A stretch of 64,000 nt of DNA. It comes from Actinoplanes sp. M2I2 (GTDB taxonomy: Bacteria > Actinomycetota > Actinomycetes > Mycobacteriales > Micromonosporaceae). Numbering within the stretch: position 1 is the first letter of the stretch; each line of letters opens with the position of its first letter. The DNA lies in the NCBI RefSeq assembly GCF_023544445.1, contig NZ_JALPVJ010000012.1, positions 186,001 through 250,000 on the forward strand, in the 5' to 3' direction. Positions 1 to 64,000 of the stretch are shown here, one piece after another. The position numbers and the translations under genes were made by a program. Below the pieces are notes generated by a model. It had not been told where the DNA came from, ran no database searches, and was given only the letters and a program-made list of their open reading frames with translations.

Positions 1-652
1 CGTTGCGGCCCTTCGGATACGAGATGGCCCAGTCGCGGTGCTTCAGCAGCGGGTGGTTCGGTGCGATCTTGGCGAAGTCGGCGCCCGGGCCGACCGGGCC
101 GGGCTGCGTGCCGCGGTAGGGGTTGAACCAGGCGTGGAACTCGAGGTTGCGGGCGTGCGCCTCCCGCACCATGTAGTCGAGCGGGTCCCAGCCGGGCGAC
201 TTGCCGTCGCGCTTGCCGGTGAGCCATTCCGACCAGGGCGCGTACGCCGAAGGCCAGAACGCGTCGCCGCTCGGCCGCACATGCACGAAAATCGCGTTGT
301 GGCGCTGGGCCACCGCCAGGTCGAGCCAGCGCTGGTATTCGGCCTTGACCTGAGCCTGCGGCAGGCCCCGCCGGCTGGGGAAGTCGATGTTGGTCACCGT
401 CGTCAGCCACATGCCCCGCAGCTCACGGGCCGCACGCACCGGCACGGCGCCGCATCGGCCCTCGGTCCCGGGGATGGAAGCCCCGGGGGCGGAACCGGGC
501 CGGGACGACGCCGACGGCCAGGGCGCGCCGCCGACCGGGGTGGGCTCGTAGGTGGCCGCCCGGAGCAGCCCGAAGCCGAGCACCGACGTCGTCAGCAGAA
601 CCGCGACGACGACGAGGATCAGCCGTACGGAGGGGCGGGGGACGCGGAGCAT
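1..652 (-). CDS. GHL10-type (DUF187) glycosyl hydrolase-like exported protein, C-terminus cut by window edge
   Basis: Only the first 217 residues are inside the window; the frame stays open to the left edge. The ATG start at 652 is followed by basic residues and a hydrophobic anchor at about 9-30, then a Pro/Ser/Gly-rich linker to about residue 75. The folded part begins with RELRGMWLTTVTNIDFPS (77-93) and continues through IFVHVRPSGDAFWPS and EFHAWFNPYRGTQPG. This matches the N-terminal half of the GHL10 (DUF187) TIM-barrel family, where the conserved pattern is RGxWxxTVxNxDxPS, VRPxxDAxYxS and HAWxNPYR. The family is presumed to act on cell-envelope or extracellular glycans; the substrate is unknown. 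It is transcribed away from glgM, with about 50 bases between them. Confidence 0.8.
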   Translation of the reverse strand, partial: MLRVPRPSVRLILVVVAVLLTTSVLGFGLLRAATYEPTPVGGAPWPSASSRPGSAPGASIPGTEGRCGAVPVRAARELRGMWLTTVTNIDFPSRRGLPQAQVKAEYQRWLDLAVAQRHNAIFVHVRPSGDAFWPSAYAPWSEWLTGKRDGKSPGWDPLDYMVREAHARNLEFHAWFNPYRGTQPGPVGPGADFAKIAPNHPLLKHRDWAISYPKGRN

Positions 653-702
653 GGGGACCAGTGTGCCTTGCCCGGGCGACCGGTCACCCGGGCGGCGTCG
701 GC

Positions 703-1902
703 TCAGAGCACGGACCGGTAGACCGTCAGGGTTTCCTCGGCGATCCTCGACCAGCTGAACTTGTCAACCGCGCGCCGCCGGCCGGCCAGCCCCATCTCGC
801 GGGCCCGGGCCGGGTCGGAGAGCAGCTCGGTCAGGCCGGCCGCGAGATCGGCGACGAACTTGTCGGGGTCCACCGGCGTACCCGTGCCGTCCTGGACCTG
901 CTCGATCGGGACCAGCAGGCCGGTCTCGCCGTCGGCCACCACCTCGGGGATGCCCCCGGTCGCCGTGGCCACCACGGCCGTCTCGCAGGCCATCGCCTCG
1001 AGATTGACGATGCCCATCGGCTCGTAGACGGACGGGCATACGAAGACGGTGGCGTGCGTGAGCACCTGGATGACCTCGTGCTTGGGCAGCATCTCCTGCA
1101 CCCAGATGACACCGTGCTCGTCGCGCGCGGCGCGCAGCTCGTCGGCCAGCGCCTCGACCTCGGCCGCGATCTCCTTGGTGTCGGGCGCGCCGGCCAGCAG
1201 CACGATCTGCGCCTCGGGCGGCAGGAGACGGCAGGCCCGGAGCAGGTAGGGCAGGCCCTTCTGGCGGGTGATGCGGCCGACGAAGACCACGCTCGGCCGG
1301 TTGAGGTCGATGCCGAGGCGCTCGACGACGTCGGTCCGGCTGTCGGGGGCGTAGAGCGCGGTGTCGATGCCGTTGTAGACCACCTGGATCTTGGCCGGGT
1401 CGACCGACGGGTACGCCGTCAGCACATCCCGCTTCATGCCGCCGGACACCGCGATGACCGCGTCGGCGTTCTCGATCGCGACGCGCTCGCAGAACGACGA
1501 CAACGCGTAACCGCCGCCGAGCTGCTCGGCCTTCCACGGGCGCAGCGGCTCGAGGCTGTGGGTGGTGACGACGTGCGGGACCCCGTGCAGGAGCTTGGCG
1601 GTGTGGCCGGCGAAGTTCGCGTACCAGGTGTGGCTGTGCACGATGTCGGTGCCCTCGGTGCCGGCGGCGATCTCGAGGTCGACGCCCATCGTGCGCAGGG
1701 CCGCGTTCGCGCCCTTGAGCTCGGCCGGCTCGGGATAGGCCGTCACGCCGGGCTCGTCGCGGGGCGCGCCGAAGCAGTGCACCCGCACGTCGGCGAGATC
1801 GCGGAGGTCGCGGGTGAGGTATTCGAGGTGCACACCGGCGCCGCCGTACACCTCCGGCGGGTACTCCCGGCTGATGAGGTCCACGCGCAATCTGTCGGCC
1901 AC
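703..1902 (-). CDS. glgM: alpha-maltose-1-phosphate synthase / glycogen synthase (GT4)
   Basis: A 399-residue GT-B glycosyltransferase. The N-terminal domain begins RVDLISREYPPEVYGGAGVH, with the glycine-rich donor-site loop of actinobacterial glycogen synthases. The C-terminal domain has VVFVGRITRQKGLPYLLRA and the catalytic E-x7-E motif in EPMGIVNLEAMACETAVVA. It belongs to the actinobacterial GlgA/GlgM type, which in mycobacteria transfers glucose from ADP-glucose to glucose-1-phosphate to form maltose-1-phosphate for the GlgE route; older annotations call it glycogen synthase. It is divergent from glgC, which makes the ADP-glucose substrate, with 135 bases between the two starts, so a shared regulatory region is likely. 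The exact acceptor is inferred from the family. Confidence 0.9.
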   Translation of the reverse strand: MADRLRVDLISREYPPEVYGGAGVHLEYLTRDLRDLADVRVHCFGAPRDEPGVTAYPEPAELKGANAALRTMGVDLEIAAGTEGTDIVHSHTWYANFAGHTAKLLHGVPHVVTTHSLEPLRPWKAEQLGGGYALSSFCERVAIENADAVIAVSGGMKRDVLTAYPSVDPAKIQVVYNGIDTALYAPDSRTDVVERLGIDLNRPSVVFVGRITRQKGLPYLLRACRLLPPEAQIVLLAGAPDTKEIAAEVEALADELRAARDEHGVIWVQEMLPKHEVIQVLTHATVFVCPSVYEPMGIVNLEAMACETAVVATATGGIPEVVADGETGLLVPIEQVQDGTGTPVDPDKFVADLAAGLTELLSDPARAREMGLAGRRRAVDKFSWSRIAEETLTVYRSVL

Positions 1903-2037
1903 GCCCGCAGCCTAGTACTTGATCGGATGTCTCGCGCCCGGGGACCAAGATCAGTTACCCTGTCCGTCGCCGAGCTGACCCCGGCGAGTTCCCTTCTTCG
2001 GCTGGCGCTCCGGCTGGCGGAAAGTTAGCGTCCTTCC

Positions 2038-3270
2038 ATGGCTGTCAAGGTGCTTGCGATCGTTCTGGCCGGTGGCGAAGGAAAGCGCCTGATGCCCCTC
2101 ACGGCCGACCGGGCTAAGCCCGGCGTCCCGTTCGGCGGGATCTACCGGATGATCGACTTCGTGCTGTCGAATCTGGCCAACGGCGGTTATCTGAAGATCG
2201 TCGTGCTGACGCAGTACAAGTCTCACTCGCTCGACCGGCACATCTCCAAGACGTGGCGCATGTCGACGCTGCTCGGCAACTACGTCACGCCGGTGCCGGC
2301 CCAGCAGCGGCTCGGTCCCCGATGGTTCGCCGGCTCGGCCGACGCCATCTACCAGAGCCTCAACCTGATCAACGACGAGTCGCCCGACTACGTCATCGTG
2401 TTCGGCGCCGACCACATCTACCGCATGGACCCGAAGCAGATGGTCAACGACCACATCGCCTCGGGCGCCGCCGTCACGGTGGCCGGCATCCGGCAGCCCA
2501 AGTCGCTGTCCGACCAGTTCGGCGTCATCGACGTGGCCGAGGACGGCAAGCGGATCAAGGCCTTCCGCGAGAAGCCCAAGGAGGTCGACGGGCTGCCCGA
2601 CTCGCCCGACGAGATCTACGCGTCGATGGGCAACTACGTCTTCACCACGCGGGCGCTGTGCGAGGCGGTCACCAAGGACGCCAAGGACCCCGACAGCAAG
2701 CACGACATGGGCGGCAACATCATCCCGATGCTCGTCGAGCGGGGCGAGGCCAACGTCTACGACTTCCGCGACAACGCGGTTCCCGGCAGCAGCGATCGCG
2801 ACCGCGGCTACTGGCGCGACGTGGGAACGCTCGACTCGTTCTACGACGCCCACATGGATCTGATCGCCACCGAGCCGATCTTCAACCTCTACAACCACGA
2901 CTGGCCGATCTTCACGAACTACGGGTCGTGGCCGCCGGCCAAGTTCGTGCACGGGTACGACGACCGGCAGGGCCGTTCCATCGAGTCGATGATCTCGCCC
3001 GGCGTGGTCGTCTCCGGCGCGCTGGTCGAACGGTCGGTGATCTCGCCGAACGTCCGGGTCAACTCGTGGGCCCACGTCGAGGGGTCGGTGCTCATGGAGG
3101 GCGTCAAGGTGGGCCGGCGCTCGATCATCCGCAACGCGATCGTCGACAAGAACGTCGTCGTGCCCGAGGGCGCCCAGATCGGTGTCGATCTCGATCGCGA
3201 CCGCAAGCTCTACACGGTCTCCGACAACGGGGTCGTCGTCATCGGCAAGGGCCAGAAGATCGAGCTCTGA
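2038..3270 (+). CDS. glgC: glucose-1-phosphate adenylyltransferase
   Basis: A 410-residue ADP-glucose pyrophosphorylase that makes ADP-glucose from ATP and glucose-1-phosphate, the committed step of glycogen synthesis. The N-terminal nucleotidyltransferase signature [20 protein letters not shown] begins at residue 7, followed by KPGVPFGG. The substrate-site segment [18 protein letters not shown] is present. The C-terminal part has left-handed beta-helix spacing ([31 protein letters not shown]). Length is normal for the family. It is divergent from glgM and convergent with the AraC gene, with only about 15 bases between the two ends. Confidence 0.95.
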
Positions 3271-3285
3271 GCCCCTCCCCCGGGG

Positions 3286-4299
3286 TCAGCGCCGCTCCCG
3301 CAGCGTCTGCGACGGGGGCACTCCGTACCGGGCCCGGTAGGCGCCGGCGAACCGTCCGAGGTGGGTGAAACCCCAGCGGTAGGCCACCTCGGACACGTTC
3401 ACCTGCCACGGGTCCGAACGCGACAACTCGGCGTGCACCCCGTCGAGGCGCAGCCGGCGCAGGTAGGTCAGCGGTGACATGCCCACGTGCTGGCGGAACG
3501 ACTCCTGCAGCACCCGCACCCCCACCCCGGCGATCGAGGCCAGCTCGGTGGCGCTGAACGGCCGCCACGGCTCGGCGTGCATCGCGTCGAGGGTGCGCTT
3601 GACCGTGCGCGGCCGATTGGGCCCGCGCATCCCGGCCGGCTCCTCGCCGTACGGGTGCTCGACCGTCAGGGCGAGGCCGCTGACCACCATGTCCCGCCAG
3701 CGGGCGGCCATCCGCGGCTGCGCGGTCAGGCCCCGGCCCCGCATCAGCTCGCCGAAGAACAACCGGACGAGCGACACCCACGTACGCCCCGGCGCGTCGG
3801 CCACGCTGAAGCTGTCACCCAGCAGCAGCGGGCTGACGATCTGCTGGTCGAGCGCCGCGTCCAGCTCGCGTTCCAGCGTGGCCCGCTCGACCTTGACGCT
3901 GAGCAGCCGGCAGTCGCCCGGCCAGGCCAGATCGATGTCGCCGACCGGGCGGTAGACGGCGGCCCGGGTGCGGTCGGCCACCACGGTCGTGCCGCGGTGG
4001 CGCGACTGCAGGACGCCGCTGAGCGGGGCCAGGACGTGGTAGGACGTCTCGAGGTCGGCGATCGCGACGCGGATGTCCGTGCCGTAACTGATCTCGCCCA
4101 CGGTGATCGGTCCGAGGCTCACCACGTCACCCTGGAAGGCGAACGTGGCCCGGTCGCCGACCGGGTCGACCCGCAACGGGCCGTAGAACATGCGGCGGCA
4201 GAAGGCCCGCGCCTCGTCCACATCGGTCGTCGTGAGGGAGAAGTGCACGGCCGCGTCGGTGCCGGGTGATTCGGGACGAGCCTGGTGGACGCCGACCAT
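3286..4299 (-). CDS. AraC-family transcriptional regulator
   Basis: A 337-residue regulator starting MVGVHQARPESPG. An N-terminal cupin-like sensor domain of the AraC_binding_2 type spans about residues 20-200, and a C-terminal AraC/XylS double helix-turn-helix about 230-335. The latter shows FSATELASIAGVGVRVLQESFRQHVGMSPLTYLRRLRL and a second helix pair ending in YRWGFTHLGRFAGAYRARYG. The ligand is unknown. The frame is open further upstream, but that extension reads through the neighbouring gene's coding region, so the ATG at 4299 was chosen. It follows the DUF4331 operon on the same strand after 26 bases and may be read from it. Confidence 0.9.
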   Translation of the reverse strand: MVGVHQARPESPGTDAAVHFSLTTTDVDEARAFCRRMFYGPLRVDPVGDRATFAFQGDVVSLGPITVGEISYGTDIRVAIADLETSYHVLAPLSGVLQSRHRGTTVVADRTRAAVYRPVGDIDLAWPGDCRLLSVKVERATLERELDAALDQQIVSPLLLGDSFSVADAPGRTWVSLVRLFFGELMRGRGLTAQPRMAARWRDMVVSGLALTVEHPYGEEPAGMRGPNRPRTVKRTLDAMHAEPWRPFSATELASIAGVGVRVLQESFRQHVGMSPLTYLRRLRLDGVHAELSRSDPWQVNVSEVAYRWGFTHLGRFAGAYRARYGVPPSQTLRERR

Positions 4300-4325
4300 G
4301 GCGTCCACCCTAGACCCGACGGTTC

Positions 4326-4667
4326 CTAGGCGGCGGCGACGGCCACCGGCCAGAGGAACTCGGCGACCCCGCCGCCGGGCACCTCGATCTCGCCCAGCGG
4401 CGTGACCGGGTTGTCCCAGACGGTGTAGCGCCCCTCGGGCAGGCTGTCGAGCACCACGCTGTAGCAGACACCGCCCCACACGTAGCGGGCACGGACCGCC
4501 GCGTGCGTCCGGCGGGCCGGGTCGTCGACCGGGCTGACCTCGATCTCCCGGCCGTGCATCCGGCCCGGGGTGTTGATGATCAGCGCGCCGACGCCGGCGC
4601 CGATGTTGAGCATGACCGTGCCCTGCCCCGAGGGGGTCATGCTGTGCCAGCCGTGGTCCTGCGTCAT
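4326..4667 (-). CDS. conserved hypothetical protein, last gene of DUF4331 operon
   Basis: A 113-residue soluble protein with no signal peptide, beginning MTQDHGWHSM. It has a compact beta-rich pattern: GTVMLNIGAGVGALIINTP, GREIEVSP, RTHAAVRARYV, YSVVLDSLPEGRYTVWDNP and GEIEVPGGGVAEFLW. Its ATG overlaps the stop of the DUF4331 gene as ATGA, so the two are probably translationally coupled. I recall similar short beta-rich proteins in other actinobacteria but know no demonstrated function. The coupling is the best hint: it may act with DUF4331. Confidence 0.75.
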   Translation of the reverse strand: MTQDHGWHSMTPSGQGTVMLNIGAGVGALIINTPGRMHGREIEVSPVDDPARRTHAAVRARYVWGGVCYSVVLDSLPEGRYTVWDNPVTPLGEIEVPGGGVAEFLWPVAVAAA

Positions 4668-6058
4668 GTCGGGTTGCCGAATCCGTCGAAGGGGGTGCCG
4701 AGGTAGGGGAACTTCTTGAGCAGGCCGGCGCTCGCGTCCTTGATGCTGAGGCCCTGCTCGACCAGCGCGGCCGCGGCGTCCGGCTCGAAGTCCTTCTCGA
4801 CCAGCGGGAGGGTCGCGCCGGCGATGGCCCGCAGCGAGATCGACACGACGTCGTCGGCGATGCGCCGCCCGTTCGGGAAGCCGGCCAGGTCGCCGCCGAC
4901 CACGCCGAACTTGTTCGGCTCCTTCGCCGGCGGGATGGCGGTGTTCAGGCGCAGCATGTCGGCCTGCACCTCGCCGGTGTTGTTCTGGAAGTTCTCGATG
5001 ATCCCGTCCGGGATGCCGGTCAGCAGGATCGCGACCAGGTCGGCGCGGGGGTCGCCCTGCTTGTCGCGCGCGGCGAGCTTGTCGAACAGACCCGGGTAGA
5101 GCACCGGCAGCAGCGTCTGCAGCTCCGGCTTCTCGACGAACTGGGCGAAGCGCTTGTCCTCGGCCGGGGGCAGGCTGTTCCACCTGTCCTTCTCGGCCAT
5201 CGGCACGATGACCTCGTTGAACAGCGGGTTGCCGAGGCGGGAGACCTGCACCTGCGGCCCGACCACGACGTCGTCGTTCGCCTTGTCGCCGTTGCGCACC
5301 TGCACCTGGCGGCGGCTCGCGGAGGTCCACACGCCGATGACCGCGCCCGGGTCGCGCCCGCGGACCTTCTTCTTGCCCTCCCGGCGTACGGCCTGAAGCG
5401 GCACCTGGATGGCGATGCTGTGCACGTTGAGCTTGTCGGTCGCGTTGACCGCCTTGCCGGCGTAGTTGAACAGGGTCTGCCCGACAAGGTGCTTGTCCTG
5501 GAACGGGCGCAACGTGCCCAGGTCGAAGATCGCGCCCAGGTCGACGAAGAACGCGTCGGCGCGCTGGCCGGCGAACACCTTCTCCCCGGTCTTGAGCTGC
5601 GCCACTGCGTCGGCGGCGAGGCCCTCGTAGTCGGCGATGGAGAGCTTGCCGACGTTGCACGGCGGGCAGGGCAGGCGCTTGGCCAGGACGGTGCTCTTCC
5701 CGTACGCGTCGACCTTGGTCACCGAGAAGAACTGCCGGCGGTTCCAGTTCTCGCTGTCGAGCGACTCGATCGGGCCGGTGTTGTAGAGGAACGTCTTGTC
5801 GTTGCGCAGCTCGGTGCGGAACCGGAACTGGTACGTCACATCGGGGCGGGCGTCGCCGTTCGAGTCGATGTGGATCTCGTAGAGCACGTCGTCGCCGAAC
5901 TCGAAGAAGTTCGGGCCACTGGCCGGAAGCTGCAGCGGCACGTAGTTGGCGATGATCGTCACGGTGTCCGGGTCGTCCGGGCTGACGAACGCGTACAGAT
6001 CGGAGCTGTCGGCCACCGGATCCTTGCTGATCTCGGGAGCCTCACGGTGTGATGACAC
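4664..6058 (-). CDS. DUF4331 family protein
   Basis: A 464-residue protein starting with GTG (SSHREAPEISKDP), preceded by a good ribosome binding site (GGGGAGGA, six bases before the GTG). The start SSHREAPxIxxDPxADxxDLYAF is the hallmark of DUF4331. Further conserved segments are YVPLQLPASGPNFFEF, LYEIHIDSNGDARPDVTYQF and NVHSIAIQVPL. The longer frame upstream lacks this family fit and overlaps the preceding gene. No signal peptide is visible in the chosen form. It is the middle gene of an operon: Tat protein, DUF4331, 113-residue protein. Function is unknown; the family is common in actinobacteria and sometimes carries Asp/Asn-rich, possibly metal-binding, stretches. Confidence 0.88.
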   Translation of the reverse strand: MSSHREAPEISKDPVADSSDLYAFVSPDDPDTVTIIANYVPLQLPASGPNFFEFGDDVLYEIHIDSNGDARPDVTYQFRFRTELRNDKTFLYNTGPIESLDSENWNRRQFFSVTKVDAYGKSTVLAKRLPCPPCNVGKLSIADYEGLAADAVAQLKTGEKVFAGQRADAFFVDLGAIFDLGTLRPFQDKHLVGQTLFNYAGKAVNATDKLNVHSIAIQVPLQAVRREGKKKVRGRDPGAVIGVWTSASRRQVQVRNGDKANDDVVVGPQVQVSRLGNPLFNEVIVPMAEKDRWNSLPPAEDKRFAQFVEKPELQTLLPVLYPGLFDKLAARDKQGDPRADLVAILLTGIPDGIIENFQNNTGEVQADMLRLNTAIPPAKEPNKFGVVGGDLAGFPNGRRIADDVVSISLRAIAGATLPLVEKDFEPDAAAALVEQGLSIKDASAGLLKKFPYLGTPFDGFGNPT

Positions 6059-6071
6059 GGAAATCCTCCCC

Positions 6072-6338
6072 TCAGCCCTGAGCCGACTTGAGCAGCTTGG
6101 CGGCGAGCTTCTTGTCGGTGAGCGTGGTCCTGGAACCGCCGGCGAACACGTCGAACGTGCCCTTCTCGGCGTCCCGCAGCGACAGCACCAGCGGCCCGGC
6201 GCCCGACGTCTCACCGGACTCGCCGGCCAGGCTCAGCCCGGCCACGCCGGCCACCGAGACCCCGACACCGGCGGTGGCGGCGATCGCCAGGACGCGGCGG
6301 CGGTTCACGCCTCGGTGACCGTAACGAACTCGACTCAT
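6072..6338 (-). CDS. small Tat-signal protein heading the DUF4331 operon
   Basis: An 88-residue protein. The N-terminus MSRVRYGHRGVNRRRVLAIAA followed by an Ala/Gly/Val-rich core to about residue 38 looks like a twin-arginine export signal or a basic-residue signal anchor. The mature part of about 50 residues contains GPLVLSLRDAEKGTFDVFAGG and a Lys/Leu-rich tail. It ends 13 bases before the DUF4331 GTG, so the two should be co-transcribed. A sigma-L-like promoter lies 60 bases upstream (6399-6426). Its role is unknown; it may be an exported partner of DUF4331. Confidence 0.75.
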   Translation of the reverse strand: MSRVRYGHRGVNRRRVLAIAATAGVGVSVAGVAGLSLAGESGETSGAGPLVLSLRDAEKGTFDVFAGGSRTTLTDKKLAAKLLKSAQG

Positions 6339-6398
6339 GCTCGGCCTTTCGTGTTTCCTGCGAGGGAACGGGACCTGCTTGCGATGTCGACGCTCATC

Positions 6399-6426
6399 AG
6401 TACGAGACGCGAACCCTTGCGGTTCA
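6399..6426 (-). promoter_or_regulatory. ECF (sigma-L-like) promoter for the DUF4331 operon
   Basis: Read on the minus strand: TGAACC, 16 bases, CGTACT. The same arrangement occurs at 7359-7386 and 32002-32029, with a variant -10 at 13025-13052. The -35 overlaps the 3' end of the monooxygenase gene. The form matches the sigma-L consensus reported for Mycobacterium tuberculosis (TGAACC and CGT...). Assignment to a particular sigma factor is inference. Confidence 0.5.
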
Positions 6427-7350
6427 ACGGTTTTCGCGACGTTTGCGAAGAAGGACCCCGGCGCCGGCCCAGGCGACGGCGGCGAACCCTGCGAGGAGCG
6501 CGCCGGCGACGATCCAGTGACCCAGAGTCACCTTGCTGGTGTCGCTGACCGGCTGGAGGGCCTGCGGGGAACGGCTCGGTGCGGGCTCCGCCGTCGCCTT
6601 CACGACCGCCGGGGCGGTGGTCGCCGTCCTGACGGCGGGCTTCACTGCCGGGGACTTCGGGACTGCCGCCCGCGTCGTCGCCGCGGGCGCCTTCTTCGTC
6701 TCCGCCTTGGTCTCGGCCTTGGCCTTGGCCGGGGGGAACACCAGATCGGAACACGAGTAATACGTGTCCGGGGTCCGCGAGGTCTCCCAGACGATGTAGA
6801 GGATGTGCCGCCCGGTCCGGCCCGCCGGCAACGTGGCCTTCAGCTCGTACGCTCCGTCCTCCAGCGACGGGTCGGTGACCGAGGCGAGCGGCTTGCCGCC
6901 GAGGTCGGCCCAGGTGAGGCGCGCGCCCGGGTCGTACCCGGCCCTGGTCAGGAAGATCCGGAACTCCCCGGCGTGCGGGATGGTCGCCCGGTAGCGGATC
7001 TTCAGCGTCTGCCCGGCGGTCACCCTGGTGGCCGGGAAGTCGTCGCGCGGCAGGTCGAGGCCCTTGAAGGCGGCCAGTCCCCCGCTGCAGAGCTTGCCGT
7101 CGGGCACCACCTGGCTGTCCTTGCCGCCGACGTTCGCGATCCGCAGGTTGTCGAAAGTGCCGAAGCCACGACCGTTCGCGGAACGGGCGGCCCGGCAGGC
7201 CGCGTTGCCGGTGTCCACACCGCCGGAGGCGCAGGCCGCCGTCCGGCTGATCGGCGTGGTCGGCGACCCGTGCGCCCTGGCCGGAGCGGGAGCGAGCGCG
7301 GTCACGGCGGCGACCGCCAGTGCCACGGCGGCCAGACGATGAATCCTCAC
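6424..7350 (-). CDS. AA10 lytic polysaccharide monooxygenase with C-terminal membrane anchor
   Basis: A 308-residue exported protein with a GTG start. The signal peptide (residues 1-26) ends in APARA, so the mature protein begins with His27 (HGSPTTPISR), the N-terminal copper ligand of AA10 enzymes. The second histidine-brace residue is most likely His126 (IPHAGEF). The family pattern continues with YELKATLPAGRTGRHILYIVWE and DTYYSCSDLVF. After residue 200 there is an Ala/Lys/Pro/Thr linker, then a transmembrane helix at about 275-300 and the basic tail LLRKRRENR. AA10 enzymes oxidatively cleave chitin or cellulose; here the anchor suggests action at the cell's own surface. A promoter-like element ends eight bases before the GTG, so the mRNA is probably leaderless. 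Confidence 0.88.
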   Translation of the reverse strand: MRIHRLAAVALAVAAVTALAPAPARAHGSPTTPISRTAACASGGVDTGNAACRAARSANGRGFGTFDNLRIANVGGKDSQVVPDGKLCSGGLAAFKGLDLPRDDFPATRVTAGQTLKIRYRATIPHAGEFRIFLTRAGYDPGARLTWADLGGKPLASVTDPSLEDGAYELKATLPAGRTGRHILYIVWETSRTPDTYYSCSDLVFPPAKAKAETKAETKKAPAATTRAAVPKSPAVKPAVRTATTAPAVVKATAEPAPSRSPQALQPVSDTSKVTLGHWIVAGALLAGFAAVAWAGAGVLLRKRRENR

Positions 7351-7358
7351 GATCGCGT

Positions 7359-7386
7359 AGTACGGATGAAACCCGTGAGTCGTTCA
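7359..7386 (-). promoter_or_regulatory. ECF (sigma-L-like) promoter for the monooxygenase, leaderless
   Basis: Minus-strand reading: TGAACG, 16 bases, CGTACT, then eight bases to the GTG at 7350. No ribosome binding site fits in that gap, so transcription probably begins at or next to the start codon. It matches the elements before the DUF4331 operon and the giant gene. Confidence 0.5.
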
Positions 7387-7460
7387 GCACGTCCGTCACC
7401 GGCGGTGACGGCCCGTGTGATTGCATGGCGGGGCTCGAGAAGTCAACGAATGGAGTTCCC

Positions 7461-7829
7461 ATGGACAAGCCCGACGTCGGTCCGATCGAGGGCGCGCCCC
7501 CGGCCGACCTCGTGATCGAGGACATCACCGTCGGCGAGGGGCCCGAGGCGAAGCCCGGTCAGTACGTCAGCGTCCACTACGTGGGCGTGGCGCACTCGAC
7601 GGGCCGCGAGTTCGACGCCTCCTACAACCGTGGCGAGCCCTTCGCCTTCCCGCTCGGCGGCGGCCAGGTCATCGCCGGCTGGGACCAGGGTGTGGTCGGC
7701 ATGAAGGTGGGCGGCCGTCGCCGGCTGACCATCCCGGCTCACCTCGGCTACGGCGCGCAGGGCGCCGGCGGCGTCATCAAGCCGAACGAGACCCTGATCT
7801 TCGTGGTCGACCTCCTCGGCGTGCAGTGA
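7461..7829 (+). CDS. FKBP-type peptidyl-prolyl cis-trans isomerase
   Basis: A 122-residue single-domain FKBP without signal peptide, so cytoplasmic. Motifs: GQYVSVHYVGVAHSTGREFDAS, then FPLGGGQVIAGWDQGVVGMK and GGRRRLTIPAHLGYG, ending in LIFVVDLLGV. Key active-site residues Tyr, Phe, Asp (EFDAS), Val-Ile (GQVIAGW) and Trp are present. The ATG at 7461 has a GGAG ribosome binding site six bases upstream. The frame is open further upstream, but that region has no family similarity. It catalyses proline isomerisation and assists folding; single gene, convergent with a GNAT gene. Confidence 0.95.
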   Translation: MDKPDVGPIEGAPPADLVIEDITVGEGPEAKPGQYVSVHYVGVAHSTGREFDASYNRGEPFAFPLGGGQVIAGWDQGVVGMKVGGRRRLTIPAHLGYGAQGAGGVIKPNETLIFVVDLLGVQ

Positions 7830-7860
7830 CCCGCTGCCCCTAGGAAGCCGCACGGGCGAC

Positions 7861-7886
7861 GCGGCGCTGCTCCCGGGCAGCGCCGC
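7861..7886. terminator. bidirectional hairpin between FKBP and GNAT genes
   Basis: GCGGCGCTGC and GCAGCGCCGC form a perfect ten-pair stem around a six-base loop. It lies between two converging genes (ends at 7829 and 7891), so it could serve both. No T-run follows. Confidence 0.55.
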
Positions 7887-7890
7887 GGCG

Positions 7891-8391
7891 TCAGGGGGCG
7901 AGGTGGGCGTACATGATGTGCAGGCCGACCCGGCCGTGGGACGGATGGGCGAAGGCGCCGGGGACGGTGCCGACGATCTCGAAGCCCTCGCGCAGGTAGA
8001 GCTCCACGGCCGACTTGTTGGACTCGGCCACGGCGTTGAACTGCATGCCGGCGTAGCCGCGCCGGCGGGCCCACTCCAGGGCGAAACGCACCAGCGCCGT
8101 GCCCACCCCGCGGCCCCGGCTGATCGGCGCCACCATGAAGCTGGCCGTGGCCACGTGCGACCCGGGGCCGGGGCGGTTGGTGCCGACCTTCGCGGTGCCG
8201 AGGATCTCGTCGCCGTCCAGCGCGACCACGGTCTCGCCGGGCGGGGCCTCGAGCCACGTCGCCCGGGCCTCCCGCTCGGTCATGGCCGGGTCGTAGGTGA
8301 AGGTGTCGGCCGCGCGGACCACCGGCCGCACGATCTCCCACACCTGAGGCCAGTCGGACTCGGTGAACTGCCGGATCTGCACGATGCGCAC
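7891..8391 (-). CDS. GNAT family N-acetyltransferase
   Basis: A 166-residue GNAT beginning RIVQIRQFTESDWPQVWEI. The acetyl-CoA binding motif A is seen as SFMVAPISRGRGVGTALV (R-G-x-G-x-G/A), followed by MQFNAVAESNKSAVELYLREGFEIVGTVPGAF. That pattern resembles the L-amino-acid/PAT subgroup (NxxSxxLYxxxGF). The substrate cannot be assigned. The start is GTG at 8391 with GGGGAGGAG about 14 bases upstream; a second in-frame GTG four codons later is possible. Confidence 0.85.
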   Translation of the reverse strand: MRIVQIRQFTESDWPQVWEIVRPVVRAADTFTYDPAMTEREARATWLEAPPGETVVALDGDEILGTAKVGTNRPGPGSHVATASFMVAPISRGRGVGTALVRFALEWARRRGYAGMQFNAVAESNKSAVELYLREGFEIVGTVPGAFAHPSHGRVGLHIMYAHLAP

Positions 8392-8480
8392 GTTACTCAG
8401 TCTTCTCCTCCCCGGGTGGGCGAATCGACGGCGGGGGCGCTCTCAGCGCCCTGACAGCCGGGACGGTCCAGGATCCGGGC

Positions 8481-9341
8481 ATGACAGCAGCCACCCTCGT
8501 CATCGCGGTGTCGCGGCCCTGGTTCTGGCCCGTCTCGTGGGTGCCGGCCTATCTGGGCACGGTGCTGGCCGACCGGCAGTGGTTCCCGGCCGACCCGCCG
8601 CGGGCCCTGCTCGCCCTGCTGGTGCTCGGCCCGCTGGTCTGGGGAGCGGTGCTGGCCCAGAACGACCTGCACGATTTGACCAGCGACCGCGCCAACCCGC
8701 GCAAGGCCACCGCGCCGCTGGTCACCGGCGCGGTCGATCACCGGACGGTGCGACGCTGGTATCGCCGGATGGCTCTGGCCTGCGTCGTCGTCGCGCTGCC
8801 GGTCGGGCCGCTCTTCGTGCTCGGAGTGGCCGGGGTCCTGCTGCTGGGCTGGGCCTACAGCGCTCCCCCGCTGCGCCTCAAGACCCGCCCGGGCTGGGAC
8901 GTGGCCGTGAACGCGCTGGTCGTCGGCGTCGTCTCCCCGGCCGCGGGCTGGTCGATCACCCGCGCGCCGTGGGACTTCCCCTGGCAGTTCGGCCTGATCG
9001 GGTTGCTCTTCGCCGCGGCCCTCTACGTCCCGACCACGGTCACCGACCTGCCGGCCGACGAGGGGGCCGGCGACCGGACCTTCGCCGTACGCTTCGGAGC
9101 CCGCGCCGCCTACGTCGCGGGGCTCACCCTGTGGGCCGCCGCCCTGGTCGTCAGCGTGGCCTGCGCCGCCGCCGACGTGGTCGTGCCCCGCTCCACGCTG
9201 ACCGGCCAGCTCGTGACGATCCCGGTGCTCCTGGCCGCGTACGCGATCCTGACCCGCCGCCCGACGATCCCCCGGCTGGCCGTCCTGTCGCTGTTCTTCG
9301 CGATCCCCACGGCCGGCTACGCCCTCGCCGTCGTCGGCTGA
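8481..9341 (+). CDS. UbiA-family prenyltransferase
   Basis: A 286-residue polytopic membrane protein with about eight to nine hydrophobic helices. The first Mg/diphosphate-binding motif is NDLHDLTSDRANPRK (N-D-x-x-D-x-x-x-D) and the second is DLPADEGAGDRTFAVRFG. The loop AYSAPPLRLKTRPGWD is typical of the chlorophyll synthase/BchG-like and digeranylgeranylglyceryl-phosphate synthase-like branch. These enzymes transfer an isoprenoid chain to an aromatic or polyol acceptor; the acceptor here is unknown, with no quinone or carotenoid genes nearby. AGGA lies about eight bases before the ATG. A strong terminator follows. Confidence 0.88.
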   Translation: MTAATLVIAVSRPWFWPVSWVPAYLGTVLADRQWFPADPPRALLALLVLGPLVWGAVLAQNDLHDLTSDRANPRKATAPLVTGAVDHRTVRRWYRRMALACVVVALPVGPLFVLGVAGVLLLGWAYSAPPLRLKTRPGWDVAVNALVVGVVSPAAGWSITRAPWDFPWQFGLIGLLFAAALYVPTTVTDLPADEGAGDRTFAVRFGARAAYVAGLTLWAAALVVSVACAAADVVVPRSTLTGQLVTIPVLLAAYAILTRRPTIPRLAVLSLFFAIPTAGYALAVVG

Positions 9342-9354
9342 CGGCGGACAGGCG

Positions 9355-9386
9355 GGTGGCCGGCCCCCGGCAACGGGCCGGCCACC
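9355..9386. terminator. strong intrinsic terminator between ubiA-like gene and ABC permease
   Basis: GGTGGCCGGCCC pairs perfectly with GGGCCGGCCACC around an eight-base loop, and TTTCTT follows on the plus strand. It ends transcription of the prenyltransferase and sits between convergent genes, so it may also serve the ABC operon ending at 9409. Confidence 0.8.
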
Positions 9387-9408
9387 TTTCTTCGGGCGGA
9401 GTGGGGGG

Positions 9409-10296
9409 CTATTTCACCGAGCCGAGCGAGAGCCCCTGCACCAGCTTGTCCTGGGCGGCGAAACCGGCCACCAGGACGGGCAGCGAGACCACGAAGGCGG
9501 CCGCGCAGAGCTGGGCCAGGAACAGGCCCTGGCTGGTGACGAAACTGGTCAGGAAGACGGGGGCCGTCTCCGCGACCGTGGCCGTGAGCACCCGGGCGAA
9601 CAGCAGCTCGTTCCAGCTGAAGATGAAGCAGATCAGCGCGGTGGCGGCGATGCCCGGAGTCACCACGGGGGCGATGACCGAGCGCAGCGTCTTGGTCAGG
9701 TTGGCCCCGTCCATCTGGGCCGCCTCGAGCATCTCGACCGGCACCTCGGAGAGGAACGAGCGCATCATCCAGACCGCGATCGGCAGGTTCATCGACGTGT
9801 AGAACAGGACGAGCAGCCAGATGTTGTCGAGCAGGCCGGTGTTCTGGGCGAACAGGTAGAGCGGCAGCAGGCCGGCCACCACCGGCAGCATCTTGGTGGA
9901 CAGGAAGAAGAACAGCACGTCGGTCCACTTCTTGACCGGCTTGATGCTCAGGGCGTACGCGGCGGGCAGCGACAGCAGGAGCACCAGCAGCGTGGACACC
10001 ACGCTGGCGGTCAGCGAGTTGAGCAGCGGCGGCCAGGGTGAGGCGCCGCCGGAGAAGAACTCGCGGTAGCCCTCCAGGGTCAGCGGCGCGAAGACGGCCG
10101 GCGGGTTCTGGGCGGCGTCGGTCTCGGAGTGGAACGAGGTCAGCACCATCCAGACGACCGGGAGCACGAACAGGATGCCGACCACCCAGGCGAGCAGCGA
10201 GAGCCAGACGTTGGCGCCCTCGCGGCGTTTCTTCACCGGGCGGCCGGCGTCGTCGCGGGTCGCCGGGACGGGCGCGGTGTCGGTCACTGTGCTCAT
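9409..10296 (-). CDS. carbohydrate ABC transporter permease (MalG type)
   Basis: A 295-residue inner-membrane permease with six hydrophobic helices. The EAA loop appears as EVPVEMLEAAQMDGANLTKTLRSVIAPVVTPG, the contact site for the ATPase. The N-terminal LPVVWMVLTSFHSETDA is typical of CUT1-family second permeases. The ATG at 10296 overlaps the stop of the upstream permease as ATGA, so they are coupled. It forms an importer with the upstream permease and the lipoprotein; no ATPase gene is linked. Confidence 0.92.
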   Translation of the reverse strand: MSTVTDTAPVPATRDDAGRPVKKRREGANVWLSLLAWVVGILFVLPVVWMVLTSFHSETDAAQNPPAVFAPLTLEGYREFFSGGASPWPPLLNSLTASVVSTLLVLLLSLPAAYALSIKPVKKWTDVLFFFLSTKMLPVVAGLLPLYLFAQNTGLLDNIWLLVLFYTSMNLPIAVWMMRSFLSEVPVEMLEAAQMDGANLTKTLRSVIAPVVTPGIAATALICFIFSWNELLFARVLTATVAETAPVFLTSFVTSQGLFLAQLCAAAFVVSLPVLVAGFAAQDKLVQGLSLGSVK

Positions 10297-11252
10297 CGGC
10301 CGGACTCCTCCTTGAACAGCGACGAGACGGTCCGCAGGGCGAACGTCGCGATGATGATGGTGCCGATGACCACGACCACGGCGGCGGCCGAGGCCCGTCC
10401 GTAGTCGTGCGCCTGGTAGAAGATCTGGTAGATCGTGTAGGGCAGGTTCGCGGTGCCCAGCCCGCCCGAGGTGATGGTGAAGACCGCGTCGAAGTTCTGC
10501 ACGATGTAGATCGAGCCCAGCAGCGCGCCCAGTTCGAGGTACTGCCGCAGGTGGGGCAGAGTCATCGAGCGGAAGATCTGCCAGGTGCCGGCGCCGTCGA
10601 TGCGGGCCGCCTCGATCACGTCGAGCGGACGGCCCTGCAGGCCGGCCAGCAGGATCAGCATCATGAACGGCGTCCACTGCCAGACCAGCGAGAAGATGAC
10701 CGCCCACAGGGGCATGTTGCTGATCCAGTCGGGCTGCGGCGGGTTGTCCGAGCCGAACAGGCCCCAGATCCAGGTGAGCGCGCCGTTGAACAGGCCGTAC
10801 TCGGGGTTGTAGAGGGCGTGCTTCCAGATCAGCGCCGCGGCCACCGGCACCACGAGGAACGGCGCGATCATCATCGTGCGCACGGCCCCGCGGCCCCGGA
10901 ACTTGCGGTCGAGCAGCAGCGCGATGCCGAGGCCGAGGAGCAGGCTGATCAGCACGACGCCGACGGTGAGCAGGATGGTGGTCCAGACCGCGTCGCGCAT
11001 GTTGACGTCGGTGAAGACCCGCACGAAGTTGTCGAACCCGGCGAAGCCGCGCTCGTCGGGGTAGTACGCGTTCCAGTCCATGAAGGAGATGACCAGCGTG
11101 GCCACGAACGGCAGCTGGGTCACGATGATCATGAAGATGAGGGCGGGCAGCAGCGGGGCACGGCGGGCCCAGGCGGACGCCCGGCGCGCGGCGCCCCGGG
11201 CGGGCGGTGGACTGCCGGTGCGGATCCCGGTGTCCTCGGCGACCGATGTCAT
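10293..11252 (-). CDS. carbohydrate ABC transporter permease (MalF type)
   Basis: A 319-residue six-helix permease starting MTSVAEDTGIRTG. After an Ala/Arg-rich cytoplasmic leader the first helix is LLPALIFMIIVTQLPFVATLV. The EAA loop is seen as GRPLDVIEAARIDGAGTWQIFRSMTLPHLRQYLELG. It resembles the SmoF/MtlF polyol-transporter branch, but that is only a family impression. Spacing to the binding-protein stop is two bases and the downstream permease overlaps by four, giving a tight operon. Confidence 0.92.
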   Translation of the reverse strand: MTSVAEDTGIRTGSPPPARGAARRASAWARRAPLLPALIFMIIVTQLPFVATLVISFMDWNAYYPDERGFAGFDNFVRVFTDVNMRDAVWTTILLTVGVVLISLLLGLGIALLLDRKFRGRGAVRTMMIAPFLVVPVAAALIWKHALYNPEYGLFNGALTWIWGLFGSDNPPQPDWISNMPLWAVIFSLVWQWTPFMMLILLAGLQGRPLDVIEAARIDGAGTWQIFRSMTLPHLRQYLELGALLGSIYIVQNFDAVFTITSGGLGTANLPYTIYQIFYQAHDYGRASAAAVVVVIGTIIIATFALRTVSSLFKEESGR

Positions 11253-11254
11253 GG

Positions 11255-12619
11255 TCAACCCTCCTGGCGGGACTGGTAGCGCTCGGCGACGTCCTCGGCC
11301 AGCCGCTGACCCCGGTCGAGGGCCTCGTCGACGCTCATCTGGCCGGCGATCGCGGAGCTGACGTACTGCGACGCCTGGGTGCCCAGGTCGGTGAACTCGG
11401 GGATGTCGACGAACTGGATGCCGATCGCGGGTCGCGGCTGCACGCCGGGGTTGCGCGGGTCGGCCGACTCGATCGCGGCCCGGGTGGGCTCGGCGAACGA
11501 GGACGCGACGCCGAGGTAGTCCTGGTTCTCGTACGTCGAGGCGCGCTTGCCGGCCGGGACGCTGGACCAGCCGACCTGCTGACCGACCAGTTCCTCGTAC
11601 TGCTTGCTGGACGCCCACGAGATGAACTTCCAGGCGTTGTCCTTCTTGGTGCTGGCCTGCTGGATGCTCCACGACCACGCGTACAGCCAGCCGGAGCTGT
11701 CGGTCTTGACCACGGGCGCCGGGGCGTACCCGATCTTGCCCTTGACCGGCGAGTCGTCGGCCTCGAGCGAGCCCGCGGCGCTGGTCGCGTCATACCACAT
11801 CGCCACGTTGCCCTGGATGAGGTTGTTGAGGCACTCGGTGAAGCCGGCCTGCGGGGCGCCGTTCTCGCCGTGCGTGCGCACCAGGTCGACGTAGAACTTG
11901 GTGGCCTCGGTGAACTCGGGCCCGTTGACCTTGGGCGTCCAGTCCTGCTCGAACCAGGTGCCGCCGAAGGTGTTCACGACCGTGGTGAGCGGCGCGAAGA
12001 TCTGCCCCCAGCCGGGCTGCCCGCGCAGGCAGATGCCGCGCATGCCGGGCTGTTTGTTGTCGACCCGGGCGGCGATGTCGGCGACCTGCTGCCAGGTCGG
12101 TTTCGCAGGCATCTGTACGCCGGCCGACTCGAGCACGTCCTTGCGGTACATCAGGAACGACGACTCGCCGTAGAAGGGCTCGCCGTAGAGCTTGCCGTCG
12201 TCCGCGGTCAGCGACTGCGTCATCGGCGCGAGGATGTCGGCCTGGTCGAACTGCTGGTCGGCGGCGACGTAGTCGTCCAGCGGCGCGATCCACTCCGACT
12301 TGGCGTAGATGGGGATCTCGAAGTTGCTCAGCGAGGCGACGTCGTACTGCCCGGCCTGGCTGGAGAACTCCTGGCTGATCTTGTCTCGGACGTCGTTCTC
12401 CGGCAGCACGGTGAAGTTGACGTCGATGCCGGTCTGGCGGGTGAAGTTGTCCGCGGTGAGCCGTTGCAGGTCGATCATCTGCGGGTTGTTCACCATCAGG
12501 ATGTTGATGCTGTTCGGTCCGCCACCACCCGGCCCGCCGCCCCATCCGGCGCACCCGCTGAGGGCGAGCACGAAGGTGGCAGCGGCGGCGAGCACGGCGC
12601 GTGTATGCCTGCGTGACAT
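11255..12619 (-). CDS. sugar/polyol ABC transporter substrate-binding lipoprotein
   Basis: A 454-residue lipoprotein. The signal sequence ends in a lipobox LALSGC, so Cys22 is probably the lipidated residue, followed by a Gly-rich spacer. The family-1 binding-protein fold shows as NILMVNNPQMIDLQRLTADNF, YDVASLSNFEIPIYAK, GKLYGEPFYGESSFLMYRKDV and GNVAMWYDATSAAGSLE. The general pattern is that of SmoE/MtlE-like polyol binders, though the ligand is not proven. It is the first gene of the operon, with a candidate palindromic operator 50 bases upstream. With no ATPase in the operon, a shared MsiK-like ATPase elsewhere is expected. Confidence 0.9.
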   Translation of the reverse strand: MSRRHTRAVLAAAATFVLALSGCAGWGGGPGGGGPNSINILMVNNPQMIDLQRLTADNFTRQTGIDVNFTVLPENDVRDKISQEFSSQAGQYDVASLSNFEIPIYAKSEWIAPLDDYVAADQQFDQADILAPMTQSLTADDGKLYGEPFYGESSFLMYRKDVLESAGVQMPAKPTWQQVADIAARVDNKQPGMRGICLRGQPGWGQIFAPLTTVVNTFGGTWFEQDWTPKVNGPEFTEATKFYVDLVRTHGENGAPQAGFTECLNNLIQGNVAMWYDATSAAGSLEADDSPVKGKIGYAPAPVVKTDSSGWLYAWSWSIQQASTKKDNAWKFISWASSKQYEELVGQQVGWSSVPAGKRASTYENQDYLGVASSFAEPTRAAIESADPRNPGVQPRPAIGIQFVDIPEFTDLGTQASQYVSSAIAGQMSVDEALDRGQRLAEDVAERYQSRQEG

Positions 12620-12668
12620 GGGGCCTCCCCGGCGAGGCTTGCTGATCCCGGCGGCACCATCGACATCT

Positions 12669-12684
12669 GTGACACCGGTAACAC
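12669..12684. promoter_or_regulatory. palindromic operator candidate upstream of the sugar ABC operon
   Basis: GTGACACCGGTAACAC is an interrupted palindrome (GTG-NN-ACCGGT-NN-CAC) with a CG centre, as in many LacI-family operators. It lies 50 bases before the binding-protein start, in a suitable place for a sugar-responsive repressor. No regulator gene is adjacent. Confidence 0.45.
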
Positions 12685-12767
12685 CGGGCCTCAGTACATG
12701 CCTGAGATCGACACGATGTCAACCATTCGTCACGTTCCGTCGGACGAACGGGCACACCCGCCCGGTC

Positions 12768-12998
12768 CTATGAGGAAACGACCCGCGCCTGGTTGCCGAA
12801 GACCTCGACCACGTCGCCCGGGTGCAGCTGACGACCGCGACGGGTGTCCACCTCGCCGTTGACCGAGACGTCCCCGGAGGCGATCAGCACCTTGCCCTCC
12901 CCACCGGTGTCGGTGAGGTCGGCCAGCTTGAGGAACTGCCCGAGTCTGATCATGTCGCCGTCGATGGGGATGTCACGCATCCCGCCATCATCCGGCAT
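12768..12998 (-). CDS. small S4-domain RNA-binding protein
   Basis: A 76-residue protein made up almost wholly of one S4 fold: IRLGQFLKLADLTDTGGEGKVLIASGDVSVNGEVDTRRGRQLHPGDVVEV. The IRLGQFLKLA...G-GEAK-LI--G-V-VNGE--TRRGRKL--GD pattern is that of the YaaA/YbcJ-like stand-alone S4 proteins. These bind structured RNA, probably ribosomal; the exact target is unknown. A shorter start (MRDIPIDGDM, six residues later) is equally plausible because neither ATG has a clear ribosome binding site. Confidence 0.85.
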   Translation of the reverse strand: MPDDGGMRDIPIDGDMIRLGQFLKLADLTDTGGEGKVLIASGDVSVNGEVDTRRGRQLHPGDVVEVFGNQARVVSS

Positions 12999-13024
12999 CG
13001 CCCGAAAAGAATTCCGCGGGGCGT

Positions 13025-13052
13025 TGAACCTTTGACGGCTGTGATCCGAACT
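13025..13052 (+). promoter_or_regulatory. ECF (sigma-L-like) promoter for the YcnI-like gene, leaderless
   Basis: TGAACC, 16 bases, CGAACT, then seven bases to the GTG at 13060. It has the same -35 and spacing as the elements at 6399, 7359 and 32002, with A for T at the third -10 position. No ribosome binding site is possible in the gap. Confidence 0.4.
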
Positions 13053-13059
13053 ACCCCCC

Positions 13060-13920
13060 GTGAGGCACTCTCAGCTGGCCCGCCGCGCGGGCGTCCCGGT
13101 CGCCGCAGCCGTCCTCGGCATGCTCGTCGCCACCCCGGCCCTGGCCGACGCGACCGTGTCGCCGGCGACCGCCCCCCAGGGCAGCGGGCAGAACCTGACC
13201 CTGAAGTACACCAACGACGGGGACAAGCCGGTCCACACGATCACGCTCAAGTTCCGCGACGACACGCCGCTGGCCGAGGCCTACCCGCTGTCGGTCGACG
13301 ACTGGGCGCCCAAGATCGCCATGCGCAAGCTGGCCACGCCGCTGAAGACCCTGCACGGCGACACCGAGACCACCGAGACCGCCGCGTCGATCACCTGGCT
13401 GGCCATGCCGGGCAAGGATCTGGCTCCCGGCGCGAGCGCCGAGCTGGCCGTCGCCGTCGGGCCCCTGCCGACGCTGAGCTCGATCCAGCTCGACATCGCC
13501 TCGACCTACGCCGACGGCAAGCCCGGCGAGGCGACCGCGCCGGCCACCCTGACACTGACCCCGGACCCCTCCGGCAGCCAGGCGGCGGCGCAGGCTCACG
13601 CCCACGGCGGCGGGGGCACGGCGGCCGGGAACGCCGCTCCCGGTGAGGACCAGTTCTTCCAGGAGGCGATCGCGGAGGCCGGCCGTGGCTCCTCGATCTG
13701 GTCGTACGCGGGCTGGGTCGTCGCCGCCCTGGCGCTGGCCGGCGGCGCGGTCATGATGCTGCGCAACCGGCACCGCGCCGAGGAGGACGAGCCGGACGAC
13801 GACGAGACCCAGGCGGCCGGCGAGACCCCGGTGGCCGAGGTCGTCGAGGACAAGGTCGTCGAGGACAAGGAGCCGGTGACCGCCGGCAGCGGCGCGAGCA
13901 AGTGGGCCTACAAGGGCTGA
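13060..13920 (+). CDS. YcnI-like (DUF1775) exported membrane-anchored protein
   Basis: A 286-residue protein starting with GTG. The signal peptide ends at about residue 29 (ATPALA|DATVSPATAPQG). The DUF1775/YcnI-like beta-sandwich covers about 30-170, with VSPATAPQGSGQNLTLKYTN, WAPKIAMRKLATPLK, SITWLAMPGKDLAPGA and ADGKPGEATAPATLTL. A short HAHGGGG stretch, one transmembrane helix (about 207-230) and an acidic cytoplasmic tail follow. YcnI proteins bind copper through an N-terminal histidine of the mature chain; here that position is Asp, so the standard ligand is missing. No copper-transport gene is adjacent. A terminator hairpin lies downstream. Confidence 0.78.
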   Translation: MRHSQLARRAGVPVAAAVLGMLVATPALADATVSPATAPQGSGQNLTLKYTNDGDKPVHTITLKFRDDTPLAEAYPLSVDDWAPKIAMRKLATPLKTLHGDTETTETAASITWLAMPGKDLAPGASAELAVAVGPLPTLSSIQLDIASTYADGKPGEATAPATLTLTPDPSGSQAAAQAHAHGGGGTAAGNAAPGEDQFFQEAIAEAGRGSSIWSYAGWVVAALALAGGAVMMLRNRHRAEEDEPDDDETQAAGETPVAEVVEDKVVEDKEPVTAGSGASKWAYKG

Positions 13921-14029
13921 CAGCTAGACTCCCGCGATGGTGGACGCGGGATCCCGTCGTGATGGCGCGCGTGGGGCGCGGCGCACGACCTGCGGGTGGG
14001 GACATTGGGCATGGCCCGCGACCCGTGGA

Positions 14030-14062
14030 CGGGGGTGGGAGAGTTCGTCTCTCCCGCCCCCG
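14030..14062. terminator. strong hairpin between YcnI-like gene and DHH gene
   Basis: A 14-pair stem (CGGGGGTGGGAGAG against CTCTCCCGCCCCCG, one T-G wobble) encloses the loop TTCGT. The genes converge on it from 13920 and 14075, so it can act in both directions. Confidence 0.75.
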
Positions 14063-14074
14063 AGTACCTCCGCG

Positions 14075-15013
14075 TCAGACCGGCACCGTCCGGGGCGTGC
14101 GCAGGGCCTCGACGATCTCCCGCTCGACCCGTTCGGCCTGGTCGTGGGGCACCTGGCAGGTGCCGGCGGCGAGATGCCCGCCCCCGCCGTAACGCAGCAT
14201 GACCTCGCCGACGTCGACCGGCGAGGTGCGGTCGAGGATCGACTTCCCGCAGGCGAACACGGTGTTGAGCTTCTGCCGGCCCCAGATGACGTGCATCGAG
14301 ACCCGCGCCTCGGGGAACAGCGCGTACACCATGAAGCGGTTGCCCGCGTGGATCACCTCCTCGTCCCGCAGATCGACCACGACGACGTCGCCGTCGGTGT
14401 GGCTGACCCGTTTGAGCTGCTCGACGAACAGGCCGTGCTGCTCGCGGAACAACTCGGCGCGCTCGGCCACGTCGGGCAGCGCGAGGATCTCGTCGGCGTC
14501 GCTGATCGTCAGGCAGGCGTCGATCAGCTGCATCATCAGCTGGTAGTTGGAGATGCGGAAGTCGCGGAACCGCCCCAGACCCGTACGGCTGTCCATCAGG
14601 AAGTTGAGCAGCGTCCAGCCCCGCGGGTCGAGGATGTCGTGGAGCGCATAGTCGGCCGAGTCGGCCTGGTCGACGGCGCGCATGAGGTCGTCGGAGACTT
14701 GCGGGAAGCGCTGCCGGCCGCCGAAGTGCTCGTAGATGACCCGGGCCGCCGACGGGGCCTCGGCGTCGATGACGTGGTTGCTCAAGTTGCCCTCGTTGCG
14801 CAGCGTCTCCGAGTGGTGATGGTCGAAGACCATGTAGGCGCCGGGCGCGTACGGGAGGTTGGTGAGGATGTCGTTCTCGGTCACCTCGACCTCGCCGTCC
14901 TGAACATCCTTGGGGTGGACGAACTTGATGTCGTCGATCATGTCGAGGTGACGCAGCAACACCGCGCAGACCAGACCGTCGAAGTCGCTGCGGGTCACGA
15001 GCCGATACTTCAC
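14075..15013 (-). CDS. DHH/DHHA1 family phosphoesterase
   Basis: A 312-residue cytoplasmic protein with GTG start and an AGGGGGA ribosome binding site. The N-terminal DHH domain shows TRSDFDGLVCAVLLRH (D-x-D metal site) and the diagnostic VFDHHHSETL. The C-terminal DHHA1 domain carries YGGGGHLAAGTCQV (GGGH motif). This architecture is shared by exopolyphosphatase-like, oligoribonuclease (NrnA) and cyclic-dinucleotide phosphodiesterase proteins. The sequence alone does not separate them. It is divergent from zwf across 150 bases. Confidence 0.85.
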   Translation of the reverse strand: MKYRLVTRSDFDGLVCAVLLRHLDMIDDIKFVHPKDVQDGEVEVTENDILTNLPYAPGAYMVFDHHHSETLRNEGNLSNHVIDAEAPSAARVIYEHFGGRQRFPQVSDDLMRAVDQADSADYALHDILDPRGWTLLNFLMDSRTGLGRFRDFRISNYQLMMQLIDACLTISDADEILALPDVAERAELFREQHGLFVEQLKRVSHTDGDVVVVDLRDEEVIHAGNRFMVYALFPEARVSMHVIWGRQKLNTVFACGKSILDRTSPVDVGEVMLRYGGGGHLAAGTCQVPHDQAERVEREIVEALRTPRTVPV

Positions 15014-15093
15014 GGATCCCCCTAGGTGCGCATAGGTACACCCCAGTTTGCCACTTTTGTCGGTGTATCCCTGGTCGCATCAGGGGATGGATA

Positions 15094-15122
15094 TGAACCT
15101 TTCCTGAGCCTCACTGCGTAAG
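15094..15122 (+). promoter_or_regulatory. possible ECF-type promoter for zwf
   Basis: TGAACC, 17 bases, CGTAAG, 42 bases before the zwf ATG. It is related to the sigma-L-like elements elsewhere in the window but has a one-base longer spacer and a different end to the -10, so it is weaker evidence. Confidence 0.35.
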
Positions 15123-15164
15123 GTTTTCCCGGACGGTCCCAACGGTCGGAGGACACGCGAAACC

Positions 15165-16658
15165 ATGGACAACGCCCCTCAGCTCATTCAGGAGCGCAGC
15201 GCCCCACCCGCCACGCTGGTGATCTTCGGCGCCTCGGGCGACCTCACCCGGCGCAAGCTCCTCCCGGCCGTGGAGAGTCTCGCCCGGCATCATCGCCTGC
15301 CCAGCCAGTTCGCCCTGGTCGGCGTCGCCCGCACGCCGATGGCCGACGAGCAGTTCGCGGCCAGCGCGCTCGGCGACCGCTCGCTGCTCGACAAGCAGCA
15401 GCTCCAGGGTGGCATCAGGTACGTCTCGGGCGGCTACGACGACCCCGAGACCTACAAGCGGCTGGCCGAGACCCTCGACGAGCTCGACGCGGTCCGCGGC
15501 ACCGCGGGCAACCGCCTGTTCTACCTGTCCACGCCGGCCGAGGCGTTCGAGCCGGTGATCAACGGGCTGGCCGGCGCCGGGCTCAACCACGCGCGCGAGG
15601 GCTCGTTCTCGCGGCTGGTCATCGAGAAGCCGTACGGTCGCGACCTGCCCTCGGCCCGCGAGCTCGACGCCGTCGTGCACGGCTCGTTCGACGAGCCCCA
15701 GGTCTTCCGGATCGACCACTACCTGGGCAAGGACACCGTCCAGAACGTGCTGGCGCTGCGCTTCGCCAACTCGATCTTCCAGCCGATCTGGGACCGGTCC
15801 TGGGTCGACCACGTGCAGATCACGGTGGCCGAGACGCTCGGCGTGGGCACCCGCGGCGGCTTCTACGAGCAGGCCGGCGCGATGCGCGACATCGTGCAGA
15901 ACCACGTGCTCCAGGTCCTCGCGCTCGCCCTGATGGAGCCGCCGGCGTCGTTCGAGGCCGAGGGCCTGCGCAACGAGAAGGTCAAGCTGCTCCAGGCGAT
16001 CCGGCTGCCCACCAACCGCGACATCGCCGACCTGGCCGTGCGCGGCCAGTACACCCGCGGCGGCACCCGCGACGACCTGATGGCCGGCTACCGCGAGGAG
16101 GTCGGCGTCGACCCGCTGTCGCGCACCGAGACGTACGCGGCCATGCGGCTCAACGTCGACAACTGGCGCTGGGCCGGCGTGCCGTTCTACGTGCGTACCG
16201 GCAAGCGGCTGCCGGCCCGGGTGACCGAGGTGGCCCTGCAGTTCCAGCGGCCGCCCCACCTGCCCATCCCGCAGGACCAGCTCACCGGGCTCGAGGCCGA
16301 CGCGCTGATCCTGCGCATCCAGCCCAACGAGGGCATCTCGCTGCGCTTCGGGGCCAAGGTGCCGGGCCACTCGTTCCGGGTCCGCACGGCCAGCATGGAT
16401 TTCTCGTACGAGCAGACGTTCGCCGAGGAGTCCCCCGAGGCGTACGAGCGGCTCCTGCTGGACGCCCTGCTGGGCGACCCCACGCTGTTCATCCGCAGCG
16501 ACGAGGTCGAGCACTCGTGGCGGATCGTCGACCCGATCATCGAGCACTGGGCCCAGGACATGTCGCCGATCCCGACCTACGAGGCCGCCTCGTGGGGCCC
16601 GGCCGACGCCGACCGCCTGATCGGCCGCTCGGGCCGCGCCTGGAAGAACAGCATCTGA
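15165..16658 (+). CDS. zwf: glucose-6-phosphate 1-dehydrogenase
   Basis: A 497-residue enzyme oxidising glucose-6-phosphate to 6-phosphogluconolactone with NADP (or NAD), the entry to the oxidative pentose phosphate pathway. The dinucleotide-binding motif is VIFGASGDLTRRKLLPA (residues about 20-36). The active-site signature is RIDHYLGKDTVQN, with the catalytic histidine inside it. VEKPYGRDL-type motif is present as VIEKPYGRDLPSAREL. Length is normal. A GGAGGA ribosome binding site lies about 11 bases before the ATG. It is not linked to tkt, tal, gnd or opcA in this window, so it may be a second copy. Confidence 0.95.
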   Translation: MDNAPQLIQERSAPPATLVIFGASGDLTRRKLLPAVESLARHHRLPSQFALVGVARTPMADEQFAASALGDRSLLDKQQLQGGIRYVSGGYDDPETYKRLAETLDELDAVRGTAGNRLFYLSTPAEAFEPVINGLAGAGLNHAREGSFSRLVIEKPYGRDLPSARELDAVVHGSFDEPQVFRIDHYLGKDTVQNVLALRFANSIFQPIWDRSWVDHVQITVAETLGVGTRGGFYEQAGAMRDIVQNHVLQVLALALMEPPASFEAEGLRNEKVKLLQAIRLPTNRDIADLAVRGQYTRGGTRDDLMAGYREEVGVDPLSRTETYAAMRLNVDNWRWAGVPFYVRTGKRLPARVTEVALQFQRPPHLPIPQDQLTGLEADALILRIQPNEGISLRFGAKVPGHSFRVRTASMDFSYEQTFAEESPEAYERLLLDALLGDPTLFIRSDEVEHSWRIVDPIIEHWAQDMSPIPTYEAASWGPADADRLIGRSGRAWKNSI

Positions 16659-16725
16659 TCGCCGGCCGGTGAGCCCGGACGCGGCCGGACCGATGAGTTC
16701 CGGCCGCGCGGCGGATCCTCACCGT

Positions 16726-17673
16726 ATGGGCCAACGAGACCAGGAGTTCGCCGGGCTGGCCGAGCCGCTGCGAGCAGAGATCCTCGGGCACTGCTACCGC
16801 ATGCTCGGCTCGGCCGCCGACGCCGAGGACGCGGTGCAGGAGACCTACCTGCGGGCGTGGCGGGCGTACGACCGGTTCGAGGGTCGCTCCTCGTTCCGGG
16901 TGTGGCTGCATCAGATCGCGGCCAACGCCTGCCTGCGCGCCGTCGAGCAGCGCGGGCGGCGGGCCATGCCGTCCGGCCTGGGCGCGCCCGACGGCGCCTG
17001 GGACGACCAGCCGCTGGTGGTGGCTCCGGAGGTGCGCTGGATCCAGCCGCTGCCGGTCGACCCGGCCGACGTGGTCGGGCTGCGCGAGCACGTACGGCTG
17101 GCGTTCGTGGCCGCCCTGCAGCATCTGCCGGCCCGGCAGCGGGCGGTGCTGATCCTGCGCGACGTGGCCGGCCTGCGCGCGGAGGAGGTCGCCGACGCGC
17201 TGGGCACGACGACGATCGCGGTCAACAGTTCGCTGCGGCGGGCGCGGGCGCAGCTGGCCCGCAGAGCGCCCGCTCCCGACGACCTCGGTGAGCCCGACGA
17301 TCCGCGCCGGCTCGCGCTGCTCGACCGGTACGTCGCCGCGTTCCGGCACGCCGACATCGGGTTGCTCACCGCCGTCCTCCGCGAGGACGTGACCCTGGAG
17401 ATGCCGCCGCACGCCACCTGGTTCGCCGGGCGCGGCGCGGTCGCCGGGTTCCTCGGCGCCCACGTGCTGGGCCGGTTCCGGGCGGCGCCGCTGCCGGCGG
17501 GACGGCCGAGCGCCAACGGGCAGCCGACATTCGTGTTCTCCAGCGACGTCGATCGTGACGACCAGGCTCACGCCCTGCACGTCCTGGACGTGACGACGAC
17601 CGGCGTCGCCGGCATCCACGTCTTCCTGCAGCCGGAGCTCTTCGCCCCGTTCGGGCTGACCGCCAGCCGGTGA
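16726..17673 (+). CDS. ECF sigma factor with C-terminal SnoaL-like domain (SigG/TIGR02960 type)
   Basis: About 315 residues from the ATG at 16726; upstream starts at 16669 and 16693 are in frame and cannot be ruled out. Sigma-2 is LAEPLRAEILGHCYRMLGSAADAEDAVQETYLRAWRA. The WIQPLPVDPAD linker typical of this subfamily follows. Sigma-4 is LPARQRAVLILRDVAGLRAEEVADALGTTTIAVNSSLRRAR. The last 110 residues form a SnoaL-like (NTF2-fold) domain (LLDRYVAAFRHADIGLLTAVLREDVTLEMPP), thought to control activity in place of a separate anti-sigma factor. It lies 67 bases after zwf and before an SDR gene. The stop codon is inside the first unit of a 34-base tandem repeat. Confidence 0.88.
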   Translation: MGQRDQEFAGLAEPLRAEILGHCYRMLGSAADAEDAVQETYLRAWRAYDRFEGRSSFRVWLHQIAANACLRAVEQRGRRAMPSGLGAPDGAWDDQPLVVAPEVRWIQPLPVDPADVVGLREHVRLAFVAALQHLPARQRAVLILRDVAGLRAEEVADALGTTTIAVNSSLRRARAQLARRAPAPDDLGEPDDPRRLALLDRYVAAFRHADIGLLTAVLREDVTLEMPPHATWFAGRGAVAGFLGAHVLGRFRAAPLPAGRPSANGQPTFVFSSDVDRDDQAHALHVLDVTTTGVAGIHVFLQPELFAPFGLTASR

Positions 17674-17754
17674 CTTCGCGCCGTCCGGGCTGACCGGCAG
17701 CCGGTGACTTCCCGCCGTCCGGGCTGACCGGCAGCCGGTGACTTCCCGCCGGCC
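17653..17754 (+). repeat. three tandem copies of a 34-base unit across the sigma-factor stop codon
   Basis: Units start at 17653, 17687 and 17721. The second and third are nearly identical, and the first differs by two bases. Copy one encodes the last residues and TGA of the sigma factor. Copies two and three repeat that coding sequence, stop included, in the gap before the SDR gene. They contain the perfect palindrome ACCGGC-A-GCCGGT. The array ends 16 bases before the SDR ATG. Confidence 0.9.
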
Positions 17755-17770
17755 CGCGGATCTGATCTGT

Positions 17771-18478
17771 ATGACCAGCAACCGGACCACCCTGATCGTC
17801 GGCGGGACCCGCGGCCTCGGCCACGGCATCGCCCGGGCTCTGCGTGACGAGGGCGACCGCGTCGTCACCGTCGCCCGTACGGCCGGACCGGCCACGGACG
17901 TGGCGGCCGACGCCACCGACCCCGCCGTGGCCGACCGGCTCCTCGACCGGTATCGCCCCGACGTGCTCGTCATCGCCGCGGGAGCCGTGCCGCCCACCGG
18001 AACCCTGCAGTCGTTCACCTGGGAGACGTTCTCCACGGCGTGGGAGCAGGACGTGCGCATCGCGTTCACCTGGCTCGGCGCCGTCCTGCGCCGCCCGCTC
18101 GCCCCCGGCGCGACGGTCGTGGTGCTGGGCAGCGCCGCCTCGCTCTTCGGCTCCCCGCTCAGCGGCGGCTACGCGGGGGCCAAGGCGGCGGTCCGCTTCA
18201 TCACCGAGTACGCCCGCGGGGAGGCCGACGGCACCGGCGTGACGTTCACAGCGATCCTGCCGGCCATCGCGCCCGGGACCGCCGTGGGCCAGGCGGCCGT
18301 GCACGCCTACGCGGGTCGCCGGGGGATCACCGAGGCGCAGTTCGCCGCCGAGCTGCCGGCGGCGCTGAGCCCGGAGATCGCCGGAACCGCGATCGCCAAG
18401 CTGCTGACCGGGCCGGCCGACCGGATCGCCGCCGCCTATCTGCTCAACGGCGACGGCCTCGAGGAGCTGTCGAGCTGA
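17771..18478 (+). CDS. short-chain dehydrogenase/reductase
   Basis: A 235-residue SDR. The Rossmann glycine motif is LIVGGTRGLGHGIARAL. The NAG-like motif is VIAAGAVPPTG. The catalytic serine lies in VVLGSAASLFGSP and the Y-x-x-x-K pair is YAGAKAAV. The substrate is unknown. The protein probably uses NADP, since the basic residue after GTRG suggests it. It follows the sigma factor in the same direction with the 34-base repeats between, so it could be its target or co-transcribed with it. Confidence 0.9.
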   Translation: MTSNRTTLIVGGTRGLGHGIARALRDEGDRVVTVARTAGPATDVAADATDPAVADRLLDRYRPDVLVIAAGAVPPTGTLQSFTWETFSTAWEQDVRIAFTWLGAVLRRPLAPGATVVVLGSAASLFGSPLSGGYAGAKAAVRFITEYARGEADGTGVTFTAILPAIAPGTAVGQAAVHAYAGRRGITEAQFAAELPAALSPEIAGTAIAKLLTGPADRIAAAYLLNGDGLEELSS

Positions 18479-18501
18479 GCCGGGCACCCGGCTCCGCACA
18501 C

Positions 18502-18562
18502 CTCAGGCGGGGCCGGCGCCCTCGGCCGGGCTGCTCAGGCGGGGCCGGCGCCCTCGGCCGGG
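18502..18562 (-). repeat. 32-base-period direct duplication of the peroxiredoxin 3' end
   Basis: A 29-base sequence at 18502-18530 is repeated exactly at 18534-18562. The right copy encodes the last residues of the peroxiredoxin with its TGA; the left copy repeats this just beyond the stop. It is a second stop-spanning duplication less than 1 kb from the one at 17653. Confidence 0.9.
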
Positions 18563-19035
18563 CGCGGTGACGAGCCGGCCGAGCGGAGCGCGGCCAGACC
18601 CAGCTGAGCGTGCTCGTTCATGTCTTTCTCGGAGTGGATCACGTCGAGCACCCGGCGATCGGTGTCGATCACGAAGGTCATCCGCTTGGTGCTGAGCGGG
18701 CCGAGCGGCAGCTTGCGCTTGACGCCGAAGGCCGCCGCGACCGCGCTGTCGGGGTCGCTGAGCAACGGATAGTCGAGGCCGTGCCGGTCGGCGAACTGCT
18801 TCTGCTTGGCCGGCCGGTCGCGGCTGATGCCGACCCGCTGCGCCCCGGCCTGCCGGAACTCGGCTCCCAGATCACGGAAGGCGCAGGCCTCGACCGTGCA
18901 GCCCGAGCTCATGGCCGCGGGATAGAAGAACAGGACCACCGGGCCGCCGGCCAGCAGCTTGCTCAACCGGCGGGGCACCCCGTCCTGGTCGGGCAGCTCG
19001 AAATCGTCGACGACGTCCCCCGGCTCGATGCTCAC
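18535..19035 (-). CDS. peroxiredoxin (AhpC/TSA, BCP type)
   Basis: A 166-residue thioredoxin-fold peroxidase with GTG start (SIEPGDVVDDFELPDQDG). The peroxidatic site is FFYPAAMSSGCTVEACAFRD, aligning with the BCP pattern PxxxTxGCTxEAxxFRD; the usual Thr before Pro/Gly is varied here. The Arg of the site (SRDRPAKQKQFADRH) is present. It reduces hydrogen peroxide or organic peroxides using thiols. The longer frame upstream runs into the STAS gene region and lacks family similarity. The C-terminal coding sequence is duplicated beyond the stop. Confidence 0.92.
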   Translation of the reverse strand: MSIEPGDVVDDFELPDQDGVPRRLSKLLAGGPVVLFFYPAAMSSGCTVEACAFRDLGAEFRQAGAQRVGISRDRPAKQKQFADRHGLDYPLLSDPDSAVAAAFGVKRKLPLGPLSTKRMTFVIDTDRRVLDVIHSEKDMNEHAQLGLAALRSAGSSPRPAEGAGPA

Positions 19036-19092
19036 GTCCCGAAACCTACCGCCCGGTAGTGGATTCGGCCATCGGGCCCTCGCTCCCCTAGG

Positions 19093-19506
19093 GTGGAGAC
19101 CACCCTTTCCCTCCGACCGATCGACGCAGCACGACCCCTCGCCCCCGCAGTTTCCACCGAAAGCGACACCGCCATGCAGGTCTCGGTCGCGCACCACCCG
19201 CCGAACACGGCCGTGCTGGTGCTGCGAGGTTCCCTCGACATCGACACCGCGCCCGTTCTCAAGGCGAATCTCACCCGCCTCGTCGACCGGCCCTCCCCCC
19301 GCGTCGTGGTGGACGTCTCCGGGCTGGACTTCTGCGACTCGATGGGGGTCGGCGTGCTCGTCACCGCGCACGGCCGGGCCACCGAACGCGACGGCTGGGT
19401 GCGTCTGGCCGCGCCGTCCGGTTTCCTGCGCCGGCTCTTCGACACGCTGGGCCTGACCGACTACCTGGCCCTGTTCCCCGACGTCGAGACCGCCCTGAAG
19501 GACTGA
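19093..19506 (+). CDS. STAS-domain anti-sigma factor antagonist
   Basis: Up to 137 residues from the GTG at 19093. The STAS domain begins near an internal ATG at 19174 (MQVSVAHHPPNT), so the protein may be only 110 residues. Key features are VLRGSLDIDTAPVLKANL and VVVDVSGLDFCDSMGVGVLV, which contains the conserved Asp-Ser phosphorylation site. Such SpoIIAA-like proteins bind anti-sigma kinases and release sigma factors when unphosphorylated. No kinase or sigma-B-type partner is adjacent; the ECF gene nearby is of a different type, so its partner is unknown. Confidence 0.88.
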   Translation: METTLSLRPIDAARPLAPAVSTESDTAMQVSVAHHPPNTAVLVLRGSLDIDTAPVLKANLTRLVDRPSPRVVVDVSGLDFCDSMGVGVLVTAHGRATERDGWVRLAAPSGFLRRLFDTLGLTDYLALFPDVETALKD

Positions 19507-19543
19507 AGAACTCCCTCGGAGCGGTCCCGATCTGTCGTACGGA

Positions 19544-21535
19544 TCAGCTGGTGAGGCTGAAGACGATGCGTCCGAGCGTGTCCTCGGTGCCGACGAAGCC
19601 CTCGGCCGGCAGGAACGTGCTGTCACCGAAGTCGACGTCGAGGTCGTCCGCGGTGCCGCCGACGCCGTCCGGTCCGACGCCGAAGAGCGTGCCGAAGCCG
19701 GTGCCGCCCGCGTCCATCAGGTTGGGCAGCGCGTCCTGGTTGTCGGTGTGGAAGTCACCGAAGAAGTGCCCGGCCTCGTGCGAGATCACGTTGGCCAGAC
19801 CCTGCGCGACGAACCGGAGCCGGTCGCTGTCCGCGGTGAGGTAGGTGTTGAGCGAGGCCGGCGTGGAGCCGGCGGGCGAGCTCAGCACGTCCAGGAGGAC
19901 GAGGGCGGTCTCCTCGGTCTCGAAGTTGCCCGGGTCGATGCTCTGGGCGATGCCGATCGTGTCGACGCCGGACTCCTCGATGGTGCCGCCGACCACGACC
20001 CGGCTGACGTTCGCCTTGCCCCACTGGTCGGCGTTGTTCTTGCTGTCGGCGATCTTCACCTTGAACTTGCTGTTGAGACCGCTTTCCTCGAGGTCGCGCT
20101 TGATGTTCTCGGTGACCCCGGCGACGACCAGGTCGATCAGCGCGTCCTCGTCCGCCCGGGTCAGGCCCCAGCTGGTCAGGAACGCGGCCAGCGGCGTCAG
20201 ATCCCGGTTGCCCGCACCGCCGAAGACACCGGTGTTGACCCGGGCTCCGTCGAAGTCGAGGTAGAGGGTCTGCGGCGGCTTGGCGCCCTGCAGCACCGGA
20301 CGGTACGCCTCGAGCGTGACCTGGTAGGCCCCGGAGCCGCTGGCGACCCCGATGTAGTGCCAGCCCGCCTTGGTCGCGACGTGGTCGGTGACCGCGTTGC
20401 CGCCACCGGGCAGCGGCGAGTCCATCGGGTAGATGAACGACGCGTCCTGCCGCGAGCCGTGCACCTCGCGCGGCACGGTGTCGTAGACCGTCAGGTAGGC
20501 CGCCGAACCGGTCACGGAGCCGCCGATGACGTCGCCCGCACGCAGCTTGACCGCGTAGAAGTCCTCGTCGACGCCGCCCGAGGTCAGGGTCAGCGTGTAC
20601 GGGCCCTCGGTGGGCGGCGAGGTGTCGCCGATGCCGCCGCCGCTGCCCGAGTCGAACGGGTCGGCGGGCAGGCCACCGTACGCGGCGACCGCGAGGTAGT
20701 AGTCCCCGGCGGTGGTCACGCGGTAGACGATCCGGCTGTCGACGCCCGAGAAGTCGTCGTTGACCGCGACGAGCGTGCCGTCCGGCTTGAACAGCTGGAG
20801 CACGGTGTCCAGCGGCCCGGTCGGGGTGGCCGTCGAGAGGGTCAGCACCTTGCCGGCCGGCGCGGTGAGCTTGTAGAAGTCGAAGTCGTTGCTGCCGTCG
20901 CCGGTCTGCCGCCCGTGCGGGCCGTCGCCGATCTGCGAGGTGATGACCGCGCCGCTCTGGGTGCCGACACCGATGCCGGTCGGGCCGGCCAGCGGGATCG
21001 CGCCGTTGTCCTCCGGCGCCGGGGCGACGGTCGGGGTGCTGACGACCTCGTTGTCGAGGCTGCCCAGGACGCGGATGTTGGAGAACTGGCCGGCGCCGGT
21101 GCCGTACCCGGTGACGCGCTGCGCGTTGACCGGCACGTCGTTGCCGCCGGAGGTGCCGGGCAGCTCGTCCTCGTCGACGACGACCGCGGGCTTCGGCGCC
21201 GCGGCGGCCTTCAGCGCCCGGGTCTGCTTGTCGCGGGTCGCGGCCTTGGACTTGCCCTGGGTCTTCATGTAGTTGATCCAGCCCGAGTAGTCCACCTTGG
21301 CCGGATCGGCCACCTCGGCCAGGAACGGGTTGGGACCCTTCGGTTTCGCCCCGTACGGGGCCTTGGGCGCGATCCCCACACCGGCCTCGAGTGAGGCCTT
21401 GTCGGCCGGGCTCAGGCCGTCGCCGGACGGCGCGGGCGGAGCGAGCGAGTATGGTCCGGCTTGCGCGGCCCCTGGCGTGATCAACGCGAGGCCGAGCACC
21501 GCCACGGAGACGGTTGCGATGCTTCTTCGCATCAA
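19544..21535 (-). CDS. secreted metzincin-type zinc metalloprotease with PPC-like domains
   Basis: A 663-residue exported protein. Signal peptide about 1-26 (ending GAAQA). A Lys/Ala-rich propeptide-like region follows to about residue 130. Beta-rich pre-peptidase C-terminal-like (PPC) domains span about 200-400 (DFDFYKLTAPAGKVLTLST, LQLFKPDGTLVAVNDDFSG, RIVYRVTTAGDYYLAVAAYGG). The catalytic part carries HEAGHFFGDFH at about 586-596, the extended H-E-x-x-H-x-x-G-x-x-H zinc site of metzincins. NLMDAGGTGFG after it supplies the Met-turn. PPC domains normally sit after the protease and here precede it. A ribosome binding site (AAGGGGGA) precedes the ATG. Substrates are unknown. Confidence 0.88.
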   Translation of the reverse strand: MMRRSIATVSVAVLGLALITPGAAQAGPYSLAPPAPSGDGLSPADKASLEAGVGIAPKAPYGAKPKGPNPFLAEVADPAKVDYSGWINYMKTQGKSKAATRDKQTRALKAAAAPKPAVVVDEDELPGTSGGNDVPVNAQRVTGYGTGAGQFSNIRVLGSLDNEVVSTPTVAPAPEDNGAIPLAGPTGIGVGTQSGAVITSQIGDGPHGRQTGDGSNDFDFYKLTAPAGKVLTLSTATPTGPLDTVLQLFKPDGTLVAVNDDFSGVDSRIVYRVTTAGDYYLAVAAYGGLPADPFDSGSGGGIGDTSPPTEGPYTLTLTSGGVDEDFYAVKLRAGDVIGGSVTGSAAYLTVYDTVPREVHGSRQDASFIYPMDSPLPGGGNAVTDHVATKAGWHYIGVASGSGAYQVTLEAYRPVLQGAKPPQTLYLDFDGARVNTGVFGGAGNRDLTPLAAFLTSWGLTRADEDALIDLVVAGVTENIKRDLEESGLNSKFKVKIADSKNNADQWGKANVSRVVVGGTIEESGVDTIGIAQSIDPGNFETEETALVLLDVLSSPAGSTPASLNTYLTADSDRLRFVAQGLANVISHEAGHFFGDFHTDNQDALPNLMDAGGTGFGTLFGVGPDGVGGTADDLDVDFGDSTFLPAEGFVGTEDTLGRIVFSLTS

Positions 21536-21647
21536 GTTTCCCCCTTCAGCCCATCGGCGGCCCCCCGGCCGCAGACGGCACCGCCGACGTTACTGAAGAA
21601 GATCGTCGATATCTAGGAATGTCGATCAGACGTAACAGACTTCAACA

Positions 21648-21680
21648 GAACCGCCCCGGGGCGAGGCCCCGGGGCGGTTC
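21648..21680 (-). terminator. terminator of the ROK kinase gene
   Basis: A perfect 15-pair stem (GAACCGCCCCGGGGC against GCCCCGGGGCGGTTC) with a three-base loop, 30 bases beyond the stop of the minus-strand ROK gene. The following minus-strand bases TGTTGAAGTCTGTT are moderately T-rich. Confidence 0.85.
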
Positions 21681-21709
21681 GGCGGATCGGTGCGGCGGAT
21701 CGCTGTCGG

Positions 21710-22753
21710 TCAGACGTTCTGCACGGCCTCCAGCGCGGCCACGGCGGCGCCGCGGGCGCCGGCCATGTCGAGGTCGGCGACCAGCGCGAAGGTGGCGGCG
21801 GCCTGCTGCTCGGCGCGCAGTTCGGTGCTCTCGCGGACGGTGTTGAGGAACCACTGCCGGAACCTCGGGGACGCCTCGACGACACCCCCGCCCAGCAGGT
21901 AGGCATCCGGGTCGGTGAAGTTCGCGGCGACCGTGAACAGCTTGCCGATCGCCCGGGCCTGCTGCGCGAACACCGCCAGGGCCAGCGGGTCCTCCTTCTC
22001 CCCGTACGACCGCAGTTGCTTGGCCGCCTGCGGCAGCGGCTCGGCGGCGAGGGGGTGGTCGGGGAACCGGGTGAGCCAGTAGGGCAGCAGGTTCTTCTTG
22101 ATGCCGGTGAGCGAGGCGATGCTCTCGACGTCGCCGGTGAACCCGCAGTTGCACTCGGGCACGGGCTGACCGACCTCGAGCACGCCGTGCAGCGGGATCT
22201 GGACGTGGCCCAGCTCGCCGGCCATGCCGGCCGCGCCGCTGACCACCTTGCCGTCGGAGACCACGCCGCCGCCCAGCCCGGTGCCGACGATCGCCGCGAC
22301 CGACGACTTGGTCATGGCCTGGGCGCCGAACAGCTGGTGGTGCGCGTAGAGCGCGGCCGCGTTGGCGTCGTTCAGATAGAAGACGGGCAGGCCGATGCGG
22401 GCCTCGAGCGCGCTGCGGATGTCGAACCCGTGCCACGAGACCATGCTGAAGTTGGTCGCGCCCTTGGACGAGATGACGCCGTGGGCGCTGGCCGGGCCGG
22501 GGGTGTCGAGGCCGACCGCGCGGACCAGGGTCAGCGGGGTGCTGGTCAGCTCGAGGATGTTGTGGAAGGCCTGGGCCAGCTGCTCGATCGCCGACTCGGG
22601 ACCCTCGGTCACCAGGCTCGGGTTCTCGACGAGGTTGTCGACCAGATATCGCCCCGTGGCGTCCAGCACCGTGGCGTTGTTGCAGGTGCCGCCGTTGTCG
22701 AGGCCGACGACGACCCAGGAGGCGGGAGTCCGTACCGATTCAACCTGATCCAC
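21710..22753 (-). CDS. ROK family sugar kinase-like protein
   Basis: A 347-residue protein starting with GTG (VDQVESVRTPAS). The N-terminal phosphate loop is VVVGLDNGGTCNNATVLD. The sugar-binding segment is VFYLNDANAAALYAHHQ with the catalytic Asp in NDAN. IVGTGLGGGVVSDGKVVSGAAGMAGELGHV is the ROK signature. The usual zinc motif C-x-C-G-x-x-G-C-x-E reads CNCGFTGDVE, so the third cysteine is Asp. Family members phosphorylate glucose or related sugars or act as repressors; no helix-turn-helix is present here, so a kinase is more likely. It stands alone and is divergent from DUF1800. Confidence 0.88.
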   Translation of the reverse strand: MDQVESVRTPASWVVVGLDNGGTCNNATVLDATGRYLVDNLVENPSLVTEGPESAIEQLAQAFHNILELTSTPLTLVRAVGLDTPGPASAHGVISSKGATNFSMVSWHGFDIRSALEARIGLPVFYLNDANAAALYAHHQLFGAQAMTKSSVAAIVGTGLGGGVVSDGKVVSGAAGMAGELGHVQIPLHGVLEVGQPVPECNCGFTGDVESIASLTGIKKNLLPYWLTRFPDHPLAAEPLPQAAKQLRSYGEKEDPLALAVFAQQARAIGKLFTVAANFTDPDAYLLGGGVVEASPRFRQWFLNTVRESTELRAEQQAAATFALVADLDMAGARGAAVAALEAVQNV

Positions 22754-22868
22754 AGGGCTGAGCGTACGTCCGAGATCGCCCCGGCGGTACGGGTGCGGGC
22801 GGATTGCGGCTCCGTTAGTCATGGTTGCAGCCGCGACGGCCCCGGGCGCACGGGTCGAAGGGCCTGGC

Positions 22869-24395
22869 ATGACGACCCGACGCACGCTTCTCGCCGCCGG
22901 TGCCGCCACCGCTGTCGCCACCGCCGTGGGCACGGCCGTCGCCGCTCCGGCCGCGACCGCCGCCCCGTCCGCCCTCGACCCGGCCACGCTGCTCGCCGCC
23001 GACCCGATCGCGCACCTGGTGCGCCGGGCCACGTTCGGCCCGACCCCGGCCGCGCTGGCCGAGGCGCGCAAGCTCGGCGTCGCCGCCTGGCTCGACCGCC
23101 AGCTCTCCCCCGCCTCCATCGAGGACGCCGCCTGCGACCGGCTCGTTGCCCGGCTGCCGCTGGCCGGCGCGAGCATCGCCACCGTCCGGTCGTCGATCGC
23201 CAAGAACTCGTACGACGCGTTCAAGCAGCTCGGCCGGGCCGCGGTGGCCCGGGCCGCGTGGAGCAACCGGCAGCTGTTCGAGATCACGGTCGCCTTCTGG
23301 GCCAACCACCTGCACGTGGCCGCGCCGTCCAGCGGCGTGTGGGACAGCCGCTCGGACTACGACGCCCAGGTCATCCGCAAGCACGCGTTCGGCCGCTTCG
23401 CCGACATGCTCAAGGCGTCGATGAAGCACCCGGCCATGCTCACCTACCTGGACAACCGCTCGTCGACCAAGGCGCACCCCAATGAGAACTACGCGCGCGA
23501 GCTGATGGAGCTGCACACTGTCGGCCTCGTCTACACCGAGCAGGACGTCTACGCGGCGGCCCGGCTGCTCACCGGCCTCACCGTCAACGCTTCCGGGGCG
23601 TACGTCTACGACGGGTCCCGCCACGTGACGGGCGCGGTCGACATCGTCGGCTTCCGCCACGCCAACGCCACGCCCGCGGTGGGCGAGGCCGCCGCGACGG
23701 CGTTCGCCGACCACCTGGCCCGGCACCCGGCCACCGCGCAGCGCCTGGCCACCAAGCTGTGCCGGCGGTTCGTCGCCGACGAGGCGCCCGCCGCCCTGGT
23801 GGCCAAGCTGGCCAAGGTCTACCTGGACAACGACACCGCGATCAAGCCGGTCCTCAAGGCCCTGTTCACGTCGCCGGAGTTCGCCGCCGCGATCGGGCAG
23901 AAGGCGCGCACGCCGTTCGAGGACCTGATCGCGACGATCCGGACGCTCGGGCTGGGACCGGAGACCTCGGGCGTCAAGGCCCTCGACGCGCTCTACAACG
24001 GGCTGGTCAACGCGGGCAACGCGCCGTTCCGGTGGAGCCCGCCGAACGGGTTCCCCGACGTGGCCGCGGCCTGGGCGTCGCCGTCCGGCTTCCTGATGCG
24101 CTGCAACAACCACCTCAACCTGGCCGCCGGCTGGTACCCCAGCCAGCTCACCCGCCCCGCGGACCTGCTCAAGTCGCTGGTCCCGGCACTTCCGGGCACC
24201 TACGGCGCCCTGGTCGACGCGCTGGCCGTCCGGCTGATCGGGGCCAAGCTGCCGGCCCGGCACACCGCCGCCGTGCTCAGCGTCGCGGGCAAGCTGCCGA
24301 CCAGTCCTCTGACCGCATCCGACAAGTCGCTCGCCGGCCACGCCCCGTACCTGATCGCGCTGGTCCTCGACGCGCCCTCCTTCCAACTGAGGTGA
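22869..24395 (+). CDS. Tat-exported DUF1800 family protein
   Basis: A 508-residue protein from the ATG at 22869 (MTTRRTLLAAGAATAVA); an upstream in-frame start would put 16 extra residues before the twin-arginine signal. Conserved DUF1800 blocks: HLVRRATFGPTPAALAEARKLG, FWANHLHV, GRFADMLKASMKHPAMLTYLDN and HPNENYARELMELHTVG. The C-terminal part has RWSPPNGFPDVAAAWAS. The family is always next to DUF1501 and is presumed to act outside the membrane, but no activity is established. Its stop overlaps the DUF1501 start by one base (TGATG). Confidence 0.92.
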   Translation: MTTRRTLLAAGAATAVATAVGTAVAAPAATAAPSALDPATLLAADPIAHLVRRATFGPTPAALAEARKLGVAAWLDRQLSPASIEDAACDRLVARLPLAGASIATVRSSIAKNSYDAFKQLGRAAVARAAWSNRQLFEITVAFWANHLHVAAPSSGVWDSRSDYDAQVIRKHAFGRFADMLKASMKHPAMLTYLDNRSSTKAHPNENYARELMELHTVGLVYTEQDVYAAARLLTGLTVNASGAYVYDGSRHVTGAVDIVGFRHANATPAVGEAAATAFADHLARHPATAQRLATKLCRRFVADEAPAALVAKLAKVYLDNDTAIKPVLKALFTSPEFAAAIGQKARTPFEDLIATIRTLGLGPETSGVKALDALYNGLVNAGNAPFRWSPPNGFPDVAAAWASPSGFLMRCNNHLNLAAGWYPSQLTRPADLLKSLVPALPGTYGALVDALAVRLIGAKLPARHTAAVLSVAGKLPTSPLTASDKSLAGHAPYLIALVLDAPSFQLR

Positions 24396-25639
24396 TGACC
24401 GTGTCCTTCGACTGCGGGGAGAAGCAGCTCACCCGGCGCGGCCTGCTCGGCGCGGCCGCCCTGACCGGCCTGGCCGGGGCCGGGGTGTCCACCGAGCTCG
24501 CGTACGCCGCACCCGGCTACACCGGTGACACGCTCGTCGTGCTGTCGTTGCACGGCGGCTTCGACGGGCTGTCGGCGCTCGCCCCGATCGGCGACCCCGG
24601 CTACTACCAGGCGCGCCCGAACATCGGCGTGCCCAAGGCCCAGGTCATCGCCGGCGACGGCACTTTCGGCCTGCACCCGGCGCTCGCCCCGCTGCTGCCG
24701 CTGTGGCAGGGCGGCAAGCTCGCCGGCGTGCACGCGGTGGGCCAGCCCAACCCGACCCGCTCGCACTTCGCCGCCATGGAGGCGATGGAGAACGCGGCGC
24801 CCGGCACCTCGCTGCGGACCGGCTGGCTCGGCCGCATGCTGGGGGCCACCGGCGCCTCCGGGGCCCTGGCCGGCGTCTCGGTCGGCGCGGCCATGCCCGA
24901 CCGCCTCTTCGCCGGCCCCACGCCGTCGGTCTCGATGGCCGGGATCGACAAGTTCACCCTGGCCGGCGACTCCGTCAAGCGACCCCGGGCGGCGGCGCTG
25001 CGGGCCCTGTACGCCGACGCGCCGCTGCTGCAGGCCGCGCCCGCGCTGGCCGCCGACCGGGCGCTGACCGCGAGCGCCGCCGTCCGCGGTGCCTCGTACA
25101 CACCGGCCAAGGGCGCGGTCTATCCGGACACCGAGCTGGGCGGCGCGCTGCGCGACGTGGCCCGGCTGATCAAGGCCAAGGTGGGCCTGGCCACGGCTGC
25201 GGTCGACTGCGGCGACTGGGACATGCACGAGGGGCTCGGCCCGGCGGTCAAGGGTCAGCGGATGTACGACAACCTGACCGAGCTGGCGCTGGCCCTGGCG
25301 GCGTTCGCGGCCGATCTCGGTCCCGAGGGGCTGAAGTCGGTGACGCTGCTGACGATCAGCGAGTTCGGCCGGCGGGTGCAGGAGAACGGCTCGCGCGGGG
25401 CCGACCACGGGCACGGCAACGCGATGCTGCTGCTCGGCGGCGGGGTCAAGGGCGGCAAGGTGTACGCGAAGTGGCCCGGCCTGGCCCCGGGCGCGCTGGT
25501 GGCCGGCGACCTCGCGGCGACCACGGATTATCGGTCGGTCATCGGGGAAGTCCTGCAGAAGCGCTGCGGCGTCGGCTCGCTCACGGAGGTGTTCCCCTCC
25601 GTGGCGCCGTCGACGTTCGGCCTCGCGACCGCGCGCTGA
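24395..25639 (+). CDS. Tat-exported DUF1501 family protein
   Basis: A 414-residue protein starting at 24395, one base overlapping the DUF1800 stop. Its Tat signal is KQLTRRGLLGAAALTGLAGAG. DUF1501 blocks include TLVVLSLHGGFDGLSALAPIGDPGY, THS-like NPTRSHFAAMEAME, DCGDWDMHEGLG and LLTISEFGRRVQENGSRGADHGHGNAMLLLGG. The H/D-rich segments resemble the metal sites of the alkaline phosphatase/sulfatase fold, to which the family has been related. Function with DUF1800 is unknown; joint export through Tat suggests a complex folded with cofactor in the cytoplasm. Confidence 0.92.
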   Translation: MTVSFDCGEKQLTRRGLLGAAALTGLAGAGVSTELAYAAPGYTGDTLVVLSLHGGFDGLSALAPIGDPGYYQARPNIGVPKAQVIAGDGTFGLHPALAPLLPLWQGGKLAGVHAVGQPNPTRSHFAAMEAMENAAPGTSLRTGWLGRMLGATGASGALAGVSVGAAMPDRLFAGPTPSVSMAGIDKFTLAGDSVKRPRAAALRALYADAPLLQAAPALAADRALTASAAVRGASYTPAKGAVYPDTELGGALRDVARLIKAKVGLATAAVDCGDWDMHEGLGPAVKGQRMYDNLTELALALAAFAADLGPEGLKSVTLLTISEFGRRVQENGSRGADHGHGNAMLLLGGGVKGGKVYAKWPGLAPGALVAGDLAATTDYRSVIGEVLQKRCGVGSLTEVFPSVAPSTFGLATAR

Positions 25640-25709
25640 CATCTCGTGTTGAACGAGCGTTAACCTGATCGCGGGTACTGGACTGCATAGCCTTCCCACC
25701 CTCGCGTTT

Positions 25710-27134
25710 ATGGTGGCCGTGATGGAACCAGCAACCGGGCACGTCGTCCTCGAAAGCGCCGTCGACGAGGGCTTCGCCTCGCTGCGCCTGCCCGCGCGGT
25801 CCCGGGCCCAGCGGTACGAGCTGGGCCGCTCGCTGCGGGAGCGGGCGCACCGCTCCGACGTCGCGCACTGGTCGGCGCCGGACGCGCGGGTCGACCCGGT
25901 CACCCAGATCAGGAAGGCCAACGCCGGGCGCCAGCCCTGGCTGGTGCCGCTGCGGGTCGGCCGGATGGTCGCCTCGCCGTACGCGTACCTGCGGGGCTCG
26001 GCCAACGTGATGGCCGACGACTTCGCGCACCTGCCGTCGACCGGCATCACCCCGGTCATCTGCGGGGACGCCCACCTGGGCAACTTCGGTTTCTACGCCT
26101 CGCCCGAGCGCGAGCTGGTGTTCGACCTCAACGACTTCGACGAGGCCCACCCCGGCGCCTGGGAGTGGGACCTGCGCCGGCTGGTGACCAGCGTGCACGT
26201 GGCCGGCCGGCAGAACGGCTTCAAGGAGAGCGCCTGCGCCGAGGCCGTGCAGCACTGCGTCGAGGAGTACCAGCTGCAGATCCAGCACCTGGCCGAGCAA
26301 CCGCTGCTGGGCCGCTCGTTCGACCAGATGGACGTCGACCGGCTGCGCTCGGCGGCGTCGCGGCCCAGCTTCCGCGCCGAGATCGACCGGGCCGCCCGGC
26401 GCGCCCGGCGGCGCACGAGCGACCGGGCGCTGCCCCGCTTCACCGAGCGGCGCGACGGCACGGCCCGGCTGGTCGAGGAGCCGCCGCTGATCACCCGGCC
26501 CAGCGACGCCGAACGCGACCTGCTGGCCGAGGCCCTGGACGGCTACCTGAACACGCTGCCGCCGCACTGGGCCCGCATCCTGGCCGGCTACCGGATCGTC
26601 GACATCGCGCACAAGGTGGTCGGGGTCGGCTCGGTCGGGCTCCGGGCGTACGTGGCCCTGTGCGAGGGCTCGAGCACCTCCGACGTGGTGTTCCTGCAGC
26701 TCAAGCAGGCACGCCGCTCGGTTGTCGCGCACCACCAGCACGGCGACGCGGCCTGGCACCGCCACCAGGGTCAGCGGGTCGTCGAGTACCAGCAGGCGCT
26801 GCAGACGGTCTCGGACCCGCTGCTCGGCTGGGCCACCGTCGGCGACCTGCAGTTCTATGTGCGGCAGTTCCGCGACATGAAGGGCGCGATCGTCGTCGAG
26901 GGCATCGACGCGGCGGCGCTGGGCGACTACGCCGGCATCTGCGGCTATCTGCTGGCCAAGTCGCACGCCCGCACCAGCGGCGCCTCGATGATCGCCGGCT
27001 ACATCGGCAGCAGCGGCAAGCTGGCCGACGCCCTGTGCCGTTTCGCCCGCGCCTACGCCGACCAGGTCGAGAGCGACCACGACGAGCTGGTCACCGCCGT
27101 CCGCCGGGGCATCCTGCCGGCCGAGACCGCCTGA
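25710..27134 (+). CDS. DUF2252 family protein (kinase-like fold)
   Basis: A 474-residue cytoplasmic protein; the ATG at 25722 (MEPATGHVV) is an alternative. The family blocks are RSRAQRYELGRSLRERAHR, GDAHLGNFGFYASPERELVFDLNDFDEA and WEWDLRRLVTSVHVAGR, followed by VGVGSVGLRAYVALCEG and LQLKQARRSV. GDAHLGNFG and FDLNDFDEA resemble the catalytic H-x-D-x-x-x-x-N and DFD elements of aminoglycoside phosphotransferase/kinase folds, so phosphotransfer is possible but undemonstrated. A TGAACG sits 50 bases upstream, but its -10 does not fit the other promoters. Confidence 0.9.
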   Translation: MVAVMEPATGHVVLESAVDEGFASLRLPARSRAQRYELGRSLRERAHRSDVAHWSAPDARVDPVTQIRKANAGRQPWLVPLRVGRMVASPYAYLRGSANVMADDFAHLPSTGITPVICGDAHLGNFGFYASPERELVFDLNDFDEAHPGAWEWDLRRLVTSVHVAGRQNGFKESACAEAVQHCVEEYQLQIQHLAEQPLLGRSFDQMDVDRLRSAASRPSFRAEIDRAARRARRRTSDRALPRFTERRDGTARLVEEPPLITRPSDAERDLLAEALDGYLNTLPPHWARILAGYRIVDIAHKVVGVGSVGLRAYVALCEGSSTSDVVFLQLKQARRSVVAHHQHGDAAWHRHQGQRVVEYQQALQTVSDPLLGWATVGDLQFYVRQFRDMKGAIVVEGIDAAALGDYAGICGYLLAKSHARTSGASMIAGYIGSSGKLADALCRFARAYADQVESDHDELVTAVRRGILPAETA

Positions 27135-27207
27135 CCCCCTCGGGCCGCCCGGCCGCGTCACGGCATCATGATCGGATGACTATCTGCCTGTCCGTGAGGA
27201 GCCACCG

Positions 27208-27612
27208 GTGAGCGGCCGCGTCTCGATCGACCACCCGGAACTGCGGGAATTCTGGACCGAGCGGCACCTGTGCACGCTGACCACCCTGCGGGCGGACGGC
27301 TCGCCGCACGTGGTGGCGGTCGGGGCGACCCTCGACCCGGCCACCGGGCTGGCCCGGGTGATCTCGTCGTCCACCTCGGCCCACGTGCGGCACGTCCGGG
27401 CCGGTCAGGCGCGGGTGGCGATCTGTCAGGTCGAGGGTCCGCGATGGGCCACGGTCGAGGGTCTCGCGGTGGTGCGGGACGACCCGGAGTCGGTGGCCGA
27501 GGCGGTCGAGCGCTATGCCGCGCGCTATCGCACACCCCGCCCCAACCCGGCCCGGGTGGCCATCGAGATCACCGTGACCAAAATCCTCGGGTCGAGCCGC
27601 TTCACCAGCTAG
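27208..27612 (+). CDS. PPOX class F420- or flavin-dependent oxidoreductase
   Basis: A 134-residue split-barrel protein with GTG start and GAGGAG ribosome binding site. It starts FWTERHLCTLTTLRADGSPHVVAVGATLD, the pattern of the actinobacterial F420-dependent PPOX family (TIGR03618-like). RVAICQVEGPRWATVEGLAVV covers the second cofactor contact and AVERYAARYRTPRPNPARVAIEI the C-terminus. Such proteins reduce diverse substrates with F420H2 or bind biliverdin; the substrate is unknown. Confidence 0.88.
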   Translation: MSGRVSIDHPELREFWTERHLCTLTTLRADGSPHVVAVGATLDPATGLARVISSSTSAHVRHVRAGQARVAICQVEGPRWATVEGLAVVRDDPESVAEAVERYAARYRTPRPNPARVAIEITVTKILGSSRFTS

Positions 27613-27752
27613 ATCGGCTGGGCGCGGTAGGCGGGCTTCGGGACGGCGCCGCGGTCGAGACGGGTGGCCAAGCGGTGCAGCGCGGCCGCGGCGGCCCGGC
27701 GGGCGCGGCCGGGCGGGCGTTCCGGGACGGTCGGGCTGTTCGGCAGCGCCGA

Positions 27753-28313
27753 ATGCATGAGGTGGGAGTTGGTGGCGGGCGCGGGACAGCCCGGCCCGCG
27801 GAGTACCTGCACACCTACGCCGAGCTGGCCGCCTGGTCGGCGTACCTGGGGCTGATCGACGCCGCCACCGGGGAACGGCTCGGGCAGAACGACGCCCCCG
27901 CGACGCTGCGCACGGCCATCGGCCTGCGGGAGGCGATCTTCGAGGTGTTCCGGGCGGTCGGGCACGGCCAGCCGCCGCCCGGTCCCGCGCTCGACGAGGT
28001 GCGGCTGCGCTACGCCGAGGCAGTCGCCGCGGGACGTCTCGGGCCGGCTGCCGACGGGACCTTCACCTGGCACTTCGACGGCGACAGCCCGGACCGCGCC
28101 TGGTGGCCGATCGCCGTCGACGCCGTCCGGCTGCTCACCACCGGACCCCTCGACCGGGTGAAGGTGTGCGCGGCCGAGGCCGGGTGCATCGGCCTGTTCG
28201 TCGACACCAGCAAGAACCGGAGCCGCCGCTGGTGCACGATGGACGGCTGCGGGGTCGACGCGAAGGTGAAACGCCAGGCCAAACGGCGTACCGCCGCCCG
28301 TACCGGCCCCTGA
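27753..28313 (+). CDS. CGNR zinc-finger (ABATE) transcriptional regulator, probable damaged N-terminus
   Basis: The frame 27753-28313 gives 186 residues. From about residue 17 it fits the ABATE domain (EYLHTYAELAAWSAYLGLID), and the C-terminus is the CGNR zinc finger (VKVCAAEAGCIGLFVDTSKNRSRRWCTMDGCG with C, C, C, C and the W-C-x-M-x-x-C-G core). The normal ABATE start, WELVxGxxxLDxxNT, is absent from this frame. In the next frame an ATG at 27757 encodes MRWELVAGAG, which looks like the true start. A frameshift plus loss of about 10-15 residues between 27780 and 27805 would explain this. It may be a pseudogene or a sequencing error. Confidence 0.65.
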   Translation: MHEVGVGGGRGTARPAEYLHTYAELAAWSAYLGLIDAATGERLGQNDAPATLRTAIGLREAIFEVFRAVGHGQPPPGPALDEVRLRYAEAVAAGRLGPAADGTFTWHFDGDSPDRAWWPIAVDAVRLLTTGPLDRVKVCAAEAGCIGLFVDTSKNRSRRWCTMDGCGVDAKVKRQAKRRTAARTGP

Positions 28314-28319
28314 CGCCCG

Positions 28320-29864
28320 CTATATCCAGCGGCTGCCGAGCCACATCCGGGCGGACCAATCCGCGTACGGGATCGACTGGCCCACGAAGATGGGGAAGAA
28401 GTAGGCGAAGCACAGGGCCACCACGGTGACGTAGAAACCGGCGACGATCGTGCCCACCAACTGACGGTCCGTGCGGCCCCCGCCCTGCCTGATGCCCTCG
28501 GGCGGGGTCATGATCGCGCCGAGGACGTAGACGACGGCGAGGATCAGGAACGGCACGGCCGGCAGCACGTAGAACGAGAACATCGTCCGGCCGTCCTTGA
28601 TCGCGTAGTAGAACCAGGGCAGCAGGCCGGCCACGACCGGGACGAGGATCGCCCAGGCGCGCCAGTCCCGGCGGGCCACCCCGAACCAGATCAGCGCGGC
28701 CAGGGCCGGCAGGAACGACCACCACAGGACCGGCGTGCCCAGCAGGATGATCTGGCGGGCACAGCTCGGGGCGCCGCAGTCCGTGGCGCCGGGCCAGTAG
28801 AAGTTGACCGGCCGCCCGATCAGCAGCCACTGCCAGGGCCAGGACTGGTACGGGTGCTTCGACGTCAGGCCACTGTGGAACGAGTACGCCTCGGAGTGGT
28901 AGTGCAGCAGGTTGAGCAGGGCGCCCAGCACCGGCGGCTCGCTCAGGCCGTTGGCCTCCCGGTAGTGCCGGAAGTAGCCGGTGTTCGTGACGAACCAGCC
29001 CGTCCAGGTGGCCAGGTAGAACATGACGGTCAGGACGACGCTGAGCAGACCCCAGCCCAGGTCGGCCAGGATCCCCCGGTCCAGCCCGGCCGTCCGGCGC
29101 GCCCGCACCCGCCAGACGATCACCAGCAGGCCGAAGAACGGCAGGAAGAACAGCGCGCTCCACTTCACCCCGCAGGCCAGACCGAACAGCATGCCGGCGA
29201 CCAGCAGCCACCACGGGACGCTCCGCCGCTTCTCGCCGGTCTCCAGCGTCCGCAGCAGGTGGCGGCGGTAGTGGTCGCGGTCGAGCAGCACCGCGGCGAA
29301 GGAGGCGAGGATGAACAGGCCGAGGAAGATGTCGAGCAGCGAGACCCGGGACAGCACCAGCTGGAAGCCGTCGAGGGTGAGCAGCAGACCGGCCAGGCCG
29401 GCCAGCACGATCGAATGGAACAGCCGGTAGGCGACCCGGATCAGGATCAGCACCATGAGCGTGCCGGCGATCGCGGTCGGAACGCGCCAGCCCAGCTCGT
29501 TGTTGCCGAACACCGCCTCGCCCAGCGCGATCAGCCACTTGCCCAGGGGCGGGTGCACGACGTACGCGGGTCCGTTGGTCTTCTCGTCCCACTCGACGCC
29601 GTGCTGCAACAGGTCCCAGGCGTCGGTCGGGTAGTACACCTCGTCGAAGATGTAACCCTTGGCGTCGCCGAGCCCGTTGAACCGCAGGAGGGCCGCGATC
29701 GCCGTGATGACCGCCGTGACGAGCCACGAGTACGGGTCGAGCCAGTTCTCCAGCGTCGCGAGCCGCCGCCGGACGACGCCGGGGACGGGCCGCTCGGCCG
29801 GTGCGCCGATCGCCGGGTCCGGTTCGGGAGTCAGCTCAGTCTCAGCCGCGGCCGCGCTAGTCAC
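28320..29864 (-). CDS. pmt: polyprenol-phosphate-mannose protein mannosyltransferase (GT39)
   Basis: A 514-residue polytopic membrane enzyme that transfers mannose from polyprenyl-phosphate mannose to Ser/Thr of exported proteins. After a cytoplasmic leader of about 45 residues the first helix follows, then the acidic loop GYIFDEVYYPTDAWDLLQHG with the catalytic Asp-Glu pair and HPPLGKWLIALGE. About 10-11 helices are visible, and LASRVSLLDIFLGLFI-like and GVKWSALFFLPF motifs match actinobacterial Pmt. It starts with GTG, and -10-like TACGAT lies seven bases upstream, suggesting a leaderless mRNA. Thr/Pro-rich exported proteins in this window (for example the amidase linker) are plausible targets. 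Confidence 0.92.
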   Translation of the reverse strand: MTSAAAAETELTPEPDPAIGAPAERPVPGVVRRRLATLENWLDPYSWLVTAVITAIAALLRFNGLGDAKGYIFDEVYYPTDAWDLLQHGVEWDEKTNGPAYVVHPPLGKWLIALGEAVFGNNELGWRVPTAIAGTLMVLILIRVAYRLFHSIVLAGLAGLLLTLDGFQLVLSRVSLLDIFLGLFILASFAAVLLDRDHYRRHLLRTLETGEKRRSVPWWLLVAGMLFGLACGVKWSALFFLPFFGLLVIVWRVRARRTAGLDRGILADLGWGLLSVVLTVMFYLATWTGWFVTNTGYFRHYREANGLSEPPVLGALLNLLHYHSEAYSFHSGLTSKHPYQSWPWQWLLIGRPVNFYWPGATDCGAPSCARQIILLGTPVLWWSFLPALAALIWFGVARRDWRAWAILVPVVAGLLPWFYYAIKDGRTMFSFYVLPAVPFLILAVVYVLGAIMTPPEGIRQGGGRTDRQLVGTIVAGFYVTVVALCFAYFFPIFVGQSIPYADWSARMWLGSRWI

Positions 29865-29870
29865 CCCGGG

Positions 29871-29876
29871 ATCGTA
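29871..29876 (-). promoter_or_regulatory. -10-like element for pmt, leaderless
   Basis: TACGAT on the minus strand, seven bases (counting from the last T) before the GTG at 29864, with GTCACA 17 bases further upstream as a poor -35. It fits the actinobacterial TANNNT pattern; there is no space for a ribosome binding site. Confidence 0.35.
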
Positions 29877-29925
29877 GGTCCTCGCGCCCGGATGTGACGA
29901 CCGCGCCGGCGCGAGCTCCGCCCCG

Positions 29926-30363
29926 TCAGATGCGGCCGTCGGACGTGAACGGGCCGACGCGGGCCGGAAGGACCAGGCCGGACGCGGCCAGCGCCATCAG
30001 GAGGTCGTGGAGCTGGCGGCGAGTGAGAGTCTCGTACAGGCTTATCTCGGGGTGCGGGACGCCGAGCGCCCGGGCCGCGTCGACCGCGCGGGCCCCGATG
30101 GCGGCCTCGATCGCCCACAGGCGGTGGGCCCGCATCGCCAGATGGGCCGAGGCGGTCAGCTCGCTGTGCAGGCGCAGCAGGCGGCGCAGGTCGGCCGCGA
30201 GCTGCTCGATGGGCGGGCCTAAGGGCTGCGGCGGCTGCGGCCGGGACGCCTCCCACCGATCGGCGATGGCGCCGCACCACTTGGGCGCCCACACCACGAC
30301 CGCGCCGAGCAAGGTCGGCGTGGCCACGATCAGAGCGAGCTTTCCCACATCCCAGACGTCCAC
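29926..30363 (-). CDS. hypothetical protein with N-terminal membrane helix
   Basis: A 145-residue protein starting with GTG. Residues 8-27 (KLALIVATPTLLGAVVVWAP) form a single transmembrane helix; the rest is helical and Ala/Leu/Arg-rich, with a proline turn QPPQPLGPP. The stretch IEQLAADLRRLLRLHSELTASAHLAMRAHRLWAIEAAI could form a coiled coil. The C-terminus has ETLTRRQLHDLLMALAASG. I do not recognise a family. It lies between pmt and pirin with no operon link. Confidence 0.55.
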   Translation of the reverse strand: MDVWDVGKLALIVATPTLLGAVVVWAPKWCGAIADRWEASRPQPPQPLGPPIEQLAADLRRLLRLHSELTASAHLAMRAHRLWAIEAAIGARAVDAARALGVPHPEISLYETLTRRQLHDLLMALAASGLVLPARVGPFTSDGRI

Positions 30364-30491
30364 TGATGCTCCTCGACTACGGCGGACAAGGCCGTACCTC
30401 GACCATCCGTCCGAGCGGGACCAGCGTCAACCCGATTGCCACCGGCACCGCACCCGTGGTGCGTCACGTGCGAAAACTCGACCCCATCGGG

Positions 30492-31457
30492 TTATCCCGC
30501 GGGAAACCGGACACGGCCGCGCGGCACCAGCCGGGAGATCGGCAGCGCCGGGGCGGGCAGGGGCGCGCCGTCGTAGCCGCGCACCTCGCCGAAGCGCGGG
30601 GTGCGGTCGGACCAGTCGGCTCGCATCTGGACGATCTCGTCGTGGTCGCGGGCCACGAAATTCCACCACATGACCAGGCGCTCCTCGAACGGCTCGCCGC
30701 GCAGCAGGAGCAGCCGGAACGCCGACCCGGTGGCCACGGCGACGGAGGTGCGGCCCGAGCCGAGGTAGAGCAGCGGGCCGGGTTTGAGCGTGACGCCGTC
30801 GATCACCGGAGCACCGTCGAGCGCGAGGAGGGCGTACTCGAAATCGGGTCTCAGCGGCAGGGTGGCCTGGGCGGAAGCCGCCAGAGCGAGCTCTGCCCCG
30901 ACCAGCGGGGTGTGGCACCGGGCGGGCGACGTCGCGCCGGCGAACTCACCCATGAGGACCGTGGCGGTGAAGCCGGCCCCGTCGACGACGGGCAGATCGG
31001 CGTGATGGGCGAAGGCCGGTGGCATGTCGCGCGCCGCGTGCGGCAGCGCGACCCAGAGCTGGACGCCCTGGAGCACCGGGGTGTGCTCGGGCGGGGTCTC
31101 CTCGGAGTGGGAGATGCCGCCGCCGGCGGTCATCAGGTTGAGCTGACCGGGGCGGATCTCCTGGCGGTGACCGAGGCTGTCGCGGTGCAGCACCTCGCCG
31201 GCGAGCAACCAGGTCACGGTCTGCAGGCCGGTGTGCGGGTGCGGGCCGACGCGCATGCCGCCGGAGCCGGCGAGATCGTGCGGGCCGTAGGCGTCGAGGA
31301 AGCACCAGGCCCCCACCATGCGGCGCTGGCGGTTGGGCAGGGTGCGGGTGACGGCGAAGCCGCGGGGGCCGCCCAGCGCGACGGGGGCGCCCTCGAGCAG
31401 CTCCAGGGCGGCCGGCGCGGACAGACCGACCTCGGGATCCGCTTCGAAGCTGCTCAC
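30492..31457 (-). CDS. pirin family protein
   Basis: A 321-residue bicupin starting with GTG (SSFEADPEVGLSAP). The N-terminal cupin has RMVGAWCFLDAYGPHDL, MRVGPHPHTGLQTVTWLLAGEVLHRDSLGH and GGGISHSEETP, giving the His/His/His/Glu metal site of pirins. The C-terminal cupin is degenerate (DFEYALLALDGAPV, LLLLRGEPFEERLVMWWNFVARDHDEI). The WWNFVARxxxEI motif confirms the family. Bacterial pirins are iron proteins, some with quercetinase activity; the role here is not determined. Confidence 0.92.
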   Translation of the reverse strand: MSSFEADPEVGLSAPAALELLEGAPVALGGPRGFAVTRTLPNRQRRMVGAWCFLDAYGPHDLAGSGGMRVGPHPHTGLQTVTWLLAGEVLHRDSLGHRQEIRPGQLNLMTAGGGISHSEETPPEHTPVLQGVQLWVALPHAARDMPPAFAHHADLPVVDGAGFTATVLMGEFAGATSPARCHTPLVGAELALAASAQATLPLRPDFEYALLALDGAPVIDGVTLKPGPLLYLGSGRTSVAVATGSAFRLLLLRGEPFEERLVMWWNFVARDHDEIVQMRADWSDRTPRFGEVRGYDGAPLPAPALPISRLVPRGRVRFPAG

Positions 31458-31636
31458 CCCCGGGACGCTACCCCTGTCCTGTGACAGAAAGAGCGGTGAC
31501 GAAAAGCAGCGGAACGGCGACGGGGCGAACCCCGCCGCCGTTCCGGTCCCGGCACTACCGCGCAGGCACGACCTCACACCGGCATGGGGGGCAGACCGGT
31601 GGGAGCGTTCGCGTTACTTGTGCGCGGCGGCGGCCA

Positions 31637-31756
31637 TCAGAGACGGGGGCGGCGGCCGCCGGCCGGGGAGTTGAGGGTCTCGAGCGTCCAGACGTCGAGG
31701 CGGCGCAGGGCCGCCCGCCAGGTGGCGCGTACGGCGCCGAGTTCGAGGCGCGGCAT
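31637..31756 (-). CDS. small hypothetical protein of 39 residues
   Basis: The ATG at 31756 follows a strong ribosome binding site (AAAGGAG, six to seven bases away), the best argument that this short frame is translated. The product starts MPRLELGAVRATWRAALRRL and is basic and amphipathic, with a C-terminus NSPAGGRRPRL. No family is recognised. It stands alone between pirin and the giant gene. Confidence 0.45.
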   Translation of the reverse strand: MPRLELGAVRATWRAALRRLDVWTLETLNSPAGGRRPRL

Positions 31757-32315
31757 GATCCGCTCCTTTCGATCGGTGTCGTGGCTCCACCCGGGACTCC
31801 GTCGTCCCGGGCGCTCCTCCACCGTGACATCCCATACCACCTTGATCCGTTTGCGGGGAGCGTGTGATGCGCCACTGCCGGGCGCGGAGTTACCCGTCCG
31901 TATCGCCGGACCGGGTTTAAGACTTGCTTAAGTTCGGCGCGCCCGGCTCGGTGACCTGACGTTTCGCCGGGCGAACGGTGTGTAGATCAGCCGACCGCGT
32001 TTGAACTGTTCGCCGCTGGTCCGCGTACTCTCCGCCGACGAAGAGACACGGCGGAGCAACGAGCCGGCACCCGAGCCCGGGTCCGGCGCCGGGGCGACGC
32101 CGCGGGAAGCGCCCGGCCGGGTGCTGGCGCGGCCCGCAAATCCGTGGTTAACCTTCCACATCCACCGCGTGGGAGGGGATGATCCGGGCACGCGTGACGA
32201 ACGGGGGGCGAGGCATGCGGCTATGGGGTGAGGGGCACTCTCCCTGGCGCCGTTCCCACGCTCCCGGCCGGTCTGTTCGTCAGCACCGCCGTGGACGCCG
32301 CTCCGGAGCCGCGGC
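31757..32315. other. 559-base intergenic region before the giant gene
   Basis: It contains a sigma-L-like promoter at 32002-32029 and otherwise no convincing gene, RNA or terminator. The 286 bases between that promoter and the ATG at 32316 would be an unusually long leader. Frames within it lack codon bias or a good start. Confidence 0.6.
32002..32029 (+). promoter_or_regulatory. ECF (sigma-L-like) promoter upstream of the giant gene
   Basis: TGAACT, exactly 16 bases, CGTACT. Same spacer and same -10 as the elements for the DUF4331 operon and the monooxygenase. Confidence 0.5.
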
Positions 32316-35300
32316 ATGAGCTTCGAGGACGACGAGTACTGGGACGACGAATACTCCGAGTACTCGATCATGCCGCAGTCCGCCGTCGTTCAGGAACACC
32401 AGTACGAGCGGCGCGACAGCCCGGCGCCGATCATCCCGACCCGGCGCGGCGGCCCGGACGATCCCGCCGACGAGCTGGCCGCCCGGCGGCGCCGTCGCAC
32501 GGAGAGCACCGGTGGCGAGCCGCGTCCCCGGGCCGCCTTCGACGGGCAGCGCCCGAGCTGGCTCGACGACCCCGACTTCGCCCCGGTCGACACGTCACAG
32601 CCCAACCTGGCCGGCGACGACTTCGGCGACGTCGACTTCAACCGGCCCGAGCTGGGCGCCGACTTCGACGCGCCGGACACGTTCGCCGACACTGCTCAGC
32701 GCCGGCACAACGACCGTTACGACCCGAACGACGACATCGACGAGCCGTTCGACCACCGCGACCTGGTCGCCTACGGCCACGGCCCCGACCCGGGCGTCAA
32801 GACCGTCAGCCGCAGCGACGACGAGGAGCGCCCGGCCGGCCGGTGGCGCCGCCGGCCCGTCCGCGACGACCAGCCCCGGCGGTCCACTCCGGAACGCCGC
32901 CCCCACCGCGAGGAGGAGCACCCGGCTGCGCCCCCGGCGGCGGCCAGCGGGCGGGCCCGCGTACCCGAGGCACGCCCCGAGGACCCGCACAACCTGTACC
33001 GGCGCCCGGCCGCCCGCCGCGACGACGCCTACGACTACGACGATCGGCCGCGCCGTTCCTACCCCGAGCCGCATCCGGACGACGCGGTGCGCTCGGGCGG
33101 GCGCGCGGCGATGCTCTGGGACGAGCCGGCGGCGCCGCAGCGCGGCTACGAGCCCGAGGACCCTCGCGACCGCCGGCGCTCCGGGCGGCGACGCCCCGAC
33201 GCGTACGAGTACGACGAGCGCCGCCCCGAGGCCCCGCGCGAGCCGCGCCGCCGCGACGACCAGGGCGACCCGCGCCGCGCCGAACGATACGAGGAGCGCC
33301 TCCGGCGGCCCGACGAGGCCGACGAGCGCCGTGGCCGGACGGCCGCGCGCGACGAAGCCCCGCGCACGATCGAAGGCGAGATCCTCGACGAACGGGCGCC
33401 GCGCACCATCGAGGGCGAGATCGTCGACGACCGCCGCCGCCCCGTCCGCGACGACCGCCGGCCGGCCGCGGCCCGGACCTGGGACGACCGGCAGGGCTGG
33501 GTCGAGGACGAGCGCTGGAACGACGCCCGTCCGGTCGGTGGTCAGGGCTGGGCCGAGGAAGCTCCCCGGACGACCGGCCGCGCCCGCGTCGAACCCGCCG
33601 CCGACGTTCCGGCCTGGGCCGGGGAACGCCCGCCGGCCGACGCCCCGGACTGGTCCACGGCCGGACCGGCCCCCGACGCTCCCATCCGGTCCACTGCCGG
33701 ACCGGTCGCTGACGCTCCGGCGCGGGCCGAGGACCGTACGGCCGCCGACGCTCCGGCCTGGGCCGAGGACAGCCGTGCGGCCGACGCTCCGGCCTGGGCC
33801 GAGGACAGCCGTGCGGCCGACGCTCCGGCCTGGGCCGAGGACAGCCGGGCTGCCGACGCTCCGGCCTGGGCCCAGGAGGGTACGGCTGAGCGGGAGTCGG
33901 TCGCGGCTCCGGCCGCCGGGCCGCTGGTCGAGGTGGAGTCCGCGGAGGATCGCGCCGCCGCCGAGGCGGCCGGTCCGCGGGTGATCAGCAAGGCCACGCC
34001 GCCGGCCGTGCCGCGGGTGGTCGGCAAGGAAGAACCGCCGCCCCCGCCGCGCGTCGTCAAGAAGACTGATCCGCCGGCCACGCCCCGCGTCGTCGACAGC
34101 CACGCGCCTGTCCCCGCGGCGCGAGTGGTCAGCCCTCCCCCGGCGCCGGTGACGCCGGTGGCTCCGGGCGTGGCCGCCGCGGCCGCACCGGGCGCGTCGG
34201 CACCGGAGGCACCCGGCCAGGCCACCCGTGCCTCGGTTCCGCCACAGGGGCCCGGACGGGCACCGGTCGACCCGGCTCAGGACGGTCGCACCCCGATCCC
34301 GCCGCAGCCGGTCGGCTCGCCCCGGATCGGCCGTGTTCCGGCCCCGCCGGCCGCCGGCGGTCAGCCCTCCGGGCACCCGGGCGCACCGGTCGCTCGCGGG
34401 CCCAGGCCGGGCGACGTCCACTCCCCCGCCCCGGTTCCGCCCCAGCCGGGCCAGGGTTCGTGGCCCGCGACGGCCCCCGGCACGCGGCCTTCGCCGGCCG
34501 GTCAGGAGCCGGCCGCGCCGCAGGCTCCGGGTGACCCGTCGCTCGCGGCCACCGATCCGCGGCTGCAGGTGCCCGGTCAACGCTCGCGCCGCAGCCCGCG
34601 CACGGCGCACGTGTTCCTCTCCGAGGGCGACGACCCGTGGGCGATGGTCGCGGACGAGGCGCCGCCCGCCGCGCTGCCGAGCGGCGGTCTCGGTCGTCCG
34701 GTGTCTCCGGGCGCGCCCGGCCTGACGCCCGGTCCGACCGGTGGACCGACGGCCCCGCCGTGGGACCCGACACCGGGCGAGGCATCGCACCCGCTACCGC
34801 GGAGCGGTCCGCAGGGCGGGATGCCGCCCGGTGCCCGGCCGGGCGCCGGCGCGCACGCCCCGGCGCCCGCCTCGTACAACCCGCCCCCGCCGGCGGTCGG
34901 TCCCACGCCTGTGTCGGAGGCACCGCGTGGGGTCCAAGGTCCGCTCGCGCCGGCCGCGCCGCAGCATGGCGATCATCCCGGCCCGCCCACCGCGGCACGA
35001 CCGGGCACACCGCAGCCGGCCGCGCCGCCGGTCACCCCCGTGTTGCCGATCAAGCAGCACTCCACACCCGTACAGCCGGCGGCGCCCCGACCGGTGCCGC
35101 CCCCGCCGAATCTGCGCCCCGCCCCGGCGGCTCCTCAGGACCAGGCTCCTGGCGGTCCCCTTCCGCCGTACGGCTACCCGGCCGCTCGGCCGGACGCCGA
35201 CCGCGCTCAGCCCGATCGTCACGTCGCCGAGCAGCCCGGGCCGCCGCCGAGCAGCCAAGCCCAGCCGTCCCTGGACGAGCACGCCTCGACGCACCACAAG

Positions 35301-38300
35301 CCGGGCGACTTCTTCCGCCGTGCGGTGGACAAGCTGTTCGGCGGGTCGTCCGGCCACGACGCGGACAAACACAGTCATCCGTCCGACCAGCAGTCGCTCG
35401 CGGCCCGGCCGGACGAAAGTTGGCCGCCCGCCGACTATCGCGTCCCGGGCCGGCCGGCACAGGGGCAGACAGCCGAACCCTCGGCCGCTCAGCAAGAGTT
35501 CGAACAGCACGCGCGGGCCCAGGCGGCCGACCGGACCGCCCCCGCCTCGCCGACGCCGGACCAGCACGCACCCGGCCGGCGCGGGCCGGGTCACGACGCC
35601 CCTGGCCGGCCGGAATCCCTTGACCACGGGTACGGCCGGCCAGCACCGGGTCACTATGTCCCTGCCCAGCCTGCGCCGGGTGACCACACGCACGCGCCGG
35701 GTCAGGCCGTGGCGAACGAACAGTTCAGCGGCCAGCCCGGACCGGATCGGTACGCCCCCGGACATCCCACACCGACCGACCACCCGGGCCACCACACTTT
35801 CGACGAACAGTCGCGGGACCAGCGGACGCCGGGCCAGCACGCGCCCGACGGCCACGGGCGCGGTCGGCAGACGTCGGATCGGCACGCCTCTGGGATGCAG
35901 GCGTCCGGGCCGAGCACGCCAGACCTCCGCATCCCGGGTCAGCACGCGCCCGGACACCTCCCTGGTCAGCACGCGAGCGAGACCACGGTCGAAGCATCTG
36001 CTGCGAGTCAGGGCCCGCTTGACCAGGCCGTACCCGGTGCTCACGCGCGTCTTCCGCATCCGCTCGGCGAAGATGGGCCCGGTCGGCAGGCGCCGGGTTC
36101 GCACGCGCCCAGCCGGCAAGCGGCAGATCAGCACCCGTCGAACCCGGACGCGTTCAGCCGGAACACGCACGACCGGCAAGCGGCGAACCGGCACTCGCCG
36201 GTTCCAGACGCATCAACCGCCTCTCCGGGCGGCTCGCAGGCGACGAGCCAGCCCACGCCGCGCCAAGCCGCTTTCGGCGAACGCACGGACGACCCGCAGG
36301 CGACGAGCCCGCACCGGCTCAGCGAGCATGGGCCGACGGGCGACCTGCTCACGCCACGGGCGCCGCAGCAGCCGGGGCCCGGTCGGAGCGCGTCTCGGCC
36401 CGAGGCGCCGGATCAGCATGCGGCGGGGCCGCCGGCACCTGGGCGTCACGCGCCCGACCAGCCCGCGGCCGGGCGTCACACGTCCGCGCGGCCCGAAGCC
36501 GGCCATCGGCCCGAAGACCGGACCGGGGCAGCACCGGCGGCCGAATCGCCGTGGGCACCGGCTCCGCGTGACACGGCCGGGGCGGGGCGTCCGGATTCAC
36601 CGGCTTCCGCGCCGGCGAGTGCGCCGCGCGGAGATGAGGCACCGGCGACACCGGGGCATCCCGCACCGGACCAGGCCACCTCCTGGCAGGTGAGCACTCC
36701 CCCGCCACACCACCACCTGCCGACCCAGCCGCCGGCGTCGCCGGGGCAGGCCGACACACCGCCCACAGCTCCCCTGACGGGCGGCAGCAGGCACGCGGGC
36801 CAGCCGCGCCCCGCGTCGTCGCCGGACGCGGGCGACGGTCTCGCGCCGCAGCCGACGGGCGATTTGCCGCAGCCGCGACCGGACCTGCCACCGACCCGGT
36901 CCGTGGCCTCGCCGCCGCAGCCGGCGGAAGCTCCTCAGTCGCCGGCCGCCAACGCCGGGCGCGGCACGTCCTCGAAGATCACGTTCCCGTTGGCGCCTCG
37001 ATCGGCGACGCCGGGCACCGGGGCCGATCCCTCCCTCGCCGAAGCAGGCCGGCGCGGCCCGGAAGTGCCCGCTCAGCGACCGCCGGCGGAAAGCCCGCTC
37101 ACGCACCCGACGCCCGCACCGCGACAGCCGGCGGCTGACGACTCGGCCGCCTCCTGGCCGGCACCGCGACAGTCAGCGGCTGACGACCCGGCCGCCTCGG
37201 GGCCGATGCCGGACGGCCGGACGGCAACCCCGGCCCCGCCGTGGCCGGCCGCCAACGGCCAGATCAGCGCACCGGCGCCACAGCGGCCCGCGACGGACAG
37301 TCACGTCGCGAGCCCCACACCGCCCCGGCCCGCGACAGACGAGCACGTCACGGCTGTCACACCGTCGCCCCAGCCTGCGGCAGACACCCACCTCACGACC
37401 ACCACGCCGTCTTGGCCTGCGGCCGACGGTCACGTCCCGACACCGCCGCCGGCCCCACGATCGACGGCGCCTCTGGCCTGGCCCGCGGCGGACGGCCCGA
37501 TTCCCGCGCAGGCGCCTCAGGAGTCCGCACCGGACAACCGCGAGTCGCCGCGGTCGACGGCTGACGCCGGCCACGAGCGGGTGGCCGACAAACTCGCGCC
37601 CGTTGACGTGGTCAGCAGGCCGACGGCAAACTCCTCGGCCCCGGATTCGCGGCACGAGGGACCGACGGCGCGCTCCGCCCCGGACTCGCGACACCAAGAA
37701 CCGACGGCGCACTCTGCCCCCGACACGCGACACCAAGAACCGACGGCGCACTCTGCCCCCGACACGCGACACCAAGAACCGACGGCGCACTCCGCCCCGG
37801 AGCCGCGGCACGAAGGACCGAGCCAGGGCCCGGGTGCTGGCAGCGCGGCGCCGGAAGATCCGGCCCGGTTGGGGGCCCACGCGGCGCCGTACATGGATCC
37901 GGACGGGACGCTGCACAACCTGCGGCCGATCGGGCGGCTGGCCGTGTCGGGTCCTGACGCCCCGCAGCGGATCGCGGAGACCACGTTCGGTGGCATGTGG
38001 TTCGCCGCTAAGCCCGACGAGGCCGGCGAGGCCCCGGCGACGACTGCGGACGACCGCGTCGTCCAGCCCGGCCCGGTGGAGGGCGCGGGTCCCAATCAGC
38101 CCTCGGGAGGCTCCTTCGGGCAGAACGAGCCGCCGGCGGGTCCCGAACAGACGCCGTTTTCGCAGCCGGCGATGCGCGTCTCGCACCCCCACTCGGGTGA
38201 GCCGGAGACCCCCGGCGAATCCACGCCTCCGCAGGAGACGCGATCCCCGCGGCTCGACGCCCCTGCCGTGTCTCAGGAAGCGCCGGCCCGGCAGTCCGCA

Positions 38301-40001
38301 GCTTTCACCCCTCAGTCCGGGGTCCCGGCCTCGCGTCCCGAAGCACACGCTGTTCCCCTGGACACGCAGGCTCAGCAGACAAAAGCAACGGCCCCGCACC
38401 CGGACGCGCGGACTCCGCAATCCGAAGCGGCGGCTTCACGCCCCGACGCGCGGACCCCGGGATCCGGAGCTACGACTCTTCCCACGGATGCGCGGGCTTC
38501 ACTGCCCGGAGCCGGCGTCATTCCACCTGACCCGAACGCTTCCCAACACCACCCGATTGCCGTTGCACCGGATGCGAACGCTTCGTGGCCGGCATCAACC
38601 GCCGTTGCACCGGACGCGAACGCTCCGCAACATGGAACAAACGCCCCTTCACCGGGACCGAACGCTCCGCAGCACGGAACGATCGCCGTCGCACCGGGCC
38701 CACGTGCTCCGCAGCCCGGGGCAGGCGACGTTTCTTCGGTCGCGCAGGCTTCGCATCAGCAGCCGGTCCCCCGGCAGTTCCCGGCAGCGGACCCGAAGCA
38801 CGAGCCGCGGCTCCTCCCGGAGGCACCGGCGGTTGCGGACGGACTACTTCCGGGTCAGCCGGTCGACGCCCGGGACGGCGTGGTCATCGACCTCGACGTG
38901 TCCGACCTGTTCAGGAGCGTGACGGGCCCCGGTGCGCCGCCGGTCGGGGACAACCAGCCGCGGTTGGGCACGACGGGACGGGGTGCGCCGGTCGGGGACG
39001 ACCAGCCCCAGTTCGGCGCGACGGGACGGGGTGCGCCGGTCGGGGACGACCAGCCCCAGTTCGGCGCGACGGGGAACGGGACACCGGTCGACGCGGCGTC
39101 CGTGCGGGCGACGATCGACGAGCGGATGACGGCCCGTCCGGGTGGGCGCGACGCCGTTGCGCCCGTGGCCGAGCCGGAGAAGGAGCGTCCCGCGCTCTCC
39201 GCTGCTGACCTGGAAGCGATTCGGTGGCGGCTCGACGGCGGCACCCTGCGCGAGGTCGTCCAGAACCGGGACGCGCTGCGGGATCTGGGGGAACGCCTCG
39301 ACGGGCCGCTCGCCGACGAGGTCGACAACGTCGCCAAGGCGGGGTTGCTCAGCGTGCGCGCCGAGGTCTACCGCCTGCTGGGTGAGCTGGGTATGGCCGC
39401 CGCGGCCAGCCGGTTGGCTCTGGCCCACGCCGAGTCCGCGCGGGATCTGCAGTCCGAGGTGATCGCGCAGGCCGAGCTGGCGCACATCCTGCGGCTGCGG
39501 GGCGACTTCAAGGAGGCCGACCGGCTGTTCGCGAAGGCCACCGGCGCCGCGGTGCCCGAGACCCTGCGCAGCGTGGTGCACGAGAACGCCGGCCGGTCCT
39601 GCTTCGACCAGGGGCGGCACATGGAGGCTCTCGATCACTTCGCCCGGGCCGTACGACTCGGCCGGACGGAGGACACCGAACTCGCGGCGCGGGTCGGCGT
39701 CTGCCTGGAAGCCGTCTACATCCACGTGCTGCGCGACGGCTGGGGACCCTATCCCCGCACCCGCGAGGACATCCTGGGCGTCGGCAAGACCGCGGAACAG
39801 GCGTCGGCCGGATCGGGCGCGCATGAGGCGCCGGCCGGATCGGGCACGCATGAGATGCCGGGCGAATCAGGCGCGCATGAGGCGCCGGCCGGGCCGGGCG
39901 CGCATGAGATGCCGGGCGAATCAGGCGCGCATGAGGCGCCGGCCGGGCCGGGCGCGCTCGACGAGGTGACCGCCGAGCAGCCGGTCATCCCGCCGCGCTG
40001 A
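32316..40001 (+). CDS. giant low-complexity protein with C-terminal TPR-like domain
   Basis: A 2561-residue protein with no signal peptide or membrane helix. The start MSFEDDEYWDDEYSEYSIMP is acidic and Tyr-rich. Residues about 30-420 are Arg/Asp/Pro-rich; 420-530 hold WAED repeats; 530-1070 are Pro/Ala/Val-rich with PRVV(S/G/K)K repeats. Residues 1070-1410 are His/Pro/Gly-rich (GRHAPDQ-like), and 1410-2290 are again Pro/Ala-rich. Only about 2290-2485 look folded: paired helices such as AKAGLLSVRAEVYRLLGELGM, QAELAHILRLRGDFKEADRLF and NAGRSCFDQGRHMEALDHFARAVRLG, a TPR array. Then GWGPYPRTREDILG and a repeat tail. Third-position GC is high throughout, so the frame is genuine. The TPR end suggests binding to a partner; the rest is probably a disordered spacer. 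Function unknown. Confidence 0.8.
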   Translation: MSFEDDEYWDDEYSEYSIMPQSAVVQEHQYERRDSPAPIIPTRRGGPDDPADELAARRRRRTESTGGEPRPRAAFDGQRPSWLDDPDFAPVDTSQPNLAGDDFGDVDFNRPELGADFDAPDTFADTAQRRHNDRYDPNDDIDEPFDHRDLVAYGHGPDPGVKTVSRSDDEERPAGRWRRRPVRDDQPRRSTPERRPHREEEHPAAPPAAASGRARVPEARPEDPHNLYRRPAARRDDAYDYDDRPRRSYPEPHPDDAVRSGGRAAMLWDEPAAPQRGYEPEDPRDRRRSGRRRPDAYEYDERRPEAPREPRRRDDQGDPRRAERYEERLRRPDEADERRGRTAARDEAPRTIEGEILDERAPRTIEGEIVDDRRRPVRDDRRPAAARTWDDRQGWVEDERWNDARPVGGQGWAEEAPRTTGRARVEPAADVPAWAGERPPADAPDWSTAGPAPDAPIRSTAGPVADAPARAEDRTAADAPAWAEDSRAADAPAWAEDSRAADAPAWAEDSRAADAPAWAQEGTAERESVAAPAAGPLVEVESAEDRAAAEAAGPRVISKATPPAVPRVVGKEEPPPPPRVVKKTDPPATPRVVDSHAPVPAARVVSPPPAPVTPVAPGVAAAAAPGASAPEAPGQATRASVPPQGPGRAPVDPAQDGRTPIPPQPVGSPRIGRVPAPPAAGGQPSGHPGAPVARGPRPGDVHSPAPVPPQPGQGSWPATAPGTRPSPAGQEPAAPQAPGDPSLAATDPRLQVPGQRSRRSPRTAHVFLSEGDDPWAMVADEAPPAALPSGGLGRPVSPGAPGLTPGPTGGPTAPPWDPTPGEASHPLPRSGPQGGMPPGARPGAGAHAPAPASYNPPPPAVGPTPVSEAPRGVQGPLAPAAPQHGDHPGPPTAARPGTPQPAAPPVTPVLPIKQHSTPVQPAAPRPVPPPPNLRPAPAAPQDQAPGGPLPPYGYPAARPDADRAQPDRHVAEQPGPPPSSQAQPSLDEHASTHHKPGDFFRRAVDKLFGGSSGHDADKHSHPSDQQSLAARPDESWPPADYRVPGRPAQGQTAEPSAAQQEFEQHARAQAADRTAPASPTPDQHAPGRRGPGHDAPGRPESLDHGYGRPAPGHYVPAQPAPGDHTHAPGQAVANEQFSGQPGPDRYAPGHPTPTDHPGHHTFDEQSRDQRTPGQHAPDGHGRGRQTSDRHASGMQASGPSTPDLRIPGQHAPGHLPGQHASETTVEASAASQGPLDQAVPGAHARLPHPLGEDGPGRQAPGSHAPSRQAADQHPSNPDAFSRNTHDRQAANRHSPVPDASTASPGGSQATSQPTPRQAAFGERTDDPQATSPHRLSEHGPTGDLLTPRAPQQPGPGRSASRPEAPDQHAAGPPAPGRHAPDQPAAGRHTSARPEAGHRPEDRTGAAPAAESPWAPAPRDTAGAGRPDSPASAPASAPRGDEAPATPGHPAPDQATSWQVSTPPPHHHLPTQPPASPGQADTPPTAPLTGGSRHAGQPRPASSPDAGDGLAPQPTGDLPQPRPDLPPTRSVASPPQPAEAPQSPAANAGRGTSSKITFPLAPRSATPGTGADPSLAEAGRRGPEVPAQRPPAESPLTHPTPAPRQPAADDSAASWPAPRQSAADDPAASGPMPDGRTATPAPPWPAANGQISAPAPQRPATDSHVASPTPPRPATDEHVTAVTPSPQPAADTHLTTTTPSWPAADGHVPTPPPAPRSTAPLAWPAADGPIPAQAPQESAPDNRESPRSTADAGHERVADKLAPVDVVSRPTANSSAPDSRHEGPTARSAPDSRHQEPTAHSAPDTRHQEPTAHSAPDTRHQEPTAHSAPEPRHEGPSQGPGAGSAAPEDPARLGAHAAPYMDPDGTLHNLRPIGRLAVSGPDAPQRIAETTFGGMWFAAKPDEAGEAPATTADDRVVQPGPVEGAGPNQPSGGSFGQNEPPAGPEQTPFSQPAMRVSHPHSGEPETPGESTPPQETRSPRLDAPAVSQEAPARQSAAFTPQSGVPASRPEAHAVPLDTQAQQTKATAPHPDARTPQSEAAASRPDARTPGSGATTLPTDARASLPGAGVIPPDPNASQHHPIAVAPDANASWPASTAVAPDANAPQHGTNAPSPGPNAPQHGTIAVAPGPRAPQPGAGDVSSVAQASHQQPVPRQFPAADPKHEPRLLPEAPAVADGLLPGQPVDARDGVVIDLDVSDLFRSVTGPGAPPVGDNQPRLGTTGRGAPVGDDQPQFGATGRGAPVGDDQPQFGATGNGTPVDAASVRATIDERMTARPGGRDAVAPVAEPEKERPALSAADLEAIRWRLDGGTLREVVQNRDALRDLGERLDGPLADEVDNVAKAGLLSVRAEVYRLLGELGMAAAASRLALAHAESARDLQSEVIAQAELAHILRLRGDFKEADRLFAKATGAAVPETLRSVVHENAGRSCFDQGRHMEALDHFARAVRLGRTEDTELAARVGVCLEAVYIHVLRDGWGPYPRTREDILGVGKTAEQASAGSGAHEAPAGSGTHEMPGESGAHEAPAGPGAHEMPGESGAHEAPAGPGALDEVTAEQPVIPPR
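33744..33887 (+). repeat. four 36-base in-frame repeats (ADAPAWAEDSRA)
   Basis: Units begin at 33744, 33780, 33816 and 33852 with near-identical bases, encoding 12 residues each. Confidence 0.95.
37645..37815 (+). repeat. 39-base in-frame repeats (RHQEPTAHSAPDT)
   Basis: The ACCAAGAA landmark recurs at 37693, 37732 and 37771. The central units are identical at the base level, with diverged copies (RHEGPTARSAPDS, RHEGPSQ) at each end. Identity at silent positions indicates recent expansion. Confidence 0.95.
38933..39088 (+). repeat. 48-base in-frame repeats (GRGAPVGDDQPQFGAT)
   Basis: Three units; the second and third are identical over the full 48 bases and the first is diverged (GDNQPRLGTT). 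Confidence 0.95.
39805..39960 (+). repeat. 54-base in-frame repeats near the C-terminus (SGAHEAPAGPGAHEMPGE)
   Basis: The landmark GCGCATGAGG recurs at 39819, 39873 and 39927. Eighteen residues per unit. They sit after the TPR region, just before the stop. Confidence 0.95.
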
Positions 40002-41046
40002 TCTCGCTGGGCCACCCGGAGCTCTGCCGGGGCGCCGGTGGTCGGGCCATCGCCGTACGTCCCCGCCCGTTCTGTTTGGCCTCGTAGAGGGCGGCGTCCG
40101 ACGCGGCCCGCAGTTCCTCGGCGGTGGCCGCGTGGTCGGGCAGCACGGCGATGCCGATGCTCAGTCCCGGCGGCCCGCACGGCAGCCCTTCGACGGCGTC
40201 GAGCACGGCGCGCACCTCGTCGGCGGCCCGGCCGGCGCTGACCCGGTCGGTGCGCAGCAGCACGACGAACTCGTCCCCGCCGAGCCGGGCCACCACGTCG
40301 TCCTCGCGGCGCGCGATCACCCGCAGCGAGTTGGCGACGACCTGGATCGCCTGGTCGCCGACGCCATGCCCGTACGTGTCGTTGATCTTCTTGAAGTAAT
40401 CGATGTCGACCGAGATCAGGGCCAGGGGTTCGCCGCCGCGCCGGGCCCAGGTGACCGCGCGGGGCAGTTGCTCGTCGAAGAACCGGCGGTTCCCGACCCC
40501 GGTGAGCGAGTCGGCGAGCGCCTGCGCCTCGAGGACCTGGCGCAGCCGGTCGTTGCGGTTGCGCAGCGACGCCACGACGAACGAGGTGAGGCTCAGGGCC
40601 ACCGTCACCGAGATCCAGTCGGAGAGGGCCTTGGCCGGGATCAGCGTGGAGAACGCGACCGCCGCGTGACCGGAAGAGATCAGCGCGAGGGTGGCTGTCG
40701 TCATGCGGTGGCTGAGGAAGTTGGCGGCGTACAGCACCGGCCACAGGTAGAACAGCTGAGCGCCGGCGCTGGCGTCGCGGGAGGCGTAGTTCATCCCGGC
40801 GATGATCAAGGTGGCGACGAACGGGACCAGCAGCCACCAGATGCGCGGGATCCACCCCGGGCGCCACAGCGCGGCCGACCCCATCGCCGCCGTGAAGGCG
40901 CAGGTCAGCGAGATGGCGATGACCCAGGCGAGCGGGTGTTCGTCGGGCAGCACGATGCCGGTGAGGAAGACGACGGGAGCGGCGGCCAGCATCAGATACG
41001 CGACGCTGTGGGTTGCCCCCTGCTCGTCGCGGAGCTGATAGCGCAC
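39985..41046 (-). CDS. diguanylate cyclase (GGDEF) with N-terminal membrane region
   Basis: A 353-residue protein from the GTG at 41046 (VRYQLRDEQGATHS), chosen because GGAGG lies ten bases upstream. Six to seven hydrophobic helices fill residues about 15-175 (YLMLAAAPVVFLTGIVL, WVIAISLTCAFTAAMG, WWLLVPFVATLIIAG). The GGDEF domain follows: DSLTGVGNRRFFDEQL, ISVDIDYFKKINDTYGHGVGDQ and ARLGGDEFVVLL. Intact GGDEF predicts c-di-GMP synthesis, and REDD five residues before it fits the inhibitory RxxD site. The last 17 bases overlap the convergent giant gene. Confidence 0.93.
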   Translation of the reverse strand: MRYQLRDEQGATHSVAYLMLAAAPVVFLTGIVLPDEHPLAWVIAISLTCAFTAAMGSAALWRPGWIPRIWWLLVPFVATLIIAGMNYASRDASAGAQLFYLWPVLYAANFLSHRMTTATLALISSGHAAVAFSTLIPAKALSDWISVTVALSLTSFVVASLRNRNDRLRQVLEAQALADSLTGVGNRRFFDEQLPRAVTWARRGGEPLALISVDIDYFKKINDTYGHGVGDQAIQVVANSLRVIARREDDVVARLGGDEFVVLLRTDRVSAGRAADEVRAVLDAVEGLPCGPPGLSIGIAVLPDHAATAEELRAASDAALYEAKQNGRGRTAMARPPAPRQSSGWPSEISAAG

Positions 41047-41164
41047 CGTCGGCCGACCTCCTTCGCTTATCGGACCGTTCGGCCACGTCCGCGGATACTT
41101 GAGCTTCCACCCGCGCCTGTTTCCGGGCGATGCTCCCACCTGTGTCGGAGCCAAGCGCACGCCT

Positions 41165-41545
41165 GACTCCCGGCGGGGTAGGTCGCTGACTCATGCGGCG
41201 TAAATCGCCTGACCTCAAGCGGGGTAAGCCGCTCGACCCACGCGGGGTGATCGCCTGGCCAAAGTGCGGTAGCCGCTCGACCCAGGCGGGATGAACCGCC
41301 TGGGCCCAAGCGCGGTAGCCGCTCGACCCAAGCGGGATGATCCCCCTGGCCCCAAGCGCAGTAGCCGCTCGACCCAGGCGAGGTGAATCCCCTGGCTCAA
41401 GCTGGGTAGGCCGCCCGACTCAGTCGGGGGTAAATCGCCTGACCGAAGCCGAGTGTGTCGCCTGATCTCGGGGCGGGTGAGTCACCTGATCTCGGGACGG
41501 GGGTGAGTCGCCTGATCTTGGGCGGGGTGAGTCGCGGCGGCGGTT
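41165..41545. repeat. non-coding minisatellite of about 16 degenerate 23-25-base units
   Basis: Units share the pattern CGGGGTgAnnCGCCTGAcCcAAG. A higher-order period of 46 bases is clear in the middle: GTAGCCGCTCGACCCA starts at 41269, 41315 and 41361, and a variant at 41224. It fills the space between the diguanylate cyclase and EamA starts and ends. Frames through it show no gene-like start. The right end shifts to CGCCTGATCTCGGG units. Confidence 0.85.
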
Positions 41546-41562
41546 GGGCATGCCGCGTCCGG

Positions 41563-42453
41563 TTACTCGGCTGCGGTAGGCGCTGGACCGGCCGATGAGA
41601 CCGCCGGCCGGGTGCGGTCGCGCCGGGCCAGGGTCACGCCCGCGCTGGCCAGGGTCACCAGGACCAGCGCGACGATCTCGGCCCAGCCTAGACGCTGGCG
41701 CAGAATGATCAGGCCGGCCACGGCGGCGGCCGCGGGCTCGAGGCTCATCAGGATGCCGAAGACGCGGGTGGGGATGTGGCGCAGCGCGTTGATCTCGAGG
41801 CCGTAGGACAGTACGGAGGACAGCAGGGCTACGGCCACCGCGCCGATCAGCAGGGACGGGTGGTCGATCACGCCCACGGCCCCGCCGGCCCCGAAGGGCA
41901 GGGCCAGCATCGCGCCGACCGCGAGGGAGACGGCGAGTCCGCCCGTGCCGGGGACGAGGCCGCCGAGCCGGGCGCTGAGCACGATGTAGGCCGCCCAGAA
42001 CAGCCCGGCCACGAACGCGAGCACGAGGCCGCTCGTCGGGGCGCCGGCCCCGCTGTCAAAGCCGAGCAGAAGCACCCCGGCGGCCGCGAGCCCGGCCCAG
42101 CACAGGTCGAGCAGGCGCCGGGTCTGGACGACGGCGAGCAGCAGCGGGCCGAGGAACTCGACGGTGACCGCGATGCCGAGCGGGACGGTGGCCAACGCTA
42201 GATAGAAGATCAGGTTCATGCCGGCCATCGCGATGCCGAGCAGGATCGCGGCCCGCCACGCGGCGGGCGTCCAGGAGCGGACCTTGGGGCGGGTGACCGC
42301 CGCGAGGATGATCGCGGCCAGCGCCAGGCGCAGGAAGGTCACGCCGGTGGCGCCGAGCTCGTCGAAGAGACCGGCGGCGATGGCGCTGCCCACCTGCACC
42401 GACGCGATGGCCGTCAGCACCATGAGAGGCGCCGGCGCGTTGAACCTGGTCAC
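41563..42453 (-). CDS. EamA/DMT-family transporter
   Basis: A 296-residue membrane protein with about ten helices in two EamA halves. Start GTG (TRFNAPAPLMVLTAIASVQ) at 42453 overlaps the permease stop as GTGA. Typical motifs are LGATGVTFLRLALAAIILA, VEFLGPLLLAV and SYGLEINALRHIPTRVFGILMSLEPAAAAVAGLIIL, the last being strongly conserved in RhtA-like threonine/homoserine exporters. It probably exports amino acids or metabolites. Its coupling to an ABC efflux operon is unusual. Confidence 0.9.
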   Translation of the reverse strand: MTRFNAPAPLMVLTAIASVQVGSAIAAGLFDELGATGVTFLRLALAAIILAAVTRPKVRSWTPAAWRAAILLGIAMAGMNLIFYLALATVPLGIAVTVEFLGPLLLAVVQTRRLLDLCWAGLAAAGVLLLGFDSGAGAPTSGLVLAFVAGLFWAAYIVLSARLGGLVPGTGGLAVSLAVGAMLALPFGAGGAVGVIDHPSLLIGAVAVALLSSVLSYGLEINALRHIPTRVFGILMSLEPAAAAVAGLIILRQRLGWAEIVALVLVTLASAGVTLARRDRTRPAVSSAGPAPTAAE

Positions 42454-43634
42454 TCGGTGCGCAACGCGACGACGGGGTCGAGGCGACCGGCCCGCTGGGC
42501 CGGGACAACCCCGAAGACGATGCCCACGACGGCCGAGACCCCGAAGGCCAGCGCCAGCGACCACCACGTGATGGCCGCGGGCACCGGGGAGAACGCGTCG
42601 ACCAGGATCGCCGACGTGACGCCCAGGGCCATGCCGAGGATGCCGCCGATGGTGGTGAGCAGCACCGCCTCGAGCAGGAACTGCACGCCGATGTCGCGCG
42701 GGCGGGCGCCGACGGCCTTGCGCAGGCCGATCTCCTTGGTGCGTTCGCGGACCGAGACCAGCATGATGTTGGAGACGCCGACGCCGCCGACGAGCAGACT
42801 GATGCCGGCGATCGCGGCGAGCACGCCGGTGAGCACCCCGAGGATGTCGCCCAGCACGCCGAGGATCTGTTCCTGGGTGACCGCGCTGAAGTCGGAGTCG
42901 GGGTGGCGCTCGGTCAGCGTGTCGACCACGGACGTGCTGAGCTGGTCGATGCGTTCGCGGTCGGGGGCGCGGATGGCCAGGCCGTCGATGCGGTCGGTGC
43001 CGAGCAGTCGCTGGGCCGCGGTGACCGGCACATGCACCTCGCTGTCGCGGTCGACGCCGAGGCTCTGCCCGAGCCGCTCGAACGTGCCGATCACGCGGAA
43101 CCGGACACCGCCGATGGTGATCTGCCGGCCGATCGGGTCGCGGTCGCCGAACAGCGTCGTGGCGGTGCCGGCCCCGAGCACCGCCACCCGGCGGCCGGTC
43201 GTCACATCCGTACGGGTCAGGTAGGAACCTCGGTCGAGCCGGCGGACGAAGACGCTCGGCGTGTTCTCGAGGACGCCCTGCATGCTGCCGAAGGCCGAGC
43301 GGGAGCCGGCCCGCACGGTCTCCCCCGAGGCGATCGTGGCGGCGACCCGGTCACGGTCGCCGACCACGCGGGCCACCGCTTCGACGTCGTCCAGGGTCAT
43401 CGTGGAGGCGGCCGGCGCCGAGCCCGCCTCGAGCCGCCCGGGCACGACCAGCAGCAGGTTGGACCCCAGCCCCTCGACCTGCTGCTCGATCTGGCCCTTG
43501 GTGCCCGTGCCGATGCCGACCAGCGCGACCACCGCGGCCACCCCGATCACCACCCCGAGCATGGTCAGGACGCTGCGCAGCCGGTTGGCCCGCAGCGCGT
43601 CGAGAGCGACCCGCCACGCCTCGGCCAGCCTCAT
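42450..43634 (-). CDS. MacB-like FtsX ABC transporter permease
   Basis: A 394-residue permease with an N-terminal helix (RLRSVLTMLGVVIGVAAVVALVGIGTG), a periplasmic-type MacB domain and three C-terminal helices. GGVGVSNIMLVSVRERTKEIGLRKAVGARPRDI is the FtsX signature. Its ATG overlaps the ATPase stop as ATGA. With HlyD and the ATPase it forms a mechanotransmission-type ABC complex, MacAB-like without an outer membrane protein, probably exporting a drug, peptide or lipid. Confidence 0.93.
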   Translation of the reverse strand: MRLAEAWRVALDALRANRLRSVLTMLGVVIGVAAVVALVGIGTGTKGQIEQQVEGLGSNLLLVVPGRLEAGSAPAASTMTLDDVEAVARVVGDRDRVAATIASGETVRAGSRSAFGSMQGVLENTPSVFVRRLDRGSYLTRTDVTTGRRVAVLGAGTATTLFGDRDPIGRQITIGGVRFRVIGTFERLGQSLGVDRDSEVHVPVTAAQRLLGTDRIDGLAIRAPDRERIDQLSTSVVDTLTERHPDSDFSAVTQEQILGVLGDILGVLTGVLAAIAGISLLVGGVGVSNIMLVSVRERTKEIGLRKAVGARPRDIGVQFLLEAVLLTTIGGILGMALGVTSAILVDAFSPVPAAITWWSLALAFGVSAVVGIVFGVVPAQRAGRLDPVVALRTE

Positions 43635-44314
43635 ACGGCCGCCTCGGAGACGATCAGGCCGTCGCGCATGACGATCTGGCGGTGGGCCCGCGCGGCCACC
43701 TCGCGATCGTGGGTGACCAGCACGACGGCGACGCCCTCGCTGTTGAGCGACTCGAGCAGGGCCAGCACGGACTGGCCGGTGGCCGAGTCGAGGTTGCCGG
43801 TGGGCTCGTCGGCCAGCAGCACCGACGGGCCGGTGACCAGGGCCCGGGCGATCGCGACACGCTGCTGCTCGCCGCCGGACATCTGGTTGGGCCGGTGGTC
43901 GACCCGGTGGGCCAGCCCGACGCGCTCGAGCATCTCGGTGGCCCGCCGGCGGCGCTCGCGCCGGCCCAGGCCGCGGTAGACCAGCGGCAGGGCGACGTTG
44001 TCGCGGGCGGTGGTGCGGGCGAGCAGGTGGAACGACTGGAAGACGAAGCCGATCGTCTCGTTGCGCAGCTTGGCCATCTCGCCCGGGTCGAGCCCGGAGA
44101 CGTCGCGCCCGCCGATCAGCAGGGTGCCGCCGGTGGGCCGGTCGAGCCCGCCGAGCAGGTGCATGAGCGTCGACTTGCCCGAGCCGGAGGTGCCGACGAT
44201 GGCCACGTAGTCGGTCGGCTCGATGGTCAGCGACACGCCTCGCAGCGCGGACACGGAGACGCCGTCGAGGTCGTAGGTGCGGCTGACGTCGGTCGCCACG
44301 ATGGCCGCGGTCAT
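43631..44314 (-). CDS. ABC transporter ATP-binding protein (MacB/LolD type)
   Basis: A 227-residue ATPase. Walker A is GTSGSGKST, the Q-loop is FVFQSFHLL, the signature is MSGGEQQRVAIARAL, Walker B is VLLADEPTGNLDS and the H-loop is LVTHDRE. It overlaps by four bases with both neighbours. It powers the adjacent FtsX permease. Confidence 0.96.
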   Translation of the reverse strand: MTAAIVATDVSRTYDLDGVSVSALRGVSLTIEPTDYVAIVGTSGSGKSTLMHLLGGLDRPTGGTLLIGGRDVSGLDPGEMAKLRNETIGFVFQSFHLLARTTARDNVALPLVYRGLGRRERRRRATEMLERVGLAHRVDHRPNQMSGGEQQRVAIARALVTGPSVLLADEPTGNLDSATGQSVLALLESLNSEGVAVVLVTHDREVAARAHRQIVMRDGLIVSEAAV

Positions 44315-45642
44315 GAGGTCTTGTCACCGGGCTGGATCTCGTCGGCGCCCGAGACCGCGATGCGCTGACCGGCGTCGAGGCCCTCGGTGACCTGGACGAC
44401 GTCCTCGCCCTGCACGCCGAGCGTCACCGGCACCCGCTCGTAGCTCTCGCCGCGCACCGCCCACACCGTGTCGCGACCGTCGACGTTGATGATCGCCGAG
44501 GCCGGCACGGTGACCGCGTCGTCGGCCTCGCGCACCTGGAGGCGGATCACGGCGCTCATGCCGGGCCGGGGCGTCGGCTTGTCCTCGCCCGTGGCCAGAT
44601 CGAGACGGACCTTGTACGACACACCGCCGCGCGACGAGGTCGTCGGGAGCAGGTCGATGGAGCGCACGGTCGCCTCGTAGCCCGCGCCGGTGGCCGCGTC
44701 GAGCTCGACGGTGGCCTTGACCCCGGCCTTGACCAGCAGCACGTCGGTCTCGTCGACCTCGGCGACCAGCCCGAGGCGGCCGACGTCGACCACGGTGAAC
44801 AGCGGCGTGCCGGCCGCGACGAAGGCGCCCCGGGGCACCGCCGAGTCGACCCCGGGCAGGCTGTTGCCGCTGCCGGCGGCGGGGGCGACCGGGCCGCCGG
44901 CGGAGAGCAGGTCGGACAGCGACGAGGCACTGGCCCCGGAGGTGCCGCCGAACTGCACGACCCCGGCGACCGGCGCCCGCAGGGTGAGCGCCTCGACGGC
45001 GGCGTCGGCCAGTTCGTACGCCTGCTGGGCCTGCAGGCGCTGCGCGGCCGACAGGGAGTTGACCGCCTCGCCCAGCGACGCCACCCCGCGCTCGACCGAG
45101 CGCAGCGAAGCCGCGGCGGCCGCCGACGCGGCTGTGTACTGCTCGTCGGCCGCGTCGATCTGCTTGAGCAGCACCTGACGCAGCTCGGGGTCGGTGATCT
45201 TGGCGGCGGCCGCGCGGGCCTCGTCGAAGGCGTCGGCGGCCTGCTTGTCGGTCTGCCGGCGGACGGCGACGAAGCCCGACGTGCCGCCGGACGGGACCCC
45301 GCCCCGGGACGCCTCGTCGAGCGCCCGCTCGGCCGACTGCCGCCGCGCCTCGAGCTCGGGGGCGTCGAGCACGGCCAGCACCTGGCCCTTGCTCACCCGG
45401 CGGCCCGGCTCGACGCGCAGGTCGTCGAGAGTGCCGGCGGCGGGCGCGCTGACCGTGGCCGCGGCCCGGGCTGTCACCGAGCCCGGCGCCTCGACGATCT
45501 CGGCCACCGTGCCCCGCGCGGCCGCGCCGAGGCGGACATCGGTCGGTTCGTCGTCACAGGAGGCGGCGGTCGACGAGACGAGGAAGAGTCCCGCAACGGC
45601 GAGCACCAGGGAACGCGGACGGCGACGTGGGAGTTCGGACAC
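44311..45642 (-). CDS. HlyD/MacA-like periplasmic adaptor (membrane fusion) protein
   Basis: A 443-residue protein starting with GTG at 45642 (VSELPRRRPRSLVLAVAG). The signal sequence ends LFLVSSTAASC, so Cys28 may be a lipobox cysteine. Order of domains: biotinyl-lipoyl half (GTLDDLRVEPGRRVSKGQVLAVLDA), long alpha-hairpin (about 115-235), second lipoyl half (LTLRAPVAGVVQFGGTSG), then beta-barrel (LGLVAEVDETDVLLVKAGVKATVELDA). First gene of a four-gene overlapping operon. TAGAGT lies seven bases before the GTG, so the mRNA may be leaderless. Confidence 0.9.
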   Translation of the reverse strand: MSELPRRRPRSLVLAVAGLFLVSSTAASCDDEPTDVRLGAAARGTVAEIVEAPGSVTARAAATVSAPAAGTLDDLRVEPGRRVSKGQVLAVLDAPELEARRQSAERALDEASRGGVPSGGTSGFVAVRRQTDKQAADAFDEARAAAAKITDPELRQVLLKQIDAADEQYTAASAAAAASLRSVERGVASLGEAVNSLSAAQRLQAQQAYELADAAVEALTLRAPVAGVVQFGGTSGASASSLSDLLSAGGPVAPAAGSGNSLPGVDSAVPRGAFVAAGTPLFTVVDVGRLGLVAEVDETDVLLVKAGVKATVELDAATGAGYEATVRSIDLLPTTSSRGGVSYKVRLDLATGEDKPTPRPGMSAVIRLQVREADDAVTVPASAIINVDGRDTVWAVRGESYERVPVTLGVQGEDVVQVTEGLDAGQRIAVSGADEIQPGDKTS

Positions 45643-45678
45643 GCACGCCACTCTATGTCGGGCCACCGACAAGAAACC

Positions 45679-45716
45679 GGCGAAGGCGGGCTGCCCAGGG
45701 GCAACCCGCCTTCGCC
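45679..45716 (-). terminator. terminator of the L,D-transpeptidase gene
   Basis: An 18-base stem with one mismatch (GGCGAAGGCGGGCTGCCC and GGGCAACCCGCCTTCGCC) and a two-base nominal loop, followed on the minus strand by GGTTTCTTGTCGG. It is 17 bases beyond the gene's stop. Confidence 0.8.
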
Positions 45717-45733
45717 ACGCCTCACCGGGCCGA

Positions 45734-46471
45734 TCAGGTGCCCGGCCGGCGCCCGATCAGCTTGACCGTCATGCCGATCTTGCCGACGTTCCAGTACGTC
45801 TTGGCGTCGTTCGGCAGCAGGTTGACGCAGCCGTGCGACCCGCGCCACTTGTCGTGGATGTAGGTCGTCGTCTGGTGGAAGCCCTTCCCGCCCTGGAAGC
45901 GCTGCCAGTAGGGCAGCCACACCTCGTACGGGTCGGACCACTCCTTCTTGGTGCGCTTGTTGATCTTGTAGGTGCCGGAGGGCGTGCGGTAGTTCTTCAT
46001 GCCCGTACGGACCACGGTCGGAGCGGTGAACTGCTTGCCGTTCTTCATGATCCACGACGTCTGCTGCGTCAGGTTGACGCAGAACGTGTAGCCCGACTTC
46101 TTCGGCTTGCAGGCCTTGAGACTGGTCGCGGCGAGGCGCTTGGCCACGTCGTACGTCGTGGGGCCGGCCAGTCCCGCGGCGGGCTGGATGCCGTACCGCT
46201 TCTGGAACTTCTTGATGATCGTGCAGTCGGCGGCGGACTGCTTGCCGTCGACCTTGGTCTTCCCGAAGCCGCCGAACTTGTTGATCAGCCCTTCGACCTG
46301 CTTCTGGTACTTCCCGGTGGCGCAACCGGCGGCGGCCTTGGTGACCACCGCCGCGGTGACCGGCGTCCGCGTGGCGGCGCCGGCACCGGCCGGTGCCAGC
46401 GCGACCACGCCGAGACCGCCGCCGACCATTGCCGCCAGGGCGGCTCCGGCCGCTACCCGTCTGGATCCCAC
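45734..46471 (-). CDS. exported L,D-transpeptidase (YkuD) with peptidoglycan-binding-like region
   Basis: A 245-residue protein; the GTG at 46471 was chosen because GGGGAGGA lies six bases upstream. Signal peptide about 1-33 (ending AGAGA). Residues about 45-120 carry paired cysteines and FQKRYGIQPAAGLAGPTTYDVAKRL, a PG_binding_1-like fold. The YkuD domain contains IHDKWRGSHGCVNLLPNDAKTYW with the catalytic Cys at about 215. It forms 3-3 peptidoglycan cross-links or attaches proteins to the wall. TPSGTYKINKRTK fits the family's T-P-x-G pattern. Confidence 0.92.
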   Translation of the reverse strand: MGSRRVAAGAALAAMVGGGLGVVALAPAGAGAATRTPVTAAVVTKAAAGCATGKYQKQVEGLINKFGGFGKTKVDGKQSAADCTIIKKFQKRYGIQPAAGLAGPTTYDVAKRLAATSLKACKPKKSGYTFCVNLTQQTSWIMKNGKQFTAPTVVRTGMKNYRTPSGTYKINKRTKKEWSDPYEVWLPYWQRFQGGKGFHQTTTYIHDKWRGSHGCVNLLPNDAKTYWNVGKIGMTVKLIGRRPGT

Positions 46472-46603
46472 TGTGGTTCCTCCCCAGGAAACGTGTGCGC
46501 ACATAGAAGCACAGCTACGCCGCTCACGGCTCCGAGGAAGGGAGCGTGGCGCGAAACCGGTAGGGCAGATCGGCTCGCGCGCACGCCGGTTGAGGAGATG
46601 CGA

Positions 46604-47629
46604 TCAGTATCGCGGCGTTGCGAAGTTCTGCACCCAGTACGGGGTGCGGTCGCGGGAGATGGCCAGCCCGACGCCCATCTCGCGCAGCCGGCAGTCGAGG
46701 ATGTTCTCGCGGTGCGAGCGGCTGTTCATCCAGCCGTCCACCACCTCCCACGGGCTGTCGGCGCCGCGCGCGATGTTCTCGCCGTAGCGCTTCCACCGGT
46801 AGCCGGCGTCGCTCACCCGGTCGCCCGCGCGCTCGCCGTTCGGCGACTCGTGGTCGAAGTAGCGGCGGCGGGCCATGTCCGACGCGTGCTGGTTGGCCGC
46901 CTTGATCAGGCGGCGGTCCAGGATGAACGGGGCACAGCCGGCCCGCCGCCGGTTCTGGTTGACCAGCACCAGGACCCGCTGCTGCACCGGGGCGGACGGG
47001 CTGGCCGAGACGTCCCGGGCGGTCACGGCCTGCCGGGCGGCGGCCAGGACACCGCCCGCGACGCGCTGCTGCCGGGCCGGTCGCTGCTGCTGCCGCTGCT
47101 GGGCCGCGCTCTGCTGCTGCTTCTGCCGGGCGGCGCTCTGCTGCTGCCTCTGGCGGGTGGCGCTCTGCTGCTGCTTCTGGCGGGCGGCGCGCTGATCGAG
47201 GTGCGGGCGCTGCGGGCTCAGGGGACGCTCGGCGCTCACCGGGCGCTGGGGCTGACGCCCGGCGGCGTCGGGCTGCTGCCGGGATGCGCGGTCGCGCTGC
47301 TGAGGACGTACGCGGTCATCGCGCCGGGCGTCGTCGTCGAGCCGCGGGCGCTCGGCCGGGCCGCGATCCGCGAACGGCTCACCGAAGGCCCGGTCGTCGC
47401 CGTGGAAGTCGTCGTCCCGGAAGTCGCCGTCGCCGAAGTCGTCATCGTGAAAGTCACCACCGCGGTAGTCGTGCCGGTCGGCGCGGTCGTCGCCGAACAG
47501 GCTCGGCCACCAGAAACTGGTCCAGCCCGGCGAGTCCGGCCTCTCGTCGGCGGCCGCCGAGGTCGCCACGACGCCGCCCGCGAGCAGAAGCGCCGCCGCC
47601 GCTGAGACCACCACGACTGGTTTCCGCAT
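46604..47629 (-). CDS. secreted CAP-domain (SCP/PR1) protein with low-complexity linker
   Basis: A 341-residue protein. Signal peptide about 1-27. Residues 45-100 are Asp/Phe/Gly-rich (GGDFHDDDFGDGDFRDDDF), then 105-200 are Gln/Arg/Pro-rich with RQKQQQSA repeats. The CAP domain (about 215-341) reads VLVLVNQNRRRAGCAPFILDRRLIKAANQHASDMA, DHESPNGERAGDRVSDAGYRW, ENIARGADSPWEVVDGWMNSRSHRENIL and YWVQNFATP, the YkwD pattern with conserved His/Glu residues. Function of bacterial CAP proteins is not fixed. It lies next to the L,D-transpeptidase, suggesting a wall location. Confidence 0.9.
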   Translation of the reverse strand: MRKPVVVVSAAAALLLAGGVVATSAAADERPDSPGWTSFWWPSLFGDDRADRHDYRGGDFHDDDFGDGDFRDDDFHGDDRAFGEPFADRGPAERPRLDDDARRDDRVRPQQRDRASRQQPDAAGRQPQRPVSAERPLSPQRPHLDQRAARQKQQQSATRQRQQQSAARQKQQQSAAQQRQQQRPARQQRVAGGVLAAARQAVTARDVSASPSAPVQQRVLVLVNQNRRRAGCAPFILDRRLIKAANQHASDMARRRYFDHESPNGERAGDRVSDAGYRWKRYGENIARGADSPWEVVDGWMNSRSHRENILDCRLREMGVGLAISRDRTPYWVQNFATPRY

Positions 47630-47933
47630 GCCCCGTAATCCCCATATCTCCCCGGGCCACCCGGCCGCTCCGGGTCACCTCCACCGGGAGTCAACGTCAC
47701 AAACCGGGCACGGTCACTTCCGAAATCGTGGTCGCTGCCGGCGCGACAACGGCCGGCATCGCTGCCAATCCTGCGTCCAACTGCGGTTTCACTGTCTCCG
47801 GCCGCAGCACGGGCGTCGCACAACCGCACAGACAATTCGGACAGTTCATGCGTACGGGGTAGTCCGGGGGTTTCGTTGTTGCCGTCCGCGCGGAGGTCGT
47901 CGCGACCCCGATCAGGATGGCAACCTCGTCGCG
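47630..47933. other. 304-base divergent intergenic region
   Basis: Lies between the CAP gene and the acyltransferase gene. It probably holds both promoters; I see no convincing -35/-10 pair. A Cys-rich minus-strand frame (MNCPNCLCGC...) ends at 47697 but has no ribosome binding site. Confidence 0.5.
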
Positions 47934-49607
47934 GTGCGCAATCGCTACCTGGATCTGCTCCGTGCCGCCGCAATTGTCCGGGTGATCGTCTACCACCTGT
48001 TCGGATGGCCCTGGCTCTCCGTCGTCCTGCCCGCGATGGGCGTCATGTTCGCCCTGGCCGGGTCGCTCACCGCCGCCTCACTGTCCAAGCGGGACGCCGG
48101 TCAGGTGGTGGTCTCCCGCCTGCGCCGCCTGCTCCCGCCCCTGTGGCTGCTGGGCGTGATCGCGGTGCCGGTCATGCTGGTCGCCGGCTGGGCCACGGAG
48201 AACGACGGCGAGCACCCGTTCAACCCGGCCACCCTGGCGTTCTGGATCCTGCCGATCGGCGACCCGCCCGGCAGCGACCAGGCCATCGACGTCTGGGAGC
48301 CGCTCTGGTATCTCCGCGCGTACCTCTGGTTCGTCCTGTTGTCGCCGGTGCTGTTCGCCCTGTGGCGGCGGATCGGGTGGGCCACCGTGGCGCTCCCCCT
48401 GGTGCTCATGGCCGTGCTGGACGTCACCGGCTTCGAGCTTCCCGACACCGCCGACTCGGCGCTGTGGGACTTCGTCACGTACGGGGCGTGCTGGATCGCG
48501 GGTTTCGCCCACCACGACGGCCGGCTGGCCCGGCTGCGGCCCTGGGTGGCGTTCCCGGTCGCGCTGGCCCTCGGGGCGGGTGCGGCCTACTTCGCGCACG
48601 ACTACGGCAGTTTCGACCTCAACGAGGTGGCCGAGTCGCAGGCCCTGTGGTCGCTGGCCTTCGTGCTGGTAGTGCTGCGCTGGCAGCCGCCGATGGGCTG
48701 GCTCGCCCGGATCAAGCCGCTCGACCACGCCGTCTCCGTCATCAACGCGCGAGCCGTGACGATCTACCTGTGGCACAACACCGCGATCGCGGCGGTGTGG
48801 CCGGTGCTGACCGTGCTCGCGCTCGGCGACCTGGGCGACCGCCTGAGCCCGGTGTCCGACCTGGCGGTGGCGCTGGCGCTGACGCTCGGGGCGATGGTCG
48901 CCTTCGGCTGGGCCGAGGACGTCGCCGCCCGGCGCCGCCCGCGCCTGTGGCCGAGCACGGGCCGAGCGGCCACCCCGCCGCCGGAGAACGCGCCGCGCGA
49001 AGCGATCGCGCCGGACCGGCCGGCCGCGATGGCCCGGTCGTCGGCTGCCGCCGCGATGGCCCGGACACCGGCGAATTGGCCGCCGATCCCCCGCGGCACC
49101 GGTGGGGACGCCGCTGCGGGCGGGAACGCCGCGACGGCTGTCGACGACCCGGCGGAGAGGCGGGGTGGGACAGCGGACCTGTCCGGTCACGCCGTGGGCG
49201 AGGGCGGCGCCGAGCCGGATGGCCGCCACCAGTCGCCGGGCGGGGCCGGGCAGCTCGACCCGGGACTGCTGCGGCGCGATCCGGGGCCGCTGCGGCGCGA
49301 TCCGGGACTGCCGGTGGCGGGTCGGCGGGTGGATCCGCTCGACAGCGGTACGCCGGCTCGCGATCCGTTCCCGCCGGGCGGGCCGGCTGGTGGTTCGTTC
49401 GCGCCGGGCGGGCCGACCGGCGACTCATTCAGCGCGGATGGGTCGGCCGAAGATCCGTTCAGCGCGGGTGGGCCGGCCGGAGATCCGTTCATCGGCGAAA
49501 TGCCGGCTCGCGATCCGCTCGACGCCGGCGGCCCGGTGCGCGGGAAGCCCGACTGGTTCGGCGGTGGGCGTCGTCCGGATCATGACCCCGAGCGCGAGGA
49601 GCCGTGA
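47934..49607 (+). CDS. membrane acyltransferase-3-like protein with repetitive cytoplasmic tail
   Basis: A 557-residue protein from the GTG at 47934 (RNRYLDLLRAAAIVRVIVYH). The first helix carries LDLLRAAAIVRVIVYHLFGW, the acyltransferase-3 start with the key His. About ten helices end near residue 330. WEPLWYLRAYLWFVLLSPVLFALWRR and VTIYLWHNTAIAAVWPVL are also typical. Such proteins O-acylate surface sugars or antibiotics; the substrate is unknown. The final 200 residues are Gly/Pro/Ala-rich and end with decapeptide repeats (DPFxxGGPAG). The frame upstream of 47934 has no start with a better ribosome binding site. Confidence 0.82.
   Translation: MRNRYLDLLRAAAIVRVIVYHLFGWPWLSVVLPAMGVMFALAGSLTAASLSKRDAGQVVVSRLRRLLPPLWLLGVIAVPVMLVAGWATENDGEHPFNPATLAFWILPIGDPPGSDQAIDVWEPLWYLRAYLWFVLLSPVLFALWRRIGWATVALPLVLMAVLDVTGFELPDTADSALWDFVTYGACWIAGFAHHDGRLARLRPWVAFPVALALGAGAAYFAHDYGSFDLNEVAESQALWSLAFVLVVLRWQPPMGWLARIKPLDHAVSVINARAVTIYLWHNTAIAAVWPVLTVLALGDLGDRLSPVSDLAVALALTLGAMVAFGWAEDVAARRRPRLWPSTGRAATPPPENAPREAIAPDRPAAMARSSAAAAMARTPANWPPIPRGTGGDAAAGGNAATAVDDPAERRGGTADLSGHAVGEGGAEPDGRHQSPGGAGQLDPGLLRRDPGPLRRDPGLPVAGRRVDPLDSGTPARDPFPPGGPAGGSFAPGGPTGDSFSADGSAEDPFSAGGPAGDPFIGEMPARDPLDAGGPVRGKPDWFGGGRRPDHDPEREEP
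49370..49545 (+). repeat. about six 30-base in-frame repeats in the acyltransferase tail
   Basis: Decapeptides DPFPPGGPAG, GSFAPGGPTG, DSFSADGSAE, DPFSAGGPAG, DPFIGEMPAR and DPLDAGGPV follow in register. Confidence 0.85.
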
Positions 49608-49695
49608 CGTGATCTTGCTGGGGGGGGTCGCGCGGCCATCCCGAGCCCCCTCCCACAGGGCCTGAGATTAGGCCGTTCGGCCGGGGGTGGCTCAG

Positions 49696-49704
49696 TTGTC
49701 CACA
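49696..49704 (+). other. DnaA-box-like 9-mer
   Basis: TTGTCCACA is a perfect match to the actinobacterial DnaA box. GCATCCACA, a weaker 6 of 9 match, follows 33 bases on in the same orientation. Two sites are too few for an origin; DnaA might act here as a transcription regulator of the chemosensory operon, or the match may be chance. Confidence 0.35.
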
Positions 49705-49811
49705 GGCGGGCGGGCACGGGGAATCGACGCATCCACAGAAAGCGACGCACCCCCTCCACCCGTGTGAAGCATTCTCGGATAACACAGCTAAAGTCTGGCT
49801 AATCTGAGCGA

Positions 49812-50312
49812 ATGCGGCAGTACGGACAGGCGCCGACCCACGCCGACGAGGGTGAGGGCGCCGGGGTTCTCGCGCTCGTCTTCCGGGCCGGGCCCCTGCT
49901 CTGCGCCCTCGGGCTCGACGAGGTCATCGAGACGCTGCGCCCGCTCGAGACGCGGCCGCTGGCCGGCACGCCGGCGTTCGTCCGGGGCATCACCGTGCTG
50001 CGCGGTGTCCCCACCCCCGTCATCGACGTGTCCCGGCTGCTCGGCGGCGGCCCGGCCGAGGCCGACCGCTTCCTGGCCGTCCGCACCGAGCGGGGCGCCA
50101 TCGCGCTCGCCACCGGCGACATCCTCGGGATCCGGCACGTCGAGGCCGAGCCCACCGGCGGTCACCCGGCTCTGCTCGGCGGGGGCAGCACCCGGCTGGT
50201 CGCGGGCGTCGGCACGCTGGGCACCGAGCCGCTTCTGCTGCTGCAGAGCATGCGTGCCGTTCCCGACGAGGTCTGGGAAGCGGCCGCCGTGAACGCGGGC
50301 GAGCCGTCGTGA
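49812..50312 (+). CDS. CheW-like adaptor (first in chemosensory operon)
   Basis: A 166-residue single CheW domain: VLALVFRAGPLLCALGLDEVIETLRPLETRPL, FVRGITVLRGVPTPVIDVSRLLGGG, RFLAVRTERGAIALATGDILGIRHVE. The RGxxxPVIDL-like element is the receptor/CheA interface. It couples the receptor to CheA. GTGA overlap with the cheR gene. TAAAGT about 20 bases upstream may be a -10. Position corresponds to WspB in the Pseudomonas system. Confidence 0.9.
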   Translation: MRQYGQAPTHADEGEGAGVLALVFRAGPLLCALGLDEVIETLRPLETRPLAGTPAFVRGITVLRGVPTPVIDVSRLLGGGPAEADRFLAVRTERGAIALATGDILGIRHVEAEPTGGHPALLGGGSTRLVAGVGTLGTEPLLLLQSMRAVPDEVWEAAAVNAGEPS

Positions 50313-51709
50313 GCGCGCCCGCGCAGATCACCCGGTTCCGCGAGCTGCTGGCCCGGGTGCTCGGCTGGACCTTCGCCGACAACGACGCCCAGCAGCTGGC
50401 CGGGCTGTTGCGCGACCGGGCGGCCGAGCACGGGATGAGCCGGGACGCCTACCTGGCCCGGCTGGCCACGCGGCGGTGGGAGCCCGAGGTCACCGCCCTG
50501 ATCGAACGGCTCAGCATCACCGAGACGTACTGCTTCCGGCACGGCGAGCAGTTCGCCGCGCTGCGGGAGGACGCGCTGCCCGAGCGGGCCGCGGCGCGGG
50601 CCTCACAGCGGGTGCTGCGGATGCTGTCGGTGGCGTGCTCGTCCGGGGAGGAGGCGTACTCGCTGGCGATCACCGGGCGTCAGGTGCGGCCCGACCCGGA
50701 CTGGATCGTCAGCGTGATCGGGGTGGACGCGAACCCGCTGGTGCTGCGCAAGGCCGAGGCGGCCTGGTATTCGGCCTGGTCGCTGCGGGAGACGCCGGAC
50801 GCGGTGCGCCGCCGCTGGTTCCGGCCGGACGACGGCGGCTACCGGGTGGTCGACGAGATCCGCCGGCTCGTACGGTTCCAGCGCACCAACGTGGCCGAGC
50901 CGGACGACAGCCTGTGGCGCCCCGGCCAGTACGACGTGATCTTCTGCCGCAACCTGCTCATGTATCTCACTCCGGCCGTGACCTCCGCGCTGGTCGAGCG
51001 GATGACCGCGGCGCTGGCGCCGGGCGGCTACCTGTTCCTGGGGCACACCGACTCGCTCGGCAGCGATCCGGACGGGCTCGAGCTCCGGCACACCCGCCAG
51101 TCGTTCTACTACCGCCGCGCGGGCGGGCCGACCCCGCAGCGCCTCGGCACGCCCCCGGTCACCGAGCAGGCTCGGACCGTCTCGGGGCCCGCCGAGGCCC
51201 TGGCCGTCGACAACACGTACGACCGGGCCCTGGATCTGCTGCGGCAGGAGCGCTTCACCGATGCGCTGGAACTGGCCGCGGCACCTCGCCCGGGTCCGCT
51301 GCGCCAGCGTGATCGGCTGCTGCACGGCGTGCTGCTGGCGCAGGTCGGACGGCTCGACGAGGCGGTCGCGCTGGCCCGGCGGCTCAGCGACGAGAACGGC
51401 CTCAACCCGGACGCGCACCAGCTGCTCGGGCTGTGCCTCGAGGACGGTTCGGCGGTCGCGGAGGCCATCGGCCAGTACCGTCTGGCGGCGTACCTGGACC
51501 CGGGTTTCGCCCTGCCCCGGATGAGGCTGGGTCAGCTCGCGAGGCGGCAGGGTGACGACCGCGGCGCGGCGGCCGAGCTGGAGCGGGCGCTGGATCTGCT
51601 CGCCCGCGAGGACGACGAGCGGATCACGTTGTTCGGCGGCGGTTTCGGCCGGATCGCCCTCACCGTGCTGTGCCGCTCCGAGCTGGACGCCTGCGGGGTC
51701 CACCCGTGA
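50309..51709 (+). CDS. CheR-type methyltransferase with C-terminal TPR domain
   Basis: A 466-residue protein. The N-terminal helical domain (about 5-75) is followed by the SAM-binding domain with the motif LSVACSSGEEAYSLAI. IGVDANPLVLRKAEAA and YDVIFCRNLLMYLTPAV are also CheR hallmarks. From about residue 300 on there are TPR-like helices: YDRALDLLRQERFTDALELA, LAQVGRLDEAVALARRLSDEN and LGLCLEDGSAVAEAIGQYRLAAYLDPGF. It methylates receptor glutamates. The CheR-TPR fusion is like WspC and FrzF. Overlaps both neighbours by four bases. Confidence 0.95.
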   Translation: MSAPAQITRFRELLARVLGWTFADNDAQQLAGLLRDRAAEHGMSRDAYLARLATRRWEPEVTALIERLSITETYCFRHGEQFAALREDALPERAAARASQRVLRMLSVACSSGEEAYSLAITGRQVRPDPDWIVSVIGVDANPLVLRKAEAAWYSAWSLRETPDAVRRRWFRPDDGGYRVVDEIRRLVRFQRTNVAEPDDSLWRPGQYDVIFCRNLLMYLTPAVTSALVERMTAALAPGGYLFLGHTDSLGSDPDGLELRHTRQSFYYRRAGGPTPQRLGTPPVTEQARTVSGPAEALAVDNTYDRALDLLRQERFTDALELAAAPRPGPLRQRDRLLHGVLLAQVGRLDEAVALARRLSDENGLNPDAHQLLGLCLEDGSAVAEAIGQYRLAAYLDPGFALPRMRLGQLARRQGDDRGAAAELERALDLLAREDDERITLFGGGFGRIALTVLCRSELDACGVHP

Positions 51710-52275
51710 CCGCCGGGCCGGGCAGCGTCGCCAGGCGGGTGCGCCGGTTGCGCGAGGACTTCGACCAGTCGTTCGCCGAGCCCGCCCGCAGCCACGACGA
51801 GGAGCACTTCGAGCTCCTGACGATCCGGGCCGGCGGACGCCCGTACGCCATCAAACTCTCGCAGAGCTCGGGCGTGCACCCGGACCGCCCGGTGACGCCG
51901 CTGCCCGGGCCGCAGCCCGCGCTGCTCGGCCTGGCCGGGTTCGCGGGGGCCGTGGTGCCCGTCTACGACCTGGCCGCGCTGCTCGGCCACCCGGTCGGCG
52001 AGGTGCCCCGCTGGCTGGTGCTCGCGGCCGGCACACCGCGGCTCGGGCTGGCCTTCCACGAGCTCGACGGGCACGTCCGGGCCGCGGCCACCGACATCAT
52101 CCGCGACTCGGGTGAGACCGGCGACGACGGCGGCCACGGACTGGGCGGCACCCTGCGCGGGCTCGTCGACCTGCCCGGCGGCAGCCGCCCGATCATCGAC
52201 ATCCCGGCCATGCGATCCCTGGTGCACGCCCTGGCCGGGCATGCGCAGGCCGCCGACGAGGAGGACGCACCATGA
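51706..52275 (+). CDS. second CheW-like adaptor
   Basis: A 189-residue protein with GTG start overlapping the CheR stop (GTGA). A basic helical extension ([27 protein letters not shown]) precedes the CheW domain: [56 protein letters not shown]. The C-terminal part has [25 protein letters not shown]. It probably plays the WspD role. Stop overlaps the MCP start as ATGA. Confidence 0.88.
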
Positions 52276-53744
52276 TGGCCGAACGCACCTTCGGCACGAA
52301 GCTGGCCGCCGGCTTCGGGCTGACCCTGGCGCTCACGCTGCTGATGACGGCGACCTCGGTGCTGACCCTGCGCTACGTCATGAGCAGCAAGGACAACGTG
52401 ATCACGTCGGCCCGGGTGAATCTGGTCGGCTCCGAGGCGCTCAGCGCCTACATGGAGTCGCGGATCGCCGACTACCGCGCCTATCTGCTGGTCGGCACCG
52501 ACGAATATCTCACCGCCACCGCGGCCGACCGGACGCGATTCCTCGGCCAGGTCGCCACGCTGAGGAAGTCGATGACCGACCCGACTTCCCTCGAGCTGTT
52601 GGACACCGTCTCCACCGTCGAGGAGAAGCACGCCACGGTGGTGGCCGGGGTGATCGCCGAACGGGCGGGTCTGAACGACCTGCGCAACGTCCGGCAGCTG
52701 GCCGGCAACCAGGAGCTGAAAGCGGCCCGGATCGCCGTTCAGAAGGCGATCGCCGCCCTGATCGAGCGGCAGTCGACCGTGGTGGACGCCCGCCGGGACG
52801 AGTCGTCGACCCGCGCCACCATGGCCATCTTCTTCATCATCGGGATCGGCGCCCTGCTGATTCTCGGAGCCGCCGCGGTGGCCTGGAAACTGAGCCGCGA
52901 CCTGCGCCGGGAGGTGGGCGCCGCGGTCGGGCACATCCAGAGCTCGTCGGCCGAGCTCGAGGCGGCCGCCGCCCAGCAGGCCTCGGGCGGCCGCGACCAG
53001 GCCAGCGCGATGAACGAGATCACCACGACGATCAGCGAGCTGCTGATCACCTCCCGGCAGATCGCGGACAGCGCCCAGCGGGTCTCCAAGATCGCCGAGG
53101 AGACGGCCGAGGCGGCCCGCACCGGTGACGCCACAGTGGAGCAGACCCGGGCGTCGATCGCGGCGATCCGCACCCAGGTCGACCAGATCGTGCAGCACAT
53201 GCTGGCCCTGGGCGAGAAGTCGCAGCAGATCGGCGGGGTGGCCGACCTGGTGTCGGAGCTGGCCGAGCAGACCAACATCCTGGCCATCAACGCCACGATC
53301 GAGGCCAGCGGCGCCGGCGAGTGGGGCCGCCGGTTCGCGGTGGTGGCCGAGGAGATCCGCAAGCTCGCCGACCGTACGGCCGGGTCGGCCAAGGAGATCC
53401 GGGCGCTCATCGAGGACGTCCGCGGCGCGGTCAACACGACCGTGATGGCGACCGAGATCGGGGCCAAGGCGGTGGACTCCGGCTCGCGGCAGTTCGACGA
53501 CGCGACCAGCTCGTTCCGCCGGATCGCCGGGCTGGTCGCCACCACCAGCGACGCGACCCGCGAGATCGAGCTGTCCACCAAACAGCAGACCACCGCCGTC
53601 GAGCAGGTCAACATCGCGGCCTCGGACACCGCCCGGGTCACCCGCGAGACCGAGGCCAGCGCCGTGCAGACCAAGCAGACCGCCGCGCATCTCACCACGC
53701 TCTCCAGCGAGCTGCTGGACCTGGTCGGCACCGGGCGGCACTGA
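52272..53744 (+). CDS. methyl-accepting chemotaxis protein
   Basis: A 490-residue receptor. Helix one ([21 protein letters not shown], about 12-35) and helix two ([22 protein letters not shown], about 180-202) flank a helical extracytoplasmic sensor of about 140 residues, probably a CHASE3 or four-helix bundle type. No clear HAMP follows. The signalling hairpin tip is [47 protein letters not shown]. Glu/Gln-rich flanks offer methylation sites. The ligand is unknown. It sits in the middle of the operon, unlike wspA which is first. Confidence 0.93.
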
Positions 53745-53796
53745 TGACCGGCTCCTACCGCGGGCGCTCGTCCGGCGCCGTCCGGCGCGGTCCGTC

Positions 53797-55926
53797 ATGA
53801 CGAGCCGCGATCCGCTGCGCTACTTCCGGATCGAGGCGCGTGAGCTGGTCGACCAGATCAGCTCGGGCGTGCTCGATCTGGACCAGCAACCCGAGCCCGA
53901 CGTGGTGGCCCGGCTGCTGAGGTTCGCGCACACCCTCAAGGGCGCGGCCCGGGTGGTCAAGCAACAGGAGATCGCCGACCGCGCGCACGAGTTCGAGGAG
54001 GTGCTCGTCCCGCACCGCGACGAGCGCGTCCCGGCGCTGCCGGCCGATCAGATGCGCGAGCTGCTGCGCCTCAACGACGAGATCGCCGGGTACGTGACCG
54101 CCCTGTCCGCGCCGGCCGCGGCCCCGCCGGCGCCCGTCGAGCCCGAGGCGCCGATCCGCACGGTTCCCCTGAACGAGCCGACCACGCAGGCCGAGGTGGA
54201 CCAGGCGCACGTCGACGCCGAACTGGCCCGGGGCGCCGACGCGGCCTCGGACCGGCCCGAGCGGGCCGCCACCGCCGACCTCGACGACCTGCTCGACGCG
54301 ATCGGCGAGGCCAGCTCCCGGATCGCCCCGCTCCGCGACGGCGGCCGGACGCTGGCCCGTCTGCACCGCAAGGTGGAGACGCTGGGCGAGCGCATGCGCA
54401 TCGGGCGCACCACCGTGTCGGACTCGTCCGCCCGCACCTCGGTCCGGCGCCTCGCCGGCGAGCTCGGTGCGCTCGGCCGCCGCCTCACCGACGCCGTCGA
54501 CCAGGTCGAACGCGAGCTCGACGAGGTGCGCGGCCGCGCCGAAGGGCTGCGCCTGGTGCCGGCCGGGTCGATCTTCACGGCGCTGCGGCGGGCCGTCCGG
54601 GACGCCGCGGACGGCGAGGGCAAGCGGGTGCGGTTCCAGGCCTCGGGCGCCGACGTGCGGATGGGCCCCAACCTGCTCAACCTGATCAGCGGCGCGTTCC
54701 TGCACGTCGTCCGGAACGCGGTCGTGCACGGCATCGAGCCCGAGGCGCAGCGCCTGGCCGCCGGCAAGCCGGCCGAGGGCACGGTCGGCGTCCACGTCGA
54801 GCGGCGCGGCCGGTACGCCGAGTTCCGCTGCGTCGACGACGGGCGCGGCTTCGACCTGGCCGCGTTGCGCCGCACCGCCGAGGAGCGCGGCCTGCTGGCC
54901 CCCGGCGCCGATCCGGCCCCCCAGGCCCTGATCGACCTCGTGCTGCACGGCGGGATCAGCACCGCCCCCGGGGTCACCGACGTGGCCGGCCGCGGCATCG
55001 GGATGGACGTGGCCCGGGACGTGGCCCTGCAACTGGGCGGGGAGGTCTCCATCGTCAACCGGCCGGGCGAGGGGGCCACCGTACGCCTCGTCGTGCCGCT
55101 GACCTTGCTGAGCATGAACGGCCTGATCGTCGAGGCCGGCGGGACGACCGCGACGATGCCGCTGGACTCTGTGCTCCGCTGTGTGCGCCTGAGCGCCGAC
55201 GAGATGGCCGCCGCGACCGCCACCGCCCGGCTGGCCCACGAGCGTGAGGTGCTGCCGTTCCTGCCGCTGAGCCAGGCCCTGCGGATCGCCCCGGCCGAGG
55301 GCGGCGCCGGTTCCGGGGTGGCGGTGGTGCTCGCGGCCGACCGCGACACGGTGGCGATCGGCGTCGACCGGCTGGCCGGCACGTCCACTCTGGTCGCCCG
55401 GCCGCTGCCCGACCTGGCGCCGGCCGCCCCGGTGATCGGCAGCGTGTCGATCGACCTGGACGGCAACCCGCGGCTGGTCCTGGACGCGCACGGGCTGGTG
55501 GCCGAGGCCCGCCAGGAGAGCACCACGGCCCGCGGTGACAGCAGCCTCCCGGTCAAGCCGCGGATGCCGATCCTGGTCGTGGACGACTCGCTGACGACCC
55601 GCATGCTCGAGCGCAGCATCCTCGAGTCGGCCGGCTACGAGGTCGATCTGGCGGCCTCCGGCGAGGAGGGCCTGGAGAAGGCCCGCGCCCGCCGGTACGG
55701 CCTCTACCTGACCGACATCGACATGCCGGGAATCGACGGCTTCACGTTCGTCGCGCGGACCCGGGCCGATCCCGCCCTGGGCCACGTGCCGGCGATCCTG
55801 GTGAGCTCGCGGGCCAGCGCCGAGGACCGGCGCCGCGGCACCGAGGTGGGCGCGTCGGCGTACGTGGTCAAGGGCGAGTTCAACCAGGAGGAGCTGCTCG
55901 CCCACATCCGGAGGCTGATCCTCTGA
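53797..55926 (+). CDS. CheA histidine kinase with C-terminal receiver (WspE-like)
   Basis: A 709-residue hybrid. The HPt domain has the phospho-His45 in LLRFAHTLKGAARVV. A Pro/Ala linker (about 108-150) precedes the dimerisation helices. The HATPase has the N-box FLHVVRNAVVHGIEPEAQ, VDDGRGFD and GRGIGMDVARDVALQLGG. A CheW-like regulatory domain spans about 425-570. The receiver (about 590-709) has ILVVDDSLTTRMLE with the phospho-Asp at about 640 (TDIDMPGIDG) and the Lys in YVVKGEF. It phosphorylates itself, its own receiver, CheB and possibly the next kinase. Stop and CheB start share one base (TGATG). Confidence 0.95.
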   Translation: MTSRDPLRYFRIEARELVDQISSGVLDLDQQPEPDVVARLLRFAHTLKGAARVVKQQEIADRAHEFEEVLVPHRDERVPALPADQMRELLRLNDEIAGYVTALSAPAAAPPAPVEPEAPIRTVPLNEPTTQAEVDQAHVDAELARGADAASDRPERAATADLDDLLDAIGEASSRIAPLRDGGRTLARLHRKVETLGERMRIGRTTVSDSSARTSVRRLAGELGALGRRLTDAVDQVERELDEVRGRAEGLRLVPAGSIFTALRRAVRDAADGEGKRVRFQASGADVRMGPNLLNLISGAFLHVVRNAVVHGIEPEAQRLAAGKPAEGTVGVHVERRGRYAEFRCVDDGRGFDLAALRRTAEERGLLAPGADPAPQALIDLVLHGGISTAPGVTDVAGRGIGMDVARDVALQLGGEVSIVNRPGEGATVRLVVPLTLLSMNGLIVEAGGTTATMPLDSVLRCVRLSADEMAAATATARLAHEREVLPFLPLSQALRIAPAEGGAGSGVAVVLAADRDTVAIGVDRLAGTSTLVARPLPDLAPAAPVIGSVSIDLDGNPRLVLDAHGLVAEARQESTTARGDSSLPVKPRMPILVVDDSLTTRMLERSILESAGYEVDLAASGEEGLEKARARRYGLYLTDIDMPGIDGFTFVARTRADPALGHVPAILVSSRASAEDRRRGTEVGASAYVVKGEFNQEELLAHIRRLIL

Positions 55927-56990
55927 TGATCCGTGTCCTGCTCGTGGAGGATTCCGCGACCATGCGCCACCACCTGCGCGAGTCGCTCGCCGCCGACCCG
56001 GAGCTGCAGGTGGTCGGCGAGGCGACCGACGGCGGCCAGGCGGTGGAGCTGGTCGCGCGGCTGCGGCCCGATGTGATCACGATGGACATGATGCTGCCGA
56101 CGATGACCGGCCTGGTCGCCACCGAGCACATCATGGCCGAGCACCCGACGCCGATCCTGGTGGTCTCCTCGGCCGACCGGCGCGAGTTGTTCAGCACGTA
56201 CAACGCGCTGGCCGCGGGCGCGGTCGACGTGCTGGAGAAGCCGCGGGGCGACGGCACGGACGCCGACTGGGGGCGGCGGCTGTGCGCGGCCGTGCGCCTG
56301 GTCTCGCGCATCCGCGTGATCACCCATCCCCGGGCCCGGCTGGACGGCCGCGGGCGGGTGAGCCCCGAGCCGGTCGCCCCCGCGCCGGCCCCGTCGCTGA
56401 CCGACGCGCTGCGCGTGGTGGCACTCGGCGCCTCGACCGGTGGCCCGGGCGCGCTGACCGAGCTGCTGCGCGCGCTGCCGGTCGGCTTCCTGCCCCCGGT
56501 GCTGTGCGTCCAGCACATCGCGGCCAGCGAGCCGTTCGCCGTGGCGTTCTCCGACTGGCTGGCCGGGCAGACCGGCCGCGACGTCAGCTACGCCCGGGAC
56601 CGTACGCCGGTGGCCGCCCTGTCCGGCCGGGTCGTGCTCGCCCCGCCCGACCGGCACCTGCTGGTGCGCGACGGCATGGTCCGGGTCAGCGACGGGCCGC
56701 CCCGGCACTCCTGCCGCCCGTCGGTCGACGTGCTGTTCGAGTCGGTGGCCGCCGAGTACGGCGCGAGCGCGGCCGGCTGCCTGCTCACCGGCATGGGCCG
56801 CGACGGCGCCGGGGGCCTGCTGACCATGCGGTCGCGGGGGGCCGTCACCTTCGCCCAGGACGAGGCCAGCTGTGTCGTCTACGGCATGCCCCGCGAGGCC
56901 GCCCTCATCGGCGCGGCCGCCTACATCCTGCCGCCGGCCCGGATGGCCGCCCGGCTGGTCGAGCTCCAGCCCACCGGGAGCCGTCGATGA
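55926..56990 (+). CDS. cheB: CheB protein-glutamate methylesterase
   Basis: A 354-residue protein. The receiver (1-120) has the Asp pocket VEDS and phospho-Asp54 in ITMDMMLPTMTG. The esterase domain has the catalytic Ser in LGASTGGPGAL, the His in CVQHIAASEPFA and the Asp in LLTGMGRDGAGGLL. It removes receptor methyl groups when phosphorylated by CheA, giving adaptation. Position matches WspF. Stop overlaps the next start (ATGA). Confidence 0.96.
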   Translation: MIRVLLVEDSATMRHHLRESLAADPELQVVGEATDGGQAVELVARLRPDVITMDMMLPTMTGLVATEHIMAEHPTPILVVSSADRRELFSTYNALAAGAVDVLEKPRGDGTDADWGRRLCAAVRLVSRIRVITHPRARLDGRGRVSPEPVAPAPAPSLTDALRVVALGASTGGPGALTELLRALPVGFLPPVLCVQHIAASEPFAVAFSDWLAGQTGRDVSYARDRTPVAALSGRVVLAPPDRHLLVRDGMVRVSDGPPRHSCRPSVDVLFESVAAEYGASAAGCLLTGMGRDGAGGLLTMRSRGAVTFAQDEASCVVYGMPREAALIGAAAYILPPARMAARLVELQPTGSRR

Positions 56991-58981
56991 CCCACCGCGT
57001 GCTGATCGTCGACGACAGCCTCACCGTACGGATGGACCTGCACGAGGCCTTCGAGGCGGACGGCTTCGGCACTGTCCTGTGTGCCACCGGCGCCGAGGCC
57101 CGGGCCGCGTTCGTCGGCGACGACTTCGACGTGGCGGTGCTCGACGTGCTGCTGCCCGACGCCGACGGGCTGGAGCTGCTCACCGAGCTGCGCGGCATGC
57201 CGAGCCGGGCCCGGGTGGTGACCGTGCTGCTCAGCAGCGAGGACGAGGTGGCCGACCGGCTCGCCGGGCTGCGCATCGGCGCGGACGAGTACGTCGGAAA
57301 ACCGTACGATGCAGGATACGTCGTCGCCCGGGTGCGCCAGCTGCTGCGCGACGGCCCGGCGGGCTCGGACGACCGCACCACCGTGCTCATCGTGGACGAC
57401 AGCCGGACCTTCCGCGAGCAGCTGCGCGAGCTGCTCGAGGCCGAGGGGTACGCCGTGCTGACCGCCCCGAGCGGCGAGGACGGCCTGCGCACGGCGGCCG
57501 ACCGGCGCCCGCAGGCAATCATCGTCGACGGCGTGATGCCCGGCATCGACGGCGCCACGGTGATCCGGCGCATCCGCCTCGACCCGGCCCTGCGCGACAT
57601 CCCGTGCATCCTGATGACCGCGGCCGACGACTACGCCACCGAGCTGCAGATGCTCGACGCCGGCGCCGACGCCTTCGTGCGCAAGCAGCAGAACCTGGCG
57701 ATCGTGCCGGCCAAGCTCAACGCAGTGCTGCGGCAGAGCGCCGAGCAACTGCCGATCGAGGTCACCGGCAGCCTGCACGGGCCGAGCAAGGTGCTCGCGC
57801 TCACGCCCGACCGGCAGCGGCTGGCCGATCTGGCGGCGGCCCTGCGCGACGAGGGCTACGACGTGGTTCCGGTGGCGGGCACCGAGGACGCTCTCGACCT
57901 GCTGGCCGAGCAGCCGGTCGACTGCATCGTGCTGGGTCAGGGGCTCTCCGGCGAGCTGGGCCGGGAGGCCTGCCGGCGGATCAAGGAGGTGCCGGTGATC
58001 GGCGAGACCCCGGTGGTGATGACCGGGTCGACCGACGACGACATGCTGGCCTGCCTGGAGTCGGGCGCCGACGACTACGTGCGGGCGGATTCCGGCGCCG
58101 AGGCGTTGCGGGCCCACGTGCGCACCCAGATCCGGCGCAAGCAGTCGCACGACGAGAGCCGCCGCATCCGCGAGGAGCTGATGCGCCGCGAACTGGACGC
58201 GGCCGAGGAGCGCTCGGCCCGGCAGCTCGCCGAGACCCGGGCGGCGCTGGTCGAGGAGCTGGAGTGGCGCAACCGCGAGCTCGAGGCGTTCTCCGGTTCG
58301 GTCTCGCACGACCTGCGCGGCCCGCTGCAGGTGATCAGCAGCTTCGCCGAGCACATGCTCGACGACGAGGGCGACCCGCTCAGCAAGGAGGCGCGGCGCC
58401 GGTTGAGCCGCATCCAGGCGGCCGCGCACCGGATGGCCGACCTGGTCGAGTCGCTCCTGATCCTGGCCCGGGCCAGCCGGGGTGACCTGCGACGGGCCGA
58501 GTTCGACCTGACCGTGACGATCTGGCAGGTGATCGGCGAGGTCGAGGCCCGCGACCCGGCACACAAGGTGGCCTTCACGGTCCACGAGAGCATGCGCGCG
58601 GACGCCGACGAGGGCCTGGTCCGGGTCATCCTGGAGAATTTGATCAACAACGCCGTGAAGTTCACCCGCAAGGTCGAGCGGCCGGCGGTGGAGGTGGGCC
58701 GGGCCGACGCGGGCTTCTACGTGCGCGACAACGGGGCCGGCTTCCCGGCGGGCAAGGCCGGCGAGCTGTTCCGGCCGTTCGCCCGCCTGCACAGCGCCGA
58801 GGACTTCCCGGGCACCGGCATCGGCCTGACCACGGTGCACCGGGCGGTCGAACGCCACGGCGGCGAGATCTGGGCCGAGGGCGAGGACGGGCACGGCGCG
58901 ACCTTCTGGTTCACGCTGCCACCCACCCCGGCCCCGGCGGCCACGCCGGACCGGCGGGCCCAGGCCCGCCGGCACAGCTGA
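56987..58981 (+). CDS. hybrid histidine kinase with three N-terminal receiver domains
   Basis: A 664-residue cytoplasmic protein beginning MTHRVLIVDDSLTVRMDL; the frame is open upstream only as a shadow of cheB. REC1 (1-122) has phospho-Asp53 in AVLDVLLPDADG. REC2 (about 130-250) has Asp181 in IIVDGVMPGIDG. REC3 (about 268-385) has lost both the acidic pocket (VLALTPDRQ) and phospho-Asp (IVLGQGLSGELG). A coiled coil (about 388-430) leads to HisKA with His441 in SGSVSHDLRGPLQV, then HATPase (ENLINNAVKF, VRDNGAGFPAG, GTGIGLTTVHRAV). It probably takes phosphate from CheA at REC1/REC2 and passes signal to an unlinked response regulator. Confidence 0.94.
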   Translation: MTHRVLIVDDSLTVRMDLHEAFEADGFGTVLCATGAEARAAFVGDDFDVAVLDVLLPDADGLELLTELRGMPSRARVVTVLLSSEDEVADRLAGLRIGADEYVGKPYDAGYVVARVRQLLRDGPAGSDDRTTVLIVDDSRTFREQLRELLEAEGYAVLTAPSGEDGLRTAADRRPQAIIVDGVMPGIDGATVIRRIRLDPALRDIPCILMTAADDYATELQMLDAGADAFVRKQQNLAIVPAKLNAVLRQSAEQLPIEVTGSLHGPSKVLALTPDRQRLADLAAALRDEGYDVVPVAGTEDALDLLAEQPVDCIVLGQGLSGELGREACRRIKEVPVIGETPVVMTGSTDDDMLACLESGADDYVRADSGAEALRAHVRTQIRRKQSHDESRRIREELMRRELDAAEERSARQLAETRAALVEELEWRNRELEAFSGSVSHDLRGPLQVISSFAEHMLDDEGDPLSKEARRRLSRIQAAAHRMADLVESLLILARASRGDLRRAEFDLTVTIWQVIGEVEARDPAHKVAFTVHESMRADADEGLVRVILENLINNAVKFTRKVERPAVEVGRADAGFYVRDNGAGFPAGKAGELFRPFARLHSAEDFPGTGIGLTTVHRAVERHGGEIWAEGEDGHGATFWFTLPPTPAPAATPDRRAQARRHS

Positions 58982-58985
58982 GGTC

Positions 58986-61256
58986 CTACTTCACGTACGT
59001 CAGGCCGTCCGAGATGACCGTCGGGCGGCCCTTGGTGCCCAGCACGACCACCGAGACGGTGTGCGTCTTGGCGGTCACCGCCTTGACCCACAGGGTCTGC
59101 CGGTGAGTCGTCGTCGCGGCCTTGGTGTCGACGGTCGCCACCTTGACGTTGTCGACGTAGACGACGGCCTGGCCGGTCGTCGGCATCCGGGTGAAGGTCA
59201 GCGCGGCCGAGCGCCCGTTGAAGGTGTACGTCAGCTTGGCGTTCTTGGCCCCGGCGGCCAGCGCCTTGCCACCGAGGTAGCTGGTGGCGGACGACCGGGC
59301 GCTCCACGTGCCGGTGCGCTTGGCCGAGGTCTCCGGCATCTGGACGACCGTCCGCGTGACGGCCGCGGTGCCCGTGTTGTAGGCCATGTCCACGGCCTCC
59401 ACCGCGTACTTCATGGCGACGTTGGGCTTGACGTTCGCGTTCCACACGGTGGAGGTGCCGGTCATCGCCACGGACGCCGGCGAGGTGGCCGCCTGCCGGC
59501 TGATCCGGCCGTTGTTGTCGGCCGACTTGAAGGTCACGGCGACCGGCACCGACGTGGCCGAAGAGGTCCCGGTCTTCAGCGCCACCGACGGCGCCGTCGG
59601 GAAGGTCGGCTTGACCACGTCACCGACGACCTTGGTGACCGGCGTCGTGTCGGTGACGCCGGCGCGGTGCACGACGCGGACGGCGACGTTGTGCGAGCCG
59701 GGCGGGACGGCGACGGATGCGGAGCCGCTCGCCTTGCCGCCCGTGGCGGTCGCGGCCACCTTGCCGTCGATGAGCACGTCGAACCGGCCGGCCTGGGCCG
59801 GGTCGCCGCCGACGCTCCAGCGGACCTGCGCCTTGTCCCTCACGTACGGGGTGCCGGTGGTCGGCACGCCGCCGGAGACCGAGGTGATGGCCAGGCCGGG
59901 CAGCGCCGCGCGGGCCCGGATCGTGCCCATCAGCGGATAGAACATCACGCCCGGGCATTCGGTCACGGTGCCGTCCCGGTGCCCGGCGATGCGCGGGAAC
60001 GTCACCGTCGAGCCGAGCGGCCACTTGAGGCCGGTGACCCCGGCGGTCATCTGCGCGGTCGTGGTCGGGTCGAAGCCGTACGCCCCCAGGCGCGCCGCGG
60101 CGACCTTGGCGATCGTGGTCAGCGCGGCGTTGCTGGGCCGCACCGAGGTGTAGTCACCGATCAGCGCGATGCCGGTCGATCCGGTGTTGAAGCCGGCGAC
60201 GTGCGCGCCGACCACCGCGGCGGAGACACCGCCCTTGCGGCCCTCGTAGAGCGTGCCGCACTTGTCGACGAGGTAGTTGTACCCGAGGTCGTCGAGGCCC
60301 TTCTCCTGAATGTCGTTGGCCATGATGGACTTGACGAACTTCGGCACGTCGGCGCAGGCCACCGGGTTGTCCGCGGTGCCGGTGTGGTGCACCCAGACCA
60401 TCTTGACGCCCTCCTTGGCGATGGTCGGCGGGGCCTTCACCAGCTTTTCGTCGGCGCCCCACTTGGCCCGCGAGACGTAGGCGGGCAGGGGCGGCGCGGT
60501 CGCCGGCGGCGCGGGGGTCGTGGGCGCGGCGGTCGTGGGCGCGGTCTTCGTGGGCGCCGCGGTCGTGGGGGCCGCGGTCGTGGGCGTGGCCCCGGTGGTG
60601 GCCGGGGGCGCGACCGCGGTGGCCGACGGCGGCAGGCCCTTGACCGGCGCCTTGGTGGTGGCCGGGGCCGGGGACGCCGGCGGACTCGCCGGGACGGGCT
60701 CACCGCCGCCGCGGCCACCGGCCGTGGGCGCGTCCGGGTCGATCAGGGCGAGGCGCAGCTCGGCCGGCAGCGGCTTGGTGCCCGAGCCGACGAGCCGGGC
60801 GGCCACGCCGTCGGAGGGGCCGGTCCACAACGGTTCCAGGGCGCCGCGCGACTGGGCCCGCTCGGCCTTCAGGTCGGCCGCCTCCTCGGCGACCTCGAGC
60901 GACCGCCAGCCGGTCCAGGCGCCGGTCCGGACGTTGCGGGTCCGCACCTGAACGGTGCCGTCGGGCCGGTCGGCCGGGCTCTTCCAGCTGACGCTGAGCA
61001 GGCTGAACCGCTTGGTCGAGCGCTGCGGGAGCGTGAAGGACCGGCCGAGCGACGCCAGGGCCACCCGGTCGACGCGGACGCCGGTGGGCTCCGCCGTCGC
61101 GGCCACCCGGGCCCCCGCGGGCGCCGGCGCCGGGGCGACCGGCCCGGGCAGCGCCACCGGAACCGGGTCGGAGGGCCACGCCAGGACGGCGACCCCGCCG
61201 CCCGCCGCGAGAACCGCGGCCGCGGCCCCCATACCTATCGCCAGTCGACGCCGCAC
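58986..61256 (-). CDS. exported PGRP-type N-acetylmuramoyl-L-alanine amidase
   Basis: A 756-residue secreted protein with GTG start and a signal anchor (about 5-28). Residues 60-180 form a beta-rich domain seen in actinobacterial PGRP amidases (GTVQVRTRNVRTGAWTGWRSLE). A Thr/Ala/Pro linker (about 195-265) looks like an O-mannosylation target. The amidase domain (about 268-450) has KMVWVHHTGTADN, DLGYNYLVDKCGTLYEGR, GFNTGSTGIALIGDY and AGHRDGTVTECPG, giving the zinc His/His/Cys set. The C-terminal 300 residues are beta-rich Ig-like repeats. It cleaves the muramoyl-alanine bond. It ends four bases from the chemosensory operon end (convergent). Confidence 0.92.
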   Translation of the reverse strand: MRRRLAIGMGAAAAVLAAGGGVAVLAWPSDPVPVALPGPVAPAPAPAGARVAATAEPTGVRVDRVALASLGRSFTLPQRSTKRFSLLSVSWKSPADRPDGTVQVRTRNVRTGAWTGWRSLEVAEEAADLKAERAQSRGALEPLWTGPSDGVAARLVGSGTKPLPAELRLALIDPDAPTAGGRGGGEPVPASPPASPAPATTKAPVKGLPPSATAVAPPATTGATPTTAAPTTAAPTKTAPTTAAPTTPAPPATAPPLPAYVSRAKWGADEKLVKAPPTIAKEGVKMVWVHHTGTADNPVACADVPKFVKSIMANDIQEKGLDDLGYNYLVDKCGTLYEGRKGGVSAAVVGAHVAGFNTGSTGIALIGDYTSVRPSNAALTTIAKVAAARLGAYGFDPTTTAQMTAGVTGLKWPLGSTVTFPRIAGHRDGTVTECPGVMFYPLMGTIRARAALPGLAITSVSGGVPTTGTPYVRDKAQVRWSVGGDPAQAGRFDVLIDGKVAATATGGKASGSASVAVPPGSHNVAVRVVHRAGVTDTTPVTKVVGDVVKPTFPTAPSVALKTGTSSATSVPVAVTFKSADNNGRISRQAATSPASVAMTGTSTVWNANVKPNVAMKYAVEAVDMAYNTGTAAVTRTVVQMPETSAKRTGTWSARSSATSYLGGKALAAGAKNAKLTYTFNGRSAALTFTRMPTTGQAVVYVDNVKVATVDTKAATTTHRQTLWVKAVTAKTHTVSVVVLGTKGRPTVISDGLTYVK

Positions 61257-61308
61257 GTGAACCCCCGTTGATCTCGGTAAATGCCGCGTGAGGGTATCGA
61301 AAGAGTGA

Positions 61309-61941
61309 TCAGCCCGCCATCCCGAACCAGGGCCGGCAGGGCGGGAACCCGGTCACCGTCACGTCGGCTCCCGGCCAGTCGCCGGCGGTGAGCCGGAAGT
61401 GCTGGAGGTCGACCACGTCGCCGCCGGTGTCGACGATGCGGCTGAGCCCGTTCTCCGCGTACCCGACCCGGCGGGAGACCCCCAGCGAGGCCGCGTTGGC
61501 CGTGGTCGCCGAGGTGATCGCCGCGACCGCGCCGAGCTCGCCGAACGCGAACTGCAGCATCGCGGTGCGCATGGCCACCCCGAGCCCGCGCCCGCGCACC
61601 CCGGGGACCAGCCAGGACGCCGAGTCCACCGTCCGCAGGGCCGGGAAGTCGTCGCCCTCCAGCGTCTGCACCCCGACCGGCTCGCCCTCGTGGACGACCG
61701 CGAAGTGCAGCACCCACGACTCCGGCGCCCAGGTGCCGAGCGCCTTCCAGTAGCCCTGGCAGAACAGCCGCCGCTCGTTCGCGGCGTAGGTCTGCGACGG
61801 GTACATCGCCAGCCGGGGGTCGTGCCCGACGTCATCGGGCAGGACCGCCGCGAGACGCGGCAGGTCGGCCTCGGTCAGGGGGCGCAGCAGCACGTCGCGG
61901 AAGGCCAGCCGGAGGCCGAACAGGGGCCAGTACTCGTTCAT
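61309..61941 (-). CDS. GNAT family acetyltransferase (RimJ/RimL type)
   Basis: A 210-residue GNAT: LRLAFRDVLLRPLTEADLPRLAAVLP, HFAVVHEGEPVGVQTLEGDDF, SWLVPGVRGRGLGVAMRTAML (acetyl-CoA loop R-G-x-G-x-G/A) and NAASLGVSRRVGYAENGLSRIVDTGG. The final NxxSxxVxxRxGY is typical of the RimJ/RimL branch. The substrate, possibly an amino-terminal residue or a small amine, is not known. Confidence 0.88.
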   Translation of the reverse strand: MNEYWPLFGLRLAFRDVLLRPLTEADLPRLAAVLPDDVGHDPRLAMYPSQTYAANERRLFCQGYWKALGTWAPESWVLHFAVVHEGEPVGVQTLEGDDFPALRTVDSASWLVPGVRGRGLGVAMRTAMLQFAFGELGAVAAITSATTANAASLGVSRRVGYAENGLSRIVDTGGDVVDLQHFRLTAGDWPGADVTVTGFPPCRPWFGMAG

Positions 61942-61982
61942 GCCCCTCTTCTAGCGCACCCGGCCGGCCCTCCGCCTTCCTT

Positions 61983-64000
61983 TTACTCGGCGCCGAGTGC
62001 CGCGACCGGGCTCACCTTGGCGGCCCGGCGGGCGGGCAGCACGCCGGCCAGCGCGGTCAGCGCGACCAGGACCGCGAAGACGGCCGCGAGCTGGCCGACC
62101 GGAACGGTCAGCGGGGCGTTGACGCCCAGTGCCTTCACCGCCATCCAGGCGTACGGGATCCCGAGCGCCAGCCCGAGCGCGGCCCCGATCACGCCGTACA
62201 GCGCCGACTCGGCCGTCAGCATCGTGCGCAGACCACCGCGGGACAGGCCGACCGCGCGCAGCACCCCCGACTCGCGGACCCGCTCGACCACCGACAGGGC
62301 GGTCGTGGCGCCCACCCCGACCACGGCGATGAGCACCGTCAGGCCGATCAGCCCGACTGCGATCAGCAGCAGCAGCGTCACGTTGTCGTTGATCTGGTCG
62401 CGCTGGTCGGCCAGGACGTCGATCCGCCACTTGCCGCCGGCCGAGGACTGCACGTCCTGCATCGCCCGGTTGCCGTCGGTCCGCGCCTTCTCCCCGGTCG
62501 CTGCCGCGTCGGCCAGCACCCCGGCGTACGCGGCCGGGGCGCCCAGCCGGGTCAGGTCGGCCGGGTCGAGCACCGCCGAGGCGTGCAACGGCGCGTCGTC
62601 GGCCAGCTCGGCCGTCACGGTCAGCTTCACCGTGCGCTTGCCCGCGGTGAACTCCACCTGGTCACCCACGCGGGCCCCGGTCGCGTCGGCGGCGAAGCCC
62701 GAGAGCACCACCTTGCCCGGCCCGGTGTCGCCGAGCGACCCGGCCGCGGCGTCCAGCTTGCGCAGCTGCGGCAGACCGGTCATCGCCAGGTCGGTGACCG
62801 GCAGCTCGGTGCGCGCGATCTTGACCTCCAGCCGCCGGTACGGGGTGACGTTGCTGATCTCGTCCCGCTTGGTCAGCTGCTCGACCAGGGCGGCCGGCAC
62901 CGGGTCCTCGTTCACGCCGGTCAGCTCGTAGTCCGAGGGCGAGGACGCGGCGGTCTCCCGGTCGACCAGCACCCGGAAGGAGGCGCCGCCGACGAGCGCG
63001 CCGGCGATCAGCGTGACGCCGAGAGCGACCACGACCGAGACCGCGGCGGCGCGGCGCGGGGCCGAACCCACTCCCCCGGCGGCCAGCCGGCCCACCGGAC
63101 CGGAGCGCCGGATCGGCCAGCCCAGCACGGCCAGCACCGGCCGCACCAGCACCGGGCCCAGCGCGATCAGCGCGAAGAAGGCGAACGCGCCGGACGCCAC
63201 CACGGCGAACAGCATCGGCTGGGCGTCGTAGTTCTCCGGGCTGCGGCTCGGCAGGTGCATGACGACGTACGCGGCCACCAGCACCGCCCCCGCGGTGAGC
63301 AGCAGGCCCGTCGCCCAGCGCAGCTTGCCGATGTCCTTGCGGGCGCCGGTGGTGCCCGCGCCGCGCAACGCCTCCAGCGGCGAGACCCGGGAGGCCGACG
63401 CGGCCGGGGCCAGCACGGCCAGCACGGTGATGACGACGGCGAGCAGGACGGTGCCGAGCGCGGCCGGCAGCGGGAGACCGGGCGAGGCGATCTCCTGGCC
63501 GAACCACCCGGCCGCGACCGGCGCCAGATGGCCCGCCCCGAGCGCGAGCAGCACCCCGGCCGTGCCGGTGGCCAGCCCGGTGAGCGCCCCCTCGGCGGCC
63601 AGCGCGCCGGCGATCGAGCGGCGGCCGGCGCCGACCGCGCGCAGCAGGGCCAGCTGGCGCATCCGCTGGGCGAAGACGATCCGGAACGTCGAGGTGGCGA
63701 CCAGACCGGCGGCGACCACGGCGATCGCCACGAACATGGCGATCACGGCGAAGATGGCGTTCACGTCCGAGACCTTGGCCTCGGCCTCCTCGTGCCGCAC
63801 AGTGGCTCCGTCGCTGACCTTCGGACGCTGGTCGTCGGGAACGCCGGCCGCGGCGAACACCGCACCGATCCGGCTCAGGACGGTGGCCGCGTCGGCGCCC
63901 GGCGCGACCCGGACGTCGATCTGGTTGAGGAACTTCGACCCGGTCAGCTCGACCAGCTCGCTCGTCGGGGCGTACGCCTGGAAGCCGAAGTCGTCGCGGG
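61983..64000 (-). CDS. FtsX-type ABC transporter permease, N-terminus beyond window
   Basis: At least 672 residues; the frame is open to the right edge, where it reads RDDFGFQAYAPTSELVELTG, so the true start lies outside. It has two FtsX domains: the first with ATSTFRIVFAQRMRQLALLRAVGAGRRSI, the second with VVERVRESGVLRAVGLSRGGLRTML. A central four-helix block and an extracytoplasmic domain lie between. This is the large predicted-permease type of actinobacteria, about 830-860 residues, usually paired with an ATPase upstream, here off-window. It ends PARRAAKVSPVAALGAE, a standard C-terminus. Export of lipids or peptides is presumed. Confidence 0.9.
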   Translation of the reverse strand, partial: RDDFGFQAYAPTSELVELTGSKFLNQIDVRVAPGADAATVLSRIGAVFAAAGVPDDQRPKVSDGATVRHEEAEAKVSDVNAIFAVIAMFVAIAVVAAGLVATSTFRIVFAQRMRQLALLRAVGAGRRSIAGALAAEGALTGLATGTAGVLLALGAGHLAPVAAGWFGQEIASPGLPLPAALGTVLLAVVITVLAVLAPAASASRVSPLEALRGAGTTGARKDIGKLRWATGLLLTAGAVLVAAYVVMHLPSRSPENYDAQPMLFAVVASGAFAFFALIALGPVLVRPVLAVLGWPIRRSGPVGRLAAGGVGSAPRRAAAVSVVVALGVTLIAGALVGGASFRVLVDRETAASSPSDYELTGVNEDPVPAALVEQLTKRDEISNVTPYRRLEVKIARTELPVTDLAMTGLPQLRKLDAAAGSLGDTGPGKVVLSGFAADATGARVGDQVEFTAGKRTVKLTVTAELADDAPLHASAVLDPADLTRLGAPAAYAGVLADAAATGEKARTDGNRAMQDVQSSAGGKWRIDVLADQRDQINDNVTLLLLIAVGLIGLTVLIAVVGVGATTALSVVERVRESGVLRAVGLSRGGLRTMLTAESALYGVIGAALGLALGIPYAWMAVKALGVNAPLTVPVGQLAAVFAVLVALTALAGVLPARRAAKVSPVAALGAE

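Follow-up and report, generated by a model that had tools for sequence, protein, structure and literature searches.

A conserved chemosensory operon of Actinoplanes sp. M2I2 ends in a three-receiver histidine kinase and may drive a two-kinase cascade

Actinoplanes sp. M2I2 is a soil bacterium from a lineage with swimming spores. Within the window analyzed here, a 64,000-nucleotide stretch of its genome, seven co-directional genes occupy positions 49812-58981 of the + strand and encode CheW, CheR-TPR, CheW, an MCP, CheA-REC, CheB and a 3xREC-HisKA-HATPase kinase. Open reading frames and Pfam matches agree on this arrangement, which had been put forward in a preceding sequence-only reading. The junctions are 4-base or 1-base overlaps, as that reading also stated, save for 52 bases ahead of cheA. 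We attach no fixed meaning to this gap since the mcp/cheA junction varies among 21 relatives, with an overlap in 11 and a spacing of 1-85 bases in 10 (starts at this junction were picked by a script, and part of the rows are biased to the start nearest the mcp end).

The operon opens with cheW1 (49812..50312; PF01584, E 3e-17), followed by cheR (50309..51709; PF01739, E 8e-46), whose product ends in TPR-like repeats: its TPR_16 and TPR_2 matches are under the Pfam cut-offs, and a CheR profile (n=22) matched designed TPR chains at about residues 344-431 in a solved-structure search. The GTG start of cheW2 (51706..52275; PF01584, E 1e-11 with a longer start) was picked for its 4-base overlap with cheR. 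The MCP (52272..53744; PF00015, E 5e-36) has hydrophobic segments at residues 12-37 and 179-209, as judged from hydropathy, flanking a CHASE3-like part whose CHASE3 match is under the cut-off, and Pfam gave no HAMP match in this protein. Its signaling hairpin, with the tip at residue 343 and a C-arm of 144 residues, has approximately 40H length.

The cheA product (53797..55926) is built of Hpt (His45), HATPase, CheW-like and C-terminal REC (Asp640) domains. Pfam detected neither a P2 nor a dimerization domain in it, the latter being said to occur in all CheA proteins (PMC10782961). Its His45 is kept in all 69 aligned rows in which that column is filled, with 7 further rows gapped there, and Asp640 in 76 of 76. 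CheB (55926..56990; PF01339, E 7e-53) combines a receiver (Asp54) with a methylesterase, and Asp54 together with Ser170, His197 and Asp293, which we take to be the catalytic residues, is conserved in 80/80 rows.

The last gene (56987..58981) encodes a 664-residue output kinase with three PF00072 stretches, PF00512 (HisKA) and PF02518 (HATPase), laid out as REC1 (Asp53), REC2 (Asp181), a degenerate REC3 (Gly317), a linker, HisKA (His441) and HATPase. The initial description of a three-receiver kinase stands as far as the three PF00072 stretches are concerned, but the third receiver has lost its phosphorylation site. Pfam returned no PAS match in this kinase and no GGDEF match in any of the seven proteins, solved-structure searches gave domain-level matches only, and a search of a plasmid collection at E 1e-60 returned nothing for the kinase.

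Six bases ahead of the cheW1 start lies a −10-like TAATCT (49800..49805, + strand), a position that might mean leaderless transcription of cheW1. A script found the pattern TAA[T/C]CT-N6-[A/G]TG in 17 of 50 loci, including the window and the 14 first-aligned near relatives (one locus, L088, is ambiguous in this count as it has an in-frame start further on). Scans for sigma-70 consensus promoters and for terminators gave 0 sites each. Immediately upstream, and outside the seven-gene unit, an AT3 acyltransferase gene (47862..49607, + strand; PF01757, E 2e-28; start codon uncertain) encodes a protein 61% identical over 375 residues to the AT3 protein encoded right ahead of this operon in a locus taken as that of Actinoplanes missouriensis (L190), whose 450-residue reading has the length of AtsA. 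By position and similarity, the window gene is the likely positional orthologue of A. missouriensis atsA.

In A. missouriensis the che3 cluster begins right after atsA, an AT3 gene, and an AT3 gene precedes cheW1 in the window and in L190 as well. All seven genes are present in L190, 56-77% identical to those of the window, with the kinase at 77%. As judged from these comparisons, the operon is che3 of A. missouriensis, an already named cluster starting at AMIS_52400. An MCP and a CheA-CheY fusion are named in the published passages on that cluster consulted here, in which no description of a three-receiver kinase, a cross-phylum module or REC3 decay was found (PMC11064477). Literature searches at the level of titles and abstract beginnings likewise returned no description of a three-receiver kinase in such operons. 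The present analysis adds the linked regulator at other loci and the invariant REC1 and REC2 sites alongside REC3 decay.

Conservation extends well beyond Actinoplanes. In Micromonosporaceae, all seven genes occur in the same order at 21 of 21 fetched loci, a recurrence beyond chance, and a genome scan recovered the full order at 64 of 80 loci (48/50 in Micromonosporaceae, 16/30 in others), 11 of the 16 exceptions being cut by a contig end. The records span eight phyla, counted by record title, and all 30 non-Micromonosporaceae loci come from metagenome bins. The last gene is conserved along with the other six, so the lack of such conservation, which the sequence-only reading had named as a refutation, did not appear. 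Kinase distances track those of the other genes strongly over 66 loci (r 0.925-0.959) but only moderately over 17 non-Micromonosporaceae loci (r 0.40-0.60, where other gene pairs give 0.45-0.75), a point against the two-kinase reading. Because the same seven genes occur in distantly related bacteria, the unit looks like an old two-kinase signaling module in which the kinase is an ancient component common to all.

This distribution bears on the relationship with the Wsp operon, in which the MCP (WspA) comes first. The six upstream part types are those of Wsp, as had been observed from the sequence, but the MCP is fourth here, in the order CheW-CheR-CheW-MCP-CheA-CheB, and the REC-GGDEF output protein WspR contrasts with a last-placed kinase that has three receivers and overlaps cheB by 4 bases. 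The further suggestion that the WspR position had been replaced in this actinobacterium did not hold up, and we reject a local replacement because the kinase accompanies the other six genes in records of eight phyla; moreover, the Wsp systems recovered in one survey were confined to beta- and gammaproteobacteria (PMC8552884).

The closest studied mechanism is that of Rhodospirillum centenum Che3 (CheA3, CheS3, CheY3), which governs a developmental decision and in which CheA3 phosphorylates REC1 of CheS3 and CheS3 phosphorylates CheY3 (PMC3868531). Both systems comprise CheA-REC, two CheW, CheR, CheB, an MCP and a kinase with N-terminal receivers. CheS3 is described as having two receivers, the second without its Asp, a PAS domain and an HWE-type kinase, whereas the kinase studied here has three receivers, no PAS match and HisKA; CheY3 lies inside its cluster, whereas the window operon has no stand-alone regulator gene. 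Burkholderia WspH, a receiver-kinase in place of WspR that is separately transcribed and located upstream (PMC8552884), is a second precedent for a kinase in the output role. The operon may resemble the ACF class in its CheA with a C-terminal REC and in a receptor of about 40H length. The C-arm measures 144-146 residues from the tip in the 19 of 22 MCPs that show the tip pattern, a length that would fit 40H. Receptors of the 40H type accompany the ACF class, which was reported in three Actinoplanes species (PMC10746217); ACF is a broad class without one defined output, whereas the operon is one sharply conserved set. The C. coralloides cluster has a different gene order, and no such kinase is named in the passages describing it (PMC6194562).

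We consider it probable, from gene content and conserved sites, that the operon encodes a stand-alone chemosensory array driving a two-kinase cascade, in which CheA acts on REC1 and REC2 to gate the second kinase, which in turn would act on an unlinked regulator. The two-transmembrane receptor and the two CheW proteins would control CheA autophosphorylation at His45, with CheR-TPR and CheB adapting the receptor and the receiver of CheA itself (Asp640) probably draining phosphate. The predicted output of CheA is REC1 (Asp53) and/or REC2 (Asp181) of the last-gene kinase, not CheY or a cyclase; their phosphorylation would turn the HisKA-HATPase core up or down, and the core would phosphorylate a response regulator, a single-domain neighbor in many other loci and unlinked in Micromonosporaceae.

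Conserved sites in the kinase count in favor of this model. Across all 81 kinases aligned, five receiver residues in each of REC1 and REC2 are kept, as is His441, apart from a Thr in place of Ser83 in 2; nor does any of the 81 depart from Asn555, Asp581, Gly583 or Gly609, the ATPase positions that were checked. REC3 is intact in 29 of 30 non-Micromonosporaceae kinases and shows graded decay inside Micromonosporaceae: it is intact in Virgisporangium aliadipatigenens, partial in other Virgisporangium and in Dactylosporangium, and lost in Actinoplanes. Its chemistry having gone in most Micromonosporaceae, REC3 would have no more than a structural or docking role in the window kinase.

A single-domain regulator directly follows the kinase in 15 of the 28 non-Micromonosporaceae loci with downstream sequence, and a partial one stands at a contig end in one more; the 15 speak for the cascade, and the other 13/28, which have no full regulator gene there, speak against it. 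In a scan, the next gene past the regulator encodes a hybrid kinase with two receivers in 8 of those 15 loci, and at L121 the next two ORFs gave no family match. This linkage weighs against the possibility, which we regard as unlikely, that CheA has its target elsewhere and that the three-receiver kinase mainly drains CheA phosphate or dephosphorylates the regulator of another kinase. A tethered receiver has been proposed as a sink in CheA3 (PMC3868531) and REC3 decay indicates that not every receiver must signal, but a pure sink would not need the invariant His441 and ATPase sites. That the linked regulators are single receivers also argues against a Wsp-like c-di-GMP output at one remove, with the kinase phosphorylating an unlinked REC-GGDEF protein. 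The parts list resembles Wsp, and a survey of Actinobacteria counted the most GGDEF domains in Actinoplanes species (PMC10746217), but in B. cenocepacia wsp mutations in the H-system, which ends in a kinase, left c-di-GMP unaltered (PMC8552884), and we hold this output to be very improbable.

No single-domain regulator follows the kinase in any Micromonosporaceae operon examined. The relay to an unlinked regulator foreseen in the sequence-only reading is probable. An unlinked relative of the regulator (E <= 1e-50) occurs in 13/22 operon-bearing and 0/99 other Micromonosporaceae genomes, and weaker relatives (E <= 1e-18) in 83/121 genomes with and without the operon. At the 7 of these 13 places examined, the regulator is in every case preceded by a kinase that shares 40-46% identity with the core of the operon kinase; Pfam, run on three of them, identified a PAS-HisKA kinase and a REC-PAS-HK-REC hybrid. 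We rejected this relative as a general partner, as it is absent from the window genome at E <= 1e-50. We also rejected AsfR, an orphan receiver of A. missouriensis (PMC11960193), as a specific partner: it has matches (E <= 1e-30) in 13/22 operon-bearing but also in 5/99 operon-less genomes, and none at this threshold in Dactylosporangium or Virgisporangium genomes. In G443, a 138-residue ORF that lies about 10 kb from flagellin and carries the published quintet of residues is a candidate AsfR. The absence of the regulator from the operon and of its close unlinked relative from the window genome counts against the cascade, whose last step thereby lacks a named partner.

The sequence-only reading had pointed to the lack of flagellar genes. 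This is true of the window and is to be taken as a window-level statement, because the same genome carries flagellin (two Flagellin_N matches on contig C67). Two other strong CheR loci exist besides the operon, with weak cross-matches only to it, and one of them lies about 30 kb from flagellin. Among Micromonosporaceae, the operon was found in 22 of 33 flagellin-bearing versus 0 of 88 flagellin-less genomes, or 6/10 versus 0/34 at the genus level (Fisher 3e-5, kinship ignored). This restriction to flagellin-bearing genomes counts against the cascade and would also fit a motility link. Both the restriction and the flagellin-proximal CheR locus would suit an accessory input to zoospore chemotaxis, in which the array feeds a flagellar CheY via the kinase; we nevertheless find this quite unlikely, as 5 of 67 Actinoplanes genomes keep flagellin with no kinase match at E 1e-150, 15 of 29 operon-bearing non-Micromonosporaceae genomes (bins of unstated completeness) have no flagellin match, and che3 of A. 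missouriensis is reported, as an unpublished result, as not seeming tied to zoospore chemotaxis (PMC11064477). That report supports the alternative function proposed at the outset, and the two-kinase cascade may serve sporulation or surface behavior rather than swimming.

We see roughly even chances that these operons constitute a distinct chemosensory subclass of patchy distribution, its defining feature being a three-receiver kinase dedicated to output, with CheA gating a second kinase and not a regulator, and that the cognate single-domain regulator moved out of the operon in Micromonosporaceae before REC3 decayed by degrees. If so, a well-bounded family would be added to the few chemosensory systems that end in a second kinase, strains with intact, partly decayed and fully decayed REC3 would provide a natural series for testing the role of the third receiver, and che3 in the model Actinoplanes would gain a concrete, testable circuit.

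In the window, which spans G000:C5:186001-250000, the seven genes lie on the + strand (49812-58981), and our ORF and Pfam reading agrees with the sequence-only reading, whose list of parts was correct: cheW1, cheR-TPR, cheW2, mcp, cheA-REC, cheB and an output kinase with three receivers (REC1-REC3). The junctions overlap except for 52 bases before cheA, a gap without fixed meaning because, with script-picked starts, 11 of 21 relatives overlap there and 10 have 1-85 bases. The receptor (52272-53744) lacks a HAMP hit, and its second hydrophobic segment is followed almost immediately by a hairpin whose length is about that of 40H receptors; PMC10746217 reports ACF systems from three Actinoplanes species and pairs 40H with ACF. 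A dimerisation domain is described as present in all CheA in the text on CheA architectures in PMC10782961, and the window's CheA gave no Pfam match to it.

At E <= 1e-30, the kinase finds some match in 51 of 121 Micromonosporaceae genomes, and only 22 (six genus codes, the window's genome included) carry a full-length homologue. The sequence-only reading had proposed conservation of gene order in this family as a check; using the kinase as query, all seven genes, the last included, were found in the same order around the other 21 full-length homologues (20/20, then the 21st). Flanking genes are in part common to loci of the window's genus and of one neighbouring genus and differ outside them, and the unit therefore comprises these seven genes. 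The kinase is present at E <= 1e-150 in 62 of the 67 genomes that represent the window's genus; in Actinoplanes sp. TFC3 (locus L096), cheA-cheB-kinase is kept and about 7 kb upstream is without match to the other four genes.

We scanned one genome per species with an alignment of the 22 kinases and used the best 80 of 241 related stretches, comprising 50 from Micromonosporaceae and 30 others, whose kinases are 48-55% identical over nearly full length. By record title, the 30 belong to Acidobacteria, Myxococcota and Deltaproteobacteria, Proteobacteria, Planctomycetota, Chloroflexi, Spirochaetaceae, Acidimicrobiaceae and Rokubacteria, which puts the module of this best-80 set in eight phyla, Actinomycetota included; since these 30 records are without exception metagenome bins, the reliability of each phylum label is that of its bin. 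The full order is kept in 64 of the 80 (48/50 Micromonosporaceae, 16/30 others), and of the remaining 16, 11 run off the contig and five differ (L096, L121, L125, L136, L141). The kinase is thus an older part common to the module, and not, as had been proposed, a local replacement of WspR in this actinobacterium. Among the differing loci, L136 (5973 bases, proteobacterial bin) has cheB and kinase followed by cheW1, cheR and cheW2, a permuted or tandem arrangement, and L121 (6850-12908, myxococcal bin) has one cluster with two three-receiver-kinase-like matches (identity to the window's kinase 40% and 52%) and receiver matches between them.

The spread is patchy, which suggests transfer between phyla: a phylum-wide Actinomycetota sample has the kinase in 1 of 296 genomes at E <= 1e-100, the window's own (9.58 Mb), and, counting the seed genome, the phylum of locus L120 has it in 4 of 235 at E <= 1e-150. 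A five-gene tree of 34 rows recovers Acidobacteriota and the pair of Acidimicrobiaceae as groups, each at 100, but disperses the rows of Myxococcota and Planctomycetota; a kinase tree of 44 rows needs 8 changes for Myxococcota. One branch parts all Micromonosporaceae from Acidimicrobiaceae in both trees, and the nearest row to the window is Paractinoplanes maris (91%, five concatenated proteins). Kinase distances correlate with those of CheR, MCP, CheA and CheB at 0.925-0.959 over 66 loci; for the 17 non-family loci the values are 0.40-0.60, against 0.45-0.75 for other gene pairs of that set.

In MAFFT alignment columns, the five receiver residues of REC1 and of REC2 and the HisKA site His441 are kept in 81 of 81 kinases (Ser83 is Thr in two). 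Among the 30 non-family kinases of the best 80 of 241, REC3 has all five sites in 29 (exception L144) and the highest mean identity of any domain (0.70), whereas only L142 (Virgisporangium aliadipatigenens) retains all five among 51 family kinases, which keep Lys367 in three, Asp317 in seven and the acidic pair in two. Across 11 diverse family members, mean identity is 0.51 for REC3 versus 0.70 for REC1 and 0.74 for REC2. Two other Virgisporangium have lost the Thr and one pocket acid, Dactylosporangium has lost the Lys and mostly kept the Asp, and Actinoplanes and kin have lost all; REC3 decay would thus run roughly in that order from the intact state, not strictly, as the acidic pair persists in L117 and the Asp is already gone from L109.

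Downstream sequence is present in 28 of the 30 non-family loci (best 80 of 241), and in 15 of these a single-domain regulator (over 100 bits to the regulator set; L131's copy split by a frame change) follows the kinase; one more is cut by a contig end and 12 have none. It consists of a receiver domain alone and is presumably Rcp1-like. Micromonosporaceae operons have no such regulator, the sole match above 90 bits in their loci being an opposite-strand gene about 10 kb away in L052. A close unlinked relative occurs in 13 of 22 operon-bearing versus 0 of 99 other family genomes, and is not in the window's genome. At seven unlinked loci of operon-bearing genomes (L180, L181, L182, L183, L186, L187, L189), a single-domain regulator comes after a kinase that shares 40-46% identity with the core of the operon kinase; in the Pfam-scanned L180, L181 and L187 this kinase is PAS-HisKA, with a REC-PAS-HK-REC hybrid next. 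The orphan receiver AsfR of Actinoplanes missouriensis was rejected as specific partner, not being confined to operon-bearing genomes. The window's genome encodes an AsfR-like single receiver (G000:C67:344314-344700; 65% identity with the A. missouriensis ORF) 7-10 kb from its flagellin genes (C67:351285-354337).

Of 121 family genomes, 33 have a Flagellin_N match above its cut-off, and the operon is present in 22 of these versus 0 of 88 others (genus level: 6/10 versus 0/34), counts uncorrected for shared descent. Since the window's genus has flagellin in 67 of 67 genomes and the kinase in 62, and flagellin is seen in 14 of 29 non-family operon-bearing genomes (best 80 of 241; metagenome bins of unstated completeness), the association with flagella reflects family history or a common life style and is not obligatory.

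The operon's neighbours (45734-49607 and 58986-61256) are a YkuD L,D-transpeptidase, a CAP-domain protein, an AT3 acyltransferase and an Amidase_2 protein, and look envelope-related. The AT3 gene lies directly upstream, the position known from A. missouriensis che3, and a putative A. missouriensis genome has AT3 at the same place and all seven genes. PMC11064477 mentions, as an unpublished result, that che3 has no apparent relation to zoospore chemotaxis. Upstream AT3 matches, not always adjacent, occur in 29 of the 50 named loci from Micromonosporaceae, and in 0 of the 10 from Dactylosporangium, Catenuloplanes and Virgisporangium. R. centenum Che3 (PMC3868531) and Burkholderia WspH (PMC8552884) provide mechanistic precedents. 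The seven-gene operon is a real, conserved and under-described two-kinase chemosensory module.
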